This document shows positions 1 to 64,000 of a DNA stretch of 64,000 nt, in pieces (position 1 is the first letter of the stretch; each line of letters starts with the position of its first letter). A model generated the notes under the pieces. The model made no database searches. It saw only the letters and a program-made list of their open reading frames with translations, and was not told where the DNA came from. The stretch covers positions 248,001-312,000 of the forward strand of contig CP129495.1 in assembly GCA_030584185.1 (NCBI GenBank), written 5' to 3'. A program made the translations under genes and the position numbers. The stretch is from Acidimicrobiia bacterium. Lineage in GTDB: Bacteria > Actinomycetota > Acidimicrobiia > Spongiisociales > UBA11373.

Positions 1-24
1 CCCGGTCGAGGCGAGCCCGGTCGT

Positions 25-1239
25 CTAGAAGGTGGCGAGAGCCGCCAGCACCCGATCGACTTCCTCCTCCGTGTTGTAGTGGACGAACCCGATCCGGACC
101 AGGCCTCCAGCCTCGGCGAGGCCGAGGCGGCGCATCACCGCCGGGGCGTAGTAGTCGCCGTCCCACACGAAGATCCCGTCTTCACCCAGGCGGCGCGCCA
201 CCTCGCCCGGGGCCACGCCATCCACGGACACGGCGAAGGTGGCCACTCGTTCTGCCATGCGCCGCCGGTCATCGATGCCGTGAAGCCTCACCGCGGGAAT
301 GGACTCGAGGCCCTCCATGAAGCGCTCGCATAGAGCCGCCTCGTGGTCGGCGATCGCGGCGTAACCGGACAGAACGCGGGCACGACGATCCGGCCCGGAA
401 CCGAGCGACGCCAGATGCTCCACGGCGGCCGTCAGGCCGGCGAGGAGTTCGAAGGAAGGGGTTCCCGTCTCCCACCGGCCGGGGCCGATTGCGGGGGCAG
501 GTTCCAACCGGTAGGGCTCGTGCTCCATCAGCACCTCGGGTCGAGCGGCGACCAGTCCCAGGTGGGGGCCGAAGAACTTGTAGGACGAGGCGGCCACGAA
601 GTCGACGCCAAGGGCGAACAGGTCGACCGGCCGGTGGGCCGAGTGATGGACCGCGTCCAGATAGGTGACAGCCCCCACGCCTTGAGCCGCCTCGATGAGA
701 GCGGGGAACGGCGTGACGGTGCCCAGGGCGTTGGAGGCGGCGGTGAAGGCAGCCAGGCGGGTTCGCGGACCCAGGGCGGAACGGAAGGCATCTTCCGGCA
801 AGGTCCCGTCCGCGGGATCGAACTCGACTCTTCGCACCACGGCACCCCGCTCCTCGGCGGCGAGCCGCCACGGGGTGACGTTGGCGTCGTGGTCCAACGA
901 GGTCACGACCACTTCGTCCCCTGGTCTCCACCGGCGTGCCAGGGCCCGAGAGAAGGCGAAAGTGAGGGTGGTCATGTTGGGACCGAAGACGACCCCCTCG
1001 GGATCGGTACCCATCAGGTCGGCCGCCGCCTGGCGCGCTCCGGAGACCACCTCGCCCGCCAGCCGGCTAGAGGCGAAGCGGCCGCCCTGGTTGCTGACTC
1101 CTTCCTCGAGGAGCCCGGCGATGGCGTCGATCACCGCCCTCGGGACCTGGGTGCCGGCCGGGCCATCCAGGTAGGCGTTCCCGTCGGCGAGAGCCGGGAA
1201 GCGGCGGCGAACGGCGGCGACATCGAGGCCGGGAATCAT
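25..1239 (-). CDS. cysteine desulfurase-like PLP enzyme (class V aminotransferase fold)
   Basis: A 404-residue fold-type I PLP enzyme, presumably cytosolic. Asp195 followed by the pair His198-His199 fits the PLP-ring contact region, and Lys221 in SSYKFFGPH is the expected Schiff-base lysine. Length and the N-terminal LDGPAGTQVP resemble the cysteine desulfurase-like (VC1184-type) subfamily. I see no obvious catalytic Cys loop of the IscS kind, so sulfur transfer is not certain and another amino acid lyase or transaminase reaction is possible. The start was chosen at ATG 1239 because a TACGCT box lies exactly six bases upstream. A longer in-frame reading to 1716 has no coding character. The gene is divergent from the small gene at 1366. 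Confidence 0.85.
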   Translation of the reverse strand: MIPGLDVAAVRRRFPALADGNAYLDGPAGTQVPRAVIDAIAGLLEEGVSNQGGRFASSRLAGEVVSGARQAAADLMGTDPEGVVFGPNMTTLTFAFSRALARRWRPGDEVVVTSLDHDANVTPWRLAAEERGAVVRRVEFDPADGTLPEDAFRSALGPRTRLAAFTAASNALGTVTPFPALIEAAQGVGAVTYLDAVHHSAHRPVDLFALGVDFVAASSYKFFGPHLGLVAARPEVLMEHEPYRLEPAPAIGPGRWETGTPSFELLAGLTAAVEHLASLGSGPDRRARVLSGYAAIADHEAALCERFMEGLESIPAVRLHGIDDRRRMAERVATFAVSVDGVAPGEVARRLGEDGIFVWDGDYYAPAVMRRLGLAEAGGLVRIGFVHYNTEEEVDRVLAALATF

Positions 1240-1245
1240 GGCGCC

Positions 1246-1251
1246 AGCGTA
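1246..1251 (-). promoter_or_regulatory. leaderless -10 box of the desulfurase-like gene
   Basis: TACGCT on the minus strand, then GGCGCC (6 nt), then ATG 1239. There is no Shine-Dalgarno, so the mRNA probably starts at or near the initiation codon. Confidence 0.6.
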
Positions 1252-1365
1252 TCGGATGGCGACCGTCGCCCCAGCCGCCACCGGGGCCAGGTTGCTCACC
1301 CGAAAAGGTACCGTGATCGGGATGCGGCAGTCCAGGAGCCGCCTGGCGTCGCCAGGAGGACGGTG

Positions 1366-1620
1366 GTGTTCCAGATCCAGACCCAGATCATCGAATCCGA
1401 CGCAGGCGAGTTCGCCGGAGGCCGGATCGTCACCAGGGCCAGGTTGACGACGGTCGGTTCTTCGACCGGCCGAGCCCGCATGGAGTACCTCCGGCCGCTG
1501 GCCGTGGAACACCACCTTCCCGGTGGGAGGCGGACGGCGACGGTCAGGGACCCCCAGACGCTGTTCATGGTGGCGGCTCTCGCCCTGGGCATCGCAGGAA
1601 TCGTGAGGAGGAGGACATGA
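1366..1620 (+). CDS. small C-terminally anchored membrane protein coupled to the YtfJ-like gene
   Basis: An 84-residue protein that I do not recognise. It starts at GTG 1366, six bases after a perfect AGGAGG (1354-1359); GTG 1363 is an alternative. Its TGA shares ATGA with the start of the next gene, so the two are translationally coupled. Third codon positions are strongly G/C, unlike the other frames. The C-terminus is a short hydrophobic stretch (MVAALALGIAGIV) followed by RRRT, which suggests a tail anchor with a positive cytoplasmic end. The YtfJ-like partner ends the same way. The body is polar and beta-like (VFQIQTQIIESDAGEFAGGR). A joint role with the partner at the membrane is inferred from context only. 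Confidence 0.55.
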   Translation: MFQIQTQIIESDAGEFAGGRIVTRARLTTVGSSTGRARMEYLRPLAVEHHLPGGRRTATVRDPQTLFMVAALALGIAGIVRRRT

Positions 1621-1985
1621 GCCAGACACCCGAACCCAGGTCCACCGCAGAAGCGATCTCATTGGGCCTCGACAGGACCCTCGGCGATCTCGGCGTCGAG
1701 GTCTTCTCGGCGCCACACCAGGTGGGCGATCGTGTCGTCATCACCGCATCGGTGTACGAGAGAAGCGGAGGCTTCGGCTTCGGAGGTGGGGGTGGGGTCG
1801 ATGACGGCGCCAACTCCGGAGGCGGCTTCGGGGGTGGAGGCGGTGGATCGTCGGTGTCGCGCCCGGTCGCCGTCATCGAGGTGACGCCCGAAGGGGTGAC
1901 CGTGCGCCCGATCGTCGACATCACCCGCCTCCTGCTGGTCCTCGCGGGGATCCTCCTCGCCGTCAGGCGGTTTCGGCGCCGCTGA
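1617..1985 (+). CDS. YtfJ/GerW-like protein with C-terminal membrane anchor
   Basis: A 122-residue protein with the layout of the YtfJ/GerW (Spore_YtfJ) family: an N-terminal helical part (about 1-30), a beta region with VGDRVVITASVYE, two Gly-rich loops (about 50-80) and the conserved PVAVIEVTPEGVTVRPI segment. It ends in a hydrophobic helix (LLLVLAGILLAV) and RRFRRR, suggesting membrane attachment. In Bacillus, family members act in sporulation or germination. In actinobacteria the role is unknown and no sporulation is implied. The start ATG overlaps the stop of the gene upstream by 4 nt. Confidence 0.75.
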   Translation: MSQTPEPRSTAEAISLGLDRTLGDLGVEVFSAPHQVGDRVVITASVYERSGGFGFGGGGGVDDGANSGGGFGGGGGGSSVSRPVAVIEVTPEGVTVRPIVDITRLLLVLAGILLAVRRFRRR

Positions 1986-2108
1986 GCGAGACCATGTCCC
2001 GAGACGGGTTACTCTCCCCAGGGGAAGTGCCCGCGCCCTGCCTCCAATCTGGTACCGCCCCGACTCCCGCGGCTGTAATCTCTCGCAACCAATCGAGTGG
2101 AGGACCCC

Positions 2109-3650
2109 GTGGGCGGCCGTAGGTTCCTTGTGGTAGCAGTCCTCGTCCTCCTCGCATCGGCGTGTGGCGACGACTCCTCATCCGAGACCGCCCCCACCAC
2201 TTCGCCTCCGACGACCATCGAGCCGGATTCGACATCGACCGCCGCCGTCACCACCACCGAGGTCGCCACGACCTCATCGACGAGAAGCGCCCTTCCCGAT
2301 CACCTGGCAGAGCTGGTCACCATGTGTCACGAGCACACCACGCTCGCCTGCGACGAGTTCTTTCAGCACTTCATGGCCCTGGTACTCGGAGTTCATCCCG
2401 ATCCGCCGGATTCCGGGGCGATGACCGCCGCCATGCTCGGACTATGCGGTGACCATGTGGCCGGGGCCTGCAAGCTGGTGACGGCGGCACTCGCCGACGA
2501 CCCTTCGCTGCTGGCGGCGACCGTCGCCTGCGCCCTTGGGGACGCCGGTTCCTGTGCAGCGGCAGCCGCCGGTGAACCCCCGGCGACACCCCCCGTCGTT
2601 CCCGGCGTCGATGTCGGGTCCATCGTCGTGGCGCCTCCAGCGATACCCGGTGAGCCGGCGGGTGACGGTCCACATACCTACGGTGACGACCCGGTGCTCG
2701 ATGCCCTCGTCGACTCGTGTCTGCTCGGCAACTGGCTCGATTGCGACCAGCTCTTCCTGATGGCGCCAATCGGGTCCAACTACGAGATCCTCGGGATGTC
2801 CTGCAGCAGCCTGGTGGTCGGACAGTTCGGCTGCCAGAACCAGATGCAGGGCTCCGATCTCGTGATCGATCCCGGCTTCGACGCTCCGGTCCCCCTCGGC
2901 GGGTTGCCGGCCCGGATCCTCTCATTCACCGCAGGCCAGGAGACCGTGAACGCTCCCGGGACGGTCACCCTCAGTTGGACGACCGAGAACGCAGCCTGCG
3001 GCGCATACCTCGACGGTGTGCGTCACCTGGAGAACGCTTCGGCAACCGTCACCGTCCCGGCAGGGAGCCCGGCCACCATCACCTACACCCTCACCGCCTG
3101 GGATGCCACCTGCTCCCCAGCAACTCAAGCTCTCTCCCAGGTGACGATCGCCGTCATCGACACGACGACTACGACGCTCTCGGCTACCGCTGTTCACGCG
3201 TCTGGCGGGCCCGTCGACCTGTGGAGCATCGATTGGTTCGACCTCGATTCGGGTACCAAGACGTCGAACGGCCCCGCCACCGACTTGCTGTGGACGAGCG
3301 GATGCAGCGACGCCGACTGGCGTGCAATCGCCGAGACAACCGGCGACGGGTCGTCCTGCTACACGCTGAGTTCACCGGCTTCGAACGGCGGCCTGGCGTA
3401 CGCCGGGAGTGGCACGTACGACGACTGCCTGAACCGGCTTCCGTCAGGGATCCTCTCTTTGGACACCATCGCCGGGCAGGCGATCCCGAATTCGGCCGAC
3501 GGCCTGGTTGCCGTGATCTGTTACCGGACCGGTGAGGACAGACCGGGAGTGCTACGGGCGGCCAGAGTGCCGTCTGGTGCTCTCTGCTGGGGCGACCTCT
3601 GCGCCACCACCTGGGAAGTCCGAATCGCTTTCACCACCTGGGAGTCGTGA
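2109..3650 (+). CDS. secreted lipoprotein with duplicated Cys motif and Ig-like domain
   Basis: A 513-residue lipoprotein. It starts at GTG 2109, five bases after GGAGG, rather than at GTG 2097, which lies before the Shine-Dalgarno. The signal peptide ends in the lipobox LASAC. A Ser/Thr-rich spacer follows, then two related Cys-containing segments, the second being LDALVDSCLLGNWLDCDQLF followed by YEILGMSCS. This resembles the 'DALYDACAAGD..ACDDLY..S..GSEYE' pattern common in actinobacterial membrane proteins; the first copy (LAELVTMCHEHTTLACDEFF) is degenerate. An Ig/PKD-like beta domain comes next (around ILSFTAGQ, VTLSWTTENAAC), then an unassigned C-terminal domain. The likely location is the outer face of the membrane; function is unknown. 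Confidence 0.75.
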   Translation: MGGRRFLVVAVLVLLASACGDDSSSETAPTTSPPTTIEPDSTSTAAVTTTEVATTSSTRSALPDHLAELVTMCHEHTTLACDEFFQHFMALVLGVHPDPPDSGAMTAAMLGLCGDHVAGACKLVTAALADDPSLLAATVACALGDAGSCAAAAAGEPPATPPVVPGVDVGSIVVAPPAIPGEPAGDGPHTYGDDPVLDALVDSCLLGNWLDCDQLFLMAPIGSNYEILGMSCSSLVVGQFGCQNQMQGSDLVIDPGFDAPVPLGGLPARILSFTAGQETVNAPGTVTLSWTTENAACGAYLDGVRHLENASATVTVPAGSPATITYTLTAWDATCSPATQALSQVTIAVIDTTTTTLSATAVHASGGPVDLWSIDWFDLDSGTKTSNGPATDLLWTSGCSDADWRAIAETTGDGSSCYTLSSPASNGGLAYAGSGTYDDCLNRLPSGILSLDTIAGQAIPNSADGLVAVICYRTGEDRPGVLRAARVPSGALCWGDLCATTWEVRIAFTTWES

Positions 3651-3667
3651 GCCCGGGGACGGGCACC

Positions 3668-4996
3668 TCACGACTCCCCGAAGACGATCCCCACCTCGGC
3701 ACCGCCGCCGGCACGATTCCTGGCCACCACCTGCCACCCGTGTTGTTCGGCGACAGCGGCGACTATCGCCAGCCCCAGGCCGGATCCCGGCATCGAACGG
3801 GCGGCAGCAGAGCGATAGAACCGCTTGAACACGAAGGGAAGGTCATCGGGCTCGAACCCGGGTCCCCGATCGCGGACCATCAGGGTGGCGGCGTCGAACG
3901 AAACCTCGATCACACCATCGGGCGGGCTCCACTTGACGGCGTTGTCCACCAGGTTCCCAATGGCGCGCGTCACGGCCGCCCGACGCCCCTCGAGTTCGAC
4001 CGGCTGCCCCGAGACCCGGATCTCCTGGTTGGCACGACGCCGGGCCCTTTCCAGCACCTCGCTCACGACCTCTCCCAAGTCGACCCGACCGACTTCCTCC
4101 TCGTCCCTCCCCACGGTGGCCAGGTCGACGAGTTCCGCAACCAGCGAGCCGAGCTCCTGAACCTCGGCGGCAAGGTCGGCCAGCATCGCCTCGCGGTCGC
4201 TCTCGGGAACCCCGCCTCGCGCCAACAGCTCCACGTTGGTGCGGACGCTGGTCAGCGGTGTTCGTAACTCATGGGAGGCATCGGCTACAAGCCGTTGCTG
4301 GGCGGCCCGCGCCGTCTCCAGGCGGGCGAGCATCTCGTTGAATGCTGCAGCCAGGCGACCGACCTCGTCGTCCGACTCCACCGGTATTGCGGCATCGAGC
4401 GCCCCTGTGGCCGCCACATGCTCCGCCGCTCCGGTGAGGGTCTGCACCGGACGGATGGCACGGCCGGCAAGAGCCCAGCCGCCGACTCCGGCGAGGAGGG
4501 CCCCGAAGACGCCGATAAGCAGCAGACGGTTGCGCAGTGCGGCCAGGAAGGCCTCGGTCTCGGTCAGGTCGCGTGCCACCTGCAGTGCCGACCCGCGGGC
4601 GGCGCGGCGGGTGAGCAATCGGTAGTTGGTTCCGTCGATGGCCTCGGTGCGAAGCCATTCAGGGGCCGACCCATCCTTCACCGCCAGGTCTCGCGGAACC
4701 ACGGGCAGCACGACGGTTCCCGACCCGAGGGAGACGACGGACCCATCGGGCAGGATGACCTGGGCGATCACGTCCTCCCCCACCACCTGCCCGGCCTCAC
4801 CGCGCGGCATCGCCTCCGGGTCCAGCCTGCCCGCCACGTCGATGACCGCCGCCAGCGGCGCCCGGACCTTCAGGAAGCGGTCGATGGACGCCATCGCCTC
4901 GTTCTCCGCCGAGCGATAGGCGGCGAAGGTGACCAGGCCCACGGTCACCGCAACCGCGGCGGCGACGAACGCCGCCAGGCGGGCGCGCAGGCTCAT
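3668..4996 (-). CDS. sensor histidine kinase (MprB-like)
   Basis: A 442-residue membrane sensor kinase. It has transmembrane helices at about 7-25 and 157-178 around an extracytoplasmic sensor of about 130 residues, a HAMP domain (about 180-228), an H-box with phospho-acceptor His242 in [12 protein letters not shown], and a HATPase_c domain with [22 protein letters not shown] and GSGLGLAI. The start ATG overlaps the stop of the response regulator by 4 nt (ATGA), so the two are coupled. HAMP and H-box resemble the mycobacterial envelope-stress sensor MprB, but the sensor domain gives no hint of the signal. It ends 17 nt from the convergent lipoprotein gene with no hairpin visible. Confidence 0.9.
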
Positions 4997-5670
4997 TTCT
5001 CGCGGACCACGTAGCCGACTCCTCGCACCGTGTGGATCAACCGCGGTTCCCCCTCGGTCTCGGTCTTGCGACGCAGGTAGCCGACGTACACGTCGAGCGA
5101 GTTGGAGGTCGTCTCGAAGTCGATCCCCCAGATGCGGTCGTAGATGAGGTCCCGGCTGAGGACGATGCGGGCGTTGCGCATCATCAACTCCAGCAGGTCG
5201 AACTCGGTCTTGGTGAGATCGATCTCGCGCTCACCGCGCTTCACGGTGCGGGCCGCCGGATCGAGCACCAGGTCGGCGACCCGGATGCGCTCGCTCGGAT
5301 CCTCCGGTGAAGCCCGTCGCAGCAATGCCCGCACCCGGGCGAGCAGCTCCTCCACACCGAACGGCTTCACCAGGTAGTCGTCGGCTCCGGCATCGAGCCC
5401 GGCCACGCGGTCGGCGACCTCGTGGCGGGCGGTGAGCATCAGGATCGGGGTGCGATCTCCGGCCTCGCGGAGTCGCCGGCAGGTCTCGAGCCCGTCCATG
5501 TTGGGCATCATCACGTCGAGCACGATCACATCGGGGAAGGACATGGCCGCAGCAGCCAGACCGGCGCGGCCGTCCTCGGCGGTGACCACCTCGTACCCCT
5601 CGAAACCGAGGGCGCGCTCCACCGAGCGGCGCACCGCCGCATCGTCTTCGACCACCAGCACCTTCGACAT
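4993..5670 (-). CDS. OmpR/PhoB-family response regulator (MprA-like)
   Basis: A 225-residue two-domain regulator. The receiver domain has acidic residues at VVEDD, phospho-acceptor Asp52 in [13 protein letters not shown], and the conserved Lys in DDYLVKPFG. The C-terminal winged helix contains [13 protein letters not shown] and the wing [10 protein letters not shown]...TVRGVGYV. The start was set at ATG 5670, where homology begins ([10 protein letters not shown]); the 22 upstream in-frame residues look non-coding. The bases before this ATG have no Shine-Dalgarno, but a TACCCT box lies seven bases upstream. It is the first gene of the two-gene operon with the kinase. Confidence 0.92.
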
Positions 5671-5677
5671 GATCAGG

Positions 5678-5683
5678 AGGGTA
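5678..5683 (-). promoter_or_regulatory. leaderless-type -10 box of the two-component operon
   Basis: TACCCT on the minus strand, seven bases before ATG 5670. The sequence between is CCTGATC, which is not an SD, supporting initiation on a leaderless message. Confidence 0.45.
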
Positions 5684-5752
5684 CCGGGAGAGGGTGTGAC
5701 CTCGGTGACAGCCGGATGAGAGACGGATGAGTCCACCGCCGACCGGCGGCCC

Positions 5753-5758
5753 TACGCT
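5753..5758 (+). promoter_or_regulatory. leaderless -10 box of the nitroreductase-family gene
   Basis: TACGCT, then TGCCCC (6 nt), then GTG 5765. No SD is present. Confidence 0.55.
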
Positions 5759-5764
5759 TGCCCC

Positions 5765-6217
5765 GTGGGCGTTTACACCGGACTCATTCGCCGCCTCGGC
5801 CACCGGCGTTGGTTCGCCTCCCTCGGCGCCCGACTGCTTCCGTCTCTCGACCGCGGGGTGCGCCGGCTCACCGGAGGGAACCGTCTCCTGACCCCGCCCG
5901 CGATCCCCAACCTGGTGCTGCACCTGGCAGGACGAAAGCCGGTGCCGCTGCTCTACGCCAGGGACGGCGAGGCCTTCGTCGTGGCCGCCACCAACTGGGG
6001 TGCGGCTGCGCACCCGGTGTGGTCGCAGCGACTCATCGACCGGCCCGATGCCACCGTGGAGATGGCTGGCCGCTTGACGCCCGTGACTGCCCGCCTTCTC
6101 GACGATGCGGAGGTCGCCAGGGTGTGGCCGGCACTCCTCGCCGTGTGGCCCGCGTTCGAGACCTACCGGGAGCGCGCCGGGCGCCCGATCAGGGTGTTCG
6201 CCATGGCGCCGCGCTGA
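5765..6217 (+). CDS. F420-type (DDN family) nitroreductase/oxidoreductase
   Basis: A 150-residue split-barrel protein of the deazaflavin-dependent nitroreductase (DDN) family. The segment TPPAIPNLVLHLAGRKPVPLLYARDGEAFVVAATNWG... has the family layout: a substrate strand, then DG..F.VVA..WG, then W.RRL-type contact (here WSQRL). Members reduce quinones, nitroaromatics or enones with F420H2 near the membrane; the actual substrate is unknown. It starts at GTG 5765 with a leaderless promoter. The stop is 23 nt before the VIT1-like gene, suggesting co-transcription. Together with the luciferase-like enzyme at 19.5 kb it implies that the host makes F420. Confidence 0.75.
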   Translation: MGVYTGLIRRLGHRRWFASLGARLLPSLDRGVRRLTGGNRLLTPPAIPNLVLHLAGRKPVPLLYARDGEAFVVAATNWGAAAHPVWSQRLIDRPDATVEMAGRLTPVTARLLDDAEVARVWPALLAVWPAFETYRERAGRPIRVFAMAPR

Positions 6218-6240
6218 GGTCCGGCACCGGCTCCCCTACC

Positions 6241-6999
6241 ATGGGATTCCCGACCGAGCGAGGCCTGCCGGTGGCAGCGATCGACTCCGCAGACAAGCCC
6301 GACGGATACGAGCCGCACATCGGTGACAGCCGCCAGTACTGGCGGGACATCATCCTGGGGGTGAACGACGGCCTGGTCTCGATGCTGCTGCTGGTCGCAG
6401 GCGTCGTCGGCGGCGGGCTCTCCGCCGAGCAGGTGCTGCTCACCGGTGTCGCCGGCGCCATCGCCGGTGCGATCTCGATGGCGGCCGGGGAGTACCTGGC
6501 GACCAAGTCTCAGGACGACGTGCTGGCGGCCGAGTTGAGTCTGGAGAGGGTCCACATCGCAAACTTCAGGGAGATGGAGGTCGAACAGCTGCGGGGAATG
6601 TTCCGGGAGATGGGCGTCGCCCCCGAGGCGATTCCGTCCGTGGTGGAGGCATTCTCCGCCGACGACCACGTGCTGCTCAATGCGATGAAGGCCCTGGAGT
6701 TCGGCGTCGTCGACTCGGAACGACGCTCCCCCTACACGGCGATGTACGCCTCGGGCCTGCTCTTCCTGCTCGGTTCGGCGTCGTCGGTGCTTCCCTTCGT
6801 CTTCACCGAGGACGCCTCGACAGGCCTGCTCTGGGCCTCGCTGCTCACCGCTGCCGGGCTCTTCGCAGTGGGGGTGGTCAAGGCGGTGGTGTCGCGCTCG
6901 TCGTTCGTCCGATCGGGGCTCGAGAACCTGCTCATCGCCGGTGCCGGAGGCGTGACGGCTTGGTGGGTGGGCAGGCTGGTCGGCACGACACTGTCCTGA
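6241..6999 (+). CDS. VIT1/CCC1-family membrane transporter
   Basis: A 252-residue membrane protein. After a polar N-terminus (about 1-35, HIGDSRQYWRDI), a first helix carries the family signature LGVNDGLVSMLLLVAGVVGG. A second helix ends in SMAAGEYLATKSQ, followed by a charged cytosolic segment with repeated Glu (LSLERVHIANFREMEVEQL, about 95-150) and three C-terminal helices. Family members move Fe2+ or Mn2+ into vacuoles or out of the cytosol; here metal export is inferred. The start is ATG 6241, but GTG 6271 is possible because the first ten residues are not conserved-looking. It ends 11 nt from the convergent DinB gene. Confidence 0.8.
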   Translation: MGFPTERGLPVAAIDSADKPDGYEPHIGDSRQYWRDIILGVNDGLVSMLLLVAGVVGGGLSAEQVLLTGVAGAIAGAISMAAGEYLATKSQDDVLAAELSLERVHIANFREMEVEQLRGMFREMGVAPEAIPSVVEAFSADDHVLLNAMKALEFGVVDSERRSPYTAMYASGLLFLLGSASSVLPFVFTEDASTGLLWASLLTAAGLFAVGVVKAVVSRSSFVRSGLENLLIAGAGGVTAWWVGRLVGTTLS

Positions 7000-7010
7000 G
7001 GCGCAGCGTC

Positions 7011-7885
7011 TCAGTGTTGGCGGACACCTTCTGCGGCGTCGGCCATCTGGGCGAAGTGCGTCGGCTCGTGGTTGGCGAAGTAGCTCACCTGTTCGATCAG
7101 GGTCAACCGCCCCCACTCGGGGTGCCGTCCGGTGCGCCACCAGTCGTCCATCACCAGGGCTTCGAGCCTCTTCAGCACGGCGGCGCGTGAGTCGCGATAG
7201 CCGGCGAAGATCTGGGCCGTGGTGCGCGACACCTCGGAGGTCTGCGCCCACACCTGCATGGCGGTGAGCACGGGATCATCGGCGGCGAGGAACTGCCCCA
7301 CCCGATCGGCGAGCAGAGCCTGGGCGTTGGAGAGGTGATCGAGGACCTGGGCCACCGACCAGCCTCCGCCGGGAGCGGGATGCCGTAGCGCATCCTCGTC
7401 GAGGTCGCCCATGATGGCGGCTATGACCTCGGGCGCCCCCGCCAGGCGCTGCAGCGATTCGGCAGGCGACGACTCGGAGAGCCAGTAGACACCGCGGAAT
7501 CGCTCGAAGGTGGACCCCCAGGCGCCGCAGTCGGGGCAGCGCCCCTCTGGCCGCCTCGTCTCGACCCGACCACACAGGCGGCACACCATCGGATCCGGGG
7601 TCTCGTCGAAGGTGCAGATCCCCCCGGCACGCAGCACCGTGGCAGCCGCACGAAGGGGCTCGGCCAGGGCGGCGGCGGGGTGGCTCCGATGGCTTCGGCT
7701 ATCGACTCCAGGGTGTCCGCCTGTTCGGCCGGAAGGCGGGTCGAGGCCACCTGATGACCGGCTCGTCGCCCCTGGGAGGCGGCGGCCGCCCGGAGCAACT
7801 TGGCCACGTTGTACTGCCCCTCGTCGGCCAGAGCCACCGCCATGGAGAGCAGGCGGGGGGCGTCGGCGGCGCTCTCTGCAACCAT
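7011..7885 (-). pseudogene. DinB-family protein with zinc ribbon, frameshifted
   Basis: One gene read in two frames. Frame 1 starts at ATG 7885 after a GAGAGGAA Shine-Dalgarno and encodes a helical N-terminus (MVAESAADAPRLLSMAVALA...). Frame 2 carries a rubredoxin-like ribbon (CRLCGR...CPDCGAWG) and a DinB four-helix domain (WSVAQVLDHLSNA, NHEPTHFAQMAD) to 7011. The switch lies at the G run 7677-7680. One extra base there would give a continuous 291-residue protein (...IGATPAAALAEPLRAAATV). So this is either a one-base deletion or a sequencing error in a homopolymer. DinB proteins bind a metal with three His and often act in thiol or DNA-damage chemistry; the ribbon-DinB fusion is uncommon. 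Function unknown. Confidence 0.7.
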
Positions 7886-7952
7886 AGGGATGTTCCTCTC
7901 TGGGGTCGCCCAGGCTACCGATGTGCTGTGTCGCCGGAGGGCTGAATCGAGG

Positions 7953-9779
7953 CTACTTTTCTTTGCGGGCGAGCTGCCGGGCACTGTCGGTGAGGTGACG
8001 CTTGCGGATCCGCACCGACTTCGGGGTCACCTCCACCAGCTCGTCGTCGCCGATCCACTCGATGGCGGTCTCGAGCGTCGGGCGGCGAGGCGGCGTCAGC
8101 TTGATGGCGTCGTCGTGGGCGTGGGTGCGGATGTTGGTCAGCTCCTTCGCCTTGGTCGGGTTGACCGACATCTCTCCGGGCCGGGAGGACTCCCCCACGA
8201 CCATTCCCTCATAGACGTCTTCGCCGCCGCCAACGAACAGCTCGCCACGCTTCTGCAGGTTCTCCAGGGCGAAGGGCGTGCTGACTCCGCTGCGGTCGGC
8301 GATCATCGCCCCGCCCACGCGTCCAGGGATCTCCCCGGCCCATGGCTGCCACCCTTCGTGGTGGAGGTGGGCGAGCGCCGTCCCCCGGGTGGCAGTCATC
8401 AGCTCGGATCGGAGGCCGATCAGGCCCCGCGCCGGAGCCACGGCGGTGACGATGGTGCGTCCGGCGTCGCCGGGCCGCATGTCGGTGACCCTCCCCTTGC
8501 GGGGGGCCAGGGCCTGGGTGACGGTTCCGACGTGCTCGCTGGGCACGTCGATCACCGCCCGCTCCACCGGCTCGTGGGGCACGCCGTCGATCTGTCGAAG
8601 GATGACCTCGGGGCGGCTCACCTGTAGCTCGAAGCCCTCGCGACGCATCGTTTCGATGAGGACCCCAAGCTGGAGTTCACCGCGTCCGGAGACCTCGATC
8701 ACCTCCGGCGAGCTGGTGGGGCCGATTCGGATCGACACGTTGCCCCGAACCTCTCTCTCCAGGCGCTCCCGGATCTGACGGGAGGTGAGGCGACTGCCGT
8801 CGCGCCCGGACAGCGGGGAGGTGTTGACCCCGAAGGTCATGCGCAGCACCGGCTCGTCCACCTGGAGCCTGGGCAGCGGGTGGGGGTCGTCGGGAGCCGC
8901 CAGGGTGTCACCGATCTCGACCTCGGGGAACCCGGCGACGACGAAGAGGTCTCCGGCCACGCGCTCCTCGACCTCGGACCTGCCCAGTCCGACGAACCCC
9001 ATCAGCTGGGTGGGGCGGCGGCGGATCGGGGGTTCCTCCTCGTACGAGTGGCACAGCGCCACCTGCTCTCCGGAGCGCATCGTTCCCTGCACGACCCGCC
9101 CTATGGCGAGGCGCCCCAGGTAGTCGGAGGCGTCGAGGTTGGTGACCAGCGCCTGGAGCGGGGCGTCGGGGTCGCCTTCGGGGGCGGGGATGGCGTCGAG
9201 GATCGTATCCAGCAGTGGGGCCAGGTCGGCGTCTTCGCCGGGGACACCGATCCCGGCAACCGCTCTACCGGCACGGGCATCGGTGGAGACGATGGGGAAC
9301 TCGATGTGGTGATCGGCGGCGTCGAGGTCGAGGAAGAGTTGATAGACCTCGTCGACCACTTCGTGCGCACGGGCGTCGGGACGATCCACCTTGTTGACCA
9401 CCACCACCGCCGGGAGGTTGCGGGCCATCGCCTTGGAGAGGACGTACCGGGTCTGGGGCATCGGGCCGTCGGCTGCGTCGACCAGGAGGAGAATCCCGTC
9501 GACCAGGGTGAGCGCCCGCTCCACCTCACCTCCGAAGTCGGCGTGACCGGGGGTGTCGACCAGGTTGATCCGCACCCCCTTCCACTCGACTGAGAGGGGC
9601 TTGGCGAGGATGGTGATGCCCCGCTCGCGCTCCTGATCGTTGGAGTCGAGGACCCGCTCGATCCGTGCCTCGTGATCGGCGAACACGCCGGTCATGCCGA
9701 GGATGGCGTCGACAAGGGTGGTCTTGCCGTGATCGACGTGCGCCACCAGGGCGACGTTGCGAAACGAGGTGGCGGACAT
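7953..9779 (-). CDS. typA: translational GTPase TypA/BipA
   Basis: A 608-residue ribosome-associated GTPase. G1 is AHVDHGKTTLVD (about 14-25), G2 lies in ERERGITILAK, G3 is DTPGHADFGGEVER, G4 is VVNKVDRPDA. EF-G-like domain II, domain III/V and the TypA C-terminal domain follow, the last with GRVTDMRPGDAGRTIVTAVAPARGL and ending in a Lys-rich tail. The length matches the family. It assists 50S assembly and growth under stress or cold in other bacteria. A TACCAT box (9792-9797) lies 12 nt before ATG 9779, leaving only about a five-base leader. It is divergent from the NrtR-like gene. Confidence 0.97.
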   Translation of the reverse strand: MSATSFRNVALVAHVDHGKTTLVDAILGMTGVFADHEARIERVLDSNDQERERGITILAKPLSVEWKGVRINLVDTPGHADFGGEVERALTLVDGILLLVDAADGPMPQTRYVLSKAMARNLPAVVVVNKVDRPDARAHEVVDEVYQLFLDLDAADHHIEFPIVSTDARAGRAVAGIGVPGEDADLAPLLDTILDAIPAPEGDPDAPLQALVTNLDASDYLGRLAIGRVVQGTMRSGEQVALCHSYEEEPPIRRRPTQLMGFVGLGRSEVEERVAGDLFVVAGFPEVEIGDTLAAPDDPHPLPRLQVDEPVLRMTFGVNTSPLSGRDGSRLTSRQIRERLEREVRGNVSIRIGPTSSPEVIEVSGRGELQLGVLIETMRREGFELQVSRPEVILRQIDGVPHEPVERAVIDVPSEHVGTVTQALAPRKGRVTDMRPGDAGRTIVTAVAPARGLIGLRSELMTATRGTALAHLHHEGWQPWAGEIPGRVGGAMIADRSGVSTPFALENLQKRGELFVGGGEDVYEGMVVGESSRPGEMSVNPTKAKELTNIRTHAHDDAIKLTPPRRPTLETAIEWIGDDELVEVTPKSVRIRKRHLTDSARQLARKEK

Positions 9780-9860
9780 GGCGGAGAGGTGATGGTACCC
9801 GGGCCCGGGTTCCTACACGCCGCCCCCACCTGGCGCGGCCCCGCCCTACGAAGAGAATGG

Positions 9861-9880
9861 TATATTGGTCAGATCGACCA
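9861..9880 (+). promoter_or_regulatory. promoter and inverted-repeat operator of the NrtR-like gene
   Basis: TATATT (9861-9866) is the most AT-rich hexamer in the area. It overlaps a perfect inverted repeat, TGGTC-AGATC-GACCA (9866-9880), placed across the expected transcription start. The position fits autorepression by the Nudix-like regulator encoded immediately downstream. Confidence 0.5.
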
Positions 9881-10619
9881 TAACCCTGCGACCCCAACGG
9901 GCTACGACCCGGCACGCTTTCCCGCCTTCGCGGTGACGGTGGACATCGTCATCCTCACCATGCACGAAGGCGACGCCCACCTGCTGCTGGTGCGTCGCGG
10001 CGAGGAGCCCTATCGCGGTGCCTGGGCGATCCCGGGCGGGTTCAAGCGCCCCGCGGAGACCCTCGACGGGGCGGCCCGCCGGGAGCTGGCCGAGGAGACC
10101 GGGGTCGACGTGCCCGACCTGCTCCGCCAGTTCGGAGCCTACGGCGACCCCGGCCGCGATCCGCGGATGAACGTGGTGACGGTCGCCTACCTGGCGGTGT
10201 TGCGGGATGTGGGTGCGATCGCAGCCGGCTCCGACGCCGCAGATGCCGCCCTGATCCCGGTCGCCCGGGTCCTCGATGGCACGGTCCCCCTCGCCTTCGA
10301 TCACGCCCGCATCGTGTCCGACGCAGTGGAACGGGTGAAGCTCGACCTCGAGGTCTCGGGGATCGCCACCGCCTTCGTCGGGCCCACTTTCACCGTCGCC
10401 GAACTGCGGTCCGTGTACGAGGCGCTCTGGGGGGTGCGCCTGGATCCGGCCAACTTCCGCCGCACGCTGCTCTCCGGCGAGGAATGGGTGGTACCGACCG
10501 GGCGACAGGCGGCGCCCGGTCCGGCCGGGGGTCGTCCCGCCGCCCTCTACCGCGCCGGTCCCGCCTGGCGACGACGCGCCCCGATCCACCGATCCGAACG
10601 ACCCGACGAACGAAGGTGA
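9873..10619 (+). CDS. NrtR-like Nudix-domain transcriptional regulator
   Basis: A 248-residue protein: Nudix domain (about 18-150, FAVTVDIVILT, Nudix box GGFKRPAETLDGAARRELAEETG at about 55-77) plus a C-terminal winged helix (FTVAELRSVYEALWGVRLDPANFRR). NrtR proteins sense ADP-ribose and repress NAD-biosynthesis or transport genes. Which genes this one controls is unknown, although a GTC-rich operator sits at its own promoter. The start is unusual: the leaderless rule (TANNNT + 6 nt) points to ATC 9873, which gives a family-typical N-terminus (xDHNPATPTGYDP). The only nearby in-frame canonical start is ATG 9792, which would add 27 atypical residues and put the operator inside the gene. Confidence 0.8.
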   Translation: MDHNPATPTGYDPARFPAFAVTVDIVILTMHEGDAHLLLVRRGEEPYRGAWAIPGGFKRPAETLDGAARRELAEETGVDVPDLLRQFGAYGDPGRDPRMNVVTVAYLAVLRDVGAIAAGSDAADAALIPVARVLDGTVPLAFDHARIVSDAVERVKLDLEVSGIATAFVGPTFTVAELRSVYEALWGVRLDPANFRRTLLSGEEWVVPTGRQAAPGPAGGRPAALYRAGPAWRRRAPIHRSERPDERR

Positions 10620-10623
10620 GCCC

Positions 10624-11634
10624 ATGACCCAGGAAGCGACGATGAGGGCGGCGATCTACGAGCGCTACGGACCGCCGGAGGTGATCCGCCTCGGCGAGTT
10701 GCCGCGCCCCTCCCCCGGCCCCGGCGAGCTGCTGGTGCGGGTGCGGGCCACCACGGTGAACCGAACCGACTGCGGCTACCTGTCGGGCAAGCCGTTTCCG
10801 ATCCGCTTCTTTGGAGGCCTGCGCCGTCCCAAGGTGCCGGTGCTGGGGACGGAGTTCGCCGGCGAGGTGACGGGCCTCGGCGAGGGCGTGACCGGGTTTT
10901 CCGTGGGTGATCGGGTGTGCGGGTACTGCGAGCGGACGTTCGGCGCCCACGGCGAGTACATGACGATCGCTGCCACACGCCTGGTGGCACGGATCCCCGA
11001 GGGGCGCTCGTTCGTGGAGGCGGCACCGAGCACCGAGGGCTCGCATTACGCCATCCTCGACCTGCGGGCCGCTGGATTGCGCCCGGGAGACGATCTCCTG
11101 GTGTACGGAGCGTCCGGAGCGATCGGGTCGGCGGCCGTCCAACTCGGAAAGTCGATGGGGTTGCGGGTGACCGCCGTGTGCGGGACCGCCCACGTCGACC
11201 TGGTGAAGGGCCTCGGGGCCGATCGGGTGATCGACTTCCAGACGGAGGACTTCACCAGTGACGAGCAGCAATATCACATGGTGTTCGACGCCGTCGGCAA
11301 GTCCTCGTTCTGGAAGTGCCGGAGGCTGCTGCGCCCCAAGGGGGTGTACACCTCGACCGACCTGCCCAGATGGGGCTACCTGCCCGGGCTGTTCCTGTTC
11401 GCATTCGCCGGGCGGCTTCTGCTGGTCCTGGCCACCCGCCTGGGGCGGCGGCGGCGCGTCCTGTTCATCCCCCCCAGTGGCGACACCGAGGGGATCGCCC
11501 TCCTCAAGAGCCTGATCGAGTCGGGAGAGTTCCGTCCGGTCGTCGACCGGACCTACCCCTTGGAAGAGATCGTCGACGCCTATAGGTACGTCGAGACCGG
11601 CCAGAAGGTGGGGAACGTCGTCATCGAGATGTGA
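10624..11634 (+). CDS. zinc-independent medium-chain dehydrogenase/quinone oxidoreductase
   Basis: A 336-residue MDR-superfamily enzyme. The GroES-like N-terminus has YGPPEVIRLGELPRPSPGPGELLVRV and VLGTEFAGEV; the Rossmann NAD(P) site is YGASGAIGSAAVQLGK (about 160-175). The Cys/His catalytic-zinc ligands of alcohol dehydrogenases are absent, so it fits the quinone reductase/zeta-crystallin branch that reduces quinones or enones with NADPH. The start ATG 10624 follows AAGGTGAGCCC, where the TGA is the stop of the NrtR-like gene, so the two probably form an operon and the enzyme may be under the same operator. It ends before a strong hairpin. Confidence 0.85.
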   Translation: MTQEATMRAAIYERYGPPEVIRLGELPRPSPGPGELLVRVRATTVNRTDCGYLSGKPFPIRFFGGLRRPKVPVLGTEFAGEVTGLGEGVTGFSVGDRVCGYCERTFGAHGEYMTIAATRLVARIPEGRSFVEAAPSTEGSHYAILDLRAAGLRPGDDLLVYGASGAIGSAAVQLGKSMGLRVTAVCGTAHVDLVKGLGADRVIDFQTEDFTSDEQQYHMVFDAVGKSSFWKCRRLLRPKGVYTSTDLPRWGYLPGLFLFAFAGRLLLVLATRLGRRRRVLFIPPSGDTEGIALLKSLIESGEFRPVVDRTYPLEEIVDAYRYVETGQKVGNVVIEM

Positions 11635-11668
11635 GGGGCGCCCCGGCGTCTGTGGCCTCTCAGAACGA

Positions 11669-11701
11669 GAGGCGGGCCCGGCATCACGCCGGGCCCGCCT
11701 C
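11669..11701. terminator. bidirectional hairpin terminator
   Basis: A perfect 14-bp stem (GAGGCGGGCCCGGC) with the 5-nt loop ATCAC, between convergent genes ending at 11634 (+) and 11722 (-). There is no U tract, as is usual in GC-rich actinobacteria. Confidence 0.75.
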
Positions 11702-11721
11702 CACGCTTCGACTCTGAGTGC

Positions 11722-12348
11722 TCAGTGCTTGGGCCCGTACGACCCGAACCCGGCGTTCGTCGGGGAGAGGTAGGAGAGCCCGTGATCGCCGGCGCACGGG
11801 TCGTTCGACACCTCCTGGATTGTGGCGAATGCGCCCCAGATCACCGGGCCGATCTCGGTTCCGTCGGCTCCGTACCAGATCCCTGCGCTCGTAGTGGCGT
11901 CCGCCGGGGCGGCGACGATCTTGGTGAAGTAGGTCCAGTTGCAGGTATCGCCGCCATCCTCGTAGGTGCCTGCCTGGTGGTTGGTCAGCCAGGCTCCGGA
12001 CCCGATGTAGGAGGGGAACCCGTAGTGGCGGTCAAGCAGACCGTCGCCGTCGGCGTCGACGTTGGAGAGCCAGGCGTCGTTCCACTTCATGATGAGGGAG
12101 ACGTCCTTGTAGGCCTGGCACCAGGCGGCGTCGCGGTAGGCGTCGCAGTAGCCGCCGCGGAACATGTGGCCCTGGTAGTTGTATCCCCACTGGTCGTAGC
12201 CCACGGTGATCACGGCGCCGTCGCTGGTCAGGAGCGTGCCGTCCTGGATCGTGGTCACTCCCTGCTTGGCGCCGGCGGCGACCGGGATCGCCATCAGCAC
12301 AGCGATCGCGATGACCACCAGGCGCATCGTGCGTGTCGAACGCATCAT
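11722..12348 (-). CDS. secreted protein of unknown function
   Basis: A 208-residue exported protein. It starts at ATG 12348 (or 12345) after AGGAAGGAAACG. The signal peptide (MRLVVIAIAVLMAIPVAAGA) probably ends near residue 28. The mature part is aromatic- and Gly-rich (VGYDQWGYNYQGHMFRGGYC), has four to five Cys that could form disulfides, and one DADGDGLLDR segment resembling a calcium-binding DxDxDG loop. No cell-wall anchor, transmembrane helix or enzymatic motif was seen. I do not recognise the family. It is separated from the upstream dehydrogenase by a strong terminator. Confidence 0.7.
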   Translation of the reverse strand: MMRSTRTMRLVVIAIAVLMAIPVAAGAKQGVTTIQDGTLLTSDGAVITVGYDQWGYNYQGHMFRGGYCDAYRDAAWCQAYKDVSLIMKWNDAWLSNVDADGDGLLDRHYGFPSYIGSGAWLTNHQAGTYEDGGDTCNWTYFTKIVAAPADATTSAGIWYGADGTEIGPVIWGAFATIQEVSNDPCAGDHGLSYLSPTNAGFGSYGPKH

Positions 12349-12526
12349 CGTTTCCTTCCTCCTGCCCAGAGCGCAGGATCTACACCGTGGTGGCGACACT
12401 AGCGCCTTTGGTCGCTCCCTGCTCCGGCCGGTAGCCAGAGGCCTCGCCGGTGTCCCGATTCATCAGAGCGGTGGGGGTGACCGTCAGTGGTGGCTCCCGG
12501 GGTCGAGCGGCCCGAGGCTGCGCGTC

Positions 12527-12532
12527 TAGTCT
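12527..12532 (+). promoter_or_regulatory. leaderless -10 box of the alpha/beta hydrolase gene
   Basis: TAGTCT, then CTGCTC (6 nt), then ATG 12539. Confidence 0.55.
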
Positions 12533-12538
12533 CTGCTC

Positions 12539-13258
12539 ATGGACGTCGTGCTCATCCCCGGGTTCTGGCTGGAAGCCTCTTCGTGGGATCGGGTGATCCC
12601 GGTCCTCGAGGAGGCGGGACATCACTGCCACGCCGTCACCCTGCCGGGGATGGCCCGGCACGAGACCGACCGGTCGGCGGTCACCCTGCAGGATCAGGTC
12701 GAGTTCGTGACCGGGTTGATCGACACGCTCACCTCCGATGGCACGCAGGTGGTCCTGGTCGGCCATTCCGGAGGCGGGGCGGTTGCCCACGCCGCCGTCG
12801 ACGCCCGCCCCGCCCGGGTGGCCCGGGTGGTGTATGTGGACTGCCTGCCTTCCCCCGACGGCGGTGTGATCAACGACTCGCTGCCGATCGTCGACGGGGT
12901 GATCCCCCTCCCCGACTGGTCGTTCTTCGGCGAGGAGGACCTCGTCGACCTCGACGACCACCTGCGCGCCGAGCTCCGGGACCGGTCCATACCCACACCG
13001 GGGCGTGTCGCCTCCGACCCGAAGCGCCTCACCGACGAGAGGCGCCGCACGGTGCCGGCTACCGTGATCGCCTGCGAGTTCACCTGTGCCGACATGCGCC
13101 GGTGGATGCAGGAGGACGACCCCGGCTACGCCTTCCTGAAGGAGTTGGCCGCCACCCGGGAGGTCGAGTGCGTCGACCTACCCACCGGGCACTGGCCCCA
13201 GTTCACCCGACCCGCCGACCTCGGCCGGGTGATCGTGGGTGCGTTGGGCACGGCCTGA
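12539..13258 (+). CDS. alpha/beta hydrolase
   Basis: A 239-residue cytosolic hydrolase. The oxyanion strand is VVLIPGFWLEASSW (about 3-16), the nucleophile elbow is GHSGG with Ser77, and a late His218 in PTGHWPQFTRP is the likely catalytic base; an Asp between them would complete the triad. Small alpha/beta hydrolases of this type are esterases or lactonases, and the substrate is not predictable. A leaderless promoter precedes it. The last third of the gene was duplicated: 33 identical bases around the catalytic His recur at 14704-14736 in a truncated remnant. It is convergent with the adenylate cyclase gene. Confidence 0.85.
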   Translation: MDVVLIPGFWLEASSWDRVIPVLEEAGHHCHAVTLPGMARHETDRSAVTLQDQVEFVTGLIDTLTSDGTQVVLVGHSGGGAVAHAAVDARPARVARVVYVDCLPSPDGGVINDSLPIVDGVIPLPDWSFFGEEDLVDLDDHLRAELRDRSIPTPGRVASDPKRLTDERRRTVPATVIACEFTCADMRRWMQEDDPGYAFLKELAATREVECVDLPTGHWPQFTRPADLGRVIVGALGTA

Positions 13259-13310
13259 CCCGGCTCCCTCCTTCCCCCGCCGCACCGAGAGGCTCGCCGG
13301 CCGACACGAC

Positions 13311-14639
13311 TCAATCGCAGGCGCGGAACAACTCCCAGGAGTCGGGCACTCCCTTGAGCTGGTAGGCGCCCGTAGACTCGAAACGCAAGCCCGACCCGGC
13401 CACCAGGTCTTTCACCGTCCGTGACACCAGCACCTCATCTGGCTCGGCCAAGGCCGCCACCCGGGCCCCGGTGTGGACGGAGATCCCGGCAACACCGGTG
13501 CCCACGACCTCGACCTCCCCCGTATGCAGGCCGCAGCGCACCTCCAACCCGAGCGCCGCCACGGCCGCCTGGATGGCGAGTGCACATCGCACGGCGCGAG
13601 CCGGCCCATCGAAGAGAGCCAGGAAACCATCTCCGGCTCGGTCGATCTCCCTCCCCCGCCACCTCTCGATCTCGGAGCGGACCACCCGATCGTGTCGCAC
13701 CTGAGCATCACGCCAGGCTCGATCACCGATCGACGCCGCCAGGGCGGTCGAGCCCACCAGGTCGGTGAACAGCACGGTGGCCACCACCCGGTCTCCCCTC
13801 GGCTCGGGCCGGCGTCCGGTGACGAACTCCTCGATCTCCTCCAGCAGTGGGGCGGTGTCACCCGCCCAGAACAGGTGGTCCGCCCCCGGCAGCTCGACGA
13901 GCCGCGAGCCTGCGATCTTCGAGGCGATGAACCTCCCCTCCTCGACGTCGACGTCGCGATCCTCCGTGCGGTACAGCAGGAGTGTCGGCACCCGCACGCC
14001 GGCCAGCACCGCGGTCACGTCCACCTCGGAGTTCATCGCCTGCAATGCGGCGGCGGTCCCGGGGCTGGCCGAGAGCCTGAAGTACCTCTGCAACCAGGAG
14101 CGGAAGGCAGGGTCGCCGGCGCGACTGGGGGCGTAGTATTCGACCTCGTCGGAACGGCCCCACGACCCTCGGATCGCCGTGATGCTCTCCGTCCGCTCCT
14201 CGGACCTCGGCGCCCACGGATACTCCGGCGACCAACGTCTCCTGGCGAAGCTCCCGGTGAGGATCAGCCCGTCGACCTGGTCGGGATGGGTGGCAGCGAA
14301 CAGCACGCACATGCAGCCGCCCTCGGAGTGGCCGAAGAGGGTGGCCCGCTCCGAGCCGACGGCCGCGAGCACCGCTCCCAGATCGTCCATGCGCACCTCG
14401 AGTCCCGGGAGCCGATCCTCCGGGACCGGGTCGGAGAGACCGGTGCCCCGCTTGTCGAAAACGATCAGCCGGGAGAACCCGGCAAGACACTCCAGGAAGC
14501 CGGCCAGGCCCGGGTCCTCCCACATGACCTCGACGTTCGACACGAAGCCGGGGACGTACACGAGGTCGCGGCCGCCCGTTCCGATCACCTGGTATGCGAT
14601 CTCGACGTCGCCACTTCGGGCGTAATGGGTGGCGGGCAC
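13311..14639 (-). CDS. alpha/beta hydrolase fused to class III adenylate/guanylate cyclase
   Basis: A 442-residue two-domain protein. Residues about 1-265 are an alpha/beta hydrolase (VYVPGFVSNVEVMWEDP, FDKRGTGLSDPV, nucleophile Ser105 in FGHSEGG, late His in GADHLFW). Residues about 275-442 are a class III nucleotidyl cyclase domain (VATVLFTDLVGSTALA with the first metal Asp, DRAGDGFLALFDGPARAVRCA with the second, GLHTGEVE). This fusion is known in actinobacteria and suggests that a small ester or lactone ligand controls cAMP or cGMP synthesis. GTG start 14639 lies six bases after a TAGACT box. Confidence 0.88.
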   Translation of the reverse strand: MPATHYARSGDVEIAYQVIGTGGRDLVYVPGFVSNVEVMWEDPGLAGFLECLAGFSRLIVFDKRGTGLSDPVPEDRLPGLEVRMDDLGAVLAAVGSERATLFGHSEGGCMCVLFAATHPDQVDGLILTGSFARRRWSPEYPWAPRSEERTESITAIRGSWGRSDEVEYYAPSRAGDPAFRSWLQRYFRLSASPGTAAALQAMNSEVDVTAVLAGVRVPTLLLYRTEDRDVDVEEGRFIASKIAGSRLVELPGADHLFWAGDTAPLLEEIEEFVTGRRPEPRGDRVVATVLFTDLVGSTALAASIGDRAWRDAQVRHDRVVRSEIERWRGREIDRAGDGFLALFDGPARAVRCALAIQAAVAALGLEVRCGLHTGEVEVVGTGVAGISVHTGARVAALAEPDEVLVSRTVKDLVAGSGLRFESTGAYQLKGVPDSWELFRACD

Positions 14640-14645
14640 TGCCCG

Positions 14646-14651
14646 AGTCTA
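14646..14651 (-). promoter_or_regulatory. leaderless -10 box of the hydrolase-cyclase gene
   Basis: TAGACT on the minus strand, then CGGGCA (6 nt), then GTG 14639. Confidence 0.55.
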
Positions 14652-14690
14652 TGGCCCCATCCATCCAGTCGGCGGCCACTCGAACGGCCG

Positions 14691-14864
14691 ATGGAGCATC
14701 CGGCCACCGGGCACTGGCCCCAGTTCACCCGACCCGGCGACCTCGACCAGGCGACCGCCGAGGCGGTGGCTGCATCCCGAGAGGCCCTCCTGCCGCGCAC
14801 CCGCAGGGTGCCCCTCGTCGATCGGTTGATACCGGCAGCACCCGCCGGTACGGTTCCCGGATGA
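14691..14864 (+). pseudogene. remnant 3' end of a duplicated alpha/beta hydrolase gene
   Basis: The reading frame starting at ATG 14691 begins MEHPATGHWPQFTRPGDLDQ, matching the C-terminus of the hydrolase at 12539 (PTGHWPQFTRPADLG). 33 bases are identical (14704-14736 versus 13182-13214). The catalytic Ser and all upstream domains are missing, so this is a truncated copy. Its TGA overlaps the ATG of the next gene, and that gene's own promoter lies inside the remnant. The hydrolase-cyclase gene now sits between the full copy and the remnant. Confidence 0.6.
14849..14854 (+). promoter_or_regulatory. leaderless -10 box of the SnoaL-like gene
   Basis: TACGGT, then TCCCGG (6 nt), then ATG 14861. 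Confidence 0.55.
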
Positions 14865-15244
14865 GCCTCGATTCGAACAAGATCCTGGCGCGGGCCTGGT
14901 TCGAGGAGGTGATGAACGCACGGGACCTCGATGCGATCGACCGCGCCTACGCCGCCGACTACGCCTACCGGGGCCCGGGCGGCGAGCCAGTTAGGGGCCG
15001 GGAAGGGGCCAGGCGGGTCGCCGCCGCCCTCCACGAGGCGATGCCCGACCGGGTGTCGACGGTGGTGATGCAGGTCGCCGAAGGGGACCTGGTGGTCACG
15101 CGCTGGGTGTCCCATGGCACCCAGACTGGCCCGCTGATGGGCCGGCCTCCGACCAACCAGCCGGTCGAGGTGCACGGGATCACGATCAGCCGCATCGAGG
15201 ATGGACTGATCGCCGAAGACTGGGAGATCATCAAGATCCTGTGA
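14861..15244 (+). CDS. SnoaL-like/ester cyclase-family protein
   Basis: A 127-residue single cone-shaped alpha+beta domain of the NTF2 superfamily, SnoaL branch. Diagnostic parts are the N-terminal helix ARAWFEEVMNARDLDAIDRAYA, YAYRGPGGEPVRGREGARR, and the final strands VEVHGITISRIEDGLIAEDWEI. Family members range from polyketide ester cyclases to proteins with no known activity. Here the isolated gene, under its own leaderless promoter, gives no pathway context. Length is typical. Confidence 0.8.
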   Translation: MSLDSNKILARAWFEEVMNARDLDAIDRAYAADYAYRGPGGEPVRGREGARRVAAALHEAMPDRVSTVVMQVAEGDLVVTRWVSHGTQTGPLMGRPPTNQPVEVHGITISRIEDGLIAEDWEIIKIL

Positions 15245-15309
15245 GCAATGCCGGGTCGAGGGTTCTCGCTCACGACCGCTGAGCCCGGTGCGAGTCACAG
15301 GTCCAGCAG

Positions 15310-16287
15310 GTGTCGAAGGACCCGGGCGATCTCGATGTCGGTGACGACGGCTCTGTGGCGCCGCCCCTGGCGGTGAGCGTCGGGGACGACGGGGCTTGGG
15401 AGCCACTCAGCCTCGATGTCGTCCTCGACCTGGAGGCGGGAGTCTCCACTATCCGGGGCGAGATCTCCCACTTCTCCTGGATCGTGGGTCACAGCGGGGA
15501 CCTGGCGCTGGGGCTCGAGGAGATCACCCCCAGAGAGAGGAGCGTTGGAGAGGAATGGGAGGCGGCCGTCCAGGTCCGCAACGTCTCCACCGGAACCCAC
15601 AGGCTCGGCCTGTCCTACAAGATCGTCGTCCAGTTTGTCCGCTTCGAGGCGTTGGGTGAGGTGGAGGTGGTGGGGACCGAGAGTCACTCCGGCTTCACGC
15701 TCGACCAGGGCGAGGCGCGTACCCTCGACTTCCCCAAGCCCCGTTGGCAGTGCACGGACCTGGGCGAAGGGGCATATCGCGTGGTGGCTCGGGCCGAGAT
15801 CGGAGGCGGGGCCTTCTCCGCCTTCGTGGACGAGGCACGAGCCGTTGGCGCCGGGCTGCAGGAGCTGATCGGCCAGGAGCTTCCGATAGCAGAACACGTC
15901 TTCACCGTGCTCGCCTCTGTTCCCGTGGTATGCGTCACGCAGTATCAGGCGACGGGAGGGGGAAGCGGGATGACCGTGACCGGCCTCGTCTCCGACATCA
16001 CCAAGTCCTTCACGGTCACTGGCACCTTCGAAGGCGGGTCGGCGACACTGAGCTTCACACCCGGCGCCACCGTGATCGAGCCCTCCACGGGGGACATCTA
16101 TTCGAGCGGCACGCTCTCCTACTCGGGCGGAGGCAGCGGCGTCACCGTCAGTGGGGACGGCACCTACGAGATCTCGGGCAACACCGGGGGGCCCCTCACT
16201 CTGAACTTCGATGCCGACGGGTGTGCCACACCCGGCGAATGCCGGGCGACCAGCGGGGTGATCACGCTCACGCCGCTGAGTCGTTGA
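15310..16287 (+). CDS. beta-rich protein, probably 5'-truncated secreted protein
   Basis: The frame from GTG 15310 encodes 325 residues with no signal peptide, no Shine-Dalgarno and no -10 box, although the content looks extracellular. The N-terminus (DVGDDGSVAPPLAVSVGDDG, WEPL, ISHFSWIV) resembles the end of a repeat domain seen in large actinobacterial surface proteins. A beta domain (EWEAAVQVRNVSTGTHRLGL) and a Gly/Ser/Thr-rich C-terminal beta domain (about 210-325, FTVTGTFEGGSATLSFTPG) follow. An in-frame stop at 15280 leaves no room for a leader peptide. I take it as the 3' part of a larger gene. Whether it is expressed is doubtful. Confidence 0.5.
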   Translation: MSKDPGDLDVGDDGSVAPPLAVSVGDDGAWEPLSLDVVLDLEAGVSTIRGEISHFSWIVGHSGDLALGLEEITPRERSVGEEWEAAVQVRNVSTGTHRLGLSYKIVVQFVRFEALGEVEVVGTESHSGFTLDQGEARTLDFPKPRWQCTDLGEGAYRVVARAEIGGGAFSAFVDEARAVGAGLQELIGQELPIAEHVFTVLASVPVVCVTQYQATGGGSGMTVTGLVSDITKSFTVTGTFEGGSATLSFTPGATVIEPSTGDIYSSGTLSYSGGGSGVTVSGDGTYEISGNTGGPLTLNFDADGCATPGECRATSGVITLTPLSR

Positions 16288-16494
16288 TGCCTCCGAGAGC
16301 CGAAGGATCGCCAAGGGGCCGGTGCTACGACCCCCCATTCGGCCCGCAGCCGGAGCCACGCGGCGATCTGAGCGACATGGAACGAGACATGAGACACCCA
16401 AGTGCAATGGCTCGCGACATCGCACCGGTGTCGGCGAAGCGTTCGGTCGATCCGTTGGACCTGGCGCGATCCTGTAACGCTGAGGCGCTCACCC

Positions 16495-16641
16495 GGTGCG
16501 CTCCAGGGGACTGATCCGCCTTATCCCCCCGATCGGGTGAAGTCTCGTCGGCTCCGAGGGATGGATCCGTCATCGTCAGCGTGTCCGTCGACTCGTCGTA
16601 CCCGGAGACGAAGGTGTACAGCGCGAGCACACGGTGGGCGG
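16495..16641. repeat. 147-bp direct repeat, copy 1 (degenerate)
   Basis: Matches 18875-19021 with scattered substitutions and one-base shifts; both copies begin GGTGCGCTCCAGGG and end GTGGGCGG. Copy 2 contains the real 3' end of the secreted-protein gene at 18900. This copy carries only a fragment. Confidence 0.75.
16528..16641 (-). pseudogene. 3' fragment of a secreted-protein gene (paralogue of 18900-19328)
   Basis: On the minus strand the fragment reads YDESTDTLTMTDPSLGADET and then shifts frame, where the intact copy continues VDETFTRSGG-stop. A single G missing near 16543 causes the shift. No start or signal peptide remains. The rest of the gene-poor stretch 16288-16759 shows no coding signal apart from this fragment and the promoter at 16747. 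Confidence 0.65.
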
Positions 16642-16746
16642 ACTTTGCGTTCTGCGGGCTGCGACCGAGGACGGCCCCGAACGACGCATCGGATCCGGCG
16701 GCGGATGCCTGACGACGGACTCGACACCGACTCGATCAGATTCGAC

Positions 16747-16752
16747 TACAGT
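16747..16752 (+). promoter_or_regulatory. leaderless-type -10 box of the BNR-like lipoprotein gene
   Basis: TACAGT, seven bases before ATG 16760. Confidence 0.45.
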
Positions 16753-16759
16753 CGGTTTC

Positions 16760-18016
16760 ATGGCCACGACACCTGCGCTCCGAGTGACCGCCTTCCTCCT
16801 CGTCCTGGCAACAGCCTGCTCGCCGCAGGCGACCCCCGACACATCCCTGCCGGCACCGCCCACTTCGCCGCCTCCCATACCGTCAGCACTGTCGTTCGAC
16901 TGTCTCGGGGCCGCCTTGGACTGCCCGCAGCTGGTGATCGAGGGCGACCCCCCGATGTCCCTCCCGTCGGGAGAGCCCGCGCCGCTCCGGGGGCACGCCG
17001 ATGCATCGATCCGCCGCGACCCGACGACCGGCGACCTGTGGATGGCGTCGTCCTATCCCGGCATCACCGTCGGGGTCGGCGGTGCGCGCGGCACCCGCGT
17101 CGAGACCCACCTCGCCGTCAGCCACGATGACGGTGAGACCTGGGTGAGTGCAGGGGTCCTGTGGGATCCCGTCAGGACCGTATCTCCAGAAGGCGTGCCC
17201 GGAACCACGGACCACGAGGTCCCGAACCTGCTGCCCGTGGTGGGAGACGACGGCGGCGTCACCTGGTATGCGGCTCGGCTCGACCTCTTCGCCCCTGACG
17301 GTGCCGGTCTCGGGCAGCGCCCGCTCGACAGTTTCCGTATCGTCGTCACCGCCTCCGACACGGTTTCGGGGCTCGCCGCCAGTCCGACTGCCACCCTGGG
17401 CAGTCTCCGCACCGACCCGCGCTGGAGTGTCGACGTGGCCCTGGCCGATCTCGACCCTGCCCTCGCCGCATGCGATCTGTGGAACGAGCCGGCGCTCCAT
17501 CATGCCGATGACACGCTGTTCCTGGCCCTGCGCTGCCTCCCACTGGGTGAGTTCGACGTACCGGACCTGCCGCGCAGCTCGCTCGAGGTGTTCGCCACCA
17601 ACGCCGCAGGTCCGCCCGCCACCTGGACCTGGCGTTACGCGGGACGGCTCGCCGGTCACTCCGAGGCAAAGGCTCTGGGCGGCGATGGGCTCACCCAGGT
17701 CGACTTCGCCATCACCCGTGACGGTCGCCTGATCGCCTTGGTCACGCCCGACTCGTGGAGTCGCCAGCACCAGGAGTTCATCCACAATGGCGTGGTGGCC
17801 ATTGAAGTCGTCTCCCTCGATCCTCCCCGGTTGGTCACCGACGCAACCGGCGCGCCGATACCTCTCGTCGTGCTCACGGCCTCCGACCTGGTGCCGCTGG
17901 GCCCAGGAGCGGCCGCCTACGAACCAACCTCTGAGACCGGTATCGTGCTGATGCGGAGGGTCATCGGCGAGGCGAGCCTGGTCGCCACCCTGCACGCCAC
18001 CGGAATCCATCCTTGA
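16760..18016 (+). CDS. lipoprotein with sialidase-like (BNR/Asp-box) propeller features
   Basis: A 418-residue lipoprotein. The signal peptide ends in lipobox LATAC (Cys about 20), followed by a Pro/Thr/Ser spacer. The body has the repeating pattern of a beta-propeller: ASIRRDPTTGDLWMASSYPG, then AVSHDDGETWVSAGV, a clear Asp-box (SxDxGxTW-like), then later ALHHADDTLFLALRC and VDFAITRDGRLIALV. A glycan- or ligand-binding surface protein is plausible, but catalytic sialidase residues (Arg triad, Tyr/Glu) were not identified. Its stop overlaps the TTG start of the TetR gene, so both are one transcription unit. Confidence 0.7.
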   Translation: MATTPALRVTAFLLVLATACSPQATPDTSLPAPPTSPPPIPSALSFDCLGAALDCPQLVIEGDPPMSLPSGEPAPLRGHADASIRRDPTTGDLWMASSYPGITVGVGGARGTRVETHLAVSHDDGETWVSAGVLWDPVRTVSPEGVPGTTDHEVPNLLPVVGDDGGVTWYAARLDLFAPDGAGLGQRPLDSFRIVVTASDTVSGLAASPTATLGSLRTDPRWSVDVALADLDPALAACDLWNEPALHHADDTLFLALRCLPLGEFDVPDLPRSSLEVFATNAAGPPATWTWRYAGRLAGHSEAKALGGDGLTQVDFAITRDGRLIALVTPDSWSRQHQEFIHNGVVAIEVVSLDPPRLVTDATGAPIPLVVLTASDLVPLGPGAAAYEPTSETGIVLMRRVIGEASLVATLHATGIHP

Positions 18017-18627
18017 CGGTCCGCCCGCTCACCCAGGGCCTCCAGGCCCGGTCGCGCGACACCAATGAGCGGCTCGTTGCGACGGCCACGAGGCTATTCG
18101 CAGACCGCGGAGTGGATGACGTCACGGTGGACGAGATCTGCGCGGCCGCCGGCGTGGCGAAGGGGACCTTCTACTTCCACTTCCTCGCCAAGGAGGACCT
18201 GCTCGTGGCGATGTTCTTCCGGGGTGGCGAGGACACCGCAGCGGAGATCGACGCCATGGTCGCGGCCGGTGAACGCTTCGCGACCGTGATCGATCGCCTG
18301 ATCATGCGCACCGCCGCAGGGGCGCGACGCCTCCCACGCCAACTCGTCGTGGCAGCGGTGCGCGAGGTCCTGAGCCGGATCGGCCAGGGCCCGATGCATC
18401 CCACCACGAAGGCCGCACGCAACGGGGCGCTCGACGCCCTGATCGCCCAAGCCCAACGCAGGGGCGAGGTGAGCTCCTCGTTCACAGCGGCCGAGATCCG
18501 CATGGCCATCAATTGGGCACTGATGCAGGGCCTGCTGGTGTGGGCGGCACCGGAGGTCACCATGCCCCTCGAACAGGCTCTGCGCCGGAGCGTGGCGATG
18601 CTCGTCGACGGTGTCGGCGTTCGGTGA
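18013..18627 (+). CDS. TetR-family transcriptional regulator
   Basis: A 204-residue regulator. The HTH is at about 20-65: RLVATATRLFADRGVDDVTVDEICAAAGVAKGTFYFHFLAKEDLL has the TetR spacing and the YFHF motif. The ligand domain is C-terminal and unassigned. It starts at TTG 18013 within TTGA, overlapping the lipoprotein stop by 4 nt. Coupling of a cytosolic repressor to a surface lipoprotein suggests that the pair is autoregulated, but no palindrome was found at the TACAGT promoter. The region 18628-18874 after it shows no gene. Confidence 0.88.
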   Translation: MTVRPLTQGLQARSRDTNERLVATATRLFADRGVDDVTVDEICAAAGVAKGTFYFHFLAKEDLLVAMFFRGGEDTAAEIDAMVAAGERFATVIDRLIMRTAAGARRLPRQLVVAAVREVLSRIGQGPMHPTTKAARNGALDALIAQAQRRGEVSSSFTAAEIRMAINWALMQGLLVWAAPEVTMPLEQALRRSVAMLVDGVGVR

Positions 18628-18874
18628 ACTCGCCGTCTGGCTCGGCCCCGATCGCGACAGGAGCGCCCGGCAGAATCGAACGCATTGGAGAGGCACACGA
18701 CCATCCAGGACCGCGCCGAAACCGGAGGGGCACCGGCTATCCACTCCCGTCGACGTCGACACCCTTCCGTCGCGCCACTCCCGGCGAATGCCGGACGACC
18801 GACGTTGGCGTGGGGGAGGCACCCGTTCGGTCGGGCGAACCCAACGCCCCACCGCAACACGGCGGCCCTCCGCG

Positions 18875-19021
18875 GGTGCGCTCCAGGGTAGGGTCCTCCC
18901 TATCCCCCCGATCGGGTGAAGGTCTCGTCGACTCCGAGGGATGGATCCGTCATCGTCAGCGTGTCCGTCGACTCGTCGTACTCGAAGACGAAGGTGTACG
19001 GCGCGAGCACGGGGTGGGCGG
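18875..19021. repeat. 147-bp direct repeat, copy 2 (intact gene end)
   Basis: Partner of 16495-16641. The lipoprotein and TetR genes lie between the two copies. A further short match (ACTCCCGGCGAATGCCGG near 18779 versus CACCCGGCGAATGCCGG near 16232) hints that the duplicated stretch was once longer. Confidence 0.75.
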
Positions 19022-19328
19022 TCCTTCCGGTCGACAGGTTGCAGTAAAGGGTCGCCGTCAGCGACATCGTGTCACCGTCGATGACCGCGAACCCGCTCGC
19101 CGAACCCCGAACGAACTCGCCGAAGGCATTGTCACAGGCCGTGAGACCGTCCTCCGAGTACACGGCGTGATGGCGCCCCCCGCCCACCCGGAGCCAGATG
19201 TTGCTGCCATCGACCGAATCGATCGCATGCCACGACCCGACGAATGGATCTCCGGGCGGTCCGGCTGATACCACCGCCGGCACCGAGACCAGCCCAATCA
19301 CGAGGAGTGCGACCATGCTTCGCCTCAT
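18900..19328 (-). CDS. small secreted protein of unknown function
   Basis: A 142-residue exported protein. It starts at ATG 19328 after AAGGAGGATGGG. Signal peptide MRRSMVALLVIGLVSVPAVVSA, cleavage near residue 22. The mature part (FVGSWHAIDSVDGSNIWLRVGGG...) looks like a small lipocalin- or beta-barrel-type domain beginning with a GSW motif. It ends with a segment (TFVFEYDESTDTLTMTDPSLG) that is duplicated in a remnant at 16.5 kb. One Cys pair (CDNAF, YCNLS) may form a disulfide. I do not recognise the family. Confidence 0.7.
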   Translation of the reverse strand: MRRSMVALLVIGLVSVPAVVSAGPPGDPFVGSWHAIDSVDGSNIWLRVGGGRHHAVYSEDGLTACDNAFGEFVRGSASGFAVIDGDTMSLTATLYCNLSTGRTAHPVLAPYTFVFEYDESTDTLTMTDPSLGVDETFTRSGG

Positions 19329-19455
19329 CCCATCCTCCTTCCCTGCACTCACAGGTCCGGGAAGCGTATCACCGCCACAAGAAGAGTGTCGCTCCCGTCA
19401 CGACGACGAGGGCCTGGTCTACGAACTTCCCCACGCCGCCCCGGCGGATCGCCAT

Positions 19456-19461
19456 TAGGGT
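19456..19461 (+). promoter_or_regulatory. leaderless -10 box of the luciferase-like gene
   Basis: TAGGGT, then CGGTGC (6 nt), then ATG 19468. Confidence 0.55.
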
Positions 19462-19467
19462 CGGTGC

Positions 19468-20400
19468 ATGCGCCTTGGACTCATCAATCAGCTCCACGGC
19501 CGGCCCGACGGACCCGTTCCGGCACCCAACTGGAAGTCGATCAGTGACCGTGCAACCGCAGCCGAGGCGGCCGGATTCGACATGTTCGTGTTCGAAGACG
19601 CCTTGCTCTACCGGGGCGAGGAGAGCACCGATGGGGCGTGGGAGTCGGTGGCCGTTGCCGCCGCCTTGGCCGCTACGACGAGCCGCATCGATCTGGGCCA
19701 GTCGGTCGTCAACTCCCCCTACCGCCCTCCCGCCATGACGGCGAAGATCGCCGAGACCATCGACGAGATCTCCGGGGGGCGTTTCGTCCTCGGCATAGGG
19801 GCGGGGAACTCCCCGGACTCCGACTACGAGGCCTTCGGGATCCCCACCGACAAGCGGTTCTCACGCTTCGCCGAGGCGATCCAGATCATCCATGGCCTGC
19901 TCAAGACCGGAAGTTTCGATTTCGAAGGCGAGTTCTACTCGGTCAAGCGGGCGGAGCTGGTGCTGAGGGGTCCCCGCAAGCACGGTCCGCCGATCAACAT
20001 CGCCGCCGGGAGTCCCAAGATGCTCACACTGGCCGCCAGGTACGGCGACGCATGGAACTGGTGGGGCTGGGACGAGACACTCGAACAGATCAAGGTTCGC
20101 CTCACGCCCATCATCGACCTCCTGGAACGAGCCTGTGAGGGCGAGGGACGAGACCCCGCCACGCTGGCTCGCGCATTCGATCTGTACACCGTGGTGCCCG
20201 AGATGTTCCGCAGCCGGATCGGCAGTGCAGAAGGGTTGAAGGTAGAGCAGCCGGTCACCGGCACCTCCGAAGAGATCGCCGAGTTCATCCTCTCCCTGGG
20301 TGAGCTCGGGTTTGAAGAGGTCCGGTGCGACCTCTGGCCGAAGGAGACCGCGGCGGTGGAGGCCATGGCGCCCGTCGTGAAACTCGTCCACTTCGGGTGA
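19468..20400 (+). CDS. luciferase-like (LLM class) F420-dependent oxidoreductase
   Basis: A 310-residue TIM-barrel enzyme of the luciferase-like monooxygenase superfamily. Typical parts are AEAAGFDMFVFEDAL, VVNSPYRPPAMTAKIAETIDEISGGRFVLGIGAGNSPDSDYEAFG, INIAAGSPKMLTLAARYGDAWNWW and a C-terminal helix bundle. The GIGAG(N) loop and length match the actinobacterial F420-dependent branch rather than FMN luciferases, which is an inference. The substrate is unknown. The gene is monocistronic behind a leaderless promoter. Confidence 0.85.
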   Translation: MRLGLINQLHGRPDGPVPAPNWKSISDRATAAEAAGFDMFVFEDALLYRGEESTDGAWESVAVAAALAATTSRIDLGQSVVNSPYRPPAMTAKIAETIDEISGGRFVLGIGAGNSPDSDYEAFGIPTDKRFSRFAEAIQIIHGLLKTGSFDFEGEFYSVKRAELVLRGPRKHGPPINIAAGSPKMLTLAARYGDAWNWWGWDETLEQIKVRLTPIIDLLERACEGEGRDPATLARAFDLYTVVPEMFRSRIGSAEGLKVEQPVTGTSEEIAEFILSLGELGFEEVRCDLWPKETAAVEAMAPVVKLVHFG

Positions 20401-20454
20401 AAGGACTACCGAGCCGGTTCGGGCATGGAGTTCGAGAGGATGCCGGACCCGGAG

Positions 20455-20790
20455 CTATCTGAGCCCAAGGGCCACCAGCAGGGCTCGATCGAGCTCGGCC
20501 AGCTTGACCGGCCCCAGCATGCCTCGCCGACGGGTCAGCACCCGCTTGGGGAGGGTGAACACGTTGTCACAGTTGGCGGCACTCGTCCGATCGAGACCTT
20601 CGGCTACACCCACCTCCACCTCCGCCACGTGACCGCGAAACGAACTCGTCACGAGAACACAGACGATCGACGACAGAAGCGGGAGCGCAGAGTCACGGGT
20701 CACGATCACGACGGGATGGCGCCCGACCCCTGGAATGTCCGCCTCCCAGACCTCACCTCTGGAGATCAGCGCACGCTGTCGGCGAGGCAT
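20455..20790 (-). CDS. MazF/PemK-type endoribonuclease toxin
   Basis: A 111-residue toxin with the MazF/PemK pattern: ISRGEVWEADIPGVGRHPVVIVTRDSALPLLSSIVCVLVTSSFRG, then LDRTSAANCDNVFTLPKRVLTRRRGMLGPVKLAELDRAL. The second Arg (VTRD) and the Thr/Ser strand (VTSS) are positioned as in catalytic MazF, so it is probably an active mRNA interferase. Start ATG 20790 overlaps the end of the antitoxin gene by 25 nt, the usual toxin-second arrangement. It lies just outside the left end of the proposed island. Confidence 0.85.
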   Translation of the reverse strand: MPRRQRALISRGEVWEADIPGVGRHPVVIVTRDSALPLLSSIVCVLVTSSFRGHVAEVEVGVAEGLDRTSAANCDNVFTLPKRVLTRRRGMLGPVKLAELDRALLVALGLR

Positions 20791-21023
20791 GAGGCGACCG
20801 AGAACGCAGCGAGCCTGTCGAGGAGTTCGTCGTGGGCGGGGTAGGTCTCGGCGTAGCGGAGTCGATACGACTCGACGATCGCTTCTTCGCCATGGTGCTT
20901 GAGCCACTCCGCCACCGCGCTGGCGACCAGCGCCCCTCTCGTGGGGGCAATGCCGGCGTCGACCGCCCTGTCGAGTGCTGCGACCACGGTCTCATCGAGT
21001 CTTGCGGTTATCGGGACGCTCAT
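20766..21023 (-). CDS. ribbon-helix-helix antitoxin
   Basis: An 85-residue partner of the MazF-like toxin. The N-terminal MSVPITARLDETVVAALDRAVDAG is a ribbon-helix-helix DNA-binding fold, and the acidic C-terminus (HHGEEAIVESYRLRYAETYPAHDELL) is the expected toxin-neutralising part. Being first in the operon and leaderless fits tight coupling of antitoxin to toxin synthesis. Upstream GTGTAC and GTATAC half-sites (21044-21061) could be its operator. Confidence 0.8.
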   Translation of the reverse strand: MSVPITARLDETVVAALDRAVDAGIAPTRGALVASAVAEWLKHHGEEAIVESYRLRYAETYPAHDELLDRLAAFSVASCLADSVR

Positions 21024-21029
21024 CCCGAC

Positions 21030-21035
21030 AATCTA
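21030..21035 (-). promoter_or_regulatory. leaderless -10 box of the toxin-antitoxin operon
   Basis: TAGATT on the minus strand, then GTCGGG (6 nt), then ATG 21023. Imperfect half-sites GTGTAC/GTATAC lie just upstream. Confidence 0.5.
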
Positions 21036-21085
21036 TCACTGCGTATACGAGATGTACACACCAGTGGACGAGACGATGCTGCGAT

Positions 21086-21098
21086 CGGTGTCGGAGAG
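21086..21098 (+). repeat. left attachment-site repeat of the island
   Basis: CGGTGTCGGAGAG, identical to 32483-32495 and in the same orientation. After the match the sequences diverge (CCTTCTG here, AGGACTC in the tRNA). Confidence 0.6.
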
Positions 21099-21228
21099 CC
21101 TTCTGTGGATAACTCAGATCCGGGGTGGCGGTTGAGGCCCTGGGGCTCTGATTCCTAGCGGGTCGGGTGAGCGACCCTGCAGAAGCCAGATCGGATAGGA
21201 CGCCCGGTCGCAACCGCAGGGCTCGGCG

Positions 21229-22896
21229 CTAAGCCGGATCACAAGCTGCATCGGCCAAAGAGGACGCAGCCGCGTCGCGATCACTGAGCGCTGCTTCGAG
21301 TGCGTCACAGAGCATCATCAGCTCGTCGACCGCCTCCACGATGCGGACTTGCTCCTCAGGGGGCGGCACAGGTATGAGGGCCGACCTCATCGTGTTGAGG
21401 TTGAGCTTGCTTGCATGTGATCCGCCAGCCTTGATCTTGTCGTACTGCCGATATGTAGTTGGCGAGTTGAGCGCGTAGCGGAGGTATCGCGGGTCGATGC
21501 GTGGGCCGGGCCGGATGAGGCCGACGCTGACGAAGATGCTGAACGGCCGGTCATCATCGACGACTACTGCTTGACCGAGTGTGCCGATCCGGCAGAAGAG
21601 CACGTCTCCCTGCTGAGGTGCACAACGGCGATTGATGGCTTCGCTCTCCTTCTCGCTGATGAACTTGGTGTCCGAGAAGTCCAAGGCACCGGAACTTATG
21701 TCCTTGATCGAGACGAATGGAACTCCGCGATCGACATACGTGGGGGTCTGATGAGTCCCGTCGGTGACGATCAAGGAGATTGAGTGCAGAGGTGCCCAGA
21801 GCCAGTCATCCGGCACGACGTACTCAGGCTCATACCCGTTCGTGGCTGGCGGTGTGGTCTTCTTCAGAACGCCCTCGGCCACCATCGACTGCTTGGCCTG
21901 AGCAATCGAGCCCAGGACCTCGCTCACTGGTGTATCTACGGGGCCCCGAGTCGACAGGCGCCCTCGTACAGCAAGGTCGAGGACGACATCGCGTAGCCCA
22001 TCGACCGCCTCGGAGCTGCTGCCCAGGGTCTCCCAGTTGTCGTGGACTCGTTGCCACGCGGTTGTGAGTTCGTCGTCGGTGGTGGCGGTGGCGAGGGCGT
22101 CGAGTGTGGAGGCCCGGAGTCGCGCGGTGACTTGGTGGCGTGCCTCCTGGCGGGCTTCGAGGTCATCGCAGAGCGCCATGAGTTCGTTGACCTTCTCGAC
22201 GATACGACGCTGCTCTGCCGTCGGCGGGACTGGGTGGAGACTCGCCAAAGCGTCACCGGTACCGAGCCTGGGCATCTTCACTCCGTACGACACCCCCGCA
22301 ATCCACCGCCGGATGTCAGGGCGCTTCAACGACCAGCGCAGCCACTCTGGCGTGATCCCAGGTCCCGGGGTGATCGGAACGAGCTCACTTGTCGAGTACC
22401 CGACGGCGTCAGCGACGAGAACCTTGTTGAGATAGGGGCGGAGTTTGCCGAACAGGACGTCTCCAACCTCGAACCGCGTCTTGGTGCTCGTCGGGCTCCG
22501 GTCGGAGCACTTGGCCCTCGTCAGAAGTCGCGAGGTGTCCTTCTCGATGTCCTGGAGGTCCAGCAGCCAGGCATCGCCGGGGATCGCCGAAGGGTCTACC
22601 TTGGGGCGCTGGTTGTAGGAAGCGATCATCCCGAGCCGTGCCCATTCCCAAGAAGCGGGTACAGCGAAGGGGACCTCGTCGGATTCGATGCCGGGCAGCT
22701 TCTTCTGTCTGCGAGTGCTCTTCCGAAACTCCTCGGCTATGGCATCCAATAGCCCGCTGGCTGGGGCATCTTCTCCAGACTGCGGCATCAACTCCCCCCG
22801 CATCGCCAGATCGAGGATGAGGTCCCGCAACCGGTCGATGCCGCCGGGGGCGTCGGCGATGGTGGCGAAGTCGTCGAGGAAGGTGGCGGTGTCCAT
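21229..22896 (-). CDS. hsdS: type I restriction-modification specificity subunit
   Basis: A 555-residue HsdS with two target-recognition domains: TRD1 at about 70-240 (WEWARLGMIASYNQRPKVD) and TRD2 at about 345-530 (DWLWAPLHSISLIVTDGTHQ). Each is followed by a conserved helix (PPTAEQRRIVEKVNELMALCDDLE and PPPEEQVRIVEAVDELMMLCDALE) that spaces the two DNA half-sites. Domains starting GLRD(V/L)ILDLA-like precede each TRD. It assembles with two HsdM to methylate, and with HsdR to cut, an unknown bipartite adenine site. ATG 22896 shares TGATG with the hsdM stop. Confidence 0.93.
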   Translation of the reverse strand: MDTATFLDDFATIADAPGGIDRLRDLILDLAMRGELMPQSGEDAPASGLLDAIAEEFRKSTRRQKKLPGIESDEVPFAVPASWEWARLGMIASYNQRPKVDPSAIPGDAWLLDLQDIEKDTSRLLTRAKCSDRSPTSTKTRFEVGDVLFGKLRPYLNKVLVADAVGYSTSELVPITPGPGITPEWLRWSLKRPDIRRWIAGVSYGVKMPRLGTGDALASLHPVPPTAEQRRIVEKVNELMALCDDLEARQEARHQVTARLRASTLDALATATTDDELTTAWQRVHDNWETLGSSSEAVDGLRDVVLDLAVRGRLSTRGPVDTPVSEVLGSIAQAKQSMVAEGVLKKTTPPATNGYEPEYVVPDDWLWAPLHSISLIVTDGTHQTPTYVDRGVPFVSIKDISSGALDFSDTKFISEKESEAINRRCAPQQGDVLFCRIGTLGQAVVVDDDRPFSIFVSVGLIRPGPRIDPRYLRYALNSPTTYRQYDKIKAGGSHASKLNLNTMRSALIPVPPPEEQVRIVEAVDELMMLCDALEAALSDRDAAASSLADAACDPA

Positions 22897-24362
22897 CAGT
22901 CGTTGCCGAGCACTTCGGCGAGAGCCGCCTTGAGCGCGTTCTGTGCTGCTCGCACTTGCTCTGTTGCTTCTTTGTAGCGATGCAGGAGGACATCGGGGTC
23001 TTCGTGGCCGGCTTCGGGGGCATTGGGGTTGGAGATGTCGAGGTTGTAGCCGCTGGCGACGATGTCTTCGATGGGGACCCGCCAGGCGTGGTCGTTCTCC
23101 TCGCGGTCCTCCCACCAGGCCTTCTCGGGTTCGAACTCCTCAATGCGCATCGGCTTGGTCTTCGAGTAGCTCTTGTAGCCCTCGGGGTAGGGGTGCTCGT
23201 AGTACCAGACCTCGGTGGTGGGTTCGCCCTTGGTGAAGAACAGCAGGTTGGTCTTGATGCCGGTGTAGGGGGCGAACACGCCGTTGGGCAGCCGCACGAT
23301 GGTATGGAGATTGCACTCGGTGAGGAGCTTCTCCTTGATCCGGGTCTTGATGCCTTCGCCGAACAGCGTCCCGTCAGGAAGGACGATGGCGGCGCGGCCA
23401 CCGTCGCTGAGGAGCTCCACGACGAGCACGAGGAACAGGTCGGCGGTTTCCCGAGTGCGGAACTCGGCAGGGAAGTTGTTCTCGATGCCATCCTCTTCCA
23501 TGCCTCCGAACGGAGGATTGGTGAGCACGACATCCACCTGGTCGGCGGGCCCGTAGTCCCGCAGCGGTCGGGCGAGGGTGTTGTCGTGGCGGATGTTGGA
23601 GGGCACTTCGATGCCGTGGACCATCATGTTGGTGACGCACAGGAGGTGAGGAAGTTGCTTCTTCTCCACGCCGCGAATCTGGTGCTTGAGTGCGTTGAGC
23701 TCCTCGGCGGTGGCAACCTGTGTCTTCATGTGCTCGTAGGCGCCGGTGAGGAATCCACCGGTGCCGCAGGCAGGGTCGAGGACGAACTCGCCGTATTGGG
23801 GATCAACCATGTCGACGGCGAACTGCGTAGCGGCCCGGGGGGTGTAGAACTCGCCGGCATTGCCGGCCGATTGCAGGTCCCGAAGGATGGTCTCGTAGAT
23901 CTCGCCGAACACGTGCCTGGTTGCGGCCTGGTTGAAGTCGATCTCCCGGTCGATCTTGTTGATCACCTGCCGCATCAGGGTGCCGGACTTCATGTAGTTG
24001 ATGGCGTCCTCAAAGACACCCCGGAGGAGGGCAGCGCGGTCTCGTTTGGTCCCGTCGAACTGCGACAGGTCGAGGTTTCGTAGAGTCGGGAAGAGATCGT
24101 TGTTGACCAGATCCAGGAGGTCGTCGCCGGTCGGGGCGTTCTTGCCGAGAGCAGCTTCATCAGCCCATGCGCTCCAGCGGAGCCGGTCGGGAATCGGTGA
24201 AACGTACCCCCCGGTGAGGAGCGCGGTCTCGGCTTCGAGGTCGCTGTAGATCTTGAAGAAGAGCATCCACGCCAGCTGGCCGATGCGCTGGGCGTCGCCG
24301 TCGACCCCGGCATCCTTGCGCATGATGTCCTGGATGGACTTGACGGTGGTGGACAGCGACAT
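22896..24362 (-). CDS. hsdM: type I restriction-modification DNA methyltransferase subunit
   Basis: A 488-residue N6-adenine methyltransferase. An HsdM_N helical domain (about 1-130) is followed by the N6_Mtase domain: EFYTPR, SAM motif DPACGTGGFLTGAYEHM, catalytic motif NPPF (in VVLTNPPFGG), and a C-terminal Tyr-rich part (WYYEHPYPEGYKSYSKTKPM). Residues for SAM binding and adenine flipping are intact, so it should be active. It is 14 nt after hsdR and overlaps hsdS. Confidence 0.95.
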   Translation of the reverse strand: MSLSTTVKSIQDIMRKDAGVDGDAQRIGQLAWMLFFKIYSDLEAETALLTGGYVSPIPDRLRWSAWADEAALGKNAPTGDDLLDLVNNDLFPTLRNLDLSQFDGTKRDRAALLRGVFEDAINYMKSGTLMRQVINKIDREIDFNQAATRHVFGEIYETILRDLQSAGNAGEFYTPRAATQFAVDMVDPQYGEFVLDPACGTGGFLTGAYEHMKTQVATAEELNALKHQIRGVEKKQLPHLLCVTNMMVHGIEVPSNIRHDNTLARPLRDYGPADQVDVVLTNPPFGGMEEDGIENNFPAEFRTRETADLFLVLVVELLSDGGRAAIVLPDGTLFGEGIKTRIKEKLLTECNLHTIVRLPNGVFAPYTGIKTNLLFFTKGEPTTEVWYYEHPYPEGYKSYSKTKPMRIEEFEPEKAWWEDREENDHAWRVPIEDIVASGYNLDISNPNAPEAGHEDPDVLLHRYKEATEQVRAAQNALKAALAEVLGND

Positions 24363-24376
24363 CTAGCAGCTCCCGA

Positions 24377-26746
24377 TCAGCTCGCCACGGCGTACAACTC
24401 GGCCTCCAGCTCCCGCACCGCACCCAGATACCCGTCGCGGCCGCCGAAAGCACGGACGATCTCCATCGGGGTACCGATTGCGGGGAACGGCGCCAGCCGA
24501 AGGGTGCCGATTTCCTCGATCACGTCGACACCCTGATCGGCGTACTTGTCCAACAGCGCCTCCAGCACAGCGCGGGCCTGGTCGCCGTACTTGGTGAACA
24601 CGTCACGTCTCCGGACGTTGTTGGCGCGTTCCTGGCGGGTCAGGGGCGGCCGATCGAAGGCGACGTGGCAGATCAGATCGAACGGATCGAGGTCGCCCTC
24701 CACACGCTCCTCCAGCGCCTGGAGCAGCACGCCGCGTTCGACGAGCTCCTCGACGATCGCCTGCTTGCGTTCGGCGGCGGTCCACTGCTTGAGGAACTCG
24801 TCGAGGGAGGCGTACTCCTGGAGCACGGTGCGGCGGGTGTAGTCCCGCAGCGACTCGGTGATCAGTTTGCCGTCTCGGTCGTAGTACTGAACCCGCTCGG
24901 CGATGACCTTGAACGGCACCCCGCTGACCACGTAGCGCGTCACGCCCTCCTCGTCCTCGGGTTCCTCGGGTAGCCCACCTTCGATAACGACTTCGACCTC
25001 ATCACTGCCCTCAGCGGGTGGATCGGGCGGTGTGACCTCTTCGGGGTCGCCAGGCTCGTAGACCTGGATCGGAGGGCCGTCCCAATCGGGATCGGCGAAC
25101 AGCTCCGTCGCCTTGCGGAAGTCGAGAATGGTGAAGTAGTACTTGCCGAAGTCGGTGCGGATCCGCGTCCCGCGGCCGATGATCTGCTTGAAGTCAGTCA
25201 GCGACTGGATGCGCTGGTCCAGCACGATGACGTGGCAGGTCTGGGCGTCCACACCGGTGGACATCAGCTTCGAAGTGGTCGCAATCACGGGGAAATCCCG
25301 TTTGGGATCGATGAAGTTGTCGAGCTGCGCCTTCCCCTCATCGTTGTCGCCGGTGATCCGCATCACATACCGGTGGTCCTGAGCGACCAGCTCGGCGTTG
25401 GCGGGGTCGTTGGTGAGCGCCTGACGAGCGCGCTCAGCGTGGTCGATGTTGGCGCAGAACACGATCGTCTTGTTCATCGGGTTCGTGTTGTGCAGGAAGG
25501 AACTGATCCGACGCGCCACCAGCGTGTCGCGTTGGGGAAACACGATCCCCTGGTCGATGTCGGTGAGGTTGTAGATGCGGTCTTCGATGGGCTGGCCGTT
25601 GTCATCGACTTGGCCGGCAGTGGGGCGCCATCCGGTGAGATCCTTGTCCAGGTCGATACGGATCACCTTGAACGGCGCCAGGAATCCGTCCTCGATGCCC
25701 TGCTTCAAGGAGTAGGTGTAGACCGGCTTGTCGAAGTAGTGGATGTTCGAAACGTACTTGGTCTCCCTCGGGGTGGCGGTCATGCCGATCTGGATCGCCG
25801 AGTCGAAGTACTCGAGGATCTCCCGCCACTGGGCGTCATCCCGGGCACTACCCCGGTGACACTCGTCAATGACGACGAGATCGAAGAAGTCCTTTGGGAA
25901 CTTGTCGTAGATCGAGTCGCGGTCCTCGCCACCGATGATCGCCTGGTACAGCGCGAGGTAGATCTCATACGACGTGTCGACCCGGCCGTTGGAGTCGACC
26001 AGCTTGCGCGTGAGCTTGGTCATTACCTCGCCGAACGGCTTGAAGTCGTTGACCATCGTCTGGTCCACGAGGATGTTGCGGTCGGCTAGGAATAGCACCC
26101 GCTTGACCCGACCGCTCTTCCACAGGCGCCAGATGATGTTGAAGGCCGTGTAGGTCTTGCCGGTCCCCGTTGCCATCGCCAGGAGCACCCGCTTCTTACC
26201 TCGGGCGATTGCCTCGATGGTCCGATTGATCGCCAGCTGCTGGTAATAGCGCGGGGTCTTACCGCTGGCGTCGCTGTGGTTCGGACTCGTCACCAACGGT
26301 TCGGTGTCGTCGTCGAGCCCACGCCACGCTCTGTACCGAGCCCACAGCTCGTCGCGGGACGGGAACTCATCGAGCGACAGGTTCACCTCGACCGGCTGAG
26401 CGTTGCCGGTGCGGTCGTGGAACAGGAACCCGTCCCCGTTTGAGGAGAACACGAACGGGACGTCCAACGCGGCGCCATAGGCGAGGCCCTGCTGCATCCC
26501 CGCACCGATCGAATGGTTGTTGTCCTTCGCCTCGATTAGCGCGATCGGGATGTTCGGCTGGTGGTAGAGCAGGTAATCGGCCCGCTTACGCTTGCCCCGG
26601 GCGACCAGCTTGCCGCGGACGATGATCTTGCCGTCGGTGAAGGACACCTCGCGCCGCCACTGCCCTTTCGACCAGCCGGCCTTTTCCAGGGCAGGCGAGA
26701 TGAACTTCTCGCAGATGTCAGCTTCGCTCAGTGCCTTCTTGCTCAT
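24377..26746 (-). CDS. hsdR: type I restriction endonuclease/translocase subunit
   Basis: A 789-residue HsdR of the EcoEI-like branch. An N-terminal nuclease domain has the PD-(D/E)xK elements RADYLLYH and ALIEAKD (about 55-75). The superfamily 2 motor has Walker A ATGTGKTYTAF, motif II DECHRGSA, motif III TATP, and motif VI QIIGRGTRIR. A C-terminal EcoEI_R-like domain binds the HsdM/S core. All key motifs are intact. It is first in the operon hsdR-hsdM-hsdS; a TAGCCT box lies about 15 nt before ATG 26746. Divergent from the SIR2 gene over about 200 bp. Confidence 0.95.
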   Translation of the reverse strand: MSKKALSEADICEKFISPALEKAGWSKGQWRREVSFTDGKIIVRGKLVARGKRKRADYLLYHQPNIPIALIEAKDNNHSIGAGMQQGLAYGAALDVPFVFSSNGDGFLFHDRTGNAQPVEVNLSLDEFPSRDELWARYRAWRGLDDDTEPLVTSPNHSDASGKTPRYYQQLAINRTIEAIARGKKRVLLAMATGTGKTYTAFNIIWRLWKSGRVKRVLFLADRNILVDQTMVNDFKPFGEVMTKLTRKLVDSNGRVDTSYEIYLALYQAIIGGEDRDSIYDKFPKDFFDLVVIDECHRGSARDDAQWREILEYFDSAIQIGMTATPRETKYVSNIHYFDKPVYTYSLKQGIEDGFLAPFKVIRIDLDKDLTGWRPTAGQVDDNGQPIEDRIYNLTDIDQGIVFPQRDTLVARRISSFLHNTNPMNKTIVFCANIDHAERARQALTNDPANAELVAQDHRYVMRITGDNDEGKAQLDNFIDPKRDFPVIATTSKLMSTGVDAQTCHVIVLDQRIQSLTDFKQIIGRGTRIRTDFGKYYFTILDFRKATELFADPDWDGPPIQVYEPGDPEEVTPPDPPAEGSDEVEVVIEGGLPEEPEDEEGVTRYVVSGVPFKVIAERVQYYDRDGKLITESLRDYTRRTVLQEYASLDEFLKQWTAAERKQAIVEELVERGVLLQALEERVEGDLDPFDLICHVAFDRPPLTRQERANNVRRRDVFTKYGDQARAVLEALLDKYADQGVDVIEEIGTLRLAPFPAIGTPMEIVRAFGGRDGYLGAVRELEAELYAVAS

Positions 26747-26936
26747 GCCCGTCCTGGACCAAGGCTACTGGGAGCTGCTGTCCGCGCCGCGGGAGTGGGA
26801 CAAATCGGTTCCGGGGAGTCACCTGTCGCTTGGTTCGACCTGACATGCAGGGTGAGTCCCCTGGGACTCGGGATGCTGACCCCTCCCAGCGCCAGGCGGC
26901 CTACTCCAAGGAGCCATCCGTGTCACGCCACGGTTG

Positions 26937-26942
26937 TACGCT
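26937..26942 (+). promoter_or_regulatory. leaderless -10 box of the SIR2-like gene
   Basis: TACGCT, then CGAACC (6 nt), then ATG 26949. Confidence 0.55.
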
Positions 26943-26948
26943 CGAACC

Positions 26949-28778
26949 ATGGCGATTGCACCTACGACGGCGCTTGCCTTCTCGATGCAGGCTCAGCCGG
27001 GTACCTACGCCGTCCTGGTTGGGTCGGGTATCAGCTCCGCGGCTGGGATCCCGACAGGCTGGGATATGACGCTGTCCCTAATCAGGAGACTCGCGACAGC
27101 CGCTGGGACGGACCTAGTAGAGAGTGACGACGCCGAGGCGTGGTATCAGGAGCGCTATGGGCGAGCGCCCGATTTCTCGGAGATACTGCGGGAGGTAGGA
27201 CCGTCCAGGGATGATCGGCGAGCGATCCTCTCGCGATACCTAGAGCATGCGGATTCAGGTGACCCCTTTGAGCCGACGGCGGCTCACCGCGCGATAGCGC
27301 GACTTGCCAGGTCGGGACACGTTCGGGTCATACTCACGACAAACTTCGATCGCCTGATTGAGATGGCGCTTGCCGACGAGGGCATCCAGCCAAGGGTGAT
27401 TGCGAGCGATGCAGACGCCGTCGGTTCCGAGCCGCTTCATCGAATGCAGAGCGTCGTGGTGAAGATTCACGGTGACTACCAGGTGCCTGACGGGATGCGC
27501 GTCACTGAGGAGGAGCTCCAGGAGTACGGACCGGGAATGAGCCGGATCCTGAAGGCGATCGTCGAGGAGTACGGCCTCGTGGTCTGCGGCTGGTCAGGGG
27601 CTTGGGATCCGGCACTTCGGTCCGGAATCGGTGCCGCAACATCGAGGCGGTACCCGACCTACTGGGCGCTGCGTGGCGAGCCAGATGAGGACGCGCAAGC
27701 GATGATTGCCTCCAGGAGTGCCACGGTTGTGGAGATCCCGGATGCCGATCGATTCTTCGAGGACCTCGCACGGCAAGTCGACGCTCTTGAGAGGGTTGCC
27801 CGGCCTCACCCCCTGGATCTGCTGGCATCGATCAATCTCGCAAAGCGGCTGGTCGTCGACCCAAGCGGGCAGGTGGAGCTAAGAGACCTGATCCTTGGCG
27901 AAGCGCGACGCGCCCGCGCGGCCCTATTCGACGTCGCGCAGTACCCGGTACAGGCCTCATCCAACGCCATCCCGAATGAGGAGCTCCGAGACCGCGCCAG
28001 CCGAGTCGAGGGCGAGGTGTCCAAGAGCGCACATCTGCTTGCGGTTGCCGCGCGATGGGGAAGCACCGAGGAGCACCGCAGGGTTCTCAGGGATACCTTG
28101 GCCCTGTTAGGTGATACGGAGGCTCTGAGTGGCACCAGCCTGCTGATCTCGATGCGCTCCTACGGCGGGCTTGTGGTGCTGTACGTGGGGGGCATAGCAG
28201 CCCTTGCCGGCGACAACTGGGACAACCTGCACGCTGTCTGCATGGCCGAAGTGCCGACCCCAACAGACGGGCGCCTTCCTGCCGTCGCTGCGCTTGGTCC
28301 CTGGGCAGCGATGCGTGGCCATTCTCCACGTCCCGGTGAACACGACGGGGGCTTCCTAAGGGAGAACCCTCGGGAGTACACGCCGGTCTCGAATCGTCTA
28401 TTCGAGGTCGCCCGTCCCCACCTGCACGGCATGGTCGAGGACCATGACTACGAGCGGCTCTTCGACCGCTTCGAATACCTCCTTGGAGCGATGACCGTGG
28501 ACCACCGGCTAGCGCTCGGGAGCGGGATGGTGCGAGGCCCGGTTGGGCGATTCCAGTGGAAGCACGACTACATGTTTGATCCGACCGACCACCCAGAGAA
28601 CTGGATGCGCAGGCAAATCGGCATCGAGCCAATCGGGGCCGAGGAGGAGGAGGAGGAGGGTCCCGCCGACGGGTGGTTGGGCCTCGAAGCGGGTCTGTTC
28701 GGAGGCGATGCGGATCGGGCCGCCGCGGCCGTCCGGGCATACCGAGTCAACCAACTGAGTCAGATCAACTGGCACTAG
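26949..28778 (+). CDS. SIR2-like putative NADase, probable anti-phage effector
   Basis: A 609-residue protein. Residues about 15-270 form a SIR2-type Rossmann domain: VGSGISSAAGIPTGW (GSGIS 25-29), VILTTNFDRLIE with Asn132 and Asp134, VVKIHGDYQ with His174, and LVVCGWSGAWD. The catalytic Asn/His pair is kept, while the zinc-binding Cys cluster of deacetylase sirtuins is absent, which fits bacterial defence SIR2 proteins that deplete NAD. The C-terminal about 340 residues are unassigned, largely helical, with a poly-Glu run near 560. Location beside a type I RM system on the same island supports defence. A TTG 15 nt upstream is less likely than ATG 26949. Confidence 0.85.
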   Translation: MAIAPTTALAFSMQAQPGTYAVLVGSGISSAAGIPTGWDMTLSLIRRLATAAGTDLVESDDAEAWYQERYGRAPDFSEILREVGPSRDDRRAILSRYLEHADSGDPFEPTAAHRAIARLARSGHVRVILTTNFDRLIEMALADEGIQPRVIASDADAVGSEPLHRMQSVVVKIHGDYQVPDGMRVTEEELQEYGPGMSRILKAIVEEYGLVVCGWSGAWDPALRSGIGAATSRRYPTYWALRGEPDEDAQAMIASRSATVVEIPDADRFFEDLARQVDALERVARPHPLDLLASINLAKRLVVDPSGQVELRDLILGEARRARAALFDVAQYPVQASSNAIPNEELRDRASRVEGEVSKSAHLLAVAARWGSTEEHRRVLRDTLALLGDTEALSGTSLLISMRSYGGLVVLYVGGIAALAGDNWDNLHAVCMAEVPTPTDGRLPAVAALGPWAAMRGHSPRPGEHDGGFLRENPREYTPVSNRLFEVARPHLHGMVEDHDYERLFDRFEYLLGAMTVDHRLALGSGMVRGPVGRFQWKHDYMFDPTDHPENWMRRQIGIEPIGAEEEEEEGPADGWLGLEAGLFGGDADRAAAAVRAYRVNQLSQINWH

Positions 28779-28837
28779 CGCAGGTGGGCGCAATCGACCG
28801 CTGAAATGCGAGCCTCAATCCATCGGAGCCGCACGGG

Positions 28838-28843
28838 TACGAT
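28838..28843 (+). promoter_or_regulatory. leaderless -10 box of the island membrane-protein gene
   Basis: TACGAT, then CGAACG (6 nt), then ATG 28850. It is almost the same as the SIR2 gene promoter spacer (CGAACC). Confidence 0.5.
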
Positions 28844-28849
28844 CGAACG

Positions 28850-29410
28850 ATGGACACGGCGCAGATTGCCCTCCTCGTGTCGGCTGCCTCGCTCCTAGTG
28901 AGCGTTCTTGCGCTCGGTTGGCATATCTTCAACGCGACCAGGGTTGACCGACCGCGGTTGAAGATGACTGTGACGTTCCCAGTAATGCCTGACGGACGCG
29001 GAAGCGCCTGGGAAGTCGTATCGGTTGAAGCGGTGAACGTTGGCAAGCGGGGCGTACGGCTCAGTGGGCTCCACCTCGCTTGGGGACCTCAATGGGCATG
29101 GTGGCGACGCATCCTGCCTCGCCGATGGCGTGCAGTCTCGGGCGGCGCGCTGCTGATCCCTGAGTGGGGGCATCCCGTGGGGGACGCTTCCACACCATTG
29201 CCGATCTACTTGGAGCCCTGGGATTCTGCCAAGACCCTCTACACCCGAGATCTCGTGGAGCGCAGGATGGAAGATGCCTCACAAGTCGACGAGCCCGTCT
29301 ACGCGCATGCATCGACCTCGCTCGGCGTGAAGACCTCAGGGAGGCAGGAGCTCCCACCTCGACGGCCAGATCTGGTCGAACGCGGGCGAGTGGTTGGGCC
29401 TGATCGGTAG
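28850..29410 (+). CDS. small single-pass membrane protein in the defence island
   Basis: A 186-residue protein that I do not recognise by name. One N-terminal helix (about 5-27, IALLVSAASLLVSVLALGWHIF) is followed by a beta-rich soluble domain (RLKMTVTFPVM, EVVSVEAVNVGKRGVRLSGLHLAW), a layout common among small proteins in accessory regions. It lies 71 nt after the SIR2-like gene in the same orientation, with its own leaderless promoter. It could be a membrane partner or immunity factor of that gene, or independent cargo. Confidence 0.6.
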   Translation: MDTAQIALLVSAASLLVSVLALGWHIFNATRVDRPRLKMTVTFPVMPDGRGSAWEVVSVEAVNVGKRGVRLSGLHLAWGPQWAWWRRILPRRWRAVSGGALLIPEWGHPVGDASTPLPIYLEPWDSAKTLYTRDLVERRMEDASQVDEPVYAHASTSLGVKTSGRQELPPRRPDLVERGRVVGPDR

Positions 29411-29493
29411 AGCGGGTGCGTGCCCTGTATCACAGCACCCTCAAACTGCATCGTACCGGCAAGGTCTGACACGAGTTGCACGCTTGTCATTCC

Positions 29494-29514
29494 TACTGTC
29501 TATACTGTCAGTAT
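29494..29514 (+). promoter_or_regulatory. promoter with overlapping palindromic operator for the replication module
   Basis: TATACT (29501-29506), then 6 nt, then ATG 29513. The perfect 13-bp palindrome ATACTG-T-CAGTAT (29502-29514) covers both the -10 box and the start codon, and TACTGTC is repeated directly at 29494 and 29503. This looks like an autoregulatory site for a small DNA-binding protein. Confidence 0.6.
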
Positions 29515-29884
29515 GTCGGGTGATGATCTTCGTCACGAGCGCTCTGAGACGGCCGAGGGGAAGGGCCGGGCTCGTCGTGCTTGGGACGCCTACGCCGAGG
29601 CGGTGAACCGATTCCGCCCCAAGTTCATCGATGACGCCGTTCGGGATCTGGCGGTCCGGTGGACCGAGGAGATGGTCGGCTTCTGGGTGGCGTGGCACCT
29701 CTACGGCGGCTTCGACGGTCTGAAGCGTGCCGGGTGGAGTGAGCGGACGATCTATCGGCGGCTGAAGCGGTTCCGGTTGGTGTTCAAGAAGCATCCGGAC
29801 GAGTACTCGATGGTCGGAGTCAGTCTCGACCCCGAGGCGTTCTGGAAGACGTACCTCGAACCGAAGCTCCGGGACCAGGAGTAG
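29513..29884 (+). CDS. small HTH-like protein of the replication module
   Basis: A 123-residue basic protein that I do not recognise. The segment GLKRAGWSERTIYRRLKRFR (about 75-95) has the shape of a helix-turn-helix. Before it lies a helical region with FWVAWHLYGGFDG. Start ATG 29513 is leaderless and sits inside a palindrome, so the protein probably represses itself and possibly the Rep-like and recombinase genes behind it (9 nt to the next start). A copy-number or excision regulator is an inference. Confidence 0.6.
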   Translation: MSGDDLRHERSETAEGKGRARRAWDAYAEAVNRFRPKFIDDAVRDLAVRWTEEMVGFWVAWHLYGGFDGLKRAGWSERTIYRRLKRFRLVFKKHPDEYSMVGVSLDPEAFWKTYLEPKLRDQE

Positions 29885-29893
29885 TCGTGCGCC

Positions 29894-30988
29894 ATGTCTC
29901 TCCCCTCCCCCTTCGGTGACTTGTCGGCACAGCTAGTGACAGGTTCGGCAGTATGTGAGTTGGCGTCCGGGATCGACAGCCTCTACTGGTCGCTCAACGG
30001 AGTTCTGCCGGATCGGGAGTTGGAGCGGCTGGAGGCTCACCGTTCGATGGCCGAGGGAGCCGGGGAGACGGTGCCGTTCCTGCTGGGCGGCGAGGAGTTC
30101 GGCATCGAGCCGTTCGGGTTCATGAGGATGTACAAGTTCCATTTGGTGCATCCTCACGGCCGGATCGGGGTGACGGCGAGCAAGAGCCTCCCGACCGTTT
30201 ATGTGCAGCCGAACGCCGAGTTCCTTCACGGCGTGGGCCCTGAGGCCTGTGCTGGATGGTTCAACGAGTTGGTGTCGGGACTCGTGCCGGGCGGGGTACC
30301 GAAGGCGTCCCGAGTCGACCTGTTCATGGATCTGCAGGGATGGGACCCGACGCCTGAGATGCGGGATCGGTTCGTGACTCGTTCCTCTCATCGGCGGGTC
30401 TACGAGAACGATCGGAAGATGACGGCGTTGCAGTTCGGGAAGCGTGGCAGCGGAGTTCACTCCCGGATCTACTGCAAGAGCACCGAGGTTGCCGCCGGTT
30501 CTGTGTGGTGGCACGACTTGTGGGGCGACGCCTGGGACGCCGAGCGGCCGGTGTGGCGGATCGAGTTCGAGGTCCACCGTGTGGTCCTGGGCCAGCTCGG
30601 GATCGACTCGCTCGATGATCTGTTCGCCGGCGTCGGGGGGATCTGGGGATACCTCACGGAGTGGTTGTCGCTGCGTGTGCCTGCTGCGGATGAGACCCGC
30701 TCTCGTTGGCCGGTCGATCCGGTGTGGGAAGCGGTAAGTCATGCGTCGCTGCGGAACGGAGCGGCCGGCCTCAAACGGACCTACGGGGCAAACCGGGAAG
30801 CCTCGCTGCGGCGGATCGTCGTGAGCATGCGGGGGTACATGTCCAGCTACGGAGCCCTCATCGACGAGACGGACGTCGAGCGGCTGGGACCGTGCCTCAC
30901 TTCTGTGCTTCACGAGTGGGAGATCGAGACGGGCGATCCGTTCTCGTGGCAGGTTGATCGGAAGAAGCGAAGGTACGGGCTCCCATGA
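29894..30988 (+). CDS. Rep-like replication initiation protein
   Basis: A 364-residue protein resembling phage/plasmid replication initiators of the Rep_trans type: RVDLFMDLQGWDP, then MTALQFGKRGSGVHSRIYCKSTE (nick-site Tyr in the RIY-K-E pattern), then WRIEFEVHR. Such proteins nick a single-strand origin for rolling-circle copying. No origin hairpin was identified in the module. It is followed by an overlapping 32-residue ORF (ATGA). Assignment rests on motif order only. Confidence 0.55.
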   Translation: MSLPSPFGDLSAQLVTGSAVCELASGIDSLYWSLNGVLPDRELERLEAHRSMAEGAGETVPFLLGGEEFGIEPFGFMRMYKFHLVHPHGRIGVTASKSLPTVYVQPNAEFLHGVGPEACAGWFNELVSGLVPGGVPKASRVDLFMDLQGWDPTPEMRDRFVTRSSHRRVYENDRKMTALQFGKRGSGVHSRIYCKSTEVAAGSVWWHDLWGDAWDAERPVWRIEFEVHRVVLGQLGIDSLDDLFAGVGGIWGYLTEWLSLRVPAADETRSRWPVDPVWEAVSHASLRNGAAGLKRTYGANREASLRRIVVSMRGYMSSYGALIDETDVERLGPCLTSVLHEWEIETGDPFSWQVDRKKRRYGLP

Positions 30989-31083
30989 GCGGCCGGGACT
31001 ATGAGCGGGTAGCGTCGGTGCTCGTCACCGTGAGCCTGCGGATTCTCCGGAAGCGGCGTGGGGAGGAGGACGAGTCGTGTTGA
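30985..31083 (+). CDS. 32-residue ORF between rep and recombinase
   Basis: Starts at ATG 30985 in ATGA with the rep stop and ends at TGA 31083, six bases into the recombinase gene. It encodes MSGRDYERVASVLVTVSLRI followed by [12 protein letters not shown], a short amphipathic helix and a charged tail. Its 3' end contains the GGGGAGGAGGA Shine-Dalgarno of the recombinase. It may be a small excision factor or simply a leader ORF that couples rep to recombinase translation. Confidence 0.4.
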   Translation: MSGRDYERVASVLVTVSLRILRKRRGEEDESC

Positions 31084-32618
31084 CCGTGGCGTACTGCCGG
31101 GTCTCCACCGAGGAGCAGGCCGCCGAGGGCTACTCCATCGAGGGCCAGGCCGACAAGCTGCGGGCCTACGCCGACCTCCACGACCTCGGCCCCGTCACCC
31201 TCGTCGAAGACCCCGGAGCCTCGGGGAAGGATCTCGAACGTCCCGGGCTGCAACAGGTCCTCGCCATGATCGAACAGGGCCACGTCGAGCACCTGCTGGT
31301 GTGGCGCCTGGATCGCCTCTCCCGGAACCTCGGAGACCTGATCCTCCTGGCCGACACCTTCGGGAAGGCCGACGTCGCTCTGCACTCCTTCACCGAACGG
31401 CTGGACCTGTCCTCGGCAACGGGGCGGATGTTCTACAACGTGCTCGGCTCGTTCGCTCAGTTCTACCGGGAACAGCTCGCCGAGAACGTCGTCATGGGCA
31501 TGGCCAAAGCCGCCCAAGAGGGCAAGTGGATCAACCGGCCCAAGACCGGCTACGACCTCATTGACGGCAACCTGACTCCGAACGGTGACGCCGACACGGT
31601 GCGGCGGATCTTCCGGCTCCGTGCCGAAGGCTGCTCCTTCTCCGAGATCGAACGGCGTACCGGGATCAAGTACTCGACGGCCAAGGGGATCATCGAGTCC
31701 CGGATCTACCTCGGCGAGGTGGTCTGGCGGGGCGAGTGGTTCCCCGGCCACCACGAGGCTCTGCTCACCGAGAAAGATTGGGAACGGGCCCAGCGGGGCT
31801 GGGTCAAGGGTCGCCGTCGTCAGAGCCGCCACCCCCTCTCCGGTGTGGTGCGATGCGGGTTGTGTGGTCGGGTGGCCGGCGTCGACGGGAACGGCCGGGG
31901 CCAACGCTTCTTCCGGTGCGTGCATCGGGGGCAGGGCTGCGAGCAGCCTCGACGGTCGGTGGCCGGAATCGAGCGGGCCGCCCTGTTGGGTCTGCGGATC
32001 GTGGGGCACGACGAGACGTTGCAGGAGGCGATTCGGGGCGAGTTGCGGAGGGCGACCGGGCCGGGACCCCGGAGGGGGACGGCCCGGTCCCCCGCTCTCG
32101 CCGAACAGCTCCGGGAACGACGCCGGAAGCTCCTCGACCTGCACTACGCCGGGAGGATCAGCGCCGAGCTCTTCGCCGAACAGGAAGCCGATCTCACCAT
32201 GCAGCTCCGGGGGCTCGAAGCCGAACTGGCGGAGACGGCCCAACGGCTGCAGGAGCGAAACGAGATCGCCCAGGCCTTCGAGGACGTCGCCCGGCATCTC
32301 GCCGATCTCGACATCGAGGAGATCTGGGAGGAGGCCGACGAGAAGGAGCGGTGGATCATCGCCTCCGACCTGCTCGACGAGATCCGCTTCTACCCCGATC
32401 ACCTGGAAGTCAAGGTGTCGGGAGCGCCCCGGATGAACGTAAGCCTCCGGGAGGTAGGACTCACCGGAGGCTCTAGTTTCTACGGTGTCGGAGAGAGGAC
32501 TCGAACCTCCACGCCCTTACGGGCACTAGGCCCTCAACCTAGCGCGTCTACCAGTTCCGCCACTCCGACGTGGGGCCGGGATTGTACCCCGGCGGCGATC
32601 AGTGAACGACCTGCTTGA
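31077..32618 (+). CDS. large serine recombinase (integrase) reading into tRNA-Leu
   Basis: A 513-residue site-specific recombinase. The resolvase catalytic domain (about 1-150) has the nucleophile Ser10 in [10 protein letters not shown] and the conserved [14 protein letters not shown] recombinase domain (about 160-255, [20 protein letters not shown]), a zinc ribbon (CGLCGR...[11 protein letters not shown]), and a coiled coil (about 345-420, [31 protein letters not shown]) follow. The start is GTG 31077 after GGAGGAGGA; TTG 31080 is possible. The last about 40 residues are encoded antisense to the tRNA gene and overlap the end of oppF; they probably replace the tail that the gene has in the excised circle. 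Confidence 0.9.
32443..32471. terminator. hairpin between recombinase body and tRNA-Leu
   Basis: GCCTCCGG, 13-nt loop, CCGGAGGC: an 8-bp perfect stem just beyond the 3' end of the tRNA-Leu. It may terminate the tRNA transcript (minus strand), or be part of the attachment region. Confidence 0.4.
32483..32495 (+). repeat. right attachment-site repeat of the island
   Basis: CGGTGTCGGAGAG. It covers the 3' acceptor strand, discriminator and first T-arm bases of the tRNA-Leu, and is identical to 21086-21098. Confidence 0.6.
32486..32569 (-). tRNA. tRNA-Leu (anticodon GAG)
   Basis: Acceptor GTCGGAG pairs with CTCCGAC, discriminator A. Anticodon stem CTAGG/CCTAG has the loop TTGAGGG, so the anticodon is GAG (reads CUC/CUU). 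A long variable arm (TGCCCGTAAGGGCG) and T-loop TTCGAGT confirm class II tRNA-Leu. CCA is not encoded. The tRNA is intact and is the attachment site of the island. Confidence 0.95.
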
Positions 32619-33681
32619 CCTCCGGGAAGTGGCAGGCCACGTGATGTCCCGGTTCGACCTCGCGCAGCGCCGGCTCCTCGGTGGAGCACAGCGGGAACTC
32701 GGCGCGGGGGCAACGGGTGTTGAACCGGCACCCGGTTGGCGGGTTCGCCGGCGACGGGATGTCGCCCTCCAGGATGATCCGCTTCCGGCTCCGCTCCACC
32801 TGCGGATCCGGGATCGGCACCGCAGAAAGCAGGGCGTGGGTGTAGGGGTGCATCGGACGTTCGTACAGCGTGTCGCGGTCGGCGGTCTCGGCGATCTTGC
32901 CCAGGTACATCACCGCCACCCGGTCGCACACGTGGCGCACGACCGATAGGTCGTGGGCGATGAACAGGTAGGTGAGCCCGAACTCGTCCTGCAGGTCCCC
33001 CATCAGGTTCAGGACCTGCGCCTGGATGGAGACGTCCAGCGCCGACACCGGCTCGTCGAGGACCATCAATGAAGGGTTCATCGCCAGCGCCCGGGCGACG
33101 CCGATCCGCTGCCGCTGCCCTCCCGAGAACTCGTGGGGGTACCGGTTGGTGTGCTCCGGGTTGAGGCCAACCACCCGCAGCAGCTCCTTGACCCGCTCCA
33201 CCCGCTCCTCTCGGGTGCCGATGCCGTGCACCACCAGCGGCTCGGCCACGATCGACGCCACGGTCATGCGGGGGTTGAGCGAGGCGTACGGGTCCTGGAA
33301 CACGATCTGCATGTCGCGCCGCAGCAGGCGCAACGCCTGCTTGTTGGCGGAGGCGATGTCGATCACCTCGGTGCGATTGCCCTCCTTGCCGGCCAGCTCC
33401 GCCCGGTAGAGAACCCGACCCGAGGTCGGCTCCAGCAGGCGAAGGATGCACCGCGCCGTCGTCGACTTTCCGCAACCCGACTCCCCCACCAGGCCCAGGG
33501 TCTCGCCCTGCTTGACGTCGAATGAGACGCCCGACACCGCCTGGACGGCCCCGATCTCCTTGCGAAAGAACACCCCCTTGGTGATCGGGAAGTGCTTCAC
33601 CAGGTTCTCCACGCGCAGCAACGTGTCGTCGGGAAGGCTCCCCGCCAGGCCGGCTCCCGTGTCGTTCTTCAGGTCGGTCAC
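32599..33681 (-). CDS. oppF: oligopeptide/dipeptide ABC transporter ATP-binding protein (OppF-type)
   Basis: A 360-residue ATPase. Walker [18 protein letters not shown]-loop [14 protein letters not shown], signature [16 protein letters not shown], Walker [15 protein letters not shown]-loop IAHD, then the oligopeptide-family C-terminal domain with [15 protein letters not shown], four Cys typical of a [4Fe-4S]- or zinc-binding Opp tail. GTG 33681 shares GTGA with the oppD stop. It is the last gene of the operon. No clear terminator separates it from the tRNA-Leu. Confidence 0.93.
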
Positions 33682-34691
33682 GAGGCCGCCTCCTCCCGCT
33701 TCACGGTCGTCAGGTCGAGATCGGGGGCGAAGTGGCATGCCGCCCAGTGGTTCTCGGATATCTCACGGGGCACCGGTGTGTCGGTGCGGCATACCTCCTG
33801 GGCGAACTCGCAGCGGGCACGGAAACGGCAGCCGCCCCCCGGGTTGATCAGCGAGGGTGGCGCCCCCTTGATCGAGTAGAGGCGCTCGGTGCGCACCTCG
33901 TCGAGACGGGTCATCGAGCCGAGCAGGCCGGCGGTGTAGGGGTGGTAGGTCTCCCCGAAGATCTCCTCGTTGGTGCCCCGCTCTGCCATCCGGCCCCCGT
34001 ACATCACCTGGATGGTCTGACAGAACCCGGCGACCACGCCCAGGTCGTGGGTGATCAGCATCACCGCCGTGTTGCGCTCGTCGGTGAGCTGGAGCATCAG
34101 GTCGAGGATCTGCGCCTGAGTGGTGACGTCGAGGGCGGTGGTCGGCTCGTCGGCGATGAGCAGGGACGGGTTGCACGACAGGCCCATGGCGATCATCACC
34201 CGCTGCCTCATGCCTCCCGACAGCTGGTGCGGGTAGTCGCCCATGCGCTCCCTGGCATGGGGGATGTGGACGTCCTCCAGGCCCTGGACGGCGATCTCGA
34301 ACGCCTCCTTCTTGGTCACATCCTGGTGGAGCGTGATGGTCTCGATCAGCTGGTTGCCGATGGTGTACACCGGGTTGAGGGCGGTCATCGGGTCCTGGAA
34401 GATCATGGCGATCTCCCCACCCCGCACTCCCTGCATCTCCAACTCGGTGACGTCGAGCAGGTTGCGGCCCTTGTAGATGATCTCCCCGGTGACGATCTCA
34501 CCCGCCGGAGGCTCGATGAGCCGCATAACGGAGAGGGCGGTCACCGACTTCCCGGATCCCGACTCCCCCACCACTCCGAACCGCTCGCCCTCGTGGATGG
34601 TGAATGACAGCCCATCGACGGCGCGCACCACGCCCTCCTCTGTGGCGAAGTACGTGCGCAGGTTCTTGACCTCGAGCAGCGGAGCGGCCAT
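33678..34691 (-). CDS. oppD: oligopeptide/dipeptide ABC transporter ATP-binding protein (OppD-type)
   Basis: A 337-residue ATPase partner of OppF. Walker [20 protein letters not shown]-loop [11 protein letters not shown], signature [17 protein letters not shown], Walker [14 protein letters not shown]-loop ITHDLGVV, and the C-terminal Cys motif [14 protein letters not shown]. It is 3 nt after oppC and overlaps oppF by 4 nt. It energises import through OppBC. Confidence 0.93.
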
Positions 34692-34694
34692 CGG

Positions 34695-35654
34695 CTACCT
34701 GCGCTCCATCGTCTGGGTCGGGTCGAGGGCGTCGCGCAGTCCGTCGCCGAGGAAGTTGACCGCCAGCACGGTGATGATCAGCGCCCCGGCCGGGAACACC
34801 AGGAGCCACCAGGCATCGGCCCCGCCCACGGCGAGGGTGCCCCCCGTCGAAGCCATCTGGCCCCAGGCCGGGGTCGGCGGGCGCACCCCGAACCCGAGGA
34901 ACGACAGCGCCGCCTCGATGATGATCGCCGACCCGATCACCAGGGTGGTGTTGACGATGATCGGGCTCAGGGCATTGGGGAGGATGTGGCGCACGATGAT
35001 CCGCCGGTCTCGCGCCCCGGCGGCGCGGGCGGCCTCGACGAACTCCTTCTCCCTCAGCGACAGGAACTCGGCGCGCACGATTCTCGCCAGACCTCCCCAG
35101 GAGAGCAGACCGAGCAGCAGGGCTAGGGCGACCGCCTCCTTGCCCTCGAACGCCTCGCGCAGCCAGGCGGCGGCCACGATCGCTACCGGCAGCAGCGGCA
35201 GCCCGAGGACCAGGTCTACGAAGCGCATGGTGATTGTGTCCACCCAACCCCCGTAGTAACCGGAGAACGACCCCACCAGGGTTCCCAGGGTGGCCACGAT
35301 CAGCCCGGTGAGCGAGGCCACGATCAGGCTGGTGCGCCCGCCATATATCACGCGAGACAACACGTCGCGGCCCAGCTCGTCGGTCCCGAACCACCACTCC
35401 GAGCGCGGGCTGAGCAGGTTGGCAATCCGTCCCGTACTGTCCTTCAGCGTGGCCAGCGGATCCTTGAGCGGCAACAGATCGGCGAAGATCACCGTGCTGG
35501 CAATGAGTAGCAGCGTGATCGCCGACACCATGGCGAGCCGGTGATTCTGGAACCGACGCCAGAACAGGCTCCACTGGGTCAGCGGCTCCGCAGAGATCCC
35601 CTCGGCGATGTCGAGGGCGGCGTAGTCGACGGCGGTTCCCTTGTTCTCAGTCAT
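34695..35654 (-). CDS. oppC: oligopeptide/dipeptide ABC transporter permease (OppC-type)
   Basis: A 319-residue permease with an N-terminal OppC_N segment (WSLFWRRFQNHRLAMVSAITLLLIA), a first transmembrane helix and five further helices. It has the EAA motif EAARAAGARDRRIIVRHILPN facing the ATPases, and ends with FLGDGLRDALDPTQTMERR, typical of OppC. Start ATG 35654 overlaps the oppB stop by 8 nt. Confidence 0.93.
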   Translation of the reverse strand: MTENKGTAVDYAALDIAEGISAEPLTQWSLFWRRFQNHRLAMVSAITLLLIASTVIFADLLPLKDPLATLKDSTGRIANLLSPRSEWWFGTDELGRDVLSRVIYGGRTSLIVASLTGLIVATLGTLVGSFSGYYGGWVDTITMRFVDLVLGLPLLPVAIVAAAWLREAFEGKEAVALALLLGLLSWGGLARIVRAEFLSLREKEFVEAARAAGARDRRIIVRHILPNALSPIIVNTTLVIGSAIIIEAALSFLGFGVRPPTPAWGQMASTGGTLAVGGADAWWLLVFPAGALIITVLAVNFLGDGLRDALDPTQTMERR

Positions 35655-36648
35655 AGCGCACCCTCGGGTCGAGCCATCCGTAGGAGAGGTCGGCGATCAG
35701 GTTCATCAGCACCACCAGGAACCCGATGATCATCACCACCGCCATCACCACCGGCCAGTCGTTCTGCCCGATGGCGATGATGTACAGCCGGCCCATCCCT
35801 GGCCAGGCGAAGATGGTCTCGGTGATCACCGCCCCGCCCAGCAGCCCGGCGATGTCCAGCGACACCAGGGTGACGATCGGGATCAGGGCGTTGCGCAGGG
35901 CGTGCTTGACGATCACCGACCGCCGTCCCAGTCCCTTGGCCTTGGCGGTCCGCAGGTAGTCGCTGTGGAGCACCTCGAGCATCGACGCCCGCTGGTACCG
36001 GGAGTACACGGCTATCGAGATCAAGGCGATCGACACCGCCGGGAGGAAGAGATGCTGCACGGTGTCGCCGATCCGCGCCCCCACCGACAACTCGGCGTAG
36101 TCGGTGGAGTTCATCCCGAAGGTGTAGAAGAACTTGATTCCGGTCCACCTGGTGAGATACACGGCCAGGAGCAACTGCAACCCGATGCCGACCACGAAAA
36201 TGGGCGTGGAGAAGGTGATGAAGGAGGCGGTGGTGGCCGCCTGGTCGAGGAAGGAGTACTGGCGTATCGCCTGGTATATGCCAAGCGGGATCCCGATGAT
36301 CAGGGCCAGCAACAGGGCAGCCACCATCAGGCGGAGCGTGGCACCGATGCGGCTGAAGACGAGCTCCTGGACCATCTGCGGACCCTGGAAGGAGCGGCCC
36401 CATGCGGTCGGGTAGTCCCAGACCTGGACGAAGTTCTTGGCCCAGGTGAAGTACTGGTTGATCGGGGGCTGGTCGAGCCCGTAGAAGCGGGACATCTCGG
36501 CGATAGTCTCCGGCTTGATACGAGGGTTGCTCTTCAGCCGATCCAGGGGGTCGCCGCCGGTGTTCTGCATCAAGGTGAACGTGATGACGGAGAGGGCGAC
36601 GATCGTCACCAACCCGTAGACGAGGCGTCGCACCACGTACTGCAGCAC
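35647..36648 (-). CDS. oppB: oligopeptide/dipeptide ABC transporter permease (OppB-type)
   Basis: A 333-residue permease: an N-terminal helix (VLQYVVRRLVYGLVTIVALS), an extracellular segment typical of OppB (GLDQPPINQYFTWAKNFVQ), five more helices and the EAA loop YLRTAKAKGLGRRSVIVKHALRN. The start was set at GTG 36648, which follows AAGGGGAG by seven bases; the upstream 30 in-frame residues look non-coding. A hairpin separates it from oppA. Confidence 0.92.
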   Translation of the reverse strand: MLQYVVRRLVYGLVTIVALSVITFTLMQNTGGDPLDRLKSNPRIKPETIAEMSRFYGLDQPPINQYFTWAKNFVQVWDYPTAWGRSFQGPQMVQELVFSRIGATLRLMVAALLLALIIGIPLGIYQAIRQYSFLDQAATTASFITFSTPIFVVGIGLQLLLAVYLTRWTGIKFFYTFGMNSTDYAELSVGARIGDTVQHLFLPAVSIALISIAVYSRYQRASMLEVLHSDYLRTAKAKGLGRRSVIVKHALRNALIPIVTLVSLDIAGLLGGAVITETIFAWPGMGRLYIIAIGQNDWPVVMAVVMIIGFLVVLMNLIADLSYGWLDPRVRYD

Positions 36649-36762
36649 CGAGATTCTCCCCTTCCTGGACCCCTCACCGGGAGGAGCGGTCGCCGGAGTA
36701 TAGCGAGCGACACCCTGGCCCGACCGGCTGCGGATCACGGTCGCAGCGCGAGGCCAACGGAG

Positions 36763-36790
36763 AGGGGGCCCGCCTTGCGGCGGGCCCCCT
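36763..36790 (-). terminator. hairpin between oppA and oppB
   Basis: GGGGGCCCGCC, loop TTGC, GGCGGGCCCCC with one more A-T pair, about a 12-bp stem. It lies in the 164-nt gap after the oppA stop, so it probably ends or stabilises an oppA-only mRNA and makes binding protein exceed permease. Confidence 0.65.
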
Positions 36791-36812
36791 GCTCACTCGA
36801 ATCAGGAACGGA

Positions 36813-38759
36813 TCACTGCTCAGCCGGGCTGTACCAGAGCTCCATGTTCCAGGTGACCGCCGAACTGGTCGGGTTGTGCTTGAAGTTGCCCACCCGATCG
36901 CTCCACGCCGCACCCGGGTCGAGCCGGGCGTACAGCGGGATGAACACCGCCTGATCCGCCAGGATGTTCTCCATCTCGGCGATGTAGGCGATCAACGCCG
37001 TCTCGTCGACGGTGGAGTTCGCCAGGTCACGCAGTTCGGCAAACCGCTGCGAGTGCTCGTCCACGAGCCCGGGGCCCTGGTCGTAGTTGCCCTGGCCGGT
37101 CACGGCCGGCGAACCGTAGCGGTAGTAGTTGTAGCCAGCGGGCGGCGACTGCTCGCCATCCCACACGTCGTGCATCCCGATGAGCTCCGAGAAGCCCGGA
37201 GCACCGACCCATGCCCACTCGCCGAGGTCGAACGAACCGAAGTCCGTCGTCTCGCCGAAGAACAGGGTGCTCGGCTCGAGAGCGATCGTGAACTCGAGCG
37301 GGAAGCCGTACTGGTCCTCGGTGAGCGCGCTCACGTCGGCGAACATGCCAGAGAGCAGCTGTGCGATCTGCTCACGGGCCGCGTTGCCGGCCGTGGTCGA
37401 GAACACCGAACGCGGCGGCGTCGTCGCGCAATCCACGCCGTCCTTCGAGCAGAGCTCGTTGAGGAGGTCGGCCGCCTTCTGCGGGTCGTAGTCGTACTGC
37501 GCCCAAGAGCCCTGGGACAGAGTCGGGGAGAAGACGTCGACATAAGAGTCGATCGGCTCCACCTGGCCGGCGAGGATCTCGTCGACGAGCAACTCCTTGT
37601 TGGTCAGGTGCGCCACCGCCTGGCGGTACTCCAGGTGCTCGTTGTAGGAACCACCGTTCTTGAAGAACCGGTTCTCACCGAACTGGAAGTTCAGGTGCTC
37701 CCAGACGGCGCCCGAGAGCACCTCGACCTGGGCACCCTGCGGCGCCAGCGCCTGCAGCTCTTCGATCGTGCCGATCGAAGGCGGCGGGTTGATGATGTCG
37801 ACTTCCTTCTCCTTGAAGGCGTTGACCAGGGTCGTCGAGTCCGGAACGAACTGGAACACCACGCTGTCCAGGTAGGGCAGCGTCTGACCGGTGGCCGGAT
37901 CCTTGCGCCAGTAGTTCGGGTTGCGAACCACCTTGAGGAACTGACCCTTCTCGTAGGACTCAAACATGAACGGACCACCCGACAGCCACATGGTGTCGTT
38001 GTAGTCGTTCACGAAGTCGGAACCCTCGACGTCATGCTTCGGCAGGATCACCCCGAAGATGAACTCGAACTGGGTGGTCGGGGCGGCGAGGGTGTACTCG
38101 AACGTCTTCTCACCAGGAGTGGTGGAGATGATGTCCTCGTACACCGTCTTGGCGATCGGCAGGTCCTCGTCCATGATCATCTCGTACGTGAACTGGAAGT
38201 CGTCACCCGTGATCGAGGTGCCGTCCGCCCACATCGCCTCGGGGACGATGTTGTACCTGACGGTCATGGTGCAGTCTGCGTTCACCGTCACGCCGCCGTT
38301 GGCCACGGTCGGCAGCTCGGTGACCAGCACCGGAATCCGCTCCAGGGTGAACCCGTCGACGGTCGCAACGCCGGTCCAGTAGGCGTTGCCCACGATGGAC
38401 ACGATGAAGTTGTTACCGCCCGGGATGAACGTGTTCAGCGTCGGGGGCTCCTGCTCGTTGGCGTAGATCACCTCGCCGCCGTACTGGATCTCGGGATCCG
38501 TCGGCTCCGGATAGGTCACCTCGGTGGCCATCTCCGAAGTCGGGGCCGGCGACGGCTCGCAGGCCGGCCCGGCCTCGGTCGTGGTGGTCGTCTCACCAGC
38601 CGTGGTCGTGGTCTCCTCCGCGGCCTTGGTGGTCGTGGTCTCGGCTGCTGCAGTGGTGGTCGTGCCGGCGTCGTCGTCGCCACAGGCGACGACCACCAGC
38701 GCGAATGCCAGCAGCAGGCCCAGCCACGCCACACCCCGGCGTTGCTTGTTGTGCTTCAA
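36813..38759 (-). CDS. oppA: oligopeptide/dipeptide ABC transporter substrate-binding lipoprotein
   Basis: A 648-residue family 5 solute-binding protein. It starts at TTG 38759, six bases after AAGGAGGAG; there is no ATG or GTG at the right place. Signal peptide ends in lipobox LVVVAC. A long Thr-rich spacer (TTTTAAAETTTTKAAEETTTT) lifts the domain off the membrane. The SBP_bac_5 fold includes LSGGPFMFESYEKGQFLKVVRNPNYW and ends before residue 648 (WNMELWYSPAEQ). It captures peptides or related compounds for OppBCDF; specificity is unknown. Confidence 0.9.
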   Translation of the reverse strand: MKHNKQRRGVAWLGLLLAFALVVVACGDDDAGTTTTAAAETTTTKAAEETTTTAGETTTTTEAGPACEPSPAPTSEMATEVTYPEPTDPEIQYGGEVIYANEQEPPTLNTFIPGGNNFIVSIVGNAYWTGVATVDGFTLERIPVLVTELPTVANGGVTVNADCTMTVRYNIVPEAMWADGTSITGDDFQFTYEMIMDEDLPIAKTVYEDIISTTPGEKTFEYTLAAPTTQFEFIFGVILPKHDVEGSDFVNDYNDTMWLSGGPFMFESYEKGQFLKVVRNPNYWRKDPATGQTLPYLDSVVFQFVPDSTTLVNAFKEKEVDIINPPPSIGTIEELQALAPQGAQVEVLSGAVWEHLNFQFGENRFFKNGGSYNEHLEYRQAVAHLTNKELLVDEILAGQVEPIDSYVDVFSPTLSQGSWAQYDYDPQKAADLLNELCSKDGVDCATTPPRSVFSTTAGNAAREQIAQLLSGMFADVSALTEDQYGFPLEFTIALEPSTLFFGETTDFGSFDLGEWAWVGAPGFSELIGMHDVWDGEQSPPAGYNYYRYGSPAVTGQGNYDQGPGLVDEHSQRFAELRDLANSTVDETALIAYIAEMENILADQAVFIPLYARLDPGAAWSDRVGNFKHNPTSSAVTWNMELWYSPAEQ

Positions 38760-38815
38760 AGCGCTCTCCTCCTTGTTGGTTCGCCCGGAAACGGGCCATC
38801 GTCCCCCGAAGGGCT

Positions 38816-39049
38816 TCATTCGAGCACCCACGCCAGGGCGAGGGTGGTGAAGGCGAAAAGGACGGCCACGGTCACCGTGATCCGGTTGAGGTTGCGCTCC
38901 GCCAGGGTGGAGCCTTGCACTCCACCCAGCGGGCCCATGCCCCCACCGAACGCCTCCGAGATCCCGCCACGGCCGGCGTGCAACAGCACGAGACCGATCA
39001 AGGTCAACGAGAGGACGAGGTGAAACGCGATGGCAATCGCCGCGATCAA
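38816..39049 (-). CDS. secG: protein translocase subunit SecG
   Basis: A 77-residue membrane protein with two helices (about 5-23 and 56-75) and the conserved loop LLHAGRGGISEAFGGG. It supports SecYEG-dependent export. It starts at TTG 39049 just after AAAGGGAG. It lies upstream of oppA (57 nt) and downstream of gpmA. Confidence 0.9.
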   Translation of the reverse strand: MIAAIAIAFHLVLSLTLIGLVLLHAGRGGISEAFGGGMGPLGGVQGSTLAERNLNRITVTVAVLFAFTTLALAWVLE

Positions 39050-39147
39050 ATGGCTCCCTTTCCAAACGCGCAGCCCGCGTCTCGGCGGACCGCAGCCGCA
39101 AGTATGAATGAGCGGACCCCCCGCCGCAAGTCGTTCGGGGTGGTCTC

Positions 39148-39906
39148 TCAGGAAGTAGGAGAGACCCGGGCCTGGGCCGCCACCTCTGCAGTGGCGGCGA
39201 CGACGGCGGCGGGATCGCCCAGATACCTCGACTCCTCGGGGCGCAGCCGCCCGTCCAGTCGATACACCAGCGGGATCCCGGTGGGGATGTTCAGGCCGGA
39301 GATCTCATCGTCTGAGATCCCGTCGAGATGCTTGACGAGGGCGCGCAGGCTGTTGCCGTGGGCCGACACCAGGACCACCTCCCCGCCGAGGAGGTCGGGC
39401 ACCAGCCGGTCGTGCCAGTAAGGGAGGAGGCGCTCGACCACCTGCTTCAGGCTCTCCGACGCAGGCAGCAGGTCGGGTGCCAGGGCGGCGTAGCGCTCGT
39501 CGTGGGAGGGATGCCCGGGATCGTCCTCGGGCAGCGGAGGCGGGGCGACTTCGTAGGAGCGCCGCCAGGTGTGCACCTGCTCCTCTCCGTGCTGTGCCGC
39601 CGTCTCCTTCTTGTTCAGCCCCTGAAGCGCCCCGTAGTGACGCTCGTTGAGGCGCCAATGGAGGTGGACCGGGATCCAGAGCCGGTCGAGCGCCTCGAGG
39701 GTGAGGTGCAGCGTTGTGATGGCCCTGCTGAGCACAGAGGTGTGGGCCACCGTCGGCTCCAGCTCGGCGGCGGCGATCAGCCCCCCTGCGGTGGCGGCCT
39801 CCCGGCGGCCCCGCTCGGTGAGCCCGACATCGGTCCAGCCGGTGAAGCGCCCGTCCCGGTTCCACTCGCTCTCTCCGTGGCGGAGCAGGATCAGCAGGCG
39901 GCTCAT
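39148..39906 (-). CDS. gpmA: 2,3-bisphosphoglycerate-dependent phosphoglycerate mutase
   Basis: A 252-residue glycolytic enzyme that interconverts 3- and 2-phosphoglycerate. The catalytic motif is [23 protein letters not shown] (phospho-His near residue 9), with [14 protein letters not shown] and [19 protein letters not shown] for the second His. Start ATG 39906 has no SD; a TACCTT box lies seven bases upstream. It sits between tpiA and secG, a place usually empty in actinobacteria. Confidence 0.93.
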
Positions 39907-39913
39907 GGCCGAC

Positions 39914-39919
39914 AAGGTA
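39914..39919 (-). promoter_or_regulatory. leaderless-type -10 box of gpmA
   Basis: TACCTT on the minus strand, seven bases before ATG 39906. It lies in the 31-nt tpiA-gpmA gap. Confidence 0.4.
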
Positions 39920-39937
39920 CCAGGGGCGGATCGAGCC

Positions 39938-40708
39938 TCACCGGCGGTAGCGGATGATCGATGCGAACTGGTCGGGGTCGAGCGAGGCGCCCCCCACCAG
40001 TGCCCCGTCGATGTCGCGCTTGGCCATGAACCCGGCGATGTTGCCGCCGTTGACCGAGCCGCCGTACAAGATGCGTAGCGACTCGGCGGCGTCGGCGCCG
40101 TGGATCGCCGAGACCACCTCCCGCAGATGCCGGCATGCGGCTCCGGCGACGTCGGGATCTGCGGTGCGGCCGGTCCCGATCGCCCACACCGGCTCGTACG
40201 CCACCACCATGCTCGCCACCGACTCGGGTGACATCCGGCGCAGCACCACCTCCAGCTGCCCTCCGATCACCGCCTCCGTCTCCCCGGCTTCCCGCTGGTC
40301 GAGCGACTCGCCCACGGCAACGATGGGGGTCATCCCGGCGGCGTGCACAGCCACTGCCTTCCGGGCAACGGTTGCGTCTTCCTCTCCGAACATGGCGCGC
40401 CGCTCGGAGTGACCGACGATGACGAAACGCACCCCCAGGCTCTTCAGCATCCCGGGCGACACCTCACCGGTGTAGGCCCCCGCCTCCTGCCAGTGGACGT
40501 CCTGGGCGCCGAGGCGGATCGGCACGTGATCCGACTCGATCACCGTCTGCGCCGAGCGCAGGGCGGTGAACGGCGGGCAGACCACCACCTCGACCTTCTC
40601 GTAGTCCTCCGGCTCCAGCCGGTACGACAGCTTCTGCACCATCTGGATCGTCTCCAGATGGGTGGCGTTCATCTTCCAGTTGCCTGCGATCAGATCCTTA
40701 CGAGCCAT
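39938..40708 (-). CDS. tpiA: triosephosphate isomerase
   Basis: A 256-residue TIM barrel. Catalytic Lys in IAGNWKMN, electrophile His in [10 protein letters not shown], base Glu in [12 protein letters not shown], phosphate loop [11 protein letters not shown]. Converts dihydroxyacetone phosphate to glyceraldehyde 3-phosphate. It overlaps the end of pgk by 11 nt, so the two are coupled. Confidence 0.97.
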
Positions 40709-41879
40709 CGTCCCTCCGCAACACCTCGACGCCGGGCAGCGACCCGCTCTCGATCAGCTCCAACCCGGCTCCACCGCCGGTGGAGAGGTGCGACACCGCC
40801 CGGTCGAGGCCCAGGCCGCGCAGGGCGGCCACGCTGTCGCCCCCGCCCACCACCGAGTAGGCGCCCGAGCCGGCGACCGCCTCGGCGATCGCCCTGGTGC
40901 CGGCGGCGAACGGCTCCCACTCGAACACCCCCATCGGCCCGTTCCAGAAGATCGTGTCCGAGCCGGCGAGGATGGCGGCGAACCGGCGGGCCGTCTCGGG
41001 ACCGATGTCGAGCCCGAACCGACCATCGGGGATGGCGGTGGCGGGCACCACGCGATGGGCGGCGTCGGTGGCGAAGCGGTCCGCCACCACGATGTCGACC
41101 GGCAGGATCAGGCGAGAACCGTGTGCGGAGTCGAGCACGTCGCGCACCTCGGAGACCAGGTCGGGCTCCACCAGGGACTCCCCCACCCGGTATCCCTCGG
41201 CAGAGAGCACCGTGAAGCACATGGCTCCCCCGACCAGCATCACGTCGACCTTGGGAAGCAGCGCCCGGATCACCCCCAGCTTGTCCGACACCTTGGCGCC
41301 GCCCAGGACCACCACGAACGGCCGGTCCGGCGACCCGAGTATCCGCTCGAAGGCCTCGACCTCGGCGATGAGCAGTGGCCCGGCAACCGAGGGAAGCCTT
41401 TCGGCCACGCCGACGGTCGAGGCGTGGGCCCGATGTGCCGAACCGAAGGCGTCCATGACGAACAGGTCGGCGAGGCCGGCGAGCCGGTCGGCCAGCTCCG
41501 GGTCGTTGACGGTCTCCCCCGATTCGAATCGGGTGTTCTCCAACAGCACCACCTCGTCGCCGATCGCCTCGACCGCTGCTGCGGCGCCGGGCCCGGCGAC
41601 GTCGGGTGCGACCGTCACCGTCAGGCCGCTCAACTCCGACAGGCGCCTCCCCACGGGGGCCAGCGAGAACGCCGGATCGGCACCCTTGGGCCGGCCCAGG
41701 TGGCTGCACAGGACGACCCGCCCCCCATCCCTTCGGATCCGATGCACCGTGGGCAGGGCGGCGAGAAGCCGGAAGTCGTCGGCGACCTCCCCCTCGGCGA
41801 GGGGAACGTTGAGGTCGGCTCGCACCAGCACCGTGCGGCCCGCCACGTCGATGTCGTCGAGAGTGGGAAGCGGTTTCAC
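40698..41879 (-). CDS. pgk: phosphoglycerate kinase
   Basis: A 393-residue kinase. N-domain substrate motifs RADLNVPL and SHLGRPKG, hinge VVLGGAKVSDKLGVI, nucleotide site FWNGPMGVFEWEPFAAGT and GGGDSVAAL near the C-terminus. It makes ATP from 1,3-bisphosphoglycerate. It begins 10 nt after yvcK, with no gap for whiA or gap, which usually lie between these genes. Confidence 0.97.
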   Translation of the reverse strand: MKPLPTLDDIDVAGRTVLVRADLNVPLAEGEVADDFRLLAALPTVHRIRRDGGRVVLCSHLGRPKGADPAFSLAPVGRRLSELSGLTVTVAPDVAGPGAAAAVEAIGDEVVLLENTRFESGETVNDPELADRLAGLADLFVMDAFGSAHRAHASTVGVAERLPSVAGPLLIAEVEAFERILGSPDRPFVVVLGGAKVSDKLGVIRALLPKVDVMLVGGAMCFTVLSAEGYRVGESLVEPDLVSEVRDVLDSAHGSRLILPVDIVVADRFATDAAHRVVPATAIPDGRFGLDIGPETARRFAAILAGSDTIFWNGPMGVFEWEPFAAGTRAIAEAVAGSGAYSVVGGGDSVAALRGLGLDRAVSHLSTGGGAGLELIESGSLPGVEVLRRDDGS

Positions 41880-41889
41880 CGGCGAGAGG

Positions 41890-42849
41890 TCACGCTAGCC
41901 GCCGGAGCAAGGCGCCCAGGCGGGCCGGATCGTGGGCGGGCCACTCGGTGTCGGCCCGGGCGAGGTCGGCACGCTCCACGGCGAACCCGGATTCGTCCCC
42001 CGCCTCGACCCTGGCGAGGCCCGACGGCACCTCGAGCGGGCCGTCGTGCACAACCACGACGTCGGGCAGCCGCAGGCCTCCCACCCGACAGAGGGCCGTC
42101 ACGTGATCCTCGGCGCTCATCCCCAGGGTCTCGCCGTCCTGGGTCGTGAGGTTGCACACGTAGACCAGCCGGGCCGCCGCCTGGTTGACCGCTTCGACGA
42201 TGCCGGGGACCCGCAGCCCGGCGATCAGCGAGGTGAACAGGCTGCCGGGCCCGATCACGATCTGATCGGCGGCGGCGATGGCGCCCAGGGCGGCGGGGGT
42301 GGCGACGGCGGTGTCGGGCAGCACGCGAACCAGGCCGATGCGGCCCCGGGAGGTGGCCACGGCCACCTGGCCCCGCACCACCACCCCGTCGACCTCGGCC
42401 TCGAGCGTGAGCGGGATCGGAGCCGTTGGTATCACCTGGCCGCGCGCGCCCAACAGGCGCCCGGCCGCTCCCACCGCGTCCTCGAAACCTCCGGTGATCT
42501 CGGTGAGGGTGGCGATGAGCAGGTTCCCCATCGAGTGCCCGGCGACGTCGCCGGACTCGAACCGGAACTCCATCAGGTCGCGCCACAGCGAGGGCTCCGG
42601 GGACAGCGCCAGGAGGGCACGCCGGATGTCCCCCATGGGCGGGAGGTCGAGTCCGGTCGCCAGGCGGCCCGACGATCCGCCGTCATCGGCGACGCTGACC
42701 ACGGCGCTCACCGAGCCGGCGTAGTCGAGGATCGCCTCCAGTGCCACGGCCAGCCCGTGCCCACCGCCCAGGGCGGTGACCCGGAGCCCCTCGAACCCCG
42801 CCTCGAGTTCGGCCAGGTCGGTCTCGGTGAGCAGGTCGGTTCCGATCAT
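41890..42849 (-). CDS. yvcK: YvcK/CofD-like UDP-sugar-binding regulator
   Basis: A 319-residue protein with the YvcK signature VTALGGGHGLAVALEAILDYAG near residue 24, VSVADDGGSSGRL, MGDIRRALLALSPE, and IGPGSLFTSLIAGLRVPGI. Homologues regulate gluconeogenic growth and cell-wall precursor flux, and bind UDP-sugars. Start ATG 42849 forms ATGA with the rapZ stop; the upstream in-frame extension was rejected. Confidence 0.92.
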   Translation of the reverse strand: MIGTDLLTETDLAELEAGFEGLRVTALGGGHGLAVALEAILDYAGSVSAVVSVADDGGSSGRLATGLDLPPMGDIRRALLALSPEPSLWRDLMEFRFESGDVAGHSMGNLLIATLTEITGGFEDAVGAAGRLLGARGQVIPTAPIPLTLEAEVDGVVVRGQVAVATSRGRIGLVRVLPDTAVATPAALGAIAAADQIVIGPGSLFTSLIAGLRVPGIVEAVNQAAARLVYVCNLTTQDGETLGMSAEDHVTALCRVGGLRLPDVVVVHDGPLEVPSGLARVEAGDESGFAVERADLARADTEWPAHDPARLGALLRRLA

Positions 42850-43712
42850 CGTTCCAGGTCCCGATGCCGCCGGGTCACCTCGCCGAATCCCAGGCCCTGT
42901 AGACGGCGCGCCAGCTCCTCCACGATCGCCACCGAGCGATGCCTCCCCCCGGTGCAACCGATCCCGATCGCCAGGTACGCCTTCCCCTCCACCTCGTAGC
43001 GGGGGATCAGGAAGGAGAGCATCTCCGTCGCCAGGTCCAGGAACCGCCGGGCGTCGCCCGGGTCGAGCACATAGCGCGCCACCGGTTCGTCGAGCCCGGT
43101 GAGAGGGCGCAGCGACTGGTCCCAGTGAGGGTTGGGAAGGAAGCGGACGTCGAGGAGGAGGTCGAGCACCCGGGGCACTCCGTGCTTGAACCCGAACGAG
43201 GTGAGCGACACCCGCATGGGACGCGGCTCGCTGCTCCCTGCGAAAGCCTCCTCCACCGCTTGCCGAAGGCCATGGACGGTGCGATCGGAGGTGTCGACGA
43301 TCACATCGGCGCGCTCGCGCAGCACGGCGAGTGCCTCCCGCTCGGCGGCGATCGACTCGGTGACCGTCGCCCCCGCCACCGGATGCGGGCGGCGGCTCTC
43401 CTCGAACCGGGTGGCGAGCACCTCGTCGTCGGCGTCCAGGAAGAGGAGCGTCGTGGGAACCCCGTCGGCGGCGATGCGCCGCATCACCTCGTCGAGCTCG
43501 CCGAAGTCGAGGCCGCCTCGCGTGTCGACCACCACCGCCAGGCGATGCCGCTCCCCCTCCCCCAGGTCGGCCCTTCCGACCACCTCGGCGATGAGGTCGG
43601 CGGGGAGGTTGTCGATCACGAAGAAGCCCAGATCCTCCAGGACCTTGGAGGCATGGGACCGGCCCGCCCCCGACATCCCCGTGATGATGACCAAGTGTGG
43701 ACGGCGCCTCAT
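42846..43712 (-). CDS. rapZ: RapZ/YvcJ-family nucleotide-binding protein
   Basis: A 288-residue P-loop protein: Walker A ITGMSGAGRSHASKVLED, VIDNLPADLI, and the C-terminal domain SFGFKHGVPRVLDLLLDVRFLPNPHW, ending in IGIGCTGGRHRSVAIVEEL. In E. coli it controls amino-sugar synthesis through small RNAs; in actinobacteria it is an ATP/GTPase of unclear role. It is 39 nt after uvrC and coupled to yvcK. Confidence 0.93.
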   Translation of the reverse strand: MRRRPHLVIITGMSGAGRSHASKVLEDLGFFVIDNLPADLIAEVVGRADLGEGERHRLAVVVDTRGGLDFGELDEVMRRIAADGVPTTLLFLDADDEVLATRFEESRRPHPVAGATVTESIAAEREALAVLRERADVIVDTSDRTVHGLRQAVEEAFAGSSEPRPMRVSLTSFGFKHGVPRVLDLLLDVRFLPNPHWDQSLRPLTGLDEPVARYVLDPGDARRFLDLATEMLSFLIPRYEVEGKAYLAIGIGCTGGRHRSVAIVEELARRLQGLGFGEVTRRHRDLER

Positions 43713-43751
43713 GGTCGCTCCGGCGTACTCGACTGCACCCGAACCAGCATC

Positions 43752-45578
43752 TCAGCCTCCTGTGAGGACACGGCGCAACTCACCGGCCACGGCTCGGGGC
43801 ACCACAGCCGCCAGCTCGTCGATGTTCGCCTCCCCCATCCGCCGCAGCGAGCCGAAGGCCTTGAGCAGCGCCCGCTTGCGGGCCGGTCCGATTCCGGGAA
43901 CCTGATCGAGCACGGAGTCAACCATACGACGACCACGCAGGGTCCGGTGGTATCCCACGGCGAACCGGTGGGCCTCGTCGCGGATCTGCTGCAAGAGATG
44001 CAGAGCCTGGCTGCCCCGACGGATTCGGACCGGGTCCGGACGCCCCGGCAGCCACACCTCCTCCATGCGCTTGGCCAGGCCGGCCACGGGCACTTCGATG
44101 CCGAGTCGCTCCACGACGCTCGCCGCCCGGCTCACCTGCCCCACGCCGCCGTCGACCAACACCAACGATGGCGGGTAGGCGAACCGCCCCCGCTCCCCCA
44201 CAGGCCGCTCCCGTTCGGCGAGCAGGGCGCCAAACCGCCTGGTGAGGATCTCCTCCATAGAGGCGAAGTCGTCCTGCCCTGCCACGGAACGAACCTCGAA
44301 GCGCCTGTAGTCGGAGGGACGGGGCAGCCCGTCCTCCATCACCACCATCGAGCCCACCGTGTGTCGCCCCTGGATCGTGGAGATGTCGAACGCCTCGATG
44401 CGCAGAGGCGGCTCGGGGAGGCCAAGCTCCTCCTGGAGGCTGCGCAGTGCACGTGCCCGGGCGCCGTGGTCGGAGGCGCGCCGCAGGCGGTGACGGGAGA
44501 ACTCCTCGCGGGCGTTGACGCGCGCCGTGACCATGAGCCGGGCCTTGGCACCGCGCTCCGGCACCCGTACCCCCACCCTCGAACCGCGCCGCCGGGAGAG
44601 CCACGCGGTCCACACTTCCACGTCTTCCGGGAGCTCCTGGACCAGGACGTGCGATGGTGGGCGCTCCTCCCCGTACACCTCACGCAGCAGGTTCCCGATC
44701 AGTTGGGGTGTGGTCAGGTCCTCCACCTTGTCGACGACGCTGGTGGCCCGTCCCGTGACCCGGCCGTTGCGGACCGAGAGCACCACCAGCACCGCCTCCA
44801 GGTCGTCCTCCTCGATGGCGATCAGGTCGAAGTCCTCCCGTCGCGGAGATGCAACCTCCTGGCGCTCCAGGGCCCGTTCCACGGCGGCGAGGCGATCCCG
44901 AATCCGTGCCGCCTTCTCGTACTCCATCGCCTCCGATGCGCTTGCCATCTCGGAGCGCAGCTCGGCCACCACTCCGTCGCTGCGACCGGAGAGGAAGTCG
45001 GACAGCCCCTCGACATGGCGTCGGTACTCGTCGGCGCTCACCTTGCCGACACACGGTCCGCTGCAGCGCTCGATGTCGAACAGCAGGCACGGCCTTCCCA
45101 GGGCCGAGTGCCGCTTGAACTTCCCGTTGGAGCAGGTCCGAACCGGGAAGGTCCGCAGCACCAGATCGAGGGTCTGGCGGATGGCGTAGGCGTGGGCGTA
45201 GGGCCCGAAATGGCGGTTTCCGGGACGACGCCGGCCCCGCATCACGGTGGCCCGCGGCCACTCCTCGCTCGTCGTGATCGCCAGGTACGGGTACGACTTG
45301 TCGTCGCGCAGCCTCACGTTGAATCGAGGCCGGTACTTCTGGATGAGGGTGTGCTCGAGGATCAGGGCCTCGACCTCGTTGTCGGCGACGATGGTCTCCA
45401 CGGACTCGGCGGCCTCGACCAGGGCCCGGGTGCGAGGCGGAGCGTCGACGCCGAAATGCCCTGCGACCCGCTTGCGCAGCGACTTGGCCTTGCCCACGTA
45501 GAGCACCGCCCCGGCGGCGTCACGGAACATGTAGGCGCCAGGGGCGTCGGGCAGCTCCGCGGGGGGAGGACGGCGCAC
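43752..45578 (-). CDS. uvrC: excinuclease ABC subunit C
   Basis: A 608-residue repair nuclease. GIY-YIG domain at about 10-90 (DAPGAYMFRDAAGAVLYVGKAKSLRKRV), Cys-rich part (CLLFDIERCSGPCVGKV), UVR motif (about 205-235, SASEAMEYEKAARIRDRL), RNase H-like endonuclease domain (RIEAFDISTIQGRHTVGSMVV) and a C-terminal helix-hairpin-helix (VPGIGPARKRALLKAFGSL). Makes both incisions around lesions handed on by UvrAB. GTG 45578 follows a TAGACT box by six bases. Confidence 0.97.
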   Translation of the reverse strand: MRRPPPAELPDAPGAYMFRDAAGAVLYVGKAKSLRKRVAGHFGVDAPPRTRALVEAAESVETIVADNEVEALILEHTLIQKYRPRFNVRLRDDKSYPYLAITTSEEWPRATVMRGRRRPGNRHFGPYAHAYAIRQTLDLVLRTFPVRTCSNGKFKRHSALGRPCLLFDIERCSGPCVGKVSADEYRRHVEGLSDFLSGRSDGVVAELRSEMASASEAMEYEKAARIRDRLAAVERALERQEVASPRREDFDLIAIEEDDLEAVLVVLSVRNGRVTGRATSVVDKVEDLTTPQLIGNLLREVYGEERPPSHVLVQELPEDVEVWTAWLSRRRGSRVGVRVPERGAKARLMVTARVNAREEFSRHRLRRASDHGARARALRSLQEELGLPEPPLRIEAFDISTIQGRHTVGSMVVMEDGLPRPSDYRRFEVRSVAGQDDFASMEEILTRRFGALLAERERPVGERGRFAYPPSLVLVDGGVGQVSRAASVVERLGIEVPVAGLAKRMEEVWLPGRPDPVRIRRGSQALHLLQQIRDEAHRFAVGYHRTLRGRRMVDSVLDQVPGIGPARKRALLKAFGSLRRMGEANIDELAAVVPRAVAGELRRVLTGG

Positions 45579-45584
45579 CCGCCG

Positions 45585-45590
45585 AGTCTA
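45585..45590 (-). promoter_or_regulatory. leaderless -10 box of uvrC
   Basis: TAGACT on the minus strand, then CGGCGG (6 nt), then GTG 45578. Confidence 0.55.
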
Positions 45591-45621
45591 CGAGCGGTGG
45601 GCCGTCAGCAGAAGGCGGCGC

Positions 45622-48492
45622 TCACAGGCCCCAGTAGTACTCGGGGATGCAGTAGATCGCCAGCATGTACCCCAGCCAGGGCAGCAGGCACCAGGGCACC
45701 AGCCAGCACGACTTGCGATGGATCAGCTCCCACTCGTAGCCGTGATCGACGTACCACCAGCCGAGGAACGGGAAGAAGAACACCGGGAACCACCATCCCC
45801 ACCACGGTGTCAGCCAGCCGACCCAGTAGACCACCCATCCGAAGTAGATGAACGCCAGGCCCCACATCCACGGCTGCCACCACGGGCGGCGCACCGCCCG
45901 GTACCACAGGTACAGCCCCGCCCAGGGGAGCCAGAAGACGGGGAAGAGCAGGCCCCACTCGGGAGCCCCTACCACGTACATGGCGACTGCGGCACCCACC
46001 AGGTGCCCGCCCACCCAGTACCACATCCACGGCCGCCACCAGGTCCTATGCCGTGCCCACCACCAGGCGCCCCAGGGGACGATCACGAACCAGGGCAGCA
46101 ACGCCCACCACCACCAGTTGGGACGGAAGAACCACAGCCCGGCGAGCAGGAAGGGGACCCACAGCCAGCACACCACGAACCATGGCAGCCAGCAGGTCCA
46201 CCACTCCTCCTCCTTGTAGTGGTTGAACACCACGCACAGGAGGCTCAGGGCGAAGAAGAGAAGGATGACGAAGCACCACCAGGGTCCCCAGAGCGGGATC
46301 CACCAGGCGAAGAACGGGATGAAGGCGAAGGGCAGGATCCAGCACCACTTGGGGCCGTGGATCTCACGCCACGAATATCCGTGGGACACGAACCACCAGC
46401 CGAGGAACGGGAAGAACACGACCGGGAGCCACCAGGCCCACCACGGGGTCAGCCAGCCGACCCAGTAGAAGGTCCAGACCACGTATCCGAGGCCGAGGAA
46501 CCACATCCAGGGTTGCCACCAGGGCCGCCGCCGGGCCCGGTACCAGAACCAGAACCCGACCCAGGGCATCCAGAACAGCGGGAAGAGCAATCCCCACTCG
46601 GGCGAGCCGACCAGGATCATCCCCAAGGCGAGGGCCACCAGGTAGGCACCCACCAGGTACAGGTACCAGGGCCGCCACCAGGTGCGGCGGCGGGCCCACC
46701 ACCAGGCGTATCCGCCGACCACCGGGAACCAGGCGAGGAGGGGCACCCACCACCAGGCGGGCACCCACCACCACACCCCGGCCAGCAGGAACGGCACCCA
46801 GATGAAGATGACGATGAACCAGAAGATCCAGCAGGTCCACCACTCGTAGGTCTTCAGCCACAGGTAGAGCACGCAGATGAGGAACGCCACGAAGAGGATC
46901 AGGATCGTCCAGCACCACCAGCAGGGGTCGGTGGTGGTCTCCGGGGTGAACCGCTCCCGGGTGCGGGTTCCGGTCGTGGCGGCGGGAACCGTCGTGGTGG
47001 TCGTGCTGGTGACGCTGGCGACCGGCTGCGAGGTCTCGGTCGTCGCCGGCTGAGTGGTCGTGGTCTCCTCGACCACCGTGGGCGGCGGCTCCAGCTCTTC
47101 GCCGGTGGTGCAGTCGTACACGGGGTGGTTGCCGTCGTGACTGGCCGGATCGTCGGTCGGGACCACGTCCTCCGGCTGGATGGTCACCACCTGCGAGGTG
47201 TACTGGAACTGGCCGTCCTCGGTGGCCTGGAAGCCGCCGTCGAGCGAGATCTGGAACGGGTTGCCGTCGTACTCGAACGGCGTGCCGAACAGGATCGACC
47301 CATCGGAGAGGATGAACGCCGAGGCCCCTTCGAACGGTCCATCGGCACCGGAGCCGAACACCTCCGACTCCCCGGCGTGGGTCTGGAATCCGACGTACCG
47401 AGACGGATAGGGAGCGTCGGGACCGTCGAACAGTCCGACCTGGAGGTAGTCGCTCCAGTATCCGACCGGTGGCATGCCACCCCAGGGAGTGGCCGTGCTC
47501 ACGCGGAACCACAGTGTCCCGTCGCCCTTGTTGACGAAGGGGGTCACCCCGGTCGGGTCGAACTCCCCGGGCAGACCGGGGACGAAGGTGCGCGGATGCG
47601 ACGGCCAGAACGAGTCCTGGCCCAGGGGCACGCCCGGAGCCGTGATCACGGCGTCGCCGGCGCCCGAACCCCAGCGATGATCTCCGGCGTAACGCACCCC
47701 GATCGTCGGTGGCGGGAACCCGGGGACGAGGGCACTGGTTAGGGCGACCCCGATGATGATCACCGCCCCGTACACCAGGAAGAACCCGTTCAGTTCCTGG
47801 GGAAGCACCTGCCCCCCGTTGAACAGGTAGAAAGCCAGCCTCCACGGGTCGGGTCCGTAGGTCAGGCTCATCACGAACGAGGCCAGGTTCCAGGTGTCGT
47901 CGGGGAACTGGCTGAGGGCGATCCACTGCGCCAGGCCGGCTATCAGCAGCGGGAAGTCCCACTGGGAGTAGACCATGTCTCCGCTGCCGGTGGTGGGCTG
48001 GCGGAACCCGCTCACCGATCCCGGCATCGGGATCTCGTCGCCGAGCACCACCGTGGCCACGGCATAGGGCTGGTTGAGCATGGGACCGCCGGCGGTGCCG
48101 CCGACCACCATGCCGTCGCCCTCGGTCACCCCGTCGCCGATGTCGGGCAGGGTGTCCGGGTCCTGCCACATGACGTAGTTGAGCCCGACGGCGGTGGGAA
48201 CCGTCCACGGGGCGTCATCGGCCGAGATGGTCGCCGGCTTGGAGGCGTCGCCTCCCCGCCCGAAGCGAGAGGTGTCGTCACCGACCGGGTTCAGCGTGGT
48301 GGCGAACTGCTCCGCCTGGTCCGCGGAGAGGTTGAGCTGGCCCTCGAGGAGATCGACGAGCTGGGTGGTGTCACCGGCTGCGGTCTGGTACCCGGAGGCG
48401 ATCGCCGGCGTTGGTGGCAGCAGCACCGCCACCAGCATCGTGGCCAGGATCAACACCGAGATCCGGGGCTTGCCCCTCACACGCCTCCCCAC
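45622..48492 (-). CDS. exported protein with tandem tryptophan-rich membrane repeats
   Basis: A 956-residue protein whose C-terminal domain I do not recognise. Signal peptide about 1-33 (RISVLILATMLVAVLLPPTP); an ectodomain to about 235 with one helix at about 236-256; a beta-rich part about 260-450; a Thr/Pro linker about 470-522. Residues 523-956 are extremely aromatic: by hand count 91 of 434 residues are Trp. Two units, 551-720 and 764-933, are aligned without gaps at a 213-residue offset with about 107 of 170 positions identical. The motif R-x-R-x-W-W-x-P-W occurs four times. Third positions are almost all G/C, and repeat differences include many synonymous changes, so the frame is real. 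Start GTG 48492; GTG 48480 is an alternative. It lies 14 nt behind a methyltransferase gene in the uvrA operon. Confidence 0.85.
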   Translation of the reverse strand: MGRRVRGKPRISVLILATMLVAVLLPPTPAIASGYQTAAGDTTQLVDLLEGQLNLSADQAEQFATTLNPVGDDTSRFGRGGDASKPATISADDAPWTVPTAVGLNYVMWQDPDTLPDIGDGVTEGDGMVVGGTAGGPMLNQPYAVATVVLGDEIPMPGSVSGFRQPTTGSGDMVYSQWDFPLLIAGLAQWIALSQFPDDTWNLASFVMSLTYGPDPWRLAFYLFNGGQVLPQELNGFFLVYGAVIIIGVALTSALVPGFPPPTIGVRYAGDHRWGSGAGDAVITAPGVPLGQDSFWPSHPRTFVPGLPGEFDPTGVTPFVNKGDGTLWFRVSTATPWGGMPPVGYWSDYLQVGLFDGPDAPYPSRYVGFQTHAGESEVFGSGADGPFEGASAFILSDGSILFGTPFEYDGNPFQISLDGGFQATEDGQFQYTSQVVTIQPEDVVPTDDPASHDGNHPVYDCTTGEELEPPPTVVEETTTTQPATTETSQPVASVTSTTTTTVPAATTGTRTRERFTPETTTDPCWWCWTILILFVAFLICVLYLWLKTYEWWTCWIFWFIVIFIWVPFLLAGVWWWVPAWWWVPLLAWFPVVGGYAWWWARRRTWWRPWYLYLVGAYLVALALGMILVGSPEWGLLFPLFWMPWVGFWFWYRARRRPWWQPWMWFLGLGYVVWTFYWVGWLTPWWAWWLPVVFFPFLGWWFVSHGYSWREIHGPKWCWILPFAFIPFFAWWIPLWGPWWCFVILLFFALSLLCVVFNHYKEEEWWTCWLPWFVVCWLWVPFLLAGLWFFRPNWWWWALLPWFVIVPWGAWWWARHRTWWRPWMWYWVGGHLVGAAVAMYVVGAPEWGLLFPVFWLPWAGLYLWYRAVRRPWWQPWMWGLAFIYFGWVVYWVGWLTPWWGWWFPVFFFPFLGWWYVDHGYEWELIHRKSCWLVPWCLLPWLGYMLAIYCIPEYYWGL
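45694..46203 (-). repeat. Trp-rich membrane unit, copy B (residues 764-933)
   Basis: Begins EWWTCWLPWF, includes RHRTWWRPW, APEWGLLFP, RRPWWQPWMW, GWLTPWWGWW and FFPFLGWWYV. Aligned to copy A at a constant 639-bp offset. Confidence 0.85.
46333..46842 (-). repeat. Trp-rich membrane unit, copy A (residues 551-720)
   Basis: Begins EWWTCWIFWF, includes RRRTWWRPW, SPEWGLLFP, RRPWWQPWMW, GWLTPWWAWW and FFPFLGWWFV. Conserved blocks are those rich in Trp, Pro and Arg; the lipid-like stretches between them vary. Confidence 0.85.
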
Positions 48493-48506
48493 GCGACGGC
48501 CCGAGG

Positions 48507-49213
48507 CTAGCGAACCTCTTCGTCCGATGTCGGGTGCACTCGGCGCCATCTGCCGCCCAGGAGCCTCGGGATGCCGACCTGGGCAGCGAGGATGGAATCG
48601 CCGCCGGCGAGCACCGGCCGCTCCTCGAGGGTCTCGAGACACCACCCGGTGGCGGCGAACGACGAGAGCAGCGAACCGACCGGGCGGTGATGGAAGCGGA
48701 CCCGGCGCCCTCCGGCCGGTTCGTCGCTGTGGCCGGGCGCCAGGTAGGCGCCCCATCGCCACGAGACCTCACCATCTTCGGGGTCGATCAGCGGACCCGA
48801 GGCGGGGGCGGTGAACACCGGATGGTTGAGCACCACCGCCAGCCACCCGCCCGGGGCCACCACCCGGGCGACCTCGGCCAGGACCGGCTTCGGGTCGTGG
48901 AGGTGCTCCAGGACCAGGACCAGGTAGGCGCCGGAGAAGGTGCTGTCACCGAAGGGGAGAGACTCAAGGTCGGCCACCGCCACCAAGCCCCCGTCCGATG
49001 CCCGAGCGGCCAGGTCACGGGATCGATCCACGCCGACGGTCTCCCCGAACCTGCCGAGAAGGCGACCATCACCGCAGCCGCCGTCGAGAAGGATCCCGGT
49101 CGCCTTCTGCGGGATCAGGGATGCCAGCAGCGGATCGACGTCCTCCCGGTAGGCGGGATCGTCGGCGACCTCCTCGACCCACCAGGCGGCGAGGTCGCCG
49201 TCCCAGGCATCGC

Positions 49214-49217
<4 letters not shown>
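48507..49217 (-). CDS. SAM-dependent methyltransferase (class I, Methyltransf_11-like)
   Basis: A 236-residue enzyme. SAM motif I is [18 protein letters not shown] (about 42-58), motif II region [20 protein letters not shown], motif post-[35 protein letters not shown]. The substrate is unknown. GTG 49217 shares GTGA with the uvrA stop, so it is coupled to uvrA, and it is followed 14 nt later by the Trp-rich protein gene. The three look like one operon. Confidence 0.88.
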
Positions 49218-52033
<2,816 letters not shown>

Positions 52034-52059
52034 GCCCGTCCCCTGAGGCGAGGGCGGCG

Positions 52060-52065
52060 ATTGTA
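52060..52065 (-). promoter_or_regulatory. -10 box of the uvrA operon
   Basis: TACAAT on the minus strand, 26 nt before ATG 52033. It leaves a short leader with an AGGGGA Shine-Dalgarno, unlike the leaderless genes. No SOS (LexA) box was recognised nearby. Confidence 0.45.
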
Positions 52066-52169
52066 ACGGACCCCCGAGAGTGAATCTCAGGCGTGGGATT
52101 CCGCCGGGCGGCATTCCGGTGGGTCGTGGTGCCCTACACTCCGAGGACAGCCAAGAGAGGGACCGTCAC

Positions 52170-52349
52170 ATGTTCCGTCAGATCGGAGCCGGGGAGATCA
52201 TCCTCATCCTCGCCGTCCTCCTGTTGCTGTTCGGCGCCAAGAAGCTGCCCGAACTGGCACGATCCCTCGGGAAGTCGGCCCGTGAGCTGCGCCGCGGCCT
52301 CAAGGACGACGAGGACGCCGAGCCGACCGCCGACGACACCAAGTCCTGA
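52170..52349 (+). CDS. tatA: Sec-independent translocase TatA/E-type subunit
   Basis: A 59-residue protein. Residues 1-21 include one transmembrane helix (GAGEIILILAVLLLLFGAKKLPELARSLG), with the FGxKKLPE hinge, then an amphipathic helix and an acidic tail. It forms the pore of the twin-arginine pathway. Start ATG 52170 follows AGAGAGGGA. It is divergent from uvrA and convergent with uvrB. tatC is not in the window. Confidence 0.92.
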   Translation: MFRQIGAGEIILILAVLLLLFGAKKLPELARSLGKSARELRRGLKDDEDAEPTADDTKS

Positions 52350-52453
52350 CGCCCGGACCGCCGGGTGCTCGGCTGGAGGCCCCCAGGCCTTGGTCGTGTG
52401 GTTTCCCCTCCGGCCCTCCGCGCCACCTCCCCGGGGAGGGAGCCTCGCCGGGC

Positions 52454-54466
52454 TCAGCCGGTGGCTCGCGAGACCTCCCGCAGCTCCCGCTTGAGCTCGT
52501 CCACCTCATCGCGCAGTCGTGCCGCGTACTCGAAACGCAGCTCGGCGGCCGCCTCCCGCATCTCCTCCTCCAGACTCCGGATGAGCCGACCCAGGTCGTC
52601 CACCGGCAGGTCGAGCTCGGGGCGTCGACCCAGCTCGCGACGCCTCCGCTCCACCGCGGGCGCTTCCTTGGTCTGGATCAGCTCGAGGATGTCGGAGACC
52701 TTCTTGCGGATGGTCTGTGGGTCGATCCCGTGCTCGGTGTTCCATGCCACCTGCCGGGCACGGCGTCGGTTGGTCTCGTCTATGGCGCGCCGCATCGAGT
52801 CGGTGACGGCGTCGGCGTACATCACCACCTGGCCGTCGACATTGCGCGCCGCCCGGCCGATCGTCTGGATGAGCGACGTCTGTGACCGCAAGAACCCCTC
52901 CTTGTCGGCGTCGAGGATGGCGACCATCCCCACCTCGGGAAGGTCGAGGCCCTCGCGCAGCAGATTGATCCCGACCAGGACGTCGTACTCCCCCAGTCTC
53001 AGATCGCGCAGGATCTGCACCCGCTCCAGGGTGTCGACGTCGGAGTGCAGGTAGCGAGCCTTCACCCCCACCTCGAGGAGGTAATCGGAGAGATCCTCCG
53101 CCATCTTCTTGGTGAGCGTCGTGACCAGGACCCGCTGGTCATGCTCGGTACGGGCGCGGATCTCCTCGAGCAGGTCGTCGATCTGGCCCTTGGTCGGCCG
53201 CACCACGACCTCGGGATCGACGAGGCCGGTGGGTCGGATGATCTGTTCGACGATCGTGTCCGAGTTCTCCCGCTCCCACGGCCCGGGGGTGGCGGACAGG
53301 AAAACCGCCTGGCGGGTTCGCGCCAGCCACTCGTCGAAGCGCAGCGGACGGTTGTCCATCGCCGACGGCAGGCGGAAGCCGTGCTCCACCAGGACCGTCT
53401 TGCGACTGCGGTCGCCCTCGAACTGCCCGTGCAGCTGCGGGATCGTCACGTGGCTCTCGTCGAGGACCATCAAGAAGTCGTCGGGGAAGTAGTCGAGCAG
53501 GGTGTACGGCGGCTCCCCCGGCGCCCTGCCGTCGAGATGGCGGGCGTAGTTCTCGATCCCGTTGCAGTAACCGAGCTCGCGCAGCATCTCGAGGTCGTAG
53601 GCGGTCCGCATTCGCAGCCTCTGGGCCTCGAGCAGCTTGCCGGCCTCCTCGAGGTCCGCCAGCCTGTCCGCCAGCTCGACCTCGATGGAGGCGATCGCCT
53701 GCAGGCGACGCTCCTCGGTGGCGACGTAGTGGCTCGCCGGGTACACCCACAGCTCGCTCGGCTCACCCAGCACCTCCCCCGTGACCGGGTTCAGCTGCAG
53801 GATGCGCTCGACCTCGTCACCGAAGTACTCGACTCGAAACGTGGTCTCCTCGTAGGCGGGCATCACCTCCAAGGTGTCGCCCTTCACCCGGAAGCGGCCC
53901 CGGATCAGGTTCACCTCGTTGCGCTCGTACTGGATGTCGACCAGGCGGCGCACCGCGTCCTCGAGGGGGTACTCGACCCCCCGCACCAGGCGCAACAGTT
54001 GCCCTTCGTACTGCTCGGGCGAGCCCAGCCCGTAGATCGCAGAGACCGAGGCCACGATCACCACGTCGCGCCTGGTGAGCAGGGCGGCGGTGGCGCTGTG
54101 TCGCAGGCGATCGATCTCGTCGTTGACCGAGGAGTCCTTCTCGATGTAGGTGTCGCTCTGCGGGATGTACGCCTCGGGCTGGTAGTAGTCGTAGTAGGAC
54201 ACGAAGTACTCGACCCGGTTCTCCGGAAAGAACTGGCGAAACTCGTTGGCGAGCTGGGCGGCGAGGGCCTTGTTCGGCGCCAACACCAGAGTCGGCCGTT
54301 GGATCTTCTCGATCAGCCAGGCGACGGTGGCCGACTTCCCCGACCCGGTGATGCCCAACAGCGTCTGGAAGCGCTCACCCGATTCGACACCTCGTGCCAG
54401 GGCGGCGATGGCCTCCGGCTGGTCACCGGCAGGCTCGAAGTCGGAGACGACGCGAAAGGGGGGCAC
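52454..54466 (-). CDS. uvrB: excinuclease ABC subunit B
   Basis: A 670-residue damage-verifying helicase. Walker [19 protein letters not shown], beta-hairpin [23 protein letters not shown], Walker [13 protein letters not shown], motif [10 protein letters not shown], and the C-terminal UVR coiled coil ([28 protein letters not shown]). GTG 54466 is six bases after a TATCCT box. Together with uvrA and uvrC, all three excinuclease genes lie within about 11 kb. Confidence 0.97.
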
Positions 54467-54472
54467 GGCGTG

Positions 54473-54478
54473 AGGATA
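54473..54478 (-). promoter_or_regulatory. leaderless -10 box of uvrB
   Basis: TATCCT on the minus strand, then CACGCC (6 nt), then GTG 54466. Confidence 0.55.
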
Positions 54479-54507
54479 TCGGCAGGGGGCGACAACCAGG
54501 GACCGAC

Positions 54508-55095
54508 TCAGTCGACGGCGGTCACCGCCTCATCCCAGACCCGGCGGCACTGCTCCTCGAGAGCCGCGAGGTCGCCCGAGTTGTCGATCACCCACTTCGC
54601 AAGTGCCAGCCACTCCCCTCGCTCCGGCTGGTTGGCCATCACCTTGCGCACCAGTGCCTCGGTCATCCCTCCCCGGCCGGCGGCCCGGTGCAGGCGAACA
54701 TCGTCGGGAGCGTCGACCACCACCCAAGGCCAGCCCCGACCGGGAAGATCGACCGGGATCGGAACCTCCACGACCACCACTCGATCGGAGTGAGTCGCCT
54801 CTTCGTGCAGGATGGCGGTCCGAATCAGCGGATGGGTGATGCTCTCGAGCGCCCTCAGAGCGGCCGGGTCGGCGAACACGATCTCGCCCAGGAGGCGCCG
54901 ATCGACGGCGCCGCCGGCGTCTGCAACCTCGGGCCACGCCTCCAGCACCCGTGCCGCCCCCGGAGTTCCCGGCGCGATGACCTCGTGACCTTTCAGGTCG
55001 GCCGAGACGACGACGGCTCCAAGTGCCGCAAAGCATGCGGCAGCGGTCGACTTCCCGCTTCCGATACCGCCACCGAGAAGGAGCCGGTCGGCCAC
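54508..55095 (-). CDS. coaE: dephospho-CoA kinase
   Basis: A 195-residue enzyme for the last step of coenzyme A synthesis. P-loop [18 protein letters not shown] (about 5-20), [26 protein letters not shown], and the LID region [24 protein letters not shown]. Start GTG 55095 has a TAGCCT box six bases upstream. Length fits the single-domain form rather than the mycobacterial fusion with a C-terminal domain. Confidence 0.92.
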
Positions 55096-55101
55096 CGGCG
55101 C

Positions 55102-55107
55102 AGGCTA
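55102..55107 (-). promoter_or_regulatory. leaderless -10 box of coaE
   Basis: TAGCCT on the minus strand, then GCGCCG (6 nt), then GTG 55095. Its TAG is also the stop codon of the small ORF upstream. Confidence 0.5.
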
Positions 55108-55296
55108 ACCGGCAGAGCCGGCCGAGTCGGGATAGGAGACGAAGGTGCCGCCCTCGACGTTTGTCCACTGCCAGGCGAGACCGCCACGCCAATGGATCGA
55201 GACCGGCTGCTCGTCGGTCGGCTCTTCGGAGGCCTCCCCGGCGTCGACCGAATGCTCGCCAGGATGATCTGCTGGCGGGTGGGCTCCTCGCTTCAT
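55105..55296 (-). CDS. small hypothetical protein between coaE and rpsA
   Basis: A 63-residue ORF starting at ATG 55296. The N-terminal half is polar and acidic (HPPADHPGEHSVDAGEASEE) and probably disordered. The C-terminal half VSIHWRGGLAWQWTNVEGGT looks like a short beta sheet. Codon third positions favour G/C. No SD is clear. It fills the gap between two conserved genes, is on the same strand, and could be a small folded domain of unknown role, or spurious. Confidence 0.45.
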   Translation of the reverse strand: MKRGAHPPADHPGEHSVDAGEASEEPTDEQPVSIHWRGGLAWQWTNVEGGTFVSYPDSAGSAG

Positions 55297-55342
55297 CGGC
55301 CGACCATCGGCAGACGGGCAGGAACCCTTGAGCCGGAGGCGG

Positions 55343-56962
55343 CTACTTGCGGCCGATCCCCCGCTGCTTGAGCTCCTCCAGGATCGCCTCGAGCGAGGCG
55401 TCGGCGTTGAACGAAGGCTCCGGCGGCTTCTCCTCTTCCCGCTCGAACTCCTGGACCCGCTTGCGCTTGCCGCCGCCGGCACCGGCGGCAGGGCGAGCCT
55501 CGTCGTCCTGCCACTGGCTCCGGTTCTGCCACTCGGGAAGCGCCTGCTTGATGGAGAGGCTGATCCGCCGACGCTCTCCGTCGATCTCGGTGATCTTGAC
55601 CTTGACCGGCTGTTCGACCGAGAGCTCCAGCTCGGGGCTGTCGACGTGATGCATCGCGATCTCCGAGACGTGGACCAGGCCCTCGACTCCGTCCGCAACC
55701 GAGACAAACGCCCCGAACGGAACCGTCTTGGTGACCGTCCCATCGACGACGTCGCCCACGCCGTGGGCCCCGCTGAACGACTCCCAGGGATCCTCGCGGG
55801 TCTGCCGGATGGAGAGCGAGATCCGCTCCCGATCCAGGTCGACCTCGAGCACCTTGACCTGAACCTTGTCGCCCACCTGGACCATCTCGCCGGGATGGCT
55901 CACGTGCTGCCATGAGAGCTCCGACACGTGCACCAGGCCGTCCATTCCGCCCAGGTCGACGAAGGCGCCGAAGTTGACAACCGACGAGACGACGCCGTCA
56001 CGGATCTCGCCGGCCTTCAGGTCGTCGAGGAAGGCCTGGCGCTGCTCGGCCTGCTCCTCCTCGAGGAAGGCCCGCCGGGAGAGCACCACGTTGTTGCGGT
56101 TCTTGTCGAGCTCGATCACCTTGGCCTCGAGCGACTCCCCGATGTAGGGGTGCAGGTCTCGCACACGCCGCAGCTCCACCAACGAAGCGGGGAGGAAGCC
56201 GCGCAGGCCGATGTCGACGATGAGCCCTCCCTTGACCACCTCGATCACCTGGCCGGTGACCGTGCCCCCCTGGTTCATCACCTCTTCGATGCGACCCCAG
56301 GCGCGCTCGTACTGGGCCCGCTTCTTCGACAGGATCAACCGGCCCTCGGAGTCTTCCATGGTGAGCACCAGCGCCTCGATCTGCTCGCCCACCTTGACCA
56401 GCTCGGCGGGGTTGACCGCGTTGCGGATCGACAGCTCCTTGGCGGGGATGATCCCCTCCGACTTGAACCCGATGTCCACCAGGACCTCGTCGGGATCCAC
56501 CCGGACGACGGTCCCCACCACCAGGGTGCCCTCCTTGAGCTCGACCACGGTCTGCTCGACGGCGGCGGCGAAGTCCTCGGCGGTGAGATCGTTGGCCACG
56601 TCGCCCAGGGCGCGCATGGCGGCTGCAGGATCTGCCACGTACGGCCCGGGTCGGGCCGAAGGGCTCGCCGGGGCGGGTTCGGGCGCAGCCTGCTCCTCCT
56701 CCGAAGAGGGCTCGGTCGCCGCTGCGACCTCCACCGGCTCTGGCGCCTGGTCCGGCTCGGGAGATGGTTCGGTCGCCGCTGCGACCTCCTCCGGGTCGGC
56801 GGTCTGCTCCGCCTCTGGAGAAGGCTCGGACGCGGCGGCGGGCTCGGCCACCGTTTCGTCCGATTCGGGAGCGGCTGCCACCTCGGTGGTGTCAGCGGGC
56901 TCGGGGGCTTCGCCTTCTGCCGATTCGTCGGCAGCGGGCGCGTTCACGGTCTGGTCGGTCAT
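55343..56962 (-). CDS. rpsA: 30S ribosomal protein S1 with acidic N-terminal extension
   Basis: A 539-residue S1. About 110 N-terminal residues are acidic and Ala/Pro/Glu-rich, with the unit VAAATEPSxE repeated, and have no counterpart in ordinary S1. Four S1 domains follow (starting near VVGTVVRVDPDEVLVDIGFKSEGI, VTGQVIEVVKGGLIVDIGLRGFLP, RDGVVSSVVNFGAFVDLGGMDGLVH, VDGTVTKTVPFGAFVSVADGVEGLV), and a basic-acidic C-terminal tail. It binds mRNA at the ribosome. Start ATG 56962 has GAGGTGA about 10 nt upstream. The number of S1 domains is normal for actinobacteria. Confidence 0.93.
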   Translation of the reverse strand: MTDQTVNAPAADESAEGEAPEPADTTEVAAAPESDETVAEPAAASEPSPEAEQTADPEEVAAATEPSPEPDQAPEPVEVAAATEPSSEEEQAAPEPAPASPSARPGPYVADPAAAMRALGDVANDLTAEDFAAAVEQTVVELKEGTLVVGTVVRVDPDEVLVDIGFKSEGIIPAKELSIRNAVNPAELVKVGEQIEALVLTMEDSEGRLILSKKRAQYERAWGRIEEVMNQGGTVTGQVIEVVKGGLIVDIGLRGFLPASLVELRRVRDLHPYIGESLEAKVIELDKNRNNVVLSRRAFLEEEQAEQRQAFLDDLKAGEIRDGVVSSVVNFGAFVDLGGMDGLVHVSELSWQHVSHPGEMVQVGDKVQVKVLEVDLDRERISLSIRQTREDPWESFSGAHGVGDVVDGTVTKTVPFGAFVSVADGVEGLVHVSEIAMHHVDSPELELSVEQPVKVKITEIDGERRRISLSIKQALPEWQNRSQWQDDEARPAAGAGGGKRKRVQEFEREEEKPPEPSFNADASLEAILEELKQRGIGRK

Positions 56963-57059
56963 GGGTTTGGGTTCACCTCGAACGGGAAACTCTCCGAGCG
57001 CGGTGCACCCGAAGGCGTTGGAAGCGTACCACAGCGGACCCTGGCCCCGTCCAGGCGGA

Positions 57060-59669
57060 TCAGCCCTTGGTGTCGGCGAGGCTGCGGCCCGTCGCCAGAT
57101 CGACCACCAGCGGCACCGAGAGGGTGACGATGCCCTCCATCGACCCCTTGAGCAACCCTCCCACCTCGGTGGCGTCACCCTCGGGAGCCTCGACCACCAG
57201 CTCGTCGTGGACCTGCAACACCATGAAGGCCCCAGTCCCCTCCAGCGCCTCGGCGACGACGATCATCGCCTTCTTGATGATGTCCGCCGCCGAGCCCTGG
57301 ATGGGGGCATTCAGCGCCATGCGCTCCCCGGCCTGGCGTTCCCGGAAGTTGTCCGAGGTGAGCTCGGGGAGGTACCTCCGCCGGCCCAGGATGGTCTCGG
57401 TGTAGCCGAGGTTGCGGGCATCGGCCACGATCGAGTCCATGAAGCGACGCACCCCGGGGAACTGGGCGAAGTAGGCCTCCAACTGCTTCTGTGCCTCCTC
57501 CTGAGGAATCGACAGACGCTGCGAGAACCCGTAGGCCTCCATGCCGTAGAGGAGGCCGAAGTTGACCACCTTGGCCCGGCGCCTCATCTCAGGCGTCACC
57601 TCGTCCTGGGGCACTCCGAACACGCGCGCCGCGGTCTCGGTATGGACATCGGCCCCGGCGCGAAATGCCGCCTCGAGCGCCGGCTCGCCGCTGAGATGGG
57701 CGAGGATCCTCAGCTCGATCTGGCTGTAGTCCGCCACCACGAAGCAGCGCCCCTCGCCGGCCACGAAGGCGCGTCGGATGGTGCGACCCTCCTCCGACCG
57801 GACCGGGATGTTCTGCATGTTGGGGCGCTCCGATGAGATGCGGCCGGTGGCGGCACCGGTCTGGTTGTACACGCAGTGGATGCGACCATCGGCGCCAATG
57901 AGCGGCAGCAACCCGTCGACGTAGGTGGAACGCAGCTTCTCCAGCTCACGGAAACGCAGCATCCGCTCCACGATGGGATGCTCGTCGGCGAGCCGCTGCA
58001 AGACCGAGGCGTCGGTCGACGGCTGGCCCTTGGGGGTCTTCTTGAGCACCGGGAGCGCGAGCCGATCGAACAGGACCTCCCGCAGCTGCAGTGTCGAGTT
58101 CAGGTTGAACGGCCCGCCTGCTTCCCGGTGGATCTCCGCTTCGAGGGCGGCGAGCCGGTCGCGCAGCGTCGTTCTCAGTTCTCCCAGATACTCGCGGTCG
58201 ACCCCGATCCCGGCTTCCTCCATCAGGGCCAACACCCTCACCAGGGGCAGCTCGACCTCCTCGAAGAGGGCGGTGCCACCCCTGGCCTCCAGCTCGGCGC
58301 CCAGCGGCTCGACGAGGCGGCCGATGGCGACGGCCCGCCGTCCCGCGGCCTCCAGGTCGGGACCCTCCAGGTCGAAGGCTCCCTGGGCGCCGCCACTCGA
58401 AGCGGATCCGGACGGCCCGATCTCGATGCCGAGGATGCGGCCGGCGAGGTCGGCCAGGGTCTGGACTCCGGCATCGGGATCGACCAGATGGGCTGCCAGG
58501 AGGGTGTCGAAGGCGAGACCCCTGAAGTCGAGATCGGCCTCGAGTAGCGCCCTCACCAGGGGCTTGGCGCCGTGCAGTGCCTTGTGGCGCTCAGGGTCTG
58601 CGAGCACCCCGACGAGGCTCCCCAGCCGACCGAAGGGCACGTAGGTGGCGTCATCCCCGGCTGCGACCATCACCCCGATCAGATCGTCGCCCTCCCACAC
58701 CGGCTCCAGGGCGATGAGCCCTTCTCCGGCTGCCAGCAGGGCGGCATCCCCGTCCCCCGCCGTGACGGAGACGTCGATCACCTCGTCGACACCCGGTTCT
58801 GATCCACTCACCTCCTGGAGGCGCTGCCAAAGCGAACGAAAGGCGAGCGCGTCGAACAGGTGCCTCACCTCCTGGGGGTCCCAGGCGAGCGGTCTCATCC
58901 CCTTCAGGTCCGCCTCGATGGGCACGTCGTCGACGAGACGGATCAGCTCGCGATTGAGGAACACCTGTGACCTCGACGCCTCGAGGTTCTGGCGCAGCTT
59001 GGGGCTCATCTCATCCAGGTGCTCGTAGATCCCCTCCAGGTCACCGTGCTCGGCGACGAGGCGCGAAGCAGTCTTCTCCCCCACGCCGGGCACACCCGGG
59101 ATGTTGTCCGAAGGGTCGCCCCGCAGTGCGGCGAAGTCGGCGTACCGGCCGGGTTCGACGCCGTAGCGCTCCTCCACATAGGCGGCATCGGCCATCACCG
59201 TGTCGCTGATGCCACGACGCGTGTAGTAGACCGAGATCGGCCCCCCGGCGAGCTGGAAGGCGTCGCGATCGCCGGTGACTATCAGCACCCGCCAGCCCTC
59301 GGCGGCGGCTCTCCTGGCGAGGGTGGCGATGACGTCGTCGGCCTCCCACCCGGGGGCCTCGAACTGGGGGATGCGCAGAGCCCCGGCCACTTCCCGGATC
59401 AGGGGGAGCTGGGAGCGGAAGAGGTCGGGAGCGGCCGCCCGCTGCGCCTTGTACTCGGGGAACCGCTCCCTACGGAAGGTGGGGGTGGGTGTGTCCCAGG
59501 CGACGGCAAGGGCATCGGGGTGCTCCTCGGCCAACAGCTTGATCACCATCGAGGTAAACCCGAACACGGCGTTCGTCACCTGCCCCGAAGGGGTGGCCAG
59601 ATCGCTGGGAAGGGCGTAGAAGGCCCGATAGGCAAGCGAGTGACCGTCGATCAGGGCCAGGGTGCGCAC
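57060..59669 (-). CDS. polA: DNA polymerase I
   Basis: An 869-residue polymerase. 5'-3' exonuclease at about 1-290 (LALIDGHSLAYRAFYALP, GWEADDVIATLARRA, GDPSDNIPGVPGVGEKTAS). A degenerate 3'-5' exonuclease domain (about 300-470), where the metal-binding D-x-E motif is replaced (IALEPVWEG), so proofreading is probably lost. Polymerase domain with motif A VVADYSQIELRILAHLSGE, motif B RRAKVVNFGLLYGMEAYGFSQ and motif C MVLQVHDELVVEAPE. GTG 59669 is six bases after TACCAT. It repairs gaps left by UvrABC. Confidence 0.97.
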   Translation of the reverse strand: MRTLALIDGHSLAYRAFYALPSDLATPSGQVTNAVFGFTSMVIKLLAEEHPDALAVAWDTPTPTFRRERFPEYKAQRAAAPDLFRSQLPLIREVAGALRIPQFEAPGWEADDVIATLARRAAAEGWRVLIVTGDRDAFQLAGGPISVYYTRRGISDTVMADAAYVEERYGVEPGRYADFAALRGDPSDNIPGVPGVGEKTASRLVAEHGDLEGIYEHLDEMSPKLRQNLEASRSQVFLNRELIRLVDDVPIEADLKGMRPLAWDPQEVRHLFDALAFRSLWQRLQEVSGSEPGVDEVIDVSVTAGDGDAALLAAGEGLIALEPVWEGDDLIGVMVAAGDDATYVPFGRLGSLVGVLADPERHKALHGAKPLVRALLEADLDFRGLAFDTLLAAHLVDPDAGVQTLADLAGRILGIEIGPSGSASSGGAQGAFDLEGPDLEAAGRRAVAIGRLVEPLGAELEARGGTALFEEVELPLVRVLALMEEAGIGVDREYLGELRTTLRDRLAALEAEIHREAGGPFNLNSTLQLREVLFDRLALPVLKKTPKGQPSTDASVLQRLADEHPIVERMLRFRELEKLRSTYVDGLLPLIGADGRIHCVYNQTGAATGRISSERPNMQNIPVRSEEGRTIRRAFVAGEGRCFVVADYSQIELRILAHLSGEPALEAAFRAGADVHTETAARVFGVPQDEVTPEMRRRAKVVNFGLLYGMEAYGFSQRLSIPQEEAQKQLEAYFAQFPGVRRFMDSIVADARNLGYTETILGRRRYLPELTSDNFRERQAGERMALNAPIQGSAADIIKKAMIVVAEALEGTGAFMVLQVHDELVVEAPEGDATEVGGLLKGSMEGIVTLSVPLVVDLATGRSLADTKG

Positions 59670-59675
59670 GGGGCG

Positions 59676-59681
59676 ATGGTA
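59676..59681 (-). promoter_or_regulatory. leaderless -10 box of polA
   Basis: TACCAT on the minus strand, then CGCCCC (6 nt), then GTG 59669. Confidence 0.55.
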
Positions 59682-59706
59682 GGGACCACCGACAGGGCGC
59701 TGCCCG

Positions 59707-59979
59707 TCACTCCAGGCGAGCGGTCAGCCCGGCGATGCGCCTCTCCAGGCGCACCCTCTCGCTTCGGAGCACGACCAGCAGGGCCTCGAGCCGGGCGACG
59801 TCGCCTGCGGTGACGGCGGCGTCCTCCCTCTCGATGGGCCCGCCCACCGCAGCGTCCCGTCGGGCGTCGTCGTCGAGGTGGCGGTGAACGACCAGCTCCT
59901 CTCCGGTGAGCCTGATCTCTTCGTCGAGATGCGTCATCCGGTCGAGAAGCCGCAGCAGGCGGCGCTCCAGGCGGGACAT
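59707..59979 (-). CDS. small coiled-coil protein
   Basis: A 90-residue, highly charged protein starting MSRLERRLLRLLDRMTHLDE. Almost all residues are in helix-favouring heptad-like runs (LRSERVRLERRIAGLTARLE at the end), consistent with a coiled coil. No other motif was seen. ATG 59979 follows a CGGAGGA sequence without spacing and a TAGGAT box seven bases upstream. Function unknown. Confidence 0.65.
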   Translation of the reverse strand: MSRLERRLLRLLDRMTHLDEEIRLTGEELVVHRHLDDDARRDAAVGGPIEREDAAVTAGDVARLEALLVVLRSERVRLERRIAGLTARLE

Positions 59980-60013
59980 TCCTCCGATCCTACGGGGCGA
60001 GATCGAGGAGCAA

Positions 60014-60036
60014 TCACCCGCCTGCGGCTCGGGTGA
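60014..60036 (-). terminator. hairpin after tRNA-Leu(CAA)
   Basis: TCACCCG, 9-nt loop, CGGGTGA: a 7-bp stem a few bases beyond the 3' end of the tRNA. Confidence 0.45.
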
Positions 60037-60040
60037 ACCG

Positions 60041-60123
60041 TACCGGGAGTGGGAGTCGAACCCACACGGGCTTTCGCCCAACGGATTTTGAGTCCGCCGC
60101 GTCTACCATTCCGCCATCCCGGC
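60041..60123 (-). tRNA. tRNA-Leu (anticodon CAA)
   Basis: Acceptor GCCGGGA pairs with TCCCGGT (one G-U pair), discriminator A. The anticodon loop is CTCAAAA (anticodon CAA, reads UUG). Long variable arm TTGGGCGAAAGCCCG and T-loop TTCGACT show a class II tRNA-Leu. CCA is not encoded. Confidence 0.93.
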
Positions 60124-60144
60124 GCCCGACCGATGATACGGGTC

Positions 60145-61848
60145 TCACCAGCCCCGGAAGCGGTTGGTGATCGGAAGGCGTCGGTCGCGGCCGAGAGCCT
60201 TGGTGGTGATCTTCACCCCGGGAGCGGCCTGGCGGCGCTTGTACTCGTTGCGGTCCACCATCGTCGCCACCCGCTCCACCTGCGCCCGGTCGAACCCGGC
60301 GGCCACGATCTGACGAATCGACATGTCGTCCTCCACGTACCTCTCCAGGATCGGATCGAGCACCTCGTACGGGGGCAGCGAGTCGGTGTCGAGCTGGCCG
60401 GGACGCAGCTCGGCCGATGGGGGCTTGTCGATCGACGCCTGGGGGATGACCTCGCCGTCACGGTTTCGCCACCTCGCCAGGTCGTACACCAGGGTCTTCC
60501 ACACGTCCTTGAGGACTGCGTACCCACCGACCATGTCGCCGTAGATGGTGGCGTAACCGACGGACATCTCGGACTTGTTCCCGGTGGCCACCACCATGTG
60601 CCCGAACTTGTTCGACAGTGCCATGAGGATCGCCCCCCGGATTCGTGCCTGCAGGTTCTCCTCGGCCACTCCGGGCTCGCTTCCCTCGAACACGCCTCCC
60701 AGGACGTCGAGGAACCCCTCGAACGGCGGCTCGATGGGGATGCGGTCGAAGCGGATCCCGAGGTTGCGAGCAAGGTCTTCGCTGTCGGTCTCGGAGCCCT
60801 CGCTGCTGTGTCGCGAGGGCATGGTGACTCCCCACACCCCCTCCGGCCCAAGTGCATCGGCGGCGATGGCTGCGGTGAGCGCCGAGTCGATGCCACCCGA
60901 GAGCCCGACGACGACACCAGAGAACCCGTTCTTGCGCGCGTACCCGCGCAGCCCGCACACCAGGGCCCGATACACCTCGGCGATGTCGTCCATCGGGGTG
61001 TGCGGTTCGGGAAACGGCTCCGGTTCGCCTTCGAGCAGGTCACCGTCGGCGACCAGGGTCGAGACCACTTCGGTCCGCCCCTCACCTGTGATCGGCAGGT
61101 CCACCCAGAACATCTCCTCCTCGAACTGCGCCGCCCGGTAGAGAAGTCCGCCCTCGGCGTCGAAGACCATGCTCTGGCCGTCGAACACCAACTCGTCCTG
61201 AGCCCCGACCAGGTTGAGGTAGACCAGAGGCACGCCGGCCTCCCGAGCGCGGGTGGCCAGCATCTCCTCGCGCTCCCGGCCCTTGCCGCGGTGATACGGC
61301 GAGCCGTTGATGTTGAGCAGCAGCTCGGCGCCGGCTGCTGCCTGGCGAGCTGGGGGGCCATCGGCCACCCAGATGTCCTCGCAGATGGAGACGCCGACCA
61401 CCACGCCGTTGACCTGCCACAGGGCATCGGCGGTCGCTCCGACTGCGAAGTAGCGATCCTCGTCGAACACTCCGTAGTTGGGCAGCCGGCCCTTGTGGTA
61501 GATGCCTCCGATCCGACCTCCCTGGATCAGGGCGGCGGCGTTGTGGACGCGTACGTGGCCGGCATCGTCGGGAGGCAGCGCAGACCGATCGACGAATCCG
61601 ACCACGGTGGTGACATCGCCGGCGGCCCGTGCCAGCCGGTGGAGCGCCTCGATGTTGGCGTCCACGAACGCCGTCCGCAGCACGAGGTCCTCGGGCGGAT
61701 AGCCGGTGATGGCCAGCTCCGGGAGCAACAACACGTCGGCCTGGCACTCCTCGGCCCACTCCATGGCTTCGGTGATCCGGGCCAGATTGCCCTCTATGTC
61801 CCCGACGACGAGATCGATCTGGGCGCAGGCGACTCGCAGGAAGTCCAT
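60145..61848 (-). CDS. nadE: glutamine-dependent NAD+ synthetase
   Basis: A 567-residue two-domain enzyme. The N-terminal nitrilase-type amidase (about 1-270) has Glu in LLLPELAITGYPPEDL, Lys in YHKGRLPNYGVF and Cys in GVSICEDIW. The C-terminal synthetase has the PP-loop VVGLSGGIDSALTAAIAADALG, SEMSVGYATIYGDMVGGYAVLKDVWKT and KPPSAELRPGQLD. It amidates NaAD to NAD, which links to the NAD-related genes elsewhere (Nudix regulator, SIR2-like protein) only functionally. ATG 61848 has TAGCCT seven bases upstream. Confidence 0.95.
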   Translation of the reverse strand: MDFLRVACAQIDLVVGDIEGNLARITEAMEWAEECQADVLLLPELAITGYPPEDLVLRTAFVDANIEALHRLARAAGDVTTVVGFVDRSALPPDDAGHVRVHNAAALIQGGRIGGIYHKGRLPNYGVFDEDRYFAVGATADALWQVNGVVVGVSICEDIWVADGPPARQAAAGAELLLNINGSPYHRGKGREREEMLATRAREAGVPLVYLNLVGAQDELVFDGQSMVFDAEGGLLYRAAQFEEEMFWVDLPITGEGRTEVVSTLVADGDLLEGEPEPFPEPHTPMDDIAEVYRALVCGLRGYARKNGFSGVVVGLSGGIDSALTAAIAADALGPEGVWGVTMPSRHSSEGSETDSEDLARNLGIRFDRIPIEPPFEGFLDVLGGVFEGSEPGVAEENLQARIRGAILMALSNKFGHMVVATGNKSEMSVGYATIYGDMVGGYAVLKDVWKTLVYDLARWRNRDGEVIPQASIDKPPSAELRPGQLDTDSLPPYEVLDPILERYVEDDMSIRQIVAAGFDRAQVERVATMVDRNEYKRRQAAPGVKITTKALGRDRRLPITNRFRGW

Positions 61849-61855
61849 GAGCGTC

Positions 61856-61861
61856 AGGCTA
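61856..61861 (-). promoter_or_regulatory. leaderless-type -10 box of nadE
   Basis: TAGCCT on the minus strand, seven bases before ATG 61848. Confidence 0.45.
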
Positions 61862-61890
61862 GGCGGCAGCCGACCCCGACCTACGGCAGC

Positions 61891-62754
61891 TCATGTCGAC
61901 ACCGGTTCCGCCAGCGACTCCACCCATCCTCGGGCGGTGCCGCCGGGCCAGCGCGCCACGACCTCGGCCCCCGGCACCGCCTGGCGGTGCAACAGGGCGA
62001 GGGCGACCGTTCCGTCGGGAACCGGGGCCACGGTCCCCAGGCTGCCCGCCTCCGCCTCTCCGAGAAACACCTCGGCGCCGTCGGGAACCTGAGCCGCCGG
62101 GAAATCGATCCGACGCAGATGACGGTTGACATGGCCGCGGCTGTCGATTCGAGCCACCAGTTCCTGGCCGAGGTAGCAGCCCTTGGTGAAGGACACCGCT
62201 TCAGCCACCAGCCCGGTCTCATGGGGGATGGTGTCCTCGCCCACATCCCTCCCGAACTTGGGCTCACCGGCCACGATCCGGTGGGCGGCCACCTGTTCGG
62301 CGGTGAGCCAAGGCCCGCGCGCCCCTGCCATCGCCCTATGGGGTGCGGTCCCGGGTAGCGTGATCACGGGCCCTTCGGCTGCGAGTTCCCAATGGGGCCG
62401 GTCGTCTTCCCCTCTGCCCCAGAATGTGTCCAGGGTCTCGCCCGGTTCCACCCGGGCATCGGTCCGGAACAGGAACCTGCGCAGGGCGTCGACGACCACC
62501 GGGGCTCGGTCGAGCTCGCAGAGGAGGCCGGCCCCGGACTCGGCTCGCAGCACCCAGACGATGGCCCGCAGCTTGCCGCGGGGTTCCAGCAGGAAGGACC
62601 TGGCCACCGCACCCGGAGCCGACCCGGCCACGTCGGCGGAGAGCTGGCCATCGAGAAAGGCGACCGCCTCGGGGCCTTCAACCCAGACCACCTGGTGCGT
62701 GCTGGCCGACCACCCCGAAGCGAGCGGAACCGGCAAGGGTCGCCGGTCGCTCAC
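61891..62754 (-). CDS. ygfZ: YgfZ/GcvT-like folate-binding protein
   Basis: A 287-residue protein of the COG0354 family. It has the signature KGCYLGQELVARIDSRGHVNRHLRRI near residue 195, an aminomethyltransferase-like N-terminal fold (VVWVEGPEAVAFLDGQLSADV) and IPHETGLVAEAV before it. Homologues (YgfZ, IBA57) act with tetrahydrofolate in iron-sulfur cluster maturation. GTG 62754 overlaps the ccdA stop by 4 nt; the long in-frame upstream extension to 63099 is antisense-like and was rejected. Confidence 0.85.
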   Translation of the reverse strand: MSDRRPLPVPLASGWSASTHQVVWVEGPEAVAFLDGQLSADVAGSAPGAVARSFLLEPRGKLRAIVWVLRAESGAGLLCELDRAPVVVDALRRFLFRTDARVEPGETLDTFWGRGEDDRPHWELAAEGPVITLPGTAPHRAMAGARGPWLTAEQVAAHRIVAGEPKFGRDVGEDTIPHETGLVAEAVSFTKGCYLGQELVARIDSRGHVNRHLRRIDFPAAQVPDGAEVFLGEAEAGSLGTVAPVPDGTVALALLHRQAVPGAEVVARWPGGTARGWVESLAEPVST

Positions 62755-63497
62755 ACGTTCCACAGGAATTCGGGAAGAACCTGCTGAAACCACCGATTGA
62801 GGGCCACCAGGCGCCCGGTCACCATCAGCACCCCGAACCCTGCGAGGAGGGTGCCCGAGGCGAAGGTGATCGCCTTGAAGTGCCGCTTGAACCAGCCGAA
62901 GGCCGAGTAGGCCCGGGTGATCGCCAGCGAGGCGATGAGGAACGGGATGCCCAGCCCCATCGAGTACACGAAGAGCAGCACCATCCCCTGTCCGACCGTC
63001 TCCTGAGTACCGGCCACTGTGAGGATCGCCGCCAGGGTCGGCCCGATGCATGGGGTCCAGGCGAACCCGAACGCGACACCCATGACCGGCGCCGCCCACG
63101 GGCCCAGCCGGGAAGGGCGTACCTCGACCCGGCGCTCACGCATGAACGGCAGGAGCAGCCGTGGGTTCCACAGCGCCGAGAAGGCGATGAACACCCCGAA
63201 GACGATCACCAGCCACCCGGCGATCGTGGTGATCGTCCCCTGGTTGCGCAACAAGGTGCGGCCCACCGTCGTGGCGGTGGCGCCAAGCGCCACGAACACG
63301 GCGGTGAACCCTCCGACGAACAGGGCCGTGGAACCGAGCATTCGACGGGTCGATGCCTTCCCCTCGGCGAGGTCGGCGGCGGTGTAGCCGGACATCATCG
63401 ACAGGTAGCCGGGGAGAAGCGGCAGGACACAGGGCGACAGGAAGGAGAGCGCGCCGAAGACGAAGGCGGCGATGACGTTGACGCTGGCGACTTCCAT
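62751..63497 (-). CDS. ccdA: CcdA-type thiol-disulfide/cytochrome c biogenesis membrane protein
   Basis: A 248-residue membrane protein with six helices. Conserved Cys in FGALSFLSPCVLPLLPGYLS (first) and in FAFGFAWTPCIGPTLAAIL (second) form the redox pair that carries reducing power outwards. Start ATG 63497 (GGAG six bases upstream) rather than the TTG at 63524. It is coupled to ygfZ. The upstream gene is divergent. Confidence 0.88.
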   Translation of the reverse strand: MEVASVNVIAAFVFGALSFLSPCVLPLLPGYLSMMSGYTAADLAEGKASTRRMLGSTALFVGGFTAVFVALGATATTVGRTLLRNQGTITTIAGWLVIVFGVFIAFSALWNPRLLLPFMRERRVEVRPSRLGPWAAPVMGVAFGFAWTPCIGPTLAAILTVAGTQETVGQGMVLLFVYSMGLGIPFLIASLAITRAYSAFGWFKRHFKAITFASGTLLAGFGVLMVTGRLVALNRWFQQVLPEFLWNV

Positions 63498-63565
63498 TAC
63501 GGCTCCGGTCGACTCCCTGCTCAACGGTACCGGGGGCGCCGGTGTTCCCGGTAACCTCGCCGAAC

Positions 63566-63892
63566 GTGCCCAACATCGACGACTGGAGTTCCCTGCAGGT
63601 TCGCGCCGGCACCGTGCTGCGCGCCGAGCCGAACGACGGCGCCCGTCAACCCGCCTACCGGCTCTGGATCGATTTCGGCCCCGATGGTGTCCTGCAGTCG
63701 TCGGCGAAGATCACCGACCGATACACCGCCGAAGAGCTGGTCGGGCGCCAGATCGTGGCCGTGACCGGCTTCGAGCCGATGCGGGTTGCGGGTTTTCGAT
63801 CCGACGTCCTGGTCCTCGGAGCGCTCACCTCCGAAGGGGTCGTCCTGCTGCGGCCGGACCACCCCGTCGCTCCCGGCGCCGAGGTGGCTTGA
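63566..63892 (+). CDS. CsaA-like tRNA-binding-domain protein
   Basis: A 108-residue OB-fold protein: DDWSSLQVRAGTVLRAEPND, YRLWIDFGPDGVLQSSAKITDRYTAEELVGRQIVAVTGFEPMRVAGF, and VLVLGALTSEGVVLLRPDHPVAPGAEVA. This is the CsaA pattern (tRNA-binding domain, homodimer, chaperone-like). GTG 63566 was chosen because it gives the family length of about 110; the GTG at 63542 would add eight residues. A TAACCT box lies eight bases upstream. Confidence 0.85.
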   Translation: MPNIDDWSSLQVRAGTVLRAEPNDGARQPAYRLWIDFGPDGVLQSSAKITDRYTAEELVGRQIVAVTGFEPMRVAGFRSDVLVLGALTSEGVVLLRPDHPVAPGAEVA

Positions 63893-64000
63893 CCCGAGTG
63901 GCGGGCAGCCGCCTGCCTCGGTTCGGCCCGGGAGACCTGGGAGCTGTGGTGTTGCTGGCGGTGGTGGCCCTTGCCCAGGGCTGGTCCGGGGCGGTGCTCA
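63889..64000 (+). CDS. partial membrane protein at the window edge
   Basis: A reading frame starting at TTG 63889 (TTGA overlap with the csaA stop) or GTG 63898. It encodes a basic, short N-terminus and one hydrophobic helix (LGAVVLLAVVALAQGW), then runs off the window. Too short to assign. Confidence 0.4.
   Translation, partial: MTRVAGSRLPRFGPGDLGAVVLLAVVALAQGWSGAVL

Follow-up and report, generated by a model that had tools for sequence, protein, structure and literature searches.

The locus and the architecture of the gene X protein

The window analyzed here, a 64,000-nucleotide stretch of an Acidimicrobiia genome (contig CP129495.1, positions 248,001 to 312,000), contains the gene order uvrB-uvrA-methyltransferase-X-uvrC-rapZ. 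Gene X lies in an open reading frame of the minus strand (45622-48762), and its likeliest start is the GTG at 48480, which has GGGGAGG just upstream. With the stop at 45622, the whole gene (45622..48480, minus strand) would encode a surface protein of 952 amino acids, a delimitation based on the open reading frame and on full-length and partial homologues; residue numbers in the first-pass annotation of this DNA were counted from the GTG at 48492 instead. The upstream neighbor (48507..49349, minus strand) is a SAM methyltransferase, matching Pfam Methyltransf_11. The downstream neighbor (43752..45578, minus strand) is presumably uvrC, as named by its sequence; its homologues were found in 20 of 20 genomes searched, the syntenic copy being 56-75% identical. 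Elsewhere in the window, a family-5 extracellular solute-binding lipoprotein (SBP_bac_5; 36813-39101, minus strand) was noted for its Thr-rich low-complexity N-terminal stretch, within which lies a tandem repeat at 38602-38664.

As is usual at high GC content, long open reading frames of the plus strand overlap gene X, and it could be argued that the minus-strand frame is an artefact, the true product being a proline-rich plus-strand protein, or nothing at all. We consider the chance of this negligible. The minus-strand frame is open in eight of eight genomes, and the differences among homologues are commonest at the third codon positions of this frame, which are nearly all G or C, as first reported (GC3 of 0.95). 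The Trp-rich domain described below shows purifying selection both between genomes (dN/dS of 0.25-0.45 in the six compared) and between its two internal units (dN/dS of 0.39), all values falling below 0.5. Moreover, the start codon has a ribosome-binding site, and a signal peptide and a stalk share the same frame. The open frames in eight genomes and the codon-position divergence refute an artefact, and the original view of a real protein under selection is upheld.

The architecture of this protein, read from its sequence and from comparison with homologues, is well supported as a predicted signal peptide, an extracellular part, a Thr/Pro stalk and a polytopic, Trp-rich membrane domain, all coordinates being on the minus strand. 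The signal peptide, VRGKPRISVLILATMLVAVLLPPTPAIA(SG), occupies 48397..48480, and the N-termini of the homologues are comparable. Ectodomain 1 (47600..48396, approximately 265 amino acids) was delimited, with approximate limits, by homologue alignment and is optional; ectodomain 2 (47080..47590, approximately 165 amino acids) was delimited by the alignment A5 and a genome search. The Thr/Pro-rich stalk (PPPTVVEETTTTQPATTETSQPVASVTSTTTTTVPAATTG...) spans 46924..47088, and similar stalks are seen in the homologues. The Trp domain then opens with CWWCW at 46923 and extends over 45625..46923 (433 amino acids, 91 Trp, approximately 16 predicted transmembrane helices).

Tryptophan content and internal duplication

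The last 435 residues of the protein contain 91 Trp (21%), along with 54 Leu, 40 Val, 39 Phe and 36 Pro, in agreement with the initial description of a domain of about 434 residues with roughly 21% Trp. The richest 150-residue stretch of the domain has 38 Trp, whereas the corresponding figure for every other open reading frame of the window, in all six frames, is 16 or less, and neighboring genes such as uvrA, uvrC and polA encode only 0.3-0.8% Trp. To our knowledge, a stable and selected domain with approximately 20% Trp lies at the edge of known protein composition.

Self-comparison of the domain produced one dominant offset of 213 residues, at which the identity was 54% and the BLOSUM score was 20 standard deviations above that of shuffled sequences of the same composition; the exact 213-residue period proposed earlier is thus confirmed. 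Unit 1 (46204..46842, 213 amino acids) and unit 2 (45625..46203, 193 amino acids) indeed align without a gap, with 107 of 186 residues identical. By eye, each unit divides into four hairpins of approximately 53 residues, designated b, c, d and e, and each hairpin consists of a helix, a turn of the VPAWWWVP, GSPEWGLLFP or LTPWWAWWLP type, another helix, and a turn of the RRRTWWRPW type. Unit 1 comprises hairpins b, c, d and e; unit 2 comprises b', c', d' and the opening half of e'. Since an e-type hairpin is cut at either end of the domain, which starts with the second half of one and stops after the first half of another, the overall order is (e)-b-c-d-e-b'-c'-d'-(e').

The weaker repeat of about 53 residues that had been proposed within each unit held for some of the hairpins. 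Profile comparison by hhalign documented homology between hairpins c and d, with a probability of 95.7 and a score of 41.8, whereas column-shuffled controls scored no higher than 17.9. Support for homology between b and c was weak, and for e none was shown; a simple score at offset 53 reached a z of 4.5, yet did not exceed the best chance offset. Similarly, the motif R-x-R-x-W-W-x-P-W, previously counted four times, is exact in three copies, whereas the fourth copy is V-R-R-P-W-W-Q-P-W. In a tree of the units, all first units separated from all second units with a support of 100/99, indicating that the duplication predates every sampled copy. A domain with a single unit also exists naturally (L006), and genome G008, which has one unit, carries a first unit by the same tree.

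Predicted topology and residue conservation

The Trp domain is well supported by sequence-based prediction as a series of approximately 16 short transmembrane helices with both termini outside. Summed over eight sequences, 139 Lys and Arg residues fall on predicted inner loops as opposed to 12 on outer loops. The signal peptide and the ectodomain outside the cell require the same topology as this charge bias, so that two independent lines agree on the orientation; with the N-terminus outside and 16 helices, the C-terminus would also be outside. In this predicted topology, the cytoplasmic turns are rich in Arg and the outer turns in Trp, Pro and Cys. The Trp share is 24-28% in interface and turn positions versus 9-14% in the helix cores. 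The two inferences of the first-pass annotation that concern the membrane, namely a multi-pass domain and belts of Trp and Arg at the interface, are therefore borne out, the latter as a statement of location. No column of the helix cores retains a charged residue in the eight sequences, and the only core column that is frequently polar, column 235, is a non-conserved mixture of His, Leu, Arg and Asn.

The limits of the helices were taken from the secondary structure of AlphaFold models together with the 213-residue period, which was used for unit 2, and are approximate since the models are weak. The AlphaFold secondary structure nonetheless placed nine helices per 240 amino acids at the assigned positions. 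The unit model, made with four sequences, had a mean pLDDT of 52 and a pTM of 0.35, and the full-domain model, made with two sequences, had a mean pLDDT of 44 and a pTM of 0.34, which is too poor for fold assignment; the sequences supplied for modeling were those of the window and of L013.

Conservation among the abundant residues is highest for Trp and Pro. Across the seven copies with two units, 60 of the 91 Trp and 20 of the 35 Pro never vary, compared with 4 of 31 for Gly and 6 of 40 for Val. Cys is invariant in columns 1, 4, 31, 217 and 425, all of which except column 31 are predicted to lie on the outer side.

Homologues and their distribution

Intact homologues of the Trp domain were found in seven other genomes, with Trp content retained at 16-20%. 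Four of these (G007, G010, G012, G008) belong to the window genome's own family, and three (G385, G924, G925) to a single genus, whose family lies in a different order of Acidimicrobiia. The G010 copy is identical in sequence to one in the Acidimicrobiia MAG OFTM344 (L013). A profile of the unit was searched against each of the 138 genomes in the order, 395 in the class and 222 in the second family, as well as a phylum-wide sample of 396 genomes, and among these the domain was detected in the two families of Acidimicrobiia only. Outside Actinomycetota, the coverage consisted of one exact-peptide scan; viral contigs and plasmids contained no relatives of the domain. That the G385 copy stems from contamination was considered and rejected, because three genomes of the genus carry the domain in different surroundings, which makes a stray contig unlikely.

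The carriers place the gene in at least four gene contexts. No neighbor of X is common to the three carriers of the distant genus, none is common to both carrier lineages, and the distant genus does not preserve the uvr surroundings. Among 13 other members of the window's family, X with a Trp domain was found in four, X with a single transmembrane helix in one (G005), and a remnant in one (G002), while in the remaining seven the methyltransferase adjoins uvrC with nothing between them. In G002, the last 39 codons of gene X are left between the methyltransferase and uvrC (L030:7398-7514), and a frameshifted piece of unit 2 lies on another contig (L031:2981-3340); gene X is decaying or deleted in this genome. 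The uvrC of G002 also looks frameshifted, and assembly errors may contribute. The loss of most of the gene in G002 and its absence from seven of the 13 family members indicate that the Trp domain is dispensable.

A family of surface proteins with exchangeable membrane modules

A signal peptide and a Thr-rich stalk can be read in the window protein and its homologues alike. Ectodomain 1 is absent from four homologues (L004, L005, L071 and L072, of genomes G007, G010, G924 and G925), all of which retain ectodomain 2 and the stalk. Ectodomain 2 is present in all Trp-domain homologues checked, and also on proteins that have no Trp domain; in the class sample, its profile A5, which includes the window's own sequence, had matches in 11 genomes besides that of the window protein. 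At the same locus as gene X, L007 has the same ectodomain and stalk on a single transmembrane helix followed by a cytosolic domain, and at other loci L079-L083 have them on a single helix followed by varied cytosolic regions. This single helix with a cytosolic domain is the commonest variant outside the Trp group, and the window protein has the Trp domain in its place. In G005, at the same locus (L032:8600-11450), both ectodomains and the stalk precede a single helix and a Cys-containing C-terminal region of approximately 400 amino acids that has no match in Pfam; a similar C-terminal region was seen in L081, of another family. These relatives indicate that several membrane modules, the Trp domain among them, are interchangeable on a shared surface chassis.

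Two of the single-helix proteins deserve mention. In L082 (G002:C24), FFFGWWTPPWGAPRRG directly follows the transmembrane helix, and might represent a simple precursor of the Trp/Pro/Arg turns. In L048 (G015, approximately 4354-4905), a relative of ectodomain 1 (L009) is found on a single-helix protein, the C-terminal 120 or so amino acids of which (FVHFCAYLSG...YHAAISLGD) resemble an NlpC/P60-type fold by eye; Pfam returned nothing significant for them.

Database searches

Searches of Pfam, NCBIfam, PHROGs and PDB sequences, with single sequences as well as alignments, retrieved nothing significant for the Trp domain or the ectodomains, and the original statement that no known family has this composition thus stands within the families tested. 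The best E value of a PDB profile search with the Trp domain was 0.91. When nine units were scanned against Pfam-A with E values up to 10, TspO_MBR was not among the matches. The weak matches to 5TM-5TMR_LYT, MerC and DUF5658 were obtained with single members, as was Fn3_arc (E = 0.003, one ectodomain member only); these were below the curated cut-offs or were treated as chance. No paper was found in the literature on a Trp-rich Acidimicrobiia protein, or on such a domain more broadly.

Possible function of the Trp domain

The reading that we favor, although tentatively and with a little less than even confidence, is that the Trp domain anchors a secreted, stalk-bearing surface protein in the membrane and provides a platform for it. 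Trp prefers the membrane interface, and the Trp/Pro/Arg ends of the helices would accordingly be expected to lie among the lipid headgroups at either face of the membrane. There they may fix a wide, rigid and lipid-gripping platform, which would display the ectodomain and perhaps cluster or sort it into particular membrane regions, replacing the single helix and cytosolic domain of the other members of the family. Counted for this reading are the occurrence of the same ectodomain and stalk on single-helix proteins and on the Trp domain, the Lys/Arg bias, the interfacial Trp, the lack of conserved charge in the cores, the conservation of Trp and Pro, the placement of four of the five invariant Cys on the predicted outer side, the dN/dS of 0.25-0.45, and the helix placement in the AlphaFold models. 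A more specific proposal, which we regard as possible but doubtful, is that of a new class of polytopic domain, generated by hairpin duplication, in which girdles of conserved Trp and Pro at the two faces form an interface layer that organizes specific lipids underneath the displayed protein.

Since 16 conserved helices far exceed the needs of an anchor, the real job of the domain could be transport, ligand binding or signaling. The main rival, which we consider possible but less likely, is a domain for ligand binding or translocation, the Trp-rich cavities of which would bind a flat or cationic hydrophobic ligand, such as a hopanoid, carotenoid, tetrapyrrole or quaternary amine, that the ectodomain delivers or senses. 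Binding of aromatic or sterol-like ligands, as first suggested for this domain, is likewise conceivable. It would explain the extreme conservation of Trp and Pro, and two similar multi-helix units are found in many transporters; there is also a precedent in TspO, a membrane protein rich in Trp for which interaction with tetrapyrroles is described (PMC4926414, PMC8243069). However, the helices contain no conserved charged or polar residue, Trp is enriched at both faces rather than in the middle of the membrane, a one-unit version exists (L006), the two carrier lineages share no neighbor gene, and neither a transporter nor TspO was matched in Pfam. A sensory role ranks third and is distinctly improbable: the ectodomain would sense the outside and the polytopic domain would relay the signal, as in receptors of the 5TM and 7TM types. 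The occurrence of alternative C-termini on the same ectodomain, cytosolic domains included (L007, L081, L079), is indeed reminiscent of receptor families, and 5TM-5TMR_LYT was the best Pfam match of unit 1, albeit a non-significant one (E = 1.2). Nonetheless, the Trp version has no cytosolic domain, its C-terminus is predicted to be outside and its inner loops are short, and the swapped cytosolic modules that were tested match no signaling family in Pfam.

The UV absorption that was once suggested for this domain is the least probable role by far and was rejected. Each chain does offer 91 Trp, and the uvr-X gene order is shared by the window and five other members of the family, so that a UV screen or another UV-linked protein might be imagined. 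By our own estimate, however, 91 Trp amount to approximately 5e5 per M per cm, and one protein per 16 nm2 would give an absorbance of approximately 0.005, such that a membrane fully packed with the protein would absorb only about 1% at 280 nm. Furthermore, the same uvr cluster occurs without X in half of the family, and the other carrier lineage keeps X in unrelated surroundings.

Whichever function applies, this domain, with its approximately 20% Trp and no profile in Pfam, NCBIfam or PHROGs, offers a natural test of the roles of interfacial Trp and Pro in membrane proteins.

Comparison with known systems

The family of Trp membrane domains appears to have remained undescribed so far, and it is possible that it represents a wholly new structural class. 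TspO/TSPO is likewise a Trp-rich polytopic membrane protein, but it has five helices, approximately 160 amino acids and a lower Trp content, whereas nine helices are predicted for a one-unit Trp domain and approximately 16 for the full domain, which is built of two units and joined to an ectodomain and a stalk. Conserved charged or polar residues within the transmembrane segments would be expected of a secondary transporter; the helix cores of the Trp domain keep no charged residue and have only the one variable polar column (235). The SPW repeat (PF03779) consists, like the Trp domain, of short two-helix hairpin repeats of approximately 50 residues, the first turn of which often reads S-P-W. 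It was nevertheless rejected as a relative, as hhalign of the unit profile against eight SPW members gave a probability of 0.3% and an E of 0.19 over 15 columns; the SPW repeat was not found in the window's genome.

Runs of Trp, Pro and Arg resembling the RxRxWWxPW turns also occur in peptides of the indolicidin and tritrpticin type, and indolicidin binds lipid bilayers (PMC12421676). These are, however, free host-defence peptides of 13 residues, and the likeness is one of composition, with no homology. The single-helix surface proteins of Acidimicrobiia (L007, L079-L083) have ectodomain 2, the Thr-rich stalk and the signal peptide in common with the window protein, and differ from it in that one transmembrane helix and a cytosolic domain stand where the window protein has the Trp domain. 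With the same ectodomain on single-helix anchors, and with the natural one-unit version, a built-in comparison set for the Trp domain is thus at hand.
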